IMG/VR virus record: IMGVR_UViG_3300020459_000077
Span: 1-22,284 of that record
DNA: 22,284 nucleotides
Origin: a virus
Reading direction: 5' to 3' (one strand)
This document shows, piece after piece, positions 1-22,284 of this stretch (its first letter is position 1; the number at the start of each line of letters is the position of its first letter). Below the pieces are notes generated by a model, which was not told the DNA's origin, made no database searches, and saw only the letters and a list, made by a program, of their open reading frames with translations. A program made the translations under genes and the position numbers.

Positions 1-78
1 TTCTACTGGGATCCGAAAGATGATCCAAGAGAGCCTGAATATTGGGAAGACTCACCTTCGGGTGGGTCTTTTTTATGA
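1..78 (+). CDS. C-terminal end of an unidentified plus-strand gene (partial)
   Basis: Frame 1 is open from the window edge to a TGA at 76-78 and encodes 25 residues rich in D, E, P and W (ending ...EDSPSGGSFL). The start and most of the gene lie outside the window, so no function can be given. The composition looks protein-like. The other two forward frames are less convincing: frame 3 stops at 27-29, and frame 2 stays open but runs across the terminator into the antisense of gp53. The last codons overlap a rho-independent hairpin and the stop codon of the converging gp53 gene. That arrangement is compact but plausible for a phage. Confidence 0.45.
   Translation, partial: FYWDPKDDPREPEYWEDSPSGGSFL
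48..74 (+). terminator. Rho-independent terminator with UUCG tetraloop
   Basis: A 9-bp stem (AGACTCACC at 48-56 against GGTGGGTCT at 61-69, with one G-U pair) closes a TTCG loop in the very stable C(UUCG)G context. It is followed by six T residues at 69-74. The T run is on the plus strand, so it would end the transcript entering from the left. On the minus strand the 3' flank has only two T residues before C residues, so it should be a weaker stop for the gp53 transcript. Confidence 0.85.
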
Positions 79-843
79 CACTAAGTTTGTATTTTCTGTC
101 GTAATTAGAGTATCTGACATGTATTGACTATTTCTATCATACTTCATTATTCTCTTATGTTCGTTAAGGAACATTTGTAGGAATGAACTTTTCAGTGGTC
201 TTATTTCTCTTTTGACTTCATTTTTTACAGTTTCGTAATCAAAATTGGAAATACCTACAATTGGTGAAATTGTTTCTCCAGTATATGTTGTAGAAGATCC
301 TGATTCATATTGAGTTCCACTACCAGATAGGTGTTTATCTGGATCTAAAGTTCCTATAGAGGATGGATTTGGTCCAGACCATTTATTTCCAGACCCACCA
401 TATCTCGCTGCAGGACCATCAATTTTGAAATCTTTATCTACTACTTGCCCTTCAGGTAATATTAGACAATTATTTTCATCTCTAACTTCTAATGTTTCAT
501 AATGATGAATTTCATGCATTCCTGCAAGACCATATTTTTCTTCAACATATTCATATAACTCTTTACTGGATAGTGGCCATTGATCTCTAAGGTTTGTTAT
601 TCCACATGAGATAATAACTACAAAATCTAGTTCTGCATCACCATATAGTTCTTCCGCAACAGTATCTGGTCTTGCACCATCTGCTATTAAAAAAGCATTG
701 AAGATATTTGATCCTGGTTTTATGGTATTTAATAATTTATTTCTACGAAAAAGATTTTTAATTATAATAAAATCTTTTGATGATTTTTTATGAGATAAAG
801 GTGATTGATACCTTATATTTGGTAGTTGTTTTAAATATGCCAT
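73..843 (-). CDS. gp53: Baseplate wedge subunit gp53
   Basis: The 256-residue product resembles the T4 gp53 family, which joins the baseplate wedges around the central hub. The recognisable part is residues ~50-105. There an AFLIADGARPD segment is followed by a predicted-LysM-like E-LYG-A-LD-VV-ISCGI stretch and a W-P-S--E core, matching the T4 gp53 pattern (RPEELANAIYGN...YWVLLM...W). An insert rich in G, S and T lies at ~145-195, and the C-terminal part (~205-245) is helical with K and R. The protein is somewhat longer than T4 gp53 (196 residues), mainly through this insert. The start codon at 843 overlaps the gp48 stop by one base (TAATG), so translation is probably coupled to gp48. The stop codon converges on the upstream plus-strand gene. 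Confidence 0.82.
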   Translation of the reverse strand: MAYLKQLPNIRYQSPLSHKKSSKDFIIIKNLFRRNKLLNTIKPGSNIFNAFLIADGARPDTVAEELYGDAELDFVVIISCGITNLRDQWPLSSKELYEYVEEKYGLAGMHEIHHYETLEVRDENNCLILPEGQVVDKDFKIDGPAARYGGSGNKWSGPNPSSIGTLDPDKHLSGSGTQYESGSSTTYTGETISPIVGISNFDYETVKNEVKREIRPLKSSFLQMFLNEHKRIMKYDRNSQYMSDTLITTENTNLVS

Positions 844-2054
844 TAGAATCCAACTCCTGTAGATACATCATCATAATCTTCATCATATATTGGATTTGTT
901 TCTTTAAATACCATTGAAACTTTCATATGAACTGGTGTAGAATCTCCATATGTTGAATATGTTCCAGCACCAGTATAATTAACAGATAAATTTGTTAATG
1001 CACATGCTTTAAAAGAATTTAAAAATGGATGATCTTCTCCTCCACTTAAATATCTTAATAGGAATAAATCAGGTGAACTAAGATATAAACCCCTACCACC
1101 AGATTCAGCTCCAGTTTTAGGAGCCATGGATTTTTTCAATTGTCTTATTATTTGTTTTGCTCTGAAACCTTCATCAACACTTCTTGGTGTAAAGGTAAAA
1201 TCAAATTTAAATTCTCTTAGAGTAACACCATCAAATAATAATTCTTTATTACTGTTTAATATTTTTCCTAAAGCTCTTGACATAACAGTGTTTGGTGTAA
1301 CATTTGCTCCAAATTGATTGATAGCAACACCAGCTATTGATGCTCTTATTGTATTTTGAATAGTCTGACTATCTGTTCCTATACCCTCAAGATTTGCAGA
1401 TCCAATCATACTATTTAATAATTCCTGAGATTTATTTAAGGTTTCACCAGGTTTGTTCATTAAACCTTGGGCAAAATCTAAACCAGCTAAGGTAAACATA
1501 TTCATGGAATTAGCATTCCATGTGACAGCATTACCATCATTAACTTGCTTTGGTATTGGCAATTCTACATAAAAATTTGTATCAGTATCTTGTCCACCAG
1601 TATATCTTTTATTACTATGTTGTCCATATCTATCACTTGTTTCTTGTCCAGATAAATTCCCAACAGTACTACGATCAAACCCCTTGTCTAAAATTTTAGA
1701 TTTATCAGCCTCACTCAGAACACCATCTTTACCCATTGCCATCTCCCATTTGCTAGTCTTGGTGTTCCACCGTACTTTTCTACCCTGAAGTGCTCCATAA
1801 TATTGAGCATTTTGGACACCGTCTGCTCCTCCACCTAAAAGACTAAACCCTAAACCTTTTTTTGGTGGTTTATATTTTACTGACTGTATTAATAAACTAT
1901 CTTCATTAGTCCCTCTTTTTAATGGGTAACTTAAAAAGAATGAGTTTCCATTTTTTTGACCACCAGTATAATGCGTCCCACCTACGTTTCCACCAACAGA
2001 TTGAAGATCCCTAGAACCAAATTTACTTGCTAATTTTCTAATTCCTGAAAGCAT
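843..2054 (-). CDS. gp48: Baseplate tail-tube cap protein gp48
   Basis: This 403-residue protein is read as the T4 gp48 family, the ring that caps the hub beneath the tail tube. The N-terminus (MLSGIRKLASKFG) and a segment at ~271-313 are typical. The latter reads FDGVTLREFKFDFTFTPRS, then E--R-KQIIRQLK, the tube-fold signature shared by gp48, gp54 and the tube protein gp19. The N-terminal third (~55-200) is G- and K-rich and contains poorly conserved loops. T4 gp48 is ~364 residues, so the length fits. A TATAAATA late box lies ~30 nt upstream on the minus strand. The Shine-Dalgarno is weak (AGAGA). It is the first gene of a two-gene unit with gp53. In T4, 48 and 54 are adjacent; here gp4 and a small gene lie between them. 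Confidence 0.8.
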   Translation of the reverse strand: MLSGIRKLASKFGSRDLQSVGGNVGGTHYTGGQKNGNSFFLSYPLKRGTNEDSLLIQSVKYKPPKKGLGFSLLGGGADGVQNAQYYGALQGRKVRWNTKTSKWEMAMGKDGVLSEADKSKILDKGFDRSTVGNLSGQETSDRYGQHSNKRYTGGQDTDTNFYVELPIPKQVNDGNAVTWNANSMNMFTLAGLDFAQGLMNKPGETLNKSQELLNSMIGSANLEGIGTDSQTIQNTIRASIAGVAINQFGANVTPNTVMSRALGKILNSNKELLFDGVTLREFKFDFTFTPRSVDEGFRAKQIIRQLKKSMAPKTGAESGGRGLYLSSPDLFLLRYLSGGEDHPFLNSFKACALTNLSVNYTGAGTYSTYGDSTPVHMKVSMVFKETNPIYDEDYDDVSTGVGF

Positions 2055-2077
2055 TATTAGTCTCTAGATCAGTATTA

Positions 2078-2425
2078 TCAGCTATTTATACGGAATTTTG
2101 CGAAAGGTATACCATCAAGATCAGAAAGTTCATTATCATTGATTTCATACAATCCACCAGGCACTTCATTCCAAGTATATTGCCTATGATCGTTCCAATG
2201 AAAATTGATTGCACGAAATCCCCATTCAAATATTGCAGTTACTCCTACTAAAGGATTTTGATCATACCTTATATTAGGTGTTTTAGGTGTATATACAAAA
2301 GTGTAGAATTTTCCTACTTCAGGAACCTTTCCACCTTCATTTAAGACGCTAATAATTTCCATCATTAGATCATCAGGATCTTCTGTCCCGATTAGATTAT
2401 CTCGTATCTCTCTAACTCTACTCAT
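2078..2425 (-). CDS. Conserved-looking small phage protein of unknown function
   Basis: I do not recognise a named family for this 115-residue protein. The first ~30 residues are acidic and helical. The core (~37-90) reads KFYTFVYTPKTP, RYDQNPLVGV, then FRAINFHWNDHRQYTW. This resembles, in order and spacing, small T4-like phage proteins that carry a Y-PK...YD--PLV...G-N-HY--R pattern; that link is from memory and is unproven. No signal peptide or membrane segment is seen. Its start overlaps the gp4 stop in an ATGA arrangement (2422-2425), and its 3' end holds the late promoter for gp48, so it is co-expressed with gp4. A structural or assembly role is inferred from context only. Confidence 0.75.
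   Translation of the reverse strand: MSRVREIRDNLIGTEDPDDLMMEIISVLNEGGKVPEVGKFYTFVYTPKTPNIRYDQNPLVGVTAIFEWGFRAINFHWNDHRQYTWNEVPGGLYEINDNELSDLDGIPFAKFRINS
2083..2090 (-). promoter_or_regulatory. T4-type late promoter TATAAATA for gp48-gp53
   Basis: The minus strand reads TATAAATA, the exact T4 late consensus recognised by the phage late sigma factor gp55. It lies inside the last codons of the upstream gene. The expected start point, about 6 nt downstream, leaves a leader of ~20 nt before the gp48 ATG at 2054. Confidence 0.75.
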
Positions 2426-2859
2426 TTAATTCCTAGTTCTTTTTCAGTAACTACTTTAAATTCCCATTGACGATCTGCACACCATTCTCTTGCTTCTTTC
2501 CATTTTGCTTGGTTCTTAGCATATTCAAATGCTTCACGAATATATCCTTTAGTTTGCCTTTTTGGTTTTTTAGGTGGACTACATTGTTTTAAAGGTTTAA
2601 CTTCAATAACATATTTTTTTATAGCACCACCAGTTTCTTTTACCTTCATGTAGAAATCTGGAAAGTATCTGTGAGGTTTTTGATCTACGGGAGACACATA
2701 AGGTATTGCTATTTCTTCACTTGCCCATTCTAATACATTTGCATTCTTATCACAGTAAACCATAAATTTTCTTTCCCATAATGATCGAAATACTATATTA
2801 GTAGGATCACCTTTATATTTGCGAGGAAAAGATGGTTGATACTTTCCTTTATAAGCCAT
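2422..2859 (-). CDS. gp4: Head completion protein gp4 (nuclease-like fold)
   Basis: This 145-residue protein matches T4 gp4 (also called gp50), which finishes the filled head before the tail is attached. The N-terminus (MAYKGKYQPS, then KYKGDP, then FRSLWERKFM-YCD) and the HRYFPDFY and VIEVKP blocks are characteristic. D68 in FPDFY together with E86-x-K88 in IEVKP forms a PD-(D/E)xK pattern, with E49 (SEE) as a possible further acid, so a nuclease-like fold is likely. Whether it cuts DNA is not shown here. The length is close to T4 gp4 (150). The C-terminal third is strongly basic. No clear Shine-Dalgarno precedes the ATG at 2859; the late-promoter leader is only ~20 nt. It is the first gene of the minus-strand block. 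Confidence 0.85.
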   Translation of the reverse strand: MAYKGKYQPSFPRKYKGDPTNIVFRSLWERKFMVYCDKNANVLEWASEEIAIPYVSPVDQKPHRYFPDFYMKVKETGGAIKKYVIEVKPLKQCSPPKKPKRQTKGYIREAFEYAKNQAKWKEAREWCADRQWEFKVVTEKELGIK

Positions 2860-2866
2860 CTAAATA
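2860..2866 (+). promoter_or_regulatory. Late promoter CTAAATA for gp54 (faces the gp4 promoter)
   Basis: CTAAATA is a variant of the T4 late box and recurs before the fibre genes at 20735, 21436 and 22218. It lies one base beyond the start codon of gp4 and points right. Its transcript would start near 2872 and run through the opposing promoter to the gp54 ATG at 2926, giving a leader of ~50 nt. Confidence 0.65.
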
Positions 2867-2870
2867 GAAA

Positions 2871-2879
2871 TGATATAAT
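2871..2879 (+). promoter_or_regulatory. Possible extended -10 (TGATATAAT)
   Basis: TG-A-TATAAT is a perfect extended -10 element for the host housekeeping sigma factor, between the two late boxes. No good -35 is found at normal spacing (a TTGATA at 2836 is too far away). In A+T-rich DNA this may be chance. Confidence 0.3.
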
Positions 2880-2884
2880 ACATC

Positions 2885-2891
2885 TATTTAG
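2885..2891 (-). promoter_or_regulatory. Late promoter CTAAATA for the gp4 block
   Basis: The plus strand TATTTAG reads CTAAATA on the minus strand. The expected start point is near 2879, leaving ~20 nt before the gp4 ATG at 2859. It is the mirror image of the plus-strand box at 2860. Confidence 0.65.
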
Positions 2892-2925
2892 AGTGCCAGC
2901 ACCAATTCCAAGGAAAATATCGCAA

Positions 2926-3735
2926 ATGATGCCAACTTTTCAGAATGTGGCACAAACTTCCAATTATTTGGTTCAGTTTGGTCTGCCATCTTTTGGTGGG
3001 TTGAGAGGTTTTTTGCAGAAAAAAGGGATAGATTATAGATTTCATAATAATGAAATAGGTCTTTTGTGTAGTAGTGCTTTTCTACCAGGATCTGCATTTG
3101 CCCCAGAAGTTGTAACAGGTGAATATCAGGGGGTAGTTGAAACTATACCTCATACTAGAAATTTTACTAGAATTAAATTAGAATTTTATGTAGATAATGA
3201 ATATAAATCTTTGAAATTTTTAGAACATTGGATGGAGTATATTAGTGGTGCAAATTCAAAAGTATCTCCTTTAGATGATGCATATTATTTTAGATTTAAT
3301 TACCCAGAAGAATATAGATCAAACCAAACTAAGATAATTAAATTTGAAAAAAATTATAGACAGTTTCTTGAATATACTTTTAAAGGACTATTTCCTTTAG
3401 CATTGGATTCTACACGAGTTCAGTATCAAGATTCTAAAGTTTTAAAAGCAACATGTTCTTTTGCTTATGAGAGATATATTTGTGGAGAAGCTTCATCTGC
3501 TTCTGATAGAAGAGGAACTAGTATGAATAATAAATCTCAAGCAGCTAGTAGATTTGGGGGCAGTATTGATTTTGGTTCTCCACAGGATGCTCTTAATAAT
3601 GGTGCTCCTACAACAAATGAAGTTGTAAAAGAAGTTAATAAGGTTAAAACTATTACTGGTCAAGATGGGTTCAAATATGAATTTGGTTCAAAAATAGATG
3701 AAACTTTTGGACATGAGATAAGAACTTTCAAATAA
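2926..3735 (+). CDS. gp54: Baseplate tail-tube initiator gp54
   Basis: The product has 269 residues from the ATG at 2926 (269 codons plus stop; a second ATG follows directly at 2929). AAGGAAA lies ~10 nt upstream, while an earlier in-frame ATG at 2836 would run antisense through gp4 and has no ribosome site. The core reads SNYLVQFGLPS, then LCSSAFLPGS, GEYQGV-E-IPHTR, and FYVDNEYKSLKFLEHWMEYI. This is the pattern of the T4 tube-like fold shared by gp19, gp48 and gp54. T4 gp54 (about 320 residues) sits on gp48 and starts tube polymerisation. The C-terminal ~70 residues are polar and probably flexible. Placement beside gp48 and gp26 supports gp54, although another tube-like baseplate protein cannot be excluded. 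Confidence 0.7.
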   Translation: MMPTFQNVAQTSNYLVQFGLPSFGGLRGFLQKKGIDYRFHNNEIGLLCSSAFLPGSAFAPEVVTGEYQGVVETIPHTRNFTRIKLEFYVDNEYKSLKFLEHWMEYISGANSKVSPLDDAYYFRFNYPEEYRSNQTKIIKFEKNYRQFLEYTFKGLFPLALDSTRVQYQDSKVLKATCSFAYERYICGEASSASDRRGTSMNNKSQAASRFGGSIDFGSPQDALNNGAPTTNEVVKEVNKVKTITGQDGFKYEFGSKIDETFGHEIRTFK

Positions 3736-3772
3736 CCCACCTATATACATATATGATTTGTTATAACATATT

Positions 3773-4492
3773 ATGCCTTTACCAAAAATTTCAACACCTT
3801 CTTATGAGTTGGTAGTTCCTTCTACAAAGAAGAAAATTAAATTCAGACCTTTTTTAGTTAAAGAAGAAAAAATTCTTATTTTGGCTATGGAGAGTCAAGA
3901 TAATGTACAGATTGCAAATGCTATTAAGGATGTTTTATCCTCATGTATTTTAACAAGAGGAGTTAAAGTAGATAAACTTGCTACTTTTGATATTGAATAT
4001 TTGTTTCTTAATATTCGTGGAAAGTCTGTTGGTGAAGAAGTTGAAGTTATGGTCACTTGTCCTGATGATGGTGAGACACAGGTTCCCACTACTATTAATC
4101 TTGATGAGATAAAAGTGAACATTAATAAAAAGCATTCTAGTGATATTAAACTAGATGATACTTTAACTTTGAGAATGAGATATCCTTCTATGGAAGAGTT
4201 TATTAAAACAAACTTTACACCTAGTGGTGATGTTAATGTAGATGATACTTTTGAGATGATTTCATCTTGTATAGATCAGATATATTCTGAAGAGGAATCT
4301 TGGGCAGCATCTGATTCTACTAAAAAAGAATTGAATGAATTTGTTGAGCAATTAAATTCAAAGCAATTTAAACAAATTGAAGAATTTTTTGAAACTATGC
4401 CTAAATTATCTCATACTGTTAAAGTTACAAATCCAAAAACAAAAGTTCAAAATGACGTTGTGTTGGAGGGTCTGCAAAGTTTTTTCGGGTAA
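3773..4492 (+). CDS. gp26: gp26-type baseplate hub/tail assembly protein
   Basis: This 239-residue protein matches the T4 gp26-type 'T4 baseplate' family in length and pattern. It has an N-terminal PLP-ISTPSYEL beta region, a KFRPFLVKEEK motif (~24-34), and FDIEYLFLNIR (~73-83). A cysteine-containing VTCPDDGE segment (~98-105) follows, then TLRMRYPSMEEF (~129-140) and an acidic helical C-terminal half. In T4, gp26 is needed for hub assembly. No Shine-Dalgarno is obvious, and no strict late box lies in the 37-bp gap after gp54. The last codons (AGT TTT TTC GGG TAA) carry a programmed -1 frameshift signal that would fuse residues 1-238 to the next reading frame. By position, directly before tape-measure-like genes, it corresponds to lambda gpG. 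Confidence 0.75.
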   Translation: MPLPKISTPSYELVVPSTKKKIKFRPFLVKEEKILILAMESQDNVQIANAIKDVLSSCILTRGVKVDKLATFDIEYLFLNIRGKSVGEEVEVMVTCPDDGETQVPTTINLDEIKVNINKKHSSDIKLDDTLTLRMRYPSMEEFIKTNFTPSGDVNVDDTFEMISSCIDQIYSEEESWAASDSTKKELNEFVEQLNSKQFKQIEEFFETMPKLSHTVKVTNPKTKVQNDVVLEGLQSFFG

Positions 4493-4522
4493 GTATGGCT
4501 CATGAAGATCTTGAGTCATACT
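4465..4522 (+). other. Programmed -1 ribosomal frameshift signal (gp26 to gp51-like fusion)
   Basis: Three elements lie in order. GGAGGG at 4465-4470 is a Shine-Dalgarno-like internal stimulator. The heptamer T TTT TTC at 4480-4486 is in the correct phase relative to gp26 codons TTT and TTC. GGGTA at 4487-4491 is a 5-nt spacer. An 11-bp stem follows (4492-4502 against 4512-4522, one G-U pair, 9-nt loop). After slipping back one base, translation reads CGG GTA AGT ATG GCT and enters the short frame ending at 4668. The product would be 298 residues (238 + RVS + 57). This is the dnaX-type arrangement, and lambda G/GT uses the same logic for the tail chaperone. Confidence 0.8.
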
Positions 4523-4668
4523 ATAAGGTTAATTTTGCGTTGATGCAACACCATAAATATAGCTTAACGGAGCTAGAAAATATGATTCCGTGGGAAAGGG
4601 AAATTTACTTATCTCTTTTAAAGCAATATATTGAAGAAGAAAATTTAAAACAGCAACAAAATGGCTGA
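4495..4668 (+). CDS. gp51: Short gp51-like frame (frameshift extension of gp26)
   Basis: The frame encodes 57 residues from ATG 4495 to TGA 4666-4668. It starts MAHEDLESYYKVNFALMQHH, then KYSLTELENMIPWEREIYL, then LLKQYIEEEN. It is a compact helical protein with the look of a tail-chaperone T extension: -NF-L--HH-YSL-ELE-MIPWER-IY. T4 has gene 51, the hub assembly catalyst, between 26 and 27, which suggests the name, but T4 gp51 is much longer, so the match is positional. The ATG sits in the frameshift hairpin, 2 nt after the gp26 stop, without its own Shine-Dalgarno at normal distance. It is therefore probably made as a fusion and possibly also by reinitiation. It overlaps the next gene by 8 nt. 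Confidence 0.7.
   Translation: MAHEDLESYYKVNFALMQHHKYSLTELENMIPWEREIYLSLLKQYIEEENLKQQQNG
4553..4559 (+). promoter_or_regulatory. Possible internal late promoter ATAAATA
   Basis: CCATAAATAT inside the gp51-like frame contains the late box, about 100 nt before the ATG at 4661. It could add extra transcripts of the tape-measure and hub genes. It is not at a gene boundary, so coincidence with the codons H-K-Y is possible. Confidence 0.35.
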
Positions 4669-6376
4669 ACCCATTAAATCACCAATAGCATCAGGAATAA
4701 CTGCCGTAAGAAATACTGTTTCTTCTAATGTGTTTAGTGGTGTGGGAAATACTGAGATTGATCCAGTATTTACAAAATGGGTAAAGACTAGAAGTGATGG
4801 TGCGGATGATAATGTACGTGCTCAAAATGCAAATACATTAACTAATATAGATGTACAATTAAAAAATATTAGTAATCAGAATAGTGTATTAACTAGTGCC
4901 TTACAGGTAATAGCATCAAATTTAAATGTAGCGACAGAGTTAGATAAAAGAAGAGAAGTAGCAAAAGCAAAAAGAGAACGGCAAGCTGCAGAAGCTGGAT
5001 TGCGTTCAGGAAAAGAACAGCAAATTGAATCAAGAATTCAAATGGCACTCATGGCTCCTGTTAAGAGAGTTGGTGCTAAACTTAAATTTGGTTTGAATAG
5101 ATTAACTTCTTTCTTTGCTATTTTGTTAGGTGGATGGTTAATTGATAAAACTGTCTCATTCTTACGAGCATTATCTGAGGGAAATCAAGATAAAGTAAAA
5201 GAAATACGTGTTACTATATTAAAAGGTCTTTTACTTGCTGGTGGAGCTCTTTTCCTTCTTAAAGCAGGTCTTACAAAGATTACATTTACACTTGCTACAT
5301 TAGCTGGAACTGTTGCAACATTCGGATTTAGGAATCTTGTATCTAGACCATTCCAAGCCATAGTTAATTTTTTAGCCAAACAAAGATTACTTAGTAATTT
5401 TAAAGGTGTTCAAGTTCCTGGTCCTGGTAGTGGCACTGGTAGTACTCAAGTAACACCACCAAAAACTGGTAATACTAAGACAGATACAAAAGGTAATACT
5501 AATATAAAAAACCAAAAGGGACCAAGACCAAACTTACCTAATACTAGATTTCAACAAGGTGTTTTCACAAAACCAGGAAATTTACAACTATTAATAGCTG
5601 CACTTTACTCAGCTCAAAATATTGCTGAAGGTGCAGATGCTACTACAGAATTATTGGATACTGGTGCAGGTTTAACTGCTATGGGATTTGCTCCTTGGTT
5701 GACTAGCCTGATGGGATTAAAAGGTCCTTGGGGTTTGCTTTCAAACATTATTCTTTCTAATATATTATTCACAGGTGGTAGACAACTTAGAGATCCATTA
5801 TATCAAAACACTTTAAAACTAGCACAATGGATTAGAACGCCAGGTAATGAGAATAAAACTATAGATGATTTACCTCCAGATCTTAAGGAGACTATTATAA
5901 ACGAATTGGGTCCTGGTGGAAAATTAGAACAATTGGGTAAGGATTTGGAAAGTGGTGATATAATGCCATCTGTAATGTCTGATATAGATCCATCAGAACT
6001 TATAAAAGAAAAGGATAAAAATACTAAAGATTTAATATCAAACATGATGGGTAGAGGTGCTGCTAAAGCAAGAATGGAAGCAGCAGAAGAAGAGAAAAAT
6101 AATAAGGAAATTGAAGCTAAAAAAATATCTGATCAGAAAATAATAGCAAGTAAGAATAAATCTGAGACTAAAAACCTAGTTGATAATTTATCTAATTTGG
6201 CTGAGGTATCACCAACAATTATACCTTTACCAATTGGAGATAGTGAACAATCTCAAGATGGTAGTAATGTAGCTGCTGGTGCTCAGGGTGGATCTGTGCC
6301 AAATATATCTTCATCAAATGTTGCTAATAGTTATGTTTATCTTGCTCTGAAGCATTATCAGGTAGCACCAGTATAG
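4661..6376 (+). CDS. Tape-measure-like tail protein (gp29-like), first of two
   Basis: The product has 571 residues. An N-terminal polar region (~40-130) with many N, Q, K and R looks like a coiled coil. Hydrophobic stretches follow at ~148-170 (LTSFFAILLGGWLIDKTV), ~186-222 and ~362-380, separated by a G-, T- and N-rich linker (~250-300). The C-terminus is charged and helical (~440-510), then S- and G-rich. Helical rods with a few hydrophobic segments typify tape measures; T4 gp29 is 590 residues and acts in the hub and tube length control. No direct gp29 motif was recognised, so the call rests on architecture, size and its place right after the chaperone-like genes. The ATG at 4661 overlaps the preceding frame by 8 nt. 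Confidence 0.55.
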   Translation: MAEPIKSPIASGITAVRNTVSSNVFSGVGNTEIDPVFTKWVKTRSDGADDNVRAQNANTLTNIDVQLKNISNQNSVLTSALQVIASNLNVATELDKRREVAKAKRERQAAEAGLRSGKEQQIESRIQMALMAPVKRVGAKLKFGLNRLTSFFAILLGGWLIDKTVSFLRALSEGNQDKVKEIRVTILKGLLLAGGALFLLKAGLTKITFTLATLAGTVATFGFRNLVSRPFQAIVNFLAKQRLLSNFKGVQVPGPGSGTGSTQVTPPKTGNTKTDTKGNTNIKNQKGPRPNLPNTRFQQGVFTKPGNLQLLIAALYSAQNIAEGADATTELLDTGAGLTAMGFAPWLTSLMGLKGPWGLLSNIILSNILFTGGRQLRDPLYQNTLKLAQWIRTPGNENKTIDDLPPDLKETIINELGPGGKLEQLGKDLESGDIMPSVMSDIDPSELIKEKDKNTKDLISNMMGRGAAKARMEAAEEEKNNKEIEAKKISDQKIIASKNKSETKNLVDNLSNLAEVSPTIIPLPIGDSEQSQDGSNVAAGAQGGSVPNISSSNVANSYVYLALKHYQVAPV

Positions 6377-6377
6377 T

Positions 6378-7811
6378 ATGGCTAAGACTCCGTTAGTATC
6401 ATCTGCAGATAGCCTTACTAATATAAGTAAGTCTTTAACAACTTTTGCGTCTAGCATGAGTAAATCTAGTCTTCTTGCTAGAAATATTGCAAAATCACTT
6501 AATAAAGATAATATATTTAAAAAACAAGTTATATCAGATGATGAATCGTTTTTTGTTAAAAGGAGACAGTCTTTTTTAAGAAAGAAGAGAGAGGAGGAGA
6601 TAGAAGCGAATAATACAGTTTCTGCAATTAAAGCACCAGGAAGAGTTATAAAAAATGCTGCTAAAGGATTTTTAGGTCGTTTGATGGATTTCTTTACCTT
6701 TACTATGTTAGGTTGGGCAATATTCCAAATACCTAAGATTATTAAGGGTATTGGTAATTTGATTAAGAGAATGGGAAGACTCAAGGATATTCTTACAGGA
6801 TTTCTTGGGGGAACTGTTGAAATGTTTAATATTATGGCTGAAAAATTAGATGGTGTATTGTCTTTTATTTTTCAATTTGATTTTGAAAAGGATAGAGATG
6901 AGATAGCGAAAAATGTAGATACTCTTAATAGAAGATTTGGTAGAATGAATAGTGATCTTACTGCTGGTATTAATGAATATGTCAGTTATGCAGATCAGGT
7001 TGATAAAGAAACTGCTGCATTACCAGATCCAGAAGATGAAGAGGAAGAAGAAAAAAATTGGTTTGGTAAATTTACTGACTGGGTTATTACACCTGTAGAG
7101 GAGAATGGTGATGTAGAAGATACTGATACTACAACTGATGAAGTAGAAGAAGTTACTGATGATCTTGAAGGCATTACAACAATGGCTACTGGTGGACTTC
7201 TTAAAAAGGGAGAAACTGCGGTGGTTGGTGATGATCCTAGTGGTAAAGGAAAAGAATCTAAAGAGTTAATTGTTGCTGATAAGGATTTACAAGTTATTCC
7301 AAATAATATTTTGGGTGCTTTGGAGTCTATTACTAAATCTGGGTCAAAAATAGACCCTTCATCCATGTTTGATAGTGGATCTATATCTTTATCTGGTATT
7401 AAATCACTAAGATCTACCTTGAAATCAACTGCAGAAGAAATGAGACCTATGATGGAAGGATTTGTAGGATCTATGAAAAAGACTATGAAAGATGAAGGTA
7501 TAACAGATTCTCTTAAGCAAGTTAATGAAACAATTGGTCCAGAATTAAAAGGTGTTTTTAAAGATGTTGAGAATAATTTTATTAATACACCAGAGGTTGA
7601 GAATTTAAAGGAAAGTTTAAAGGGTGTTGTTGAAGCTTTAAAACCAGAAAGAAAATCTCAAATTATTACGGTTCCTATTCCTACACAAAATTCTAATAAA
7701 CAAAATATGAATGTTAATGTATCTGAGGGATCTGTAAGTAGAGTAAGTCGTGGGGTAAATATAAAGGAGTATTATAAACACTTATCAACGTTAGTTACGG
7801 CATATACTTAA
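6378..7811 (+). CDS. Tape-measure-like tail protein, second of two
   Basis: This 477-residue protein starts one base after the preceding stop. Its N-terminus parallels the previous gene: SLTNISKSL, a basic coiled segment (KRRQSFLRKKREEE), then GFLGRLMDFFTFTMLGWAIF (~97-116), similar in order to its neighbour's FGLNRLTSFFAILLGGWLI. A D/E-rich stretch lies at ~214-264. At ~269-305, MATGGLLKKGETAVVGDDP then ELIVADKDLQVIPNNIL resembles the ATGG---GE-AVVGE-GPE----P motif common near the end of tape-measure proteins. The C-terminal part (~340-430) is helical. It is therefore probably a tail interior or hub protein related to the preceding gene. T4 gp28 is much shorter, so that name is not used. Confidence 0.55.
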   Translation: MAKTPLVSSADSLTNISKSLTTFASSMSKSSLLARNIAKSLNKDNIFKKQVISDDESFFVKRRQSFLRKKREEEIEANNTVSAIKAPGRVIKNAAKGFLGRLMDFFTFTMLGWAIFQIPKIIKGIGNLIKRMGRLKDILTGFLGGTVEMFNIMAEKLDGVLSFIFQFDFEKDRDEIAKNVDTLNRRFGRMNSDLTAGINEYVSYADQVDKETAALPDPEDEEEEEKNWFGKFTDWVITPVEENGDVEDTDTTTDEVEEVTDDLEGITTMATGGLLKKGETAVVGDDPSGKGKESKELIVADKDLQVIPNNILGALESITKSGSKIDPSSMFDSGSISLSGIKSLRSTLKSTAEEMRPMMEGFVGSMKKTMKDEGITDSLKQVNETIGPELKGVFKDVENNFINTPEVENLKESLKGVVEALKPERKSQIITVPIPTQNSNKQNMNVNVSEGSVSRVSRGVNIKEYYKHLSTLVTAYT

Positions 7812-9089
7812 ATGGCAGCATTAGATAAATCTATTTACGAAGAAATTATAATAACATCAGCAGATGGTAGTAAAACTGTTGATATTGCAATGGGTTCTTT
7901 AACCATTGATTATTATGAGGATTTATTTTCACCAGTTACAACTATTAGAATGATAGTTGCTAATGATGGTTATACTATAACGGGTGAAGATGGAAATCTT
8001 CAATCTGTTTATAATGGATTGCCTTTAAGGGGTGGAGAAACTGTTAGTATAAAAATTAAAGCAAATTGTGAAAGTAATCCAGGATTAGATTTTACAGACA
8101 GACCATTTTTTGTGTCAAGTATTGAAAATGTTATTGTTACTAGAAAGACTGAATCATTTTTATTAAATTTAGTTTCTATTGGATCAATAACAAATGAAAC
8201 TTCTAGAGTTGGTAAAAAGTTTCCAACATCTCTTAAAATATCAGAATCTGTTCAAGATATAGTTAAAACTTATTTGAGTGATGAGCGTGATGTTGATATA
8301 GATCCTACTCAAAATAAGTATGGTTTTATTGGTAATATGAGAAAACCATTTACTACTTTAATATGGTTAGCTTCAAAATCTGTTCCTGAAAAATCTGAAA
8401 AAGATTCTACTGCTGGATATGTTTTTTATGAAACTAAATCTGGATATCATTTCAGATCTATTGATAGTCTTATAGATGCTTCTCCTATAGAAAAATATCA
8501 TTATACAGAGGTTATAAGATCTGATCCTAATGAAGATTATAAGATAATTGATTATAGAACATGTTTAAATGAAGATGTTTTGGGTAAACTTCAGAGAGGT
8601 GCATATTGTAGTTATCGAATATTTTTTGATCCTTTGACTTTTACTTATACAGATCCTGCTAAAGGTATATTTAATGAAGAGAATTATAAAGGTAAATCAA
8701 AGACATTAGGTAAAGAAGTTAATTTGCCAGGTAATTTGGGTAGTTCTCCTAGTAGATATATTACTGCGGTAAAAGATATTGGGACTTTAGAGAAGAAATC
8801 TGAGAATTATAAAGATGAAAATGCAGATCCAACTCTTAGTCAATCTCAATCTATGATGAGATATAATTCTATTTTTTCTCAACAAATGGTAATGACGATT
8901 CCATCGAATACTAATCTAGAGGCTGGTTCTTTAATTGAATGTGAGTTCCAATTAGCATCTGCTGAAAAGGATGCGACTGATACTGAGCAAAGTGGTCTAT
9001 ATATGATTAAAGAGTTATGCCATCATTTTGACAGTTGTGGATCATATACATCATTAACTCTAATTAAAGATACATTTGGATCTAAGTAA
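7812..9089 (+). CDS. gp27: Baseplate hub subunit gp27
   Basis: The product has 425 residues, near T4 gp27 (391), the trimeric torus that joins the gp5 spike to the tube. The N-terminus reads IYEEIIITSADGSKTVDI, then LTIDYYEDLFSPVTTI. Later come FFVSSIENVIVTRKTESFLLNLVS and a G-VGKKFPT--KISE--QDIVK-YL segment, as in hub proteins of the gp27/VgrG-gp44 type. Residues ~170-250 include FTTLIWLASKSVPE and GYVFYETKSGYHFRS. That is typical of the second hub domain, which builds the tube-like beta barrel. The C-terminal third has GSLIECEF-L and GLYMIKELCHHF. The ATG follows the previous stop without a gap, and the gene ends in a one-base overlap with gp5. No Shine-Dalgarno is visible, so coupling is likely. 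Confidence 0.75.
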   Translation: MAALDKSIYEEIIITSADGSKTVDIAMGSLTIDYYEDLFSPVTTIRMIVANDGYTITGEDGNLQSVYNGLPLRGGETVSIKIKANCESNPGLDFTDRPFFVSSIENVIVTRKTESFLLNLVSIGSITNETSRVGKKFPTSLKISESVQDIVKTYLSDERDVDIDPTQNKYGFIGNMRKPFTTLIWLASKSVPEKSEKDSTAGYVFYETKSGYHFRSIDSLIDASPIEKYHYTEVIRSDPNEDYKIIDYRTCLNEDVLGKLQRGAYCSYRIFFDPLTFTYTDPAKGIFNEENYKGKSKTLGKEVNLPGNLGSSPSRYITAVKDIGTLEKKSENYKDENADPTLSQSQSMMRYNSIFSQQMVMTIPSNTNLEAGSLIECEFQLASAEKDATDTEQSGLYMIKELCHHFDSCGSYTSLTLIKDTFGSK

Positions 9090-11380
9090 TGTTAGAAGAA
9101 TCAATATTAAAAAGTAATTTTGTAGGAAGGGATGGATTCAAGTGGTGGATCGGTCAAGTTGGTCCTGAAAGTTGTCAAGGAGATCAGATAAATGAAACTG
9201 GAAATGCTTGGGGAAATAGAATTAAAGTAAGAATCATGGGGTATCATCCTCAAGATCCAATTGAATTGCCTGATGATGATTTACCTTGGGCACAAATTTT
9301 ATTACCAGCAACTGCAGGAACAGGTGGTGGTGGAATGAATAGGTCAATTAGGTTGACTCCAGGTGATAGTGTATTTGGATTTTTTCTTGATGGTGATGAT
9401 GCACAATTACCTGTTATATTGGGTGCTTTTGGTAGACCTTCATTTGATCAACCATTAGGTCCTTACAAACAACCATTCCAACCATATACGGGATTTACAT
9501 CAGAAAATCCTCCTAGTGCTTTTTTCGTTAATTCTGAAGTTGGTGATTGTTCTGGATCTCAGGTTATTTCTTTACCTGCAGATTTACCAGATAAATTATG
9601 TAAAGTTTTAAATGAGAAAAAGTTAAATAAATTTATTGGGGATTTTGGTGAGAAGATAGGTAAACTTAAATTTAATAAAGAGAAGTTAAAATCTTCTTGT
9701 ATGGCATTGGGTAGAGTAATTGACATTCCATCTTCAAAATTACCTAATGCGAAAATCTGCATGACATTAATATCATCAGAAACTGAAAATATGATGAGTG
9801 ATATTAAAAAGATAAAAGAGCAGTTTAATCCAGAGGCATTTAAAGAAGAAATGTCTGGATTGTTTGATTTGGAAGAAGTTCAGGAAGTTGCAGGTGAATT
9901 GGAATCTGCAGCAAATGAATTGAAAACTGTTTTTAAACCTTTTATGGATTCAAAGGTATCAGAACTTCAAGGTATTTTAAAATCAGAAGTAGCAGCAAGA
10001 AAGGATAGTGCAGCAAAACATTTAAAAATTTTAGGTGGTGGGATGGCTGCTTCTATGATGAGTAATCTAGAAGGCGAAATTGCTAGTAAGGCTAATGCTG
10101 GATTGAAAAAAGTTGGTGCTGCCGAGTTCGCAAAAGTATTTGCAGCAACTAAAAAAAGAAGTGTGGCAAAGATTGCTGCTATTAGATTGCAAGAATCATT
10201 TCTTCCAGCACTTAAAGATTTTAAGTCAGGTATGCCATGTGTTCTTCAAAATGTAACCGATGGTCTAGGAGATTCTCTTTTTGGTATGTTAGATGGTCTT
10301 GCTGAGAATGTTGATAATTTTACAAGTTGTATTCAAACACAATTACTTTCTGGTATAACAAATAGTATAATTGGTGGTCTTACCAAAGGTATTATGCCAT
10401 CTATTGCAGGTATATCTAAACTTACTGGTGGACTTGATATTGGAGGATTTCTTAGAGGTAAAGCTGAAAATTTATTAGATATTGCTAGTATTTTTGAATG
10501 TGAAGATTCTCCACCTTTAAATCCAATAGATGTTCAGAAGATAACATTTGGTGGTGGACCAAAACAAGCAGTTGATTCTTTAGTAGATGATATCCTATCA
10601 GTTGCGAATAAGGCAGATTCTTTAACTGGAGGATTAGTGGATGCTGTTCAAGGTTTGAGTGTTGCAGGTGGTGGATTAGGTATGTTTGATTTTATGAATC
10701 CAAGTGTATCTGTTCCTGGATTTAAGAGTCCACTTGGCGAATGTTATACTGGTCCAAAATTAAGTTGTGCTGGAGTAAAGATTAATATTTTTGGTAAAGG
10801 TGGTGTAGGTGCAAATGCTAGAGCAATATTTGGGAATAAAATTGGTAAGGGAGTAGAGGCAGTTGGTAGTATTATTGGTATTGATTTAAAGAGTGGTGGA
10901 TCTGGATACAACGGTAATCCATTTATTGAGATTGTTGATGATTGTGAGCAGGGTTATGGTGCTGTTGCTCAAGCAATTGTTGATATGGATAGAGAATCTC
11001 CAACTTATCAACAAATTGTTGATGTTGTTATGATTTCTATCGGTGAAAATTATCCTATTAAAAATGATGATGATAGTGATGATCAAGTACCTGTTGTGGT
11101 TGATCATATTGTTGTGATTAATCCTGGAACTGGATATGATAAGGATGATGTAATTGAAGATTCATCTGGTAATGAATATAAACCTTTAGTTGATGCAACT
11201 GGTCGTATTGTTACTGTTATTCCCCCAGACAATACTCAAAATAATGTTTCTGAAATTAATGACTTCCCTGAACTTACAATTAGAACTCAAACTGGTGAGG
11301 GTGCTGTATTAAGAGCACAGTTGAAACCGAGACCTGAATATCAAGGTGAAGTTAAGCAAGTCATCGACTGTATTAGTTGA
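9089..11380 (+). CDS. gp5: Baseplate spike protein gp5, apparently without lysozyme domain
   Basis: The 763-residue protein begins with a gp5/VgrG-type OB fold (~1-140): FKWWIGQVGP, NRIKVRIMGYHP, LPWAQILLPATAGTGGGG, then GDSVFGFFLDGDDAQLPVILGAFG. In T4 this domain binds gp27 and is followed by a lysozyme and a beta-helix needle. Here residues ~165-500 are a long helical, K/E/A-rich region with no visible lysozyme catalytic pattern. The C-terminal part (~600-760) instead has beta repeats of the form SGGSGYNGNPFIEIVDD--QGYGAVAQA and NPGTGYDKDD. T4 gp5 is 575 residues, so this version is longer. The start overlaps gp27 by one base (TAATG). A late promoter follows the stop, so this gene closes the hub operon. 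Confidence 0.75.
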   Translation: MLEESILKSNFVGRDGFKWWIGQVGPESCQGDQINETGNAWGNRIKVRIMGYHPQDPIELPDDDLPWAQILLPATAGTGGGGMNRSIRLTPGDSVFGFFLDGDDAQLPVILGAFGRPSFDQPLGPYKQPFQPYTGFTSENPPSAFFVNSEVGDCSGSQVISLPADLPDKLCKVLNEKKLNKFIGDFGEKIGKLKFNKEKLKSSCMALGRVIDIPSSKLPNAKICMTLISSETENMMSDIKKIKEQFNPEAFKEEMSGLFDLEEVQEVAGELESAANELKTVFKPFMDSKVSELQGILKSEVAARKDSAAKHLKILGGGMAASMMSNLEGEIASKANAGLKKVGAAEFAKVFAATKKRSVAKIAAIRLQESFLPALKDFKSGMPCVLQNVTDGLGDSLFGMLDGLAENVDNFTSCIQTQLLSGITNSIIGGLTKGIMPSIAGISKLTGGLDIGGFLRGKAENLLDIASIFECEDSPPLNPIDVQKITFGGGPKQAVDSLVDDILSVANKADSLTGGLVDAVQGLSVAGGGLGMFDFMNPSVSVPGFKSPLGECYTGPKLSCAGVKINIFGKGGVGANARAIFGNKIGKGVEAVGSIIGIDLKSGGSGYNGNPFIEIVDDCEQGYGAVAQAIVDMDRESPTYQQIVDVVMISIGENYPIKNDDDSDDQVPVVVDHIVVINPGTGYDKDDVIEDSSGNEYKPLVDATGRIVTVIPPDNTQNNVSEINDFPELTIRTQTGEGAVLRAQLKPRPEYQGEVKQVIDCIS

Positions 11381-11381
11381 A

Positions 11382-11388
11382 ATAAATA
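11382..11388 (+). promoter_or_regulatory. Late promoter ATAAATA for the spike and fibre operon
   Basis: ATAAATA begins 2 nt after the gp5 stop codon and ~20 nt before the ATG at 11409. A purine-rich AGGGTAAGG ribosome site lies between. It probably drives the following four closely spaced genes (11409-18196). Confidence 0.65.
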
Positions 11389-11408
11389 AAAGGGTAAGGT
11401 ATTAGAGT

Positions 11409-11933
11409 ATGACAAAACAACCAAGTTGGCAAAAAAGACAGGTCGATTCTTTTGGTAAGTTTAGGATTGAATATGGTTCTCCAACCAATCAGATGACTGG
11501 TCAAAGAGTTTATACTCTAATGGCAGAAGGCACTGGTGGTAATTCCAAATTGGGTATGAGAGATGATGGAAATTATGATATACAAGTTGATCAAACTATT
11601 ACTATAGCTGGTGGAACTAAAGGGACACCTCCAAGAGATGGTAATGGTGTTGTAATTACTTCTGTTGAGGGTGGAATTTCAATTACATGCCAAAAGGGGA
11701 AACTTAGTTTAGTTGCTGAAGAGATTGAACTTGTTTCTGGTAAAGACATCTGGTGTTCTGCATTAGGTGGTCAGATGGTCATTAATTCAAAAAAATGCCA
11801 TTTTAAGGTGAAAGATCTTGATGTTGATATGGGTATGTTTAGAGGTAATAATATACCAGGTGATGTTGTAGTTCGTGATGCTGGATTCTTGGCAAAAGTT
11901 TGTGCAGGAACCGAAGTAAATTACCAGTTTTAA
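11409..11933 (+). CDS. Small beta-rich spike-like virion protein
   Basis: The product has 174 residues with no signal peptide or membrane segment. It is built of short alternating strands: DGNYDIQVDQTITIAGGTKG, VVITSVEGGISITCQKGKLSLVAEEIELVSGKDIW, MVINSKKCHFKVKDLDVDMG. These repeat like the beta-helix needle of T4 gp5 or VgrG proteins. Its place directly after gp5, which appears to lack the T4-type needle repeats, suggests a separate spike or needle component; that is inference. No catalytic residues are evident. Four cysteines are scattered. It has its own late promoter and a good ribosome site, and is followed 6 nt later by the large fibre gene. Confidence 0.6.
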   Translation: MTKQPSWQKRQVDSFGKFRIEYGSPTNQMTGQRVYTLMAEGTGGNSKLGMRDDGNYDIQVDQTITIAGGTKGTPPRDGNGVVITSVEGGISITCQKGKLSLVAEEIELVSGKDIWCSALGGQMVINSKKCHFKVKDLDVDMGMFRGNNIPGDVVVRDAGFLAKVCAGTEVNYQF

Positions 11934-11939
11934 TAACTA

Positions 11940-14900
11940 ATGTCAGATTCAAATCCAGACGAAGCTTCATATCCAAATTTAGAATCGGTAAACGATGGTA
12001 ATAACCATAGAGTCAGTAATGTTGCCGAATTCTATAATGATGTCCATGTTTATGGAAAATTATATGCTGATTTAGTTGGTGGATTAACTGGTGATGGTGA
12101 TGGAACTTTAGTAGTATCTAATTTAGATGTAACGAATAATGTTAATATTGGTGGAGATTTAAATGTAGAGGGTCTGATTGATACAGACTATCTTACAGTT
12201 TTTCAAAGATTAAATGTTGGTGCTGCTGGAACTATATTTGTTGCTATTTCTACTACTAATGGTAGGGATGGGGAAGGTCAGATTGGAGGTCGTGTAGGTG
12301 TAGGAACTACTCAACCTGCTGGTAGATTCGAGGTTGGTATTGGTGGAGAAGGTTTAGATCCAGAAGATCCTGCAGATCCATTTGAATCTATTTTTATTAT
12401 CCATCCAGAAGGTGGGGTAGGAGTTGGAACTACAGCCCCTGTCGGAAAATTCCAGGTAGGAGTAGATTGTCTAACTATCACCAATGACTGTAGGGTTGGT
12501 CTGGGAACAACTCAACCTGCACAAAGATTCCAAGTTAAAGATGGTATAGGTGGTGCAGTAATAAGTAATGCTGGACAAGTTGGTGTAAGAACTTCTACTT
12601 TTGAAGGGACAGAAGTCTTTAAAGTAAATTCAACCGATAAATGTTTTGTTGTTACTGATGAGGGTAATGTTGGTATAGGAAGTTTAGATCCTACTGCTGT
12701 TCCTAATTACAATACTTCTGATGGAATAGTAAAACTGAATGTAGAAGGAACAGTTAAGATTGATCGAAATATAATTGACTCTGCTGATTCTCCAGGTGCA
12801 AATGGATATTACTTAGCAAGAGATGGAAATGGTATTAGATGGCAGCAAGCATCTCCTATTAATCTTGATGGAATGTATGTTCAAGATGAGGGTGCTAATC
12901 TTCCTGTAGGTGGAACAGCACAGCTATTCCAGTATTTAAATTTTGTACAATTAGATAGTCAAGGTCTTGGAGTAGACACTTTAATTCCAATACCAGATCC
13001 AGCAAACCCAACTGCAGTTGCAAAAATACAAACACAGGATTTATGGGGACATACTAATTCAGCAAACAATTCTCCAATCTATAGGATGACGAAGGTTGGT
13101 ATTAAGAATCAAACACCAGCAGTAGAATTGGATGTAAGTGGAGAACTTCATGTAACTGATGCTGTTGATTTTGATGATACTTTAAATGTTGATGGTGATG
13201 TCACATTAAATGCTAAATTAGATGTTGATGGATTAACTACATTTAATGATGGTACAGATTCGACAGGAACTACTTCAGGTTCTGTTCAGATTGATGGTGG
13301 TGTTGGTATTGTAAAGAAATTAAATATTGGTGGTCAGACAAGAGTTTATGATACTACTGATGCTTCATCTTGTACTACAGGTGCTTTAATTGTATCTGGT
13401 GGTGTTGGTATTGCTAAGAAACTTTTTGTTTGTGGTGACACTGAATTAGAGAAACTTACAATAGATGATACAACAGATTCTGTGAACTGCACTACTGGTG
13501 CTTTAATTGTTAAGGGTGGTGTTGGTATTGGTAAGAATGTTAATATTTGTGGTGAAGTAGATATTGTTGCGTCAACACAATCAACTGATAAGGATAGTGG
13601 TGCTTTAGTTGTTGAGGGTGGTGTTGGTATTGAGAAAAACTTAAATGTAGGTCAGAATACAAAACTTCAAGGAACCTTAGAATTAGAAAATCATATAATT
13701 GATAAGTTTGATAGTAATGGTGTTGGAATATGTAAAACTGACTATAGACTTTCTTCCTTTGATACTGGTGTTGGTGTTGGAGTATCTTGGAGACCTTCTG
13801 GAGTTCAAACTAAGAGAACTATTTGGGTTACTAAGAATGGATGTGATATTAACAGTGGATTACTAGAGGGTGATGCAAAGTATACTATATCTGCTGCAGC
13901 AGCAATAGCACAAGAAGGTGATACAATTAAAGTTCGTTCTGGTGTTTATTATGAAGATAATCCAGTTGGTTTAAGAACTGATGTTGCTATTTCAGGTGAG
14001 GATTTAAGATTAGTTACTGTTGTTCCAAATAATACTAATAAAGATTTATTCCACGTTAGAAATGGTTGTTTGGTAGAAAATATGAGTTTTAAAGGATCTG
14101 GTGGGACAACAACAACCCATCATGGATTAGCAGCAGTTGCCTTCCCCCCAATAGTTCAATCAGATTGGGCAATTGGTGGATATATTGCTCCTGGTCCTTC
14201 TAATGAAGGTCCTAGAGGAAGATACCAAAGTCCTTATGTTAGAAACTGCACTAACTTTATGAGTGGTAGTATTGGTATGAAGATTGATGGAGATCATGTT
14301 GATGCTTCATATACAGGAACCAATGATCTAGGACAAGATCTTAAGAGTATGGTTTGCGATTCCTTCACACAATATAATGAGGCTGGTATTGGTGTTTCTA
14401 TTACTAATAAAGGATATGCTCAGTTAGTTTCTATATTTACTATTGCTTGTGAGAAAGCAATCTATTGTGATAGTGGTGGACAGTGTGATCTTACAAACTC
14501 TAACTCATCATTTGGTAAGTTTGGATTAGTTGCTGATGGTACAAGTGGTGTAGAATTTGATGGAAATTTAGCTGTTGCTATGGATCCAGAAGCTGATTTT
14601 ATTATTGTTGCTAATTCTCAAGATCAGAGTAATAATAATAGAACTCCTTTTGATGGACAGGGTGCATACTTCCATTTGGATATGGCTGATTATCCTGATA
14701 CAATTTCAACAGCTGTAATAACTGAACCAATGCAAACTATTAGATCTATTATAGTTGAGGATGGTGGTAATCCTGGTGATTATGCTGCATCTGCACCTCC
14801 TCTTGTTACTGCTACTCTTCCAGAAGGACCAGAAGCAATTATTGCTGAGTTCTCACCAAACGTAAGTGCTGCTGGAACAATTACTTCTGTTGATGTTATT

Positions 14901-15386
14901 GCAAGTGGTAGAAATTTCTTACCAACACAGAATGTTGTTATTAGTATTTCTGGAACAGGGAATGCACAATTAACAGCAGATATGGATCCAATTCTATATA
15001 CTGTAAGTGAATCAACTGAGGTTTCTAATATAGGAATATCAACAGTTACTTTTAATGAATTTATTCCATATGGAGTAAAAGCTACTTCAAAGGTTGAATT
15101 TGTAAGATTAAGTAGGATTATTACTAGTTCACATTCGTTTGAGTATGTGGGTGCTGGTCAGGATATAAATACAGCTAACCCATTCCAGGCTGGAAAACCG
15201 ATACCAGAGAATGAAGTTGTTGCTATTAATGGCGGTCAAGTTCCATTCACAAGTACGGATCAAAAAGGTAATTTTAGGATTGGTGATGGATTGACTATTG
15301 ACCAGACAACATCTACTATTCGTGGTAGAGATTTCAATAGAGCAATACAAGCACAATTAACACCATTAATATTAGCATTAAGATAG
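11940..15386 (+). CDS. Large repeat-rich structural protein, tail-fibre or baseplate-fibre-like
   Basis: The product has 1148 residues. After an acidic N-terminus, residues ~115-250 hold five copies of a VGxGTTxPxxxFxV motif, for example GRVGVGTTQPAGRFEV and GGVGVGTTAPVGKFQV. Four later modules (~445-590) share TxGALxVxGGVGIxKxLNVxG with a ~39-residue period in the middle copies. Residues ~626-900 (TIWVTKNGCDINSG, AAIAQEGDTIKVRSGVYYED) look like a right-handed beta helix of the pectate-lyase type. The C-terminus (~1080-1148) ends with a conserved-looking NFRIGDGLTIDQTTSTI block. Such layouts occur in virion proteins of T4-like cyanophages. I see no enzymatic residues; a fibre or spike that contacts the cell is likely. 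No late promoter is visible 1 nt before the next ATG, so the two are co-translated. Confidence 0.7.
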   Translation: MSDSNPDEASYPNLESVNDGNNHRVSNVAEFYNDVHVYGKLYADLVGGLTGDGDGTLVVSNLDVTNNVNIGGDLNVEGLIDTDYLTVFQRLNVGAAGTIFVAISTTNGRDGEGQIGGRVGVGTTQPAGRFEVGIGGEGLDPEDPADPFESIFIIHPEGGVGVGTTAPVGKFQVGVDCLTITNDCRVGLGTTQPAQRFQVKDGIGGAVISNAGQVGVRTSTFEGTEVFKVNSTDKCFVVTDEGNVGIGSLDPTAVPNYNTSDGIVKLNVEGTVKIDRNIIDSADSPGANGYYLARDGNGIRWQQASPINLDGMYVQDEGANLPVGGTAQLFQYLNFVQLDSQGLGVDTLIPIPDPANPTAVAKIQTQDLWGHTNSANNSPIYRMTKVGIKNQTPAVELDVSGELHVTDAVDFDDTLNVDGDVTLNAKLDVDGLTTFNDGTDSTGTTSGSVQIDGGVGIVKKLNIGGQTRVYDTTDASSCTTGALIVSGGVGIAKKLFVCGDTELEKLTIDDTTDSVNCTTGALIVKGGVGIGKNVNICGEVDIVASTQSTDKDSGALVVEGGVGIEKNLNVGQNTKLQGTLELENHIIDKFDSNGVGICKTDYRLSSFDTGVGVGVSWRPSGVQTKRTIWVTKNGCDINSGLLEGDAKYTISAAAAIAQEGDTIKVRSGVYYEDNPVGLRTDVAISGEDLRLVTVVPNNTNKDLFHVRNGCLVENMSFKGSGGTTTTHHGLAAVAFPPIVQSDWAIGGYIAPGPSNEGPRGRYQSPYVRNCTNFMSGSIGMKIDGDHVDASYTGTNDLGQDLKSMVCDSFTQYNEAGIGVSITNKGYAQLVSIFTIACEKAIYCDSGGQCDLTNSNSSFGKFGLVADGTSGVEFDGNLAVAMDPEADFIIVANSQDQSNNNRTPFDGQGAYFHLDMADYPDTISTAVITEPMQTIRSIIVEDGGNPGDYAASAPPLVTATLPEGPEAIIAEFSPNVSAAGTITSVDVIASGRNFLPTQNVVISISGTGNAQLTADMDPILYTVSESTEVSNIGISTVTFNEFIPYGVKATSKVEFVRLSRIITSSHSFEYVGAGQDINTANPFQAGKPIPENEVVAINGGQVPFTSTDQKGNFRIGDGLTIDQTTSTIRGRDFNRAIQAQLTPLILALR

Positions 15387-15387
15387 T

Positions 15388-16380
15388 ATGGCAATAGCAC
15401 CAGTAAATAAGTTTATTAATGTTGCTGTTCCTGTGGCACCAGGAGTTCAGAAACTTTATGAGGTTCCAACTGGAACTTCTGCTTTATTGCTATATGCACA
15501 AGTTGCTAATGTTGCCATTGGTGTGACTTATCCTACCACTACTTTTTGGCAAAGAAGAACTCAAAGAAGCACTGGTAGTGTAAGTGATATAAGAGTAATA
15601 CAGGATGCAGAAATACCACCACAGGATGCATTGGTTATGGTGGATGGTAGAATCGTATTAGAAAAAACTCCATTAGTAATAGATAGTTTATACATTCGTG
15701 GAACACAGCAAGGAGTTGGTATAGTTACTAATGTAGTTTATGATGAACCATCGGGAATTGCTACAGTTTCTACTTTAATAAAGCACGAATTTTCTGAAAA
15801 TCAGAAAATTACTATGGGTGGTATGTGGTTTACTTGCCCAACTTATTCTGGAATTACTACCAATCTTTTCCCAAGTCCACAAAGATCTTATACTGTAGAT
15901 CAGATTATAGGTAATGTTGGAACTTCTAAAACATTTTCAATTGATATTGGTGGTGGAGGAGGAAATCCTCATGTTTATAATACAGCAATACACAGATTTG
16001 TAAGAGCTAATCTTCAATGTGTAGAAGTAACTGCAAGTTCAAATGTTGCTGTAGGAACTAAATTTAATGTAACTAATGCATCTTATGTGGGATCTACAGG
16101 AGAATTGGAATTAACTATTGGTGCAAATACTTTAGCAAATGGAGATACAATAAAAATAGCAGAAAGATCCATAGTATTGACTTGTTCTATGGACAATCAT
16201 TTTAGTGAACACGAATATCCAAGAACAACAGATCCTGTATATGATTCTTCAATAACTCTTGCAGTTGGTGTTGCTAATAGCACAATTAGAGTTAATGTTG
16301 GTAAATCACACGCTGGTGGTTTTGTTGGTCCATTAGAAATGGAATTGACTGCGAGTATCCTAGAGAATAGTAATGTCTAA
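15388..16380 (+). CDS. Structural protein of unknown function, fibre-associated
   Basis: The product has 330 residues and no family that I recognise by name. The N-terminus ([27 protein letters not shown]) and repeated short strands throughout point to a beta-rich protein. Notable parts are TFWQRRTQR (~50), [22 protein letters not shown] (~115-136), [22 protein letters not shown] (~145-166) and an H-rich end (~270). The cell adhesion or fibre context comes only from its neighbours: it starts one base after the large fibre gene stop and overlaps the collagen-like fibre by 8 nt. It could be a fibre connector or a baseplate-attached domain. Confidence 0.65.
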
Positions 16381-18196
16381 GAGATATTTGAGTGGAAGGG
16401 TTAAAAGAACCCCACAAGATCAATTAAAAGATAATGAAAGGTATCTCGGATTAGAACAAGCAGAACCTAATCTTTCTGATCCAGTTTATGCTGGTCCTGT
16501 TCCTGCAGGTCAGCAGTATCAATTAGTTGCTGTTCCTGGTTTTGAAGGTAAAAGATATTGGGTTCCTGTTGGTGGTGGATTAATTCCAGGTGCTATTAGT
16601 GTATATGATGAAGGAGTTCTTGTTAGTGCTGCAAGTAGTATTACCCAACTTAATTTTGTTGGTGCAGCAGTAACGGCACAAGTTGATGTTATGCATCCTT
16701 CAGGACATCCAGGTGTTGCTGCGACTGTAACTGTTATACCTGTTACTATTGGTTCTGATCCTCCTATTAATCCAAATCATGGAGAGTTATGGTGGGAAGA
16801 TGATATAGGTGATTTATGTATTTGGTATGATGATGGTGATAGTAGTCAGTGGGTTACTGTAGTCGCTAGTGGAAATGGTGGAGGTCCTACAGGTCCTGCT
16901 GGTCCAGATGGTCCTCCTGGTGCTCCAGGTAGTGGTGGTCCTAATGGTCCTCCAGGTCCTCCTGGTGCAGATGGTGGAATTGGTACTCCAGGTGGACCTG
17001 GAGGTCCAGGTGATGATGGTCCTCCAGGACCTCCAGGTCCTCCAGGTCCAAGTGGTGGTCCTCCTGGTCCTCCAGGTTCTGACGGTCCTCCTGGTCCTCC
17101 AGGTTCTGATGGATCCGATGGATCTGATGGAAGTACAGGTCCTCCTGGTCCTCCAGGTCCTGGTGGTCCTGATGGTCCTCCTGGTCCTGGTGGTGGAACT
17201 GGATCTCCTGGTCCTACTGGTGATGATGGTCCTCCTGGTCCTCCTGGACCTGCTGGTGGTCCTCCTGGTCCTGAAGGTCCACCTGGATCTCCTGGTCCTT
17301 CAACTCCTGGTCCTACTGGTAATGATGGTCCTCCTGGTCCTCCTGGACCTGCTGGTGGTCCTCCAGGTCCTCCTGGTCCTCCTGGTGGAGATGGTCCTCC
17401 TGGTCCAGATGGTGATGATGGTTCACCTGGTTCTCCTGGTCCTCCAGGTTCTGATGGTGCGATACCTGCTGGTGTTATTACTATGTGGTCTGGTGCAGAA
17501 AATGCTATTCCAACTGGATGGACATTATGTGACGGACAAAATAGTACACCAGATTTAAGAAATAGATTTGTTGTTGGTGCTGGAACTGGTGGTAATTATT
17601 CTGTTACTAACACTGGTGGTAGTGCAAATGCAGTAGTTGTAGCTCACTCACACACTGCAAATACTTCTGTTAGTGGTGCTGGTTCTCACACTCACTCATT
17701 CTCAGGATCTGGATCAGATTCTCACACTCACTCATTCTCAGGTTCGGATTCATTCTCTGCATCTGGATCTCACTCTCATACATGGTCTGGATCTTCTTCT
17801 CACACTCACGGTGGAACTGCTACTGATTCTGGTCACCAACATACAACTGCTATTCCAATGATGAATACTGTTGCTGGTAATTCAGGAACTCAGAGTATTT
17901 GGGGTAGTGTTCAAAACTCTCTAACTTGGGGTGCATCTGCACAGATTAGTTTCTCAGGTGGTCCTGCAACAGTTAGTCTTTCAGGTTCTACAAGTTCTGA
18001 AAGTGTAAGTGTTTCTGGTTCTGTATCAGTATCTGGATCTACAAGTAATGAAGGTGTAAGTATAAGTGTTTCTGGAACTACTGGACCTGGTGGTTCTGGT
18101 GTAAGTGGTAGCACTACTATTGGTACTGAAGGTGTTACTGCAACTAATAAGAATTTACCTCCATATTATGCTCTATGTTACATCATGAAAACTTAA
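16373..18196 (+). CDS. Collagen-like tail fibre with gp12-type collar and His-rich tip
   Basis: The product has 607 residues in four parts. (1) A head domain (~1-130) resembles the start of other virion proteins here. (2) [26 protein letters not shown] module (~137-163). (3) A collagen-like region of mostly GPP, GPT and GSD triplets (~171-361). (4) A phage tail-collar domain starting [20 protein letters not shown] and continuing [12 protein letters not shown] (~363-406). Beyond this, ~424-490 contains HSH, HTH and HQH motifs, as at the metal-binding tip of T4 gp12, and the end reads [14 protein letters not shown]. It probably forms a trimer that binds the host surface. The start overlaps the preceding gene by 8 nt (ATGTCTAA). 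Confidence 0.8.
17207..17364 (+). repeat. Direct DNA repeats in the collagen-coding stretch
   Basis: A 59-bp unit at 17207-17265 recurs at 17306-17364 with one mismatch (gat/aat). A shorter piece recurs in the next fibre gene near 18427-18460. These G-P-P repeats encode collagen triplets and give targets for recombination between fibre genes. Confidence 0.8.
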
Positions 18197-18197
18197 A

Positions 18198-18204
18198 ATA
18201 AATA
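18198..18204 (+). promoter_or_regulatory. Late promoter ATAAATA for the 837-residue fibre gene
   Basis: ATAAATA begins 1 nt after the stop codon of the upstream fibre gene and is followed by AGAGG at 18206-18210, 14 nt from the ATG at 18225. It suggests that this fibre gene is transcribed as its own late unit. Confidence 0.6.
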
Positions 18205-18224
18205 AAGAGGTATATTAATATTTA

Positions 18225-20738
18225 ATGTCAGGACATACTCCCAGAATTGATTTTCCATCTAATCCTAATGTAGGAGAAGATTATGTTTACAATAACTCCA
18301 TTTGGAGATGGGATGGTTATGTCTGGAGAAGAATTCCTGATCCAGGTGCTCCAGGTCAACCTGGTCCTACTGGTGCTCCTGGTTTAACTGGTCCTTCTGG
18401 TCCTCCTGGTTCTGAAGGTCCTGTAGGTCCTCCTGGACCTGCTGGTGGTCCTCCTGGTCCTCCAGGTGATGATGGTTCACCTGGTTCTCCAGGTGCAGAT
18501 GGTCCTCCTGGTATTGGTGGTCCAACTGGTCCTCCTGGTCCTGGTGGAAATCCAGGACCTCCTGGTCCTTCTGGTGTTGGAACTCCTGGTCCAACTGGTC
18601 CTGTAGGTCCAACTGGTCCTGTAGGTCCTGATGGTCCATCTGGTCCTCCTGGTCCTGGTTCAGGTCCAGCAGTTACTGAAGTATTTGTAAAACAATATAA
18701 AGAAGATGGCGTAGAACGAAGTTGTGAAAGTCCTGTTTTTGTCACTGGTGGTGATACAATTGGGATTGGATCAACAAGTAATGCTTACGGAAATAGATTT
18801 GCTCAGAATGATGATCCTACTACTTCTGCTGGTGGTAGTTGGAATGTTTGTGATGGAGATTTATGGTATGATTTAGATACTGGTGCTGGTGGTGGACCTG
18901 GACCTGCAGGTCCTCCTGGTCCTCCTGGTCCAGGTGGAACAGGTCCAGCAGGTCCTCCAGGTCCCACAGGTGATGATGGTCCTCCTGGTCCTAATGGTAA
19001 TGATGGAACTCCTGGAACTCCTGGAACTGATGGAACTGATGGAACTCCTGGAACTGATGGTAATCCAGGACCTCCAGGTCCTCCAGGTCCTGGTGGTGGT
19101 AGTGGTGGTGCTAATGTAACTACTGATGATGTTCCTCCAACTAACCCTTCTGATGGTGATCTTTGGTGGGATTCTGTTAATGGTAGATTAAATGTTTATT
19201 ATCAAGATGTTGACAGTTCGCAATGGGTTAGTGCTAATGGTGTAGCTGCTGGTCCTGCAGGTCCTCCAGGTTCTCCAGGTGCAGATGGTAATGCTGCTTT
19301 ACAAATTAGTGAAACTCCACCAACTACACCAACTCCAGTTTCTGGAGATATGTGGTGGGAAAGTGATACAGGAAATTTATATGTTTATTATGATGATGGG
19401 GATAGTAGTCAGTGGGTAGCAACAGCTCAAGGACCTGTTGGTCCTACTGGATCTCCAGGTACTCCAGGATCTAATGGAACTGACGGAAATCCAGGTCCTC
19501 CTGGTCCTTCTGGATCTCAAAGATTCACAACATTTACTAATAAAACCAACGCTTATAATTTACAAGCGAGTGATATTGGAAATGTTATTAAAATGACATC
19601 TCCAAGTAGTGGTACGAATTTACAACTTGGAATTCCTGATTTATCTTCTTCCCTTAGTTATGGTGATGAAGTTAGAATACAAAATGGTGCTGATGATTTC
19701 ATATTAGTTACTACTAGTGCCACTACTGTTTATTGGGGAGGTGGAGTTAATTCTTCATCTAGCACTGCTGTGGGTCAGGAAGCATTTACAACACCAGGAT
19801 CATATAGTTGGACATGTCCTCTTGGTGTATCAGTAGTTTCTGCTGTTGTTGTTGGTGGAGGTGGAGGTGGTGGAAACGTTCGATCAACTACTACACCTGG
19901 AGGTCTAGGATTTGGTTTCTATGGTGGAACTGGTGGAGCACTTGGATGGAAGAATAATATTTCAGTAACACCAGGTCAAACATACGCAGTAGTAGTGGGT
20001 GACGGTGGTAGTAGACAAACTAATCCTTTGGGTGGTGATGGAACTCCAGGAACTCATTCTTATTTTATAAACACAACTACTGTCAAAGCAGAAGGTGGTG
20101 GAGTTGGTGGATTTAATGGAGGTCCTTCAACATATGTTGGTGATGGTGGTGGAGAAGGTGGTCATGGTGGTGGATATAATAATGGTTGTGCTGGTGGTGG
20201 TGGAGCTGGTGGATATACTGGTGATGGTGGTCGAGGTGGTTCTGGAACGGCATCACCTCCCAATTCAGGTGTTGGTGGTGCAGCAGCAGGAGGAACTGGT
20301 AGTAGTGTAAGTGGTGGTGCTGGTGGTGGAGGAGGAGTAGGTATACTTGGTCAAGGGTCTAATGGTAGTGGTATTACTGGTAATGCTGAAGGTGGACCAG
20401 GAGGATCAGGCGGTTCTGATGGTGAAGGTGGTTTTAATGTAACTGGTTCTCCTATGGTAACAGGACAAGCTGGTGCTGGTGGTGAATATGGTGGAGGTGG
20501 TGGAATGGGTAGTTCAGGTTATAATACTGCAGGTAGAGGTGGTCATGGTGCTGGTGGTGCTGTAAGAATTATATGGGGTGCTGGTAGAGCTTATCCAAGC
20601 ACTTTAACTACTGATCAAACTCCAGTTTCAGGTTCTACATCTTCTACAGGTAATAGAAAAATAGCTGGATATTCTTTGATTACATTAACTTATATTGGTA
20701 ATAATACATGGAACATTCATGGTGATGGAGTCTTCTAA
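18225..20738 (+). CDS. Modular collagen-like fibre with inserted glycine-rich domain
   Basis: The product has 837 residues. The head (RIDFPSNPN...[12 protein letters not shown]) matches the start of two later fibres. Collagen-like tracts lie at ~40-147, ~224-295, ~345-357 and ~404-431. Between them sit a unique segment (~148-222) and two copies of the WWD...YY-D-DSSQWV module (~297-340 and ~359-403). A C-terminal beta domain starts [25 protein letters not shown] (~432) and pauses at [18 protein letters not shown]. It then appears to resume at [20 protein letters not shown] (~805-837). Between lies a glycine-rich region (~515-790), mostly GG and GGG runs, opening [12 protein letters not shown] and closing [21 protein letters not shown]. 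The latter resembles polyglycine adhesin domains of T4-like phages such as S16 gp38. Host binding is inferred. Confidence 0.75.
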
Positions 20739-20741
20739 ATA
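20735..20741 (+). promoter_or_regulatory. Late promoter CTAAATA overlapping the stop codon
   Basis: The stop TAA (20736-20738) of the upstream fibre gene is part of the CTAAATA box. The ATG of the next fibre is only 6 nt beyond the box, so a transcript from this box would be nearly leaderless for that gene unless the start point is further upstream. Confidence 0.45.
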
Positions 20742-20746
20742 ACAAA

Positions 20747-21439
20747 ATGGCAGCATTTGATTTTCCAAATAGTCCTTCTCTTGACGATACCCATACTGAA
20801 AATGGGGTAGAGTGGAAGTATAATGGATATGCTTGGGATAGAGTAGAAACTGCTGGACCTGCAGGTCCTCCTGGTCCTCCTGGTCCAGCAACACCTGGTC
20901 CTCCTGGACCTCCAGGTTCTGATTCAACAACACCTGGTCCTCCTGGACCTCCAGGTTCTGATTCAACAACACCTGGTCCTCCTGGACCTCCAGGTTCTGC
21001 TGGACCTGCAGGTCCTCCTGGTCCTACAGGACCTAGTGGTATTCAGTCTTTAAGGAAATTTGATGTAGATGCACCTTCATCTTCTTATTATAGAATTGAT
21101 GGTACTGATGTTCCAGATTCACCAGCTCAGAATCCAACCCTAATATTAATCAGGGGATTTACTTATGAATTTGTTGTAAATGCAAGTGGTCATCCATTCT
21201 GGATAAAAACTACACAAACTACTGGAACTAATGATGCATATTCTGCTGCATCAAACAATGGAACTCAATCAGGACAAATATTTTTAACTGTTCCAATGAA
21301 CGCACCTAATATTCTGTATTATATTTGTCAGTATCATAGTAGTATGACTGGAATTATTAACATATACGATCAAACAGAGATATATTCTTCAGGTTCAGTC
21401 GCTGCTCCATTTGAAAGTAAATGGCACATATCTATCTAA
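20747..21439 (+). CDS. Collagen-like fibre with C-terminal cupredoxin-like domain
   Basis: The product has 230 residues. The head ([20 protein letters not shown], ~4-23) is shared with the fibre at 21859. A collagen-like tract of ~37-98 contains two full copies and one near-complete copy of a [13 protein letters not shown] unit. The C-terminal domain (~105-207) is beta-rich. Its key residues are H149 (in SGHPFWIK), C194 and H197 (in YYICQYH) and M200 (in SSMTG). Order and spacing match type I copper sites: C-x2-H-x2-M as in amicyanin and an earlier His about 45 residues before. It is therefore probably a cupredoxin-fold fibre tip. Copper binding is not proven; it differs from the phage-borne plastocyanin petE because it is fused to a structural fibre. 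Confidence 0.75.
20891..20999 (+). repeat. 39-bp tandem repeat, 2.8 perfect copies
   Basis: Copies start at 20891, 20930 and 20969, and each begins ACACCTGGTCCTCC. The third stops at base 31. The perfect identity at DNA level shows a recent expansion of the collagen tract by a 13-residue unit. Confidence 0.9.
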
Positions 21440-21442
21440 ATA
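21436..21442 (+). promoter_or_regulatory. Late promoter CTAAATA overlapping the stop codon
   Basis: The upstream stop (TAA, 21437-21439) is inside the box. AACAGG lies at 21445-21450, and the ATG of the small protein follows at 21464, giving a leader of ~15 nt. It is nearly identical in layout to the box at 22218. Confidence 0.6.
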
Positions 21443-21463
21443 ATAAACAGGTAATTTAAAATT

Positions 21464-21859
21464 ATGGCAGCAACAGTACATACAGGGAATAATCAAAATT
21501 TTTCTTACACCAATAACACTGGTGGAAATGTTCGTGTTGTTATTAGCTTAGCTCTTAATAATACAAGTGTTCAAGCTACTACAAATGGTATTAAGATAAG
21601 GTGTGGTCCTCCTGGAAGTCCAGATATTCTACAGGCCAATAGTAGTCAAAATGCTAGGTTCAATGGTATTGGTAAGAATATTGCAAGACAGGGAGGAAGT
21701 AATAGTTCAGATGGAGTAGGTGCTTCTGCTAGTAATGATGTTGATTGTATGTGTACTGAGTTTTACTTAGCTGAGGGACATAGTATAGATGTACAAGGTG
21801 TCTCTGGTTCTTATCCACTCAAATTTTATAATATATTAACTATACCAGAGGGTAACTAA
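21464..21859 (+). CDS. Small fibre-cassette protein of unknown function
   Basis: The product has 131 residues, with no family that I recognise. It starts MAATVHTGNNQNFSYTNNTGGNVRVVISL and is beta-rich and N- and S-rich; it contains RCGPPGSPD (~46-54) and a DCMC segment (~93-97). The last part reads EFYLAEGHSIDVQG, then PLKFYNILTIPEGN. No signal peptide or membrane segment is seen. It could be a fibre tip or a chaperone-like partner; neither is shown. It is likely paralogous to the partial gene at 22246, which begins MAATVLTGN. The stop overlaps the next start by one base (TAATG), so translation is coupled to the next fibre. Confidence 0.65.
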   Translation: MAATVHTGNNQNFSYTNNTGGNVRVVISLALNNTSVQATTNGIKIRCGPPGSPDILQANSSQNARFNGIGKNIARQGGSNSSDGVGASASNDVDCMCTEFYLAEGHSIDVQGVSGSYPLKFYNILTIPEGN

Positions 21860-22221
21860 TGGCAGTAGATTTCCCAAATAGTCCTTCGACTAATGATACT
21901 CATACTGAGAATGGTTATACATGGGAGTATGATGGAACGACTTGGATAATTCAATCAACTGCAGCCGCTGGACCTCCAGGTCCTCCTGGTCCAGCAACTC
22001 CTGGTCCTCCAGGACCTTCAGGTGGAAGTTCAGTAACTACTGATGATAATCCTCCAACTAATCCTAATGATGGTGATGTATGGTGGGACTCTCAAAATGG
22101 TAGATTAAATGTTTATTATCAGGATGCTGATAGCTCTCAATGGGTGGATGCTACTGGTAGAGGAATTCTTAATCCTTCTACTCCTATATTTGAAATAAAA
22201 AATTGGAATATGCCACTCTAA
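21859..22221 (+). CDS. Short collagen-like fibre with WWD module
   Basis: The product has 120 residues. The head (VDFPNSPSTNDTHTENGYTW) is shared with the 20747 fibre. A short collagen tract (~36-54) is followed by a VTTDDNPPTNPNDGDVWWDS...YYQDADSSQWV module (~57-95), almost identical to a module of the 837-residue fibre. The last residues (ILNPSTPIFEIKNWNMPL) are unique. It lacks a large C-terminal tip domain, so it may be a truncated or minimal fibre, or an anchor for another protein. It starts at the TAATG overlap with the preceding gene. Confidence 0.7.
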   Translation: MAVDFPNSPSTNDTHTENGYTWEYDGTTWIIQSTAAAGPPGPPGPATPGPPGPSGGSSVTTDDNPPTNPNDGDVWWDSQNGRLNVYYQDADSSQWVDATGRGILNPSTPIFEIKNWNMPL

Positions 22222-22224
22222 ATA
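22218..22224 (+). promoter_or_regulatory. Late promoter CTAAATA overlapping the stop codon
   Basis: The upstream stop (22219-22221) is in the box. AACAGGAATTAG precedes the ATG at 22246. The stretch from the box to the ATG resembles 21436-21464 closely. Confidence 0.6.
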
Positions 22225-22245
22225 GTAAACAGGAATTAGAATATT

Positions 22246-22284
22246 ATGGCAGCAACAGTTCTTACAGGAAATTTAAATACAAGT
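22246..22284 (+). CDS. Partial fibre-cassette protein, paralog of the 21464 gene
   Basis: Only 13 codons are in the window (MAATVLTGNLNTS). The first residues match the 131-residue protein at 21464 (MAATVHTGN), and the upstream leader with CAGG and TTATGG matches too. The gene continues past the window edge, so length and function cannot be judged. Confidence 0.6.
   Translation, partial: MAATVLTGNLNTS

Follow-up and report, generated by a model that had tools for sequence, protein, structure and literature searches.

The locus raised one question: is the short open frame that follows gene 26 in this phage DNA a separate small gene 51, or is it the far end of gene 26 itself, reached by ribosomes that slip back one base? 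The window, meaning the whole 22,284-nucleotide stretch analysed (IMG/VR virus record IMGVR_UViG_3300020459_000077), is a viral contig closely related to Prochlorococcus phage P-SSM2. A sequence-only reading had proposed a -1 frameshift joining gp26 to a short gp51-like frame, and comparison with relatives, covering the heptamer, the RNA structure and the constraint on the -1 frame, supports that proposal. Taken together, and with high confidence, the locus is interpreted here as the place where a marine T4-like cyanophage resembling P-SSM2 encodes its tail assembly chaperone (TAC), a programmed -1 frameshift very probably yielding both a short and a long form. The features on which the question turns are these:

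3773-4492, plus strand: gp26 (TAC-N), the putative short tail assembly chaperone, 239 aa, 0 frame (PF12322; phrog_150; 82% identity to P-SSM2 gp26)
4480-4486, plus strand: slippery heptamer T TTT TTC, in phase (sequence; T TTT TTN in 181 of 183 non-redundant relatives)
4490-4492, plus strand: 0-frame stop TAA, one codon past the heptamer (sequence; identical heptamer-stop distance in 168 of 181 relatives)
4486-4668, plus strand: -1 frame, 60 residues, putatively the C-terminal domain (TAC-C) that the shift adds (phrog_634; phrog_150; T4 gp51 profile)
4495-4668, plus strand: 57-aa ORF listed as gp51, a gene in its own right, in the annotation of P-SSM2 and other cyanophages (no conserved start codon)

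Membership of gp26 in the T4 gp26/gp51 N-terminal family was clearly established by PF12322 (T4_baseplate; 4.9e-77, 258.9 bits against a curated cut-off of 24.5) and by phrog_150 (5.1e-84). Renewed reading of the DNA reproduced every position previously assigned to GGAGGG, the heptamer, the spacer, the stem and the end of the -1 frame, together with the length of the predicted fusion, 298 residues made up of 238 plus 60. The anatomy and phase of the site can be read directly from the 3' end of gp26, which runs AGT (4478-4480), TTT TTC (to 4486), GGG, TAA (4490-4492), placing the heptamer in the X XXY YYZ phase. However, sites of the in-phase X XXA AAN or X XXT TTN class number 55 in the roughly 7,260 codons of the window, so a lone heptamer proves little and the case rests on comparison. 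The frequency of the class is also what would favour a chance heptamer and hairpin beside two frames that are never fused, a possibility to be set against the conservation described below.

For the comparison, 329 loci in which the end of gp26 is complete were gathered from IMG/VR and from annotated phage genomes; a 90% cut left 183 non-redundant loci, and the conservation counts rest on these. As the sequence-only reading had anticipated, relatives keep the heptamer in phase: one lies near the gp26 stop in 181 of the 183 (173 TTTTTTC, seven TTTTTTT and one TTTTTTG), it was in phase in the window and in each of the 80 relatives examined first, and it persists down to about 25-35% gp26 identity. 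Direct checks located it in Stenotrophomonas phage Mendera, Agrobacterium OLIVR5, Delftia PhiW-14, Aeromonas 65.2 and PX29, and Vibrio D480 and nt-1, with variant forms in Sinorhizobium phiN3 (TTTTTTT) and Rhizobium RHph_Y68 (TTTTTTG). The codon preceding Phe-Phe always ends in T while its residue varies (S, N, D, A, G, H or T), and Phe-Phe elsewhere in gp26 is coded TTT TTC in only 12 of 195 cases. Measured from the end of the stop, the heptamer sits at -13 in 168 relatives and at -10, -16, -19 or -34 in the other 13, where it is still in phase with an open -1 frame. Only two of the 183 are without it: T4, where gene 51 stands apart, and Vibrio phage 1.255.O, which is listed under Ackermannviridae. 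It is also absent from a second Ackermannviridae phage, Vibrio phage YC, which was checked separately. In both Vibrio phages (position 3214 of loci L086 and L339, respectively) gp26 ends in TAATG and a gp51-like -1 frame follows with no canonical heptamer, an arrangement that may reflect stop-start reinitiation or another slip site.

The -1 frame runs from CGG at 4486 to the stop at 4666-4668 and is open from a point 5' of the slip site onward. Its peptide is matched by phrog_634, the gp51 C-terminal domain (1.6e-29), and by the C-terminal part of phrog_150, the gp26 family (1.1e-8), and a profile built from the relatives' -1 peptides matches residues 200-246 of T4 gp51 (3e-9). The frame had been described as gp51-like, and so it is, with the qualification that it corresponds solely to the gp51 C-terminal domain and not to a shrunken independent gp51. 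Its openness in relatives, a further point on which the earlier proposal depended, is conserved, the extension being 51-70 codons long in all 178 complete cases. The -1 residue immediately after Phe-Phe is Arg in 149 of 168 relatives, whereas the 0-frame residue at that place varies (G, A, V, S, E and others), and since the Arg is kept while its 0-frame counterpart changes, the -1 frame is evidently constrained 5' of the ATG at 4495.

These observations bear directly on the proposition that the 57-aa frame is an independent gene 51 translated from ATG 4495, possibly by ribosomes that reinitiate once past the stop of gp26. That ATG lies just 3 nt past the stop, and the ORF carries a gp51 annotation in P-SSM2 and many other cyanophages. 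Nevertheless, the start is not conserved, 44 of 181 relatives lacking any ATG, GTG or TTG over the opening 12 codons of the -1 frame; the annotations of S-CAM4 and Aeromonas 65.2 show no gene at this place; GGAGGG is 24 nt from the ATG, which itself lies inside the hairpin; in T4 the domain is fused to a gp26-like N-terminal domain; and separate initiation leaves unexplained the conservation of both the heptamer and the Arg upstream of the ATG. An independent gene is accordingly considered very unlikely. The unannotated frames occupy positions 3215-3392 of the S-CAM4 locus (L090) and 3206-3368 of the Aeromonas 65.2 locus (L087), and the long form of the chaperone is consequently absent from the annotation of both phages.

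The presence of separate genes 26 and 51 in T4, a premise of the sequence-only reading, was confirmed in the T4 genome. Both products, gp26 (208 aa) and gp51 (249 aa), match PF12322, and on that homology the N-terminal ~200 residues of T4 gp51 are a gp26 paralogue; because the two T4 proteins share this domain, cyanophage gp26 would correspond to the short chaperone and the fusion to the long one. T4, Shewanella Thanatos-1 and Aeromonas avDM4 thus differ from the window in devoting a gene each, the two now divergent, to the short and the long form rather than using one frameshifted gene: T4 gp26 lacks the slippery heptamer that window gp26 carries, while T4 gp51 bears a C-terminal domain like that of the window's -1 frame. 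Other Straboviridae (65.2, PX29 and nt-1) retain the frameshift layout. Sullivan et al. (2010; PMC3037559) recorded that gp51 of cyanophages and marine vibriophages lacks the first ~200 residues, a deficit explicable if gp26 supplies them through the frameshift.

Two further elements flank the slip site:

4465-4470, plus strand: GGAGGG, Shine-Dalgarno (SD)-like element within gp26, 9 nt 5' of the slip site (sequence; SD-like match in relatives)
4492-4522, plus strand: putative stimulatory RNA hairpin, 11-bp stem, 5 nt past the heptamer, containing ATG 4495 (folding energy; selection over 181 relatives)

The stem is formed by pairing of AGTATGGCTCA (4492-4502) with TGAGTCATACT (4512-4522), giving 10 Watson-Crick pairs and one G-U pair, and is separated from the heptamer by the 5-nt spacer at 4487-4491. 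Its minimum free energy of -15.6 kcal/mol corresponded to z = -4.6 against dinucleotide shuffles, none of 200 being as good, and to z = -5.05 against a synonymous-codon null. When that null, in which the -1 peptide is retained and synonymous codons are drawn, was applied to the 51 nt 3' of the slip site in 181 relatives, the mean z was -2.29 (Wilcoxon p 1.2e-27), with 58% of relatives at rank 0.05 or better and about 25% at z above -1. A positional scan of 90 relatives gave z = -2.59 only at the slip site, other windows ranging from +0.31 to -0.84, and on these folding profiles RNA structure is selected only there. The stem sequence and its register vary among clades (registers 42 and 41, and a short GGTCC/GGACC hairpin), so that, as judged by comparative folding, the stem is conserved as structure and not as sequence. 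Stem covariation had been put forward as a check on the original proposal; selection for structure at the slip site bore the proposal out, but column covariation of the window stem was modest (106 relatives) and the stem sequence is not kept. The register shifts between clades account for the modest covariation, making the energy profile the better test.

With the structural data in place, the chance reading has a probability close to nil: the common heptamer class notwithstanding, 181 of 183 relatives conserve this member of it and structure is selected at this single place, and chance is ruled out jointly by that conservation, the homology of the -1 frame, the stem and the placing of the heptamer a single codon short of the stop. 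The same data bear on transcriptional slippage, by which the T6 run would add one base to some mRNAs and give the same fusion. A run of six T residues could in principle slip, and the product would be identical; yet runs of six are short, the run has not been lengthened by selection (173 TTTTTTC as opposed to 7 TTTTTTT), and a phase-specific heptamer with a hairpin 5 nt away fits ribosomal slippage. Slippage by the polymerase is therefore regarded as exceedingly improbable, and programmed ribosomal frameshifting is the reading retained.

An SD-like match of four bases was found 5' of the slip site in 136 of 181 relatives. The GGAGGG is partly a consequence of a conserved Leu-Glu-Gly peptide; the GAG codon is nevertheless over-used there (90 of 123 Glu-Gly cases against a background of 30%), and the element is a probable frameshift stimulator. 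As a ribosome-binding site for a gene starting at ATG 4495, GGAGGG was rejected on account of its distance.

Under the retained mechanism, most ribosomes would stop at the TAA to release the short form, whereas a minority, paused by the hairpin and probably also by SD-like pairing at GGAGGG, would move back by one base at T TTT TTC, where the two Phe tRNAs would re-pair with UUU. Translation in the -1 frame would then continue to 4668 and produce the 298-aa long form (TAC-NC), with the predicted junction peptide ...SFFRVSMAHEDLE... and a C-terminal domain equivalent to the one that closes gp51 in T4. If the system works as lambda G/GT does, a coat of many short and few long copies would form on the tail-length protein and draw in tail tube subunits. 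The sequences themselves show the anatomy and phase of the site, its conservation, the selection for structure and the homology of both domains to T4 gp26/gp51; slippage itself, its efficiency, the product ratio and the chaperone function are inferred, and a literature search found no ribosome-profiling paper on a cyanophage.

The genes surrounding the locus are relevant to that function:

2836-3735, plus strand: tail tube protein gene, directly 5' of gp26 (phrog_45, 3.3e-35; PF23849)
4661-6376, plus strand: gene for a 571-aa candidate client, likened to a tape measure solely for its position (without family match; paralogue of the next gene)
6378-7811: 477-aa protein, second gene 3' of the chaperone locus (without Pfam or PHROG match)

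The true start of the tail tube gene probably lies near 2902, as in P-SSM2. On the minus strand at 2422-2859, Pfam identifies a TnsA-like endonuclease N-terminal domain in a gene whose positional homologue in P-SSM2 is annotated as head completion protein gp4. The two genes following the locus had been called tape-measure-like, a description that was not established beyond their position: neither has a Pfam or PHROG family match, and hhalign detected no similarity of either protein to T4 gp29. They proved to be paralogues of one another along ~180 residues at the N-terminus (hhalign 99.8%), and it would be unusual for two tape-measure-like proteins to be encoded in tandem. A good predicted model of gp26 (pLDDT 88) was used in a fold search of the PDB, in which the HK97 tail assembly chaperone 2ob9 ranked second and sixth at non-significant E values (1.4 and 1.7), a likeness that is suggestive at most; at the sequence level, searching the PDB with a profile of gp26 returned nothing meaningful, and a mixed non-cyanophage gp26 alignment was too divergent to serve as a search query. 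Further downstream, four genes (16373-18196, 18225-20738, 20747-21439 and 21859-22221) contain collagen-like Gly-Pro-Pro repeats and probably encode tail fibre or virion surface proteins.

The likeness of this layout to dnaX and lambda G/GT, noted from the outset, was upheld. With lambda G/GT it shares a -1 shift site close to where the short gene ends, a long form with an extra C-terminal domain, and a location 3' of the tail tube gene, but the slippery sequence differs, that of lambda being GGGAAAG. With dnaX it shares an internal SD-like element, an X XXY YYZ heptamer and a downstream stem at similar spacing; dnaX is, however, a different gene with a different function, and shifting shortens its product while lengthening that of the window.

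Vladimirov and colleagues reportedly found frameshifting to be conserved in several T4-like groups, T4 itself using genes 26 and 51. Later articles credit Vladimirov, Gautam and Davidson 2022 (Virology 566:9-15; PMID 34826709) with describing poly-T slip sites in the TAC-N genes of T4-like phages (PMC12846349) and the strategy, used by some of these phages, of one short and one fused gene (PMC10274946), and as so described the chaperones concerned belong to the same gp26/gp51 family as those of the window. A 2016 review had excepted T4 from the conserved G-T frameshift (PMC5009743). The suggestion that T4-like phages use the tail-chaperone logic of siphophages was thus a correct inference but, going by these accounts of the 2022 work, not a new one, the core idea having already been published. 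Three points were not found in the accessible literature: the count showing the heptamer to be near-universal, the replacement of the hairpin from clade to clade, and the absence of the heptamer from two Ackermannviridae-type phages.

For the wider family, we give an even chance to the view that a single ancestral -1 frameshift chaperone gene extends across T4-like phages with hosts from cyanobacteria to Vibrio, its heptamer near-frozen and its hairpin repeatedly re-invented in new registers, and that duplication into genes 26 and 51 replaced the frameshift within Straboviridae. If true, the exchangeable stimulator would provide a natural series for measuring how changes in the stem hold the product ratio constant. 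On the frameshift reading itself, a large group of marine phages shares lambda-type chaperone logic through a slip site kept across very distant relatives, and the two 'genes' (gp26 and gp51) that hundreds of records enter separately should be merged in annotation into a single joined product.
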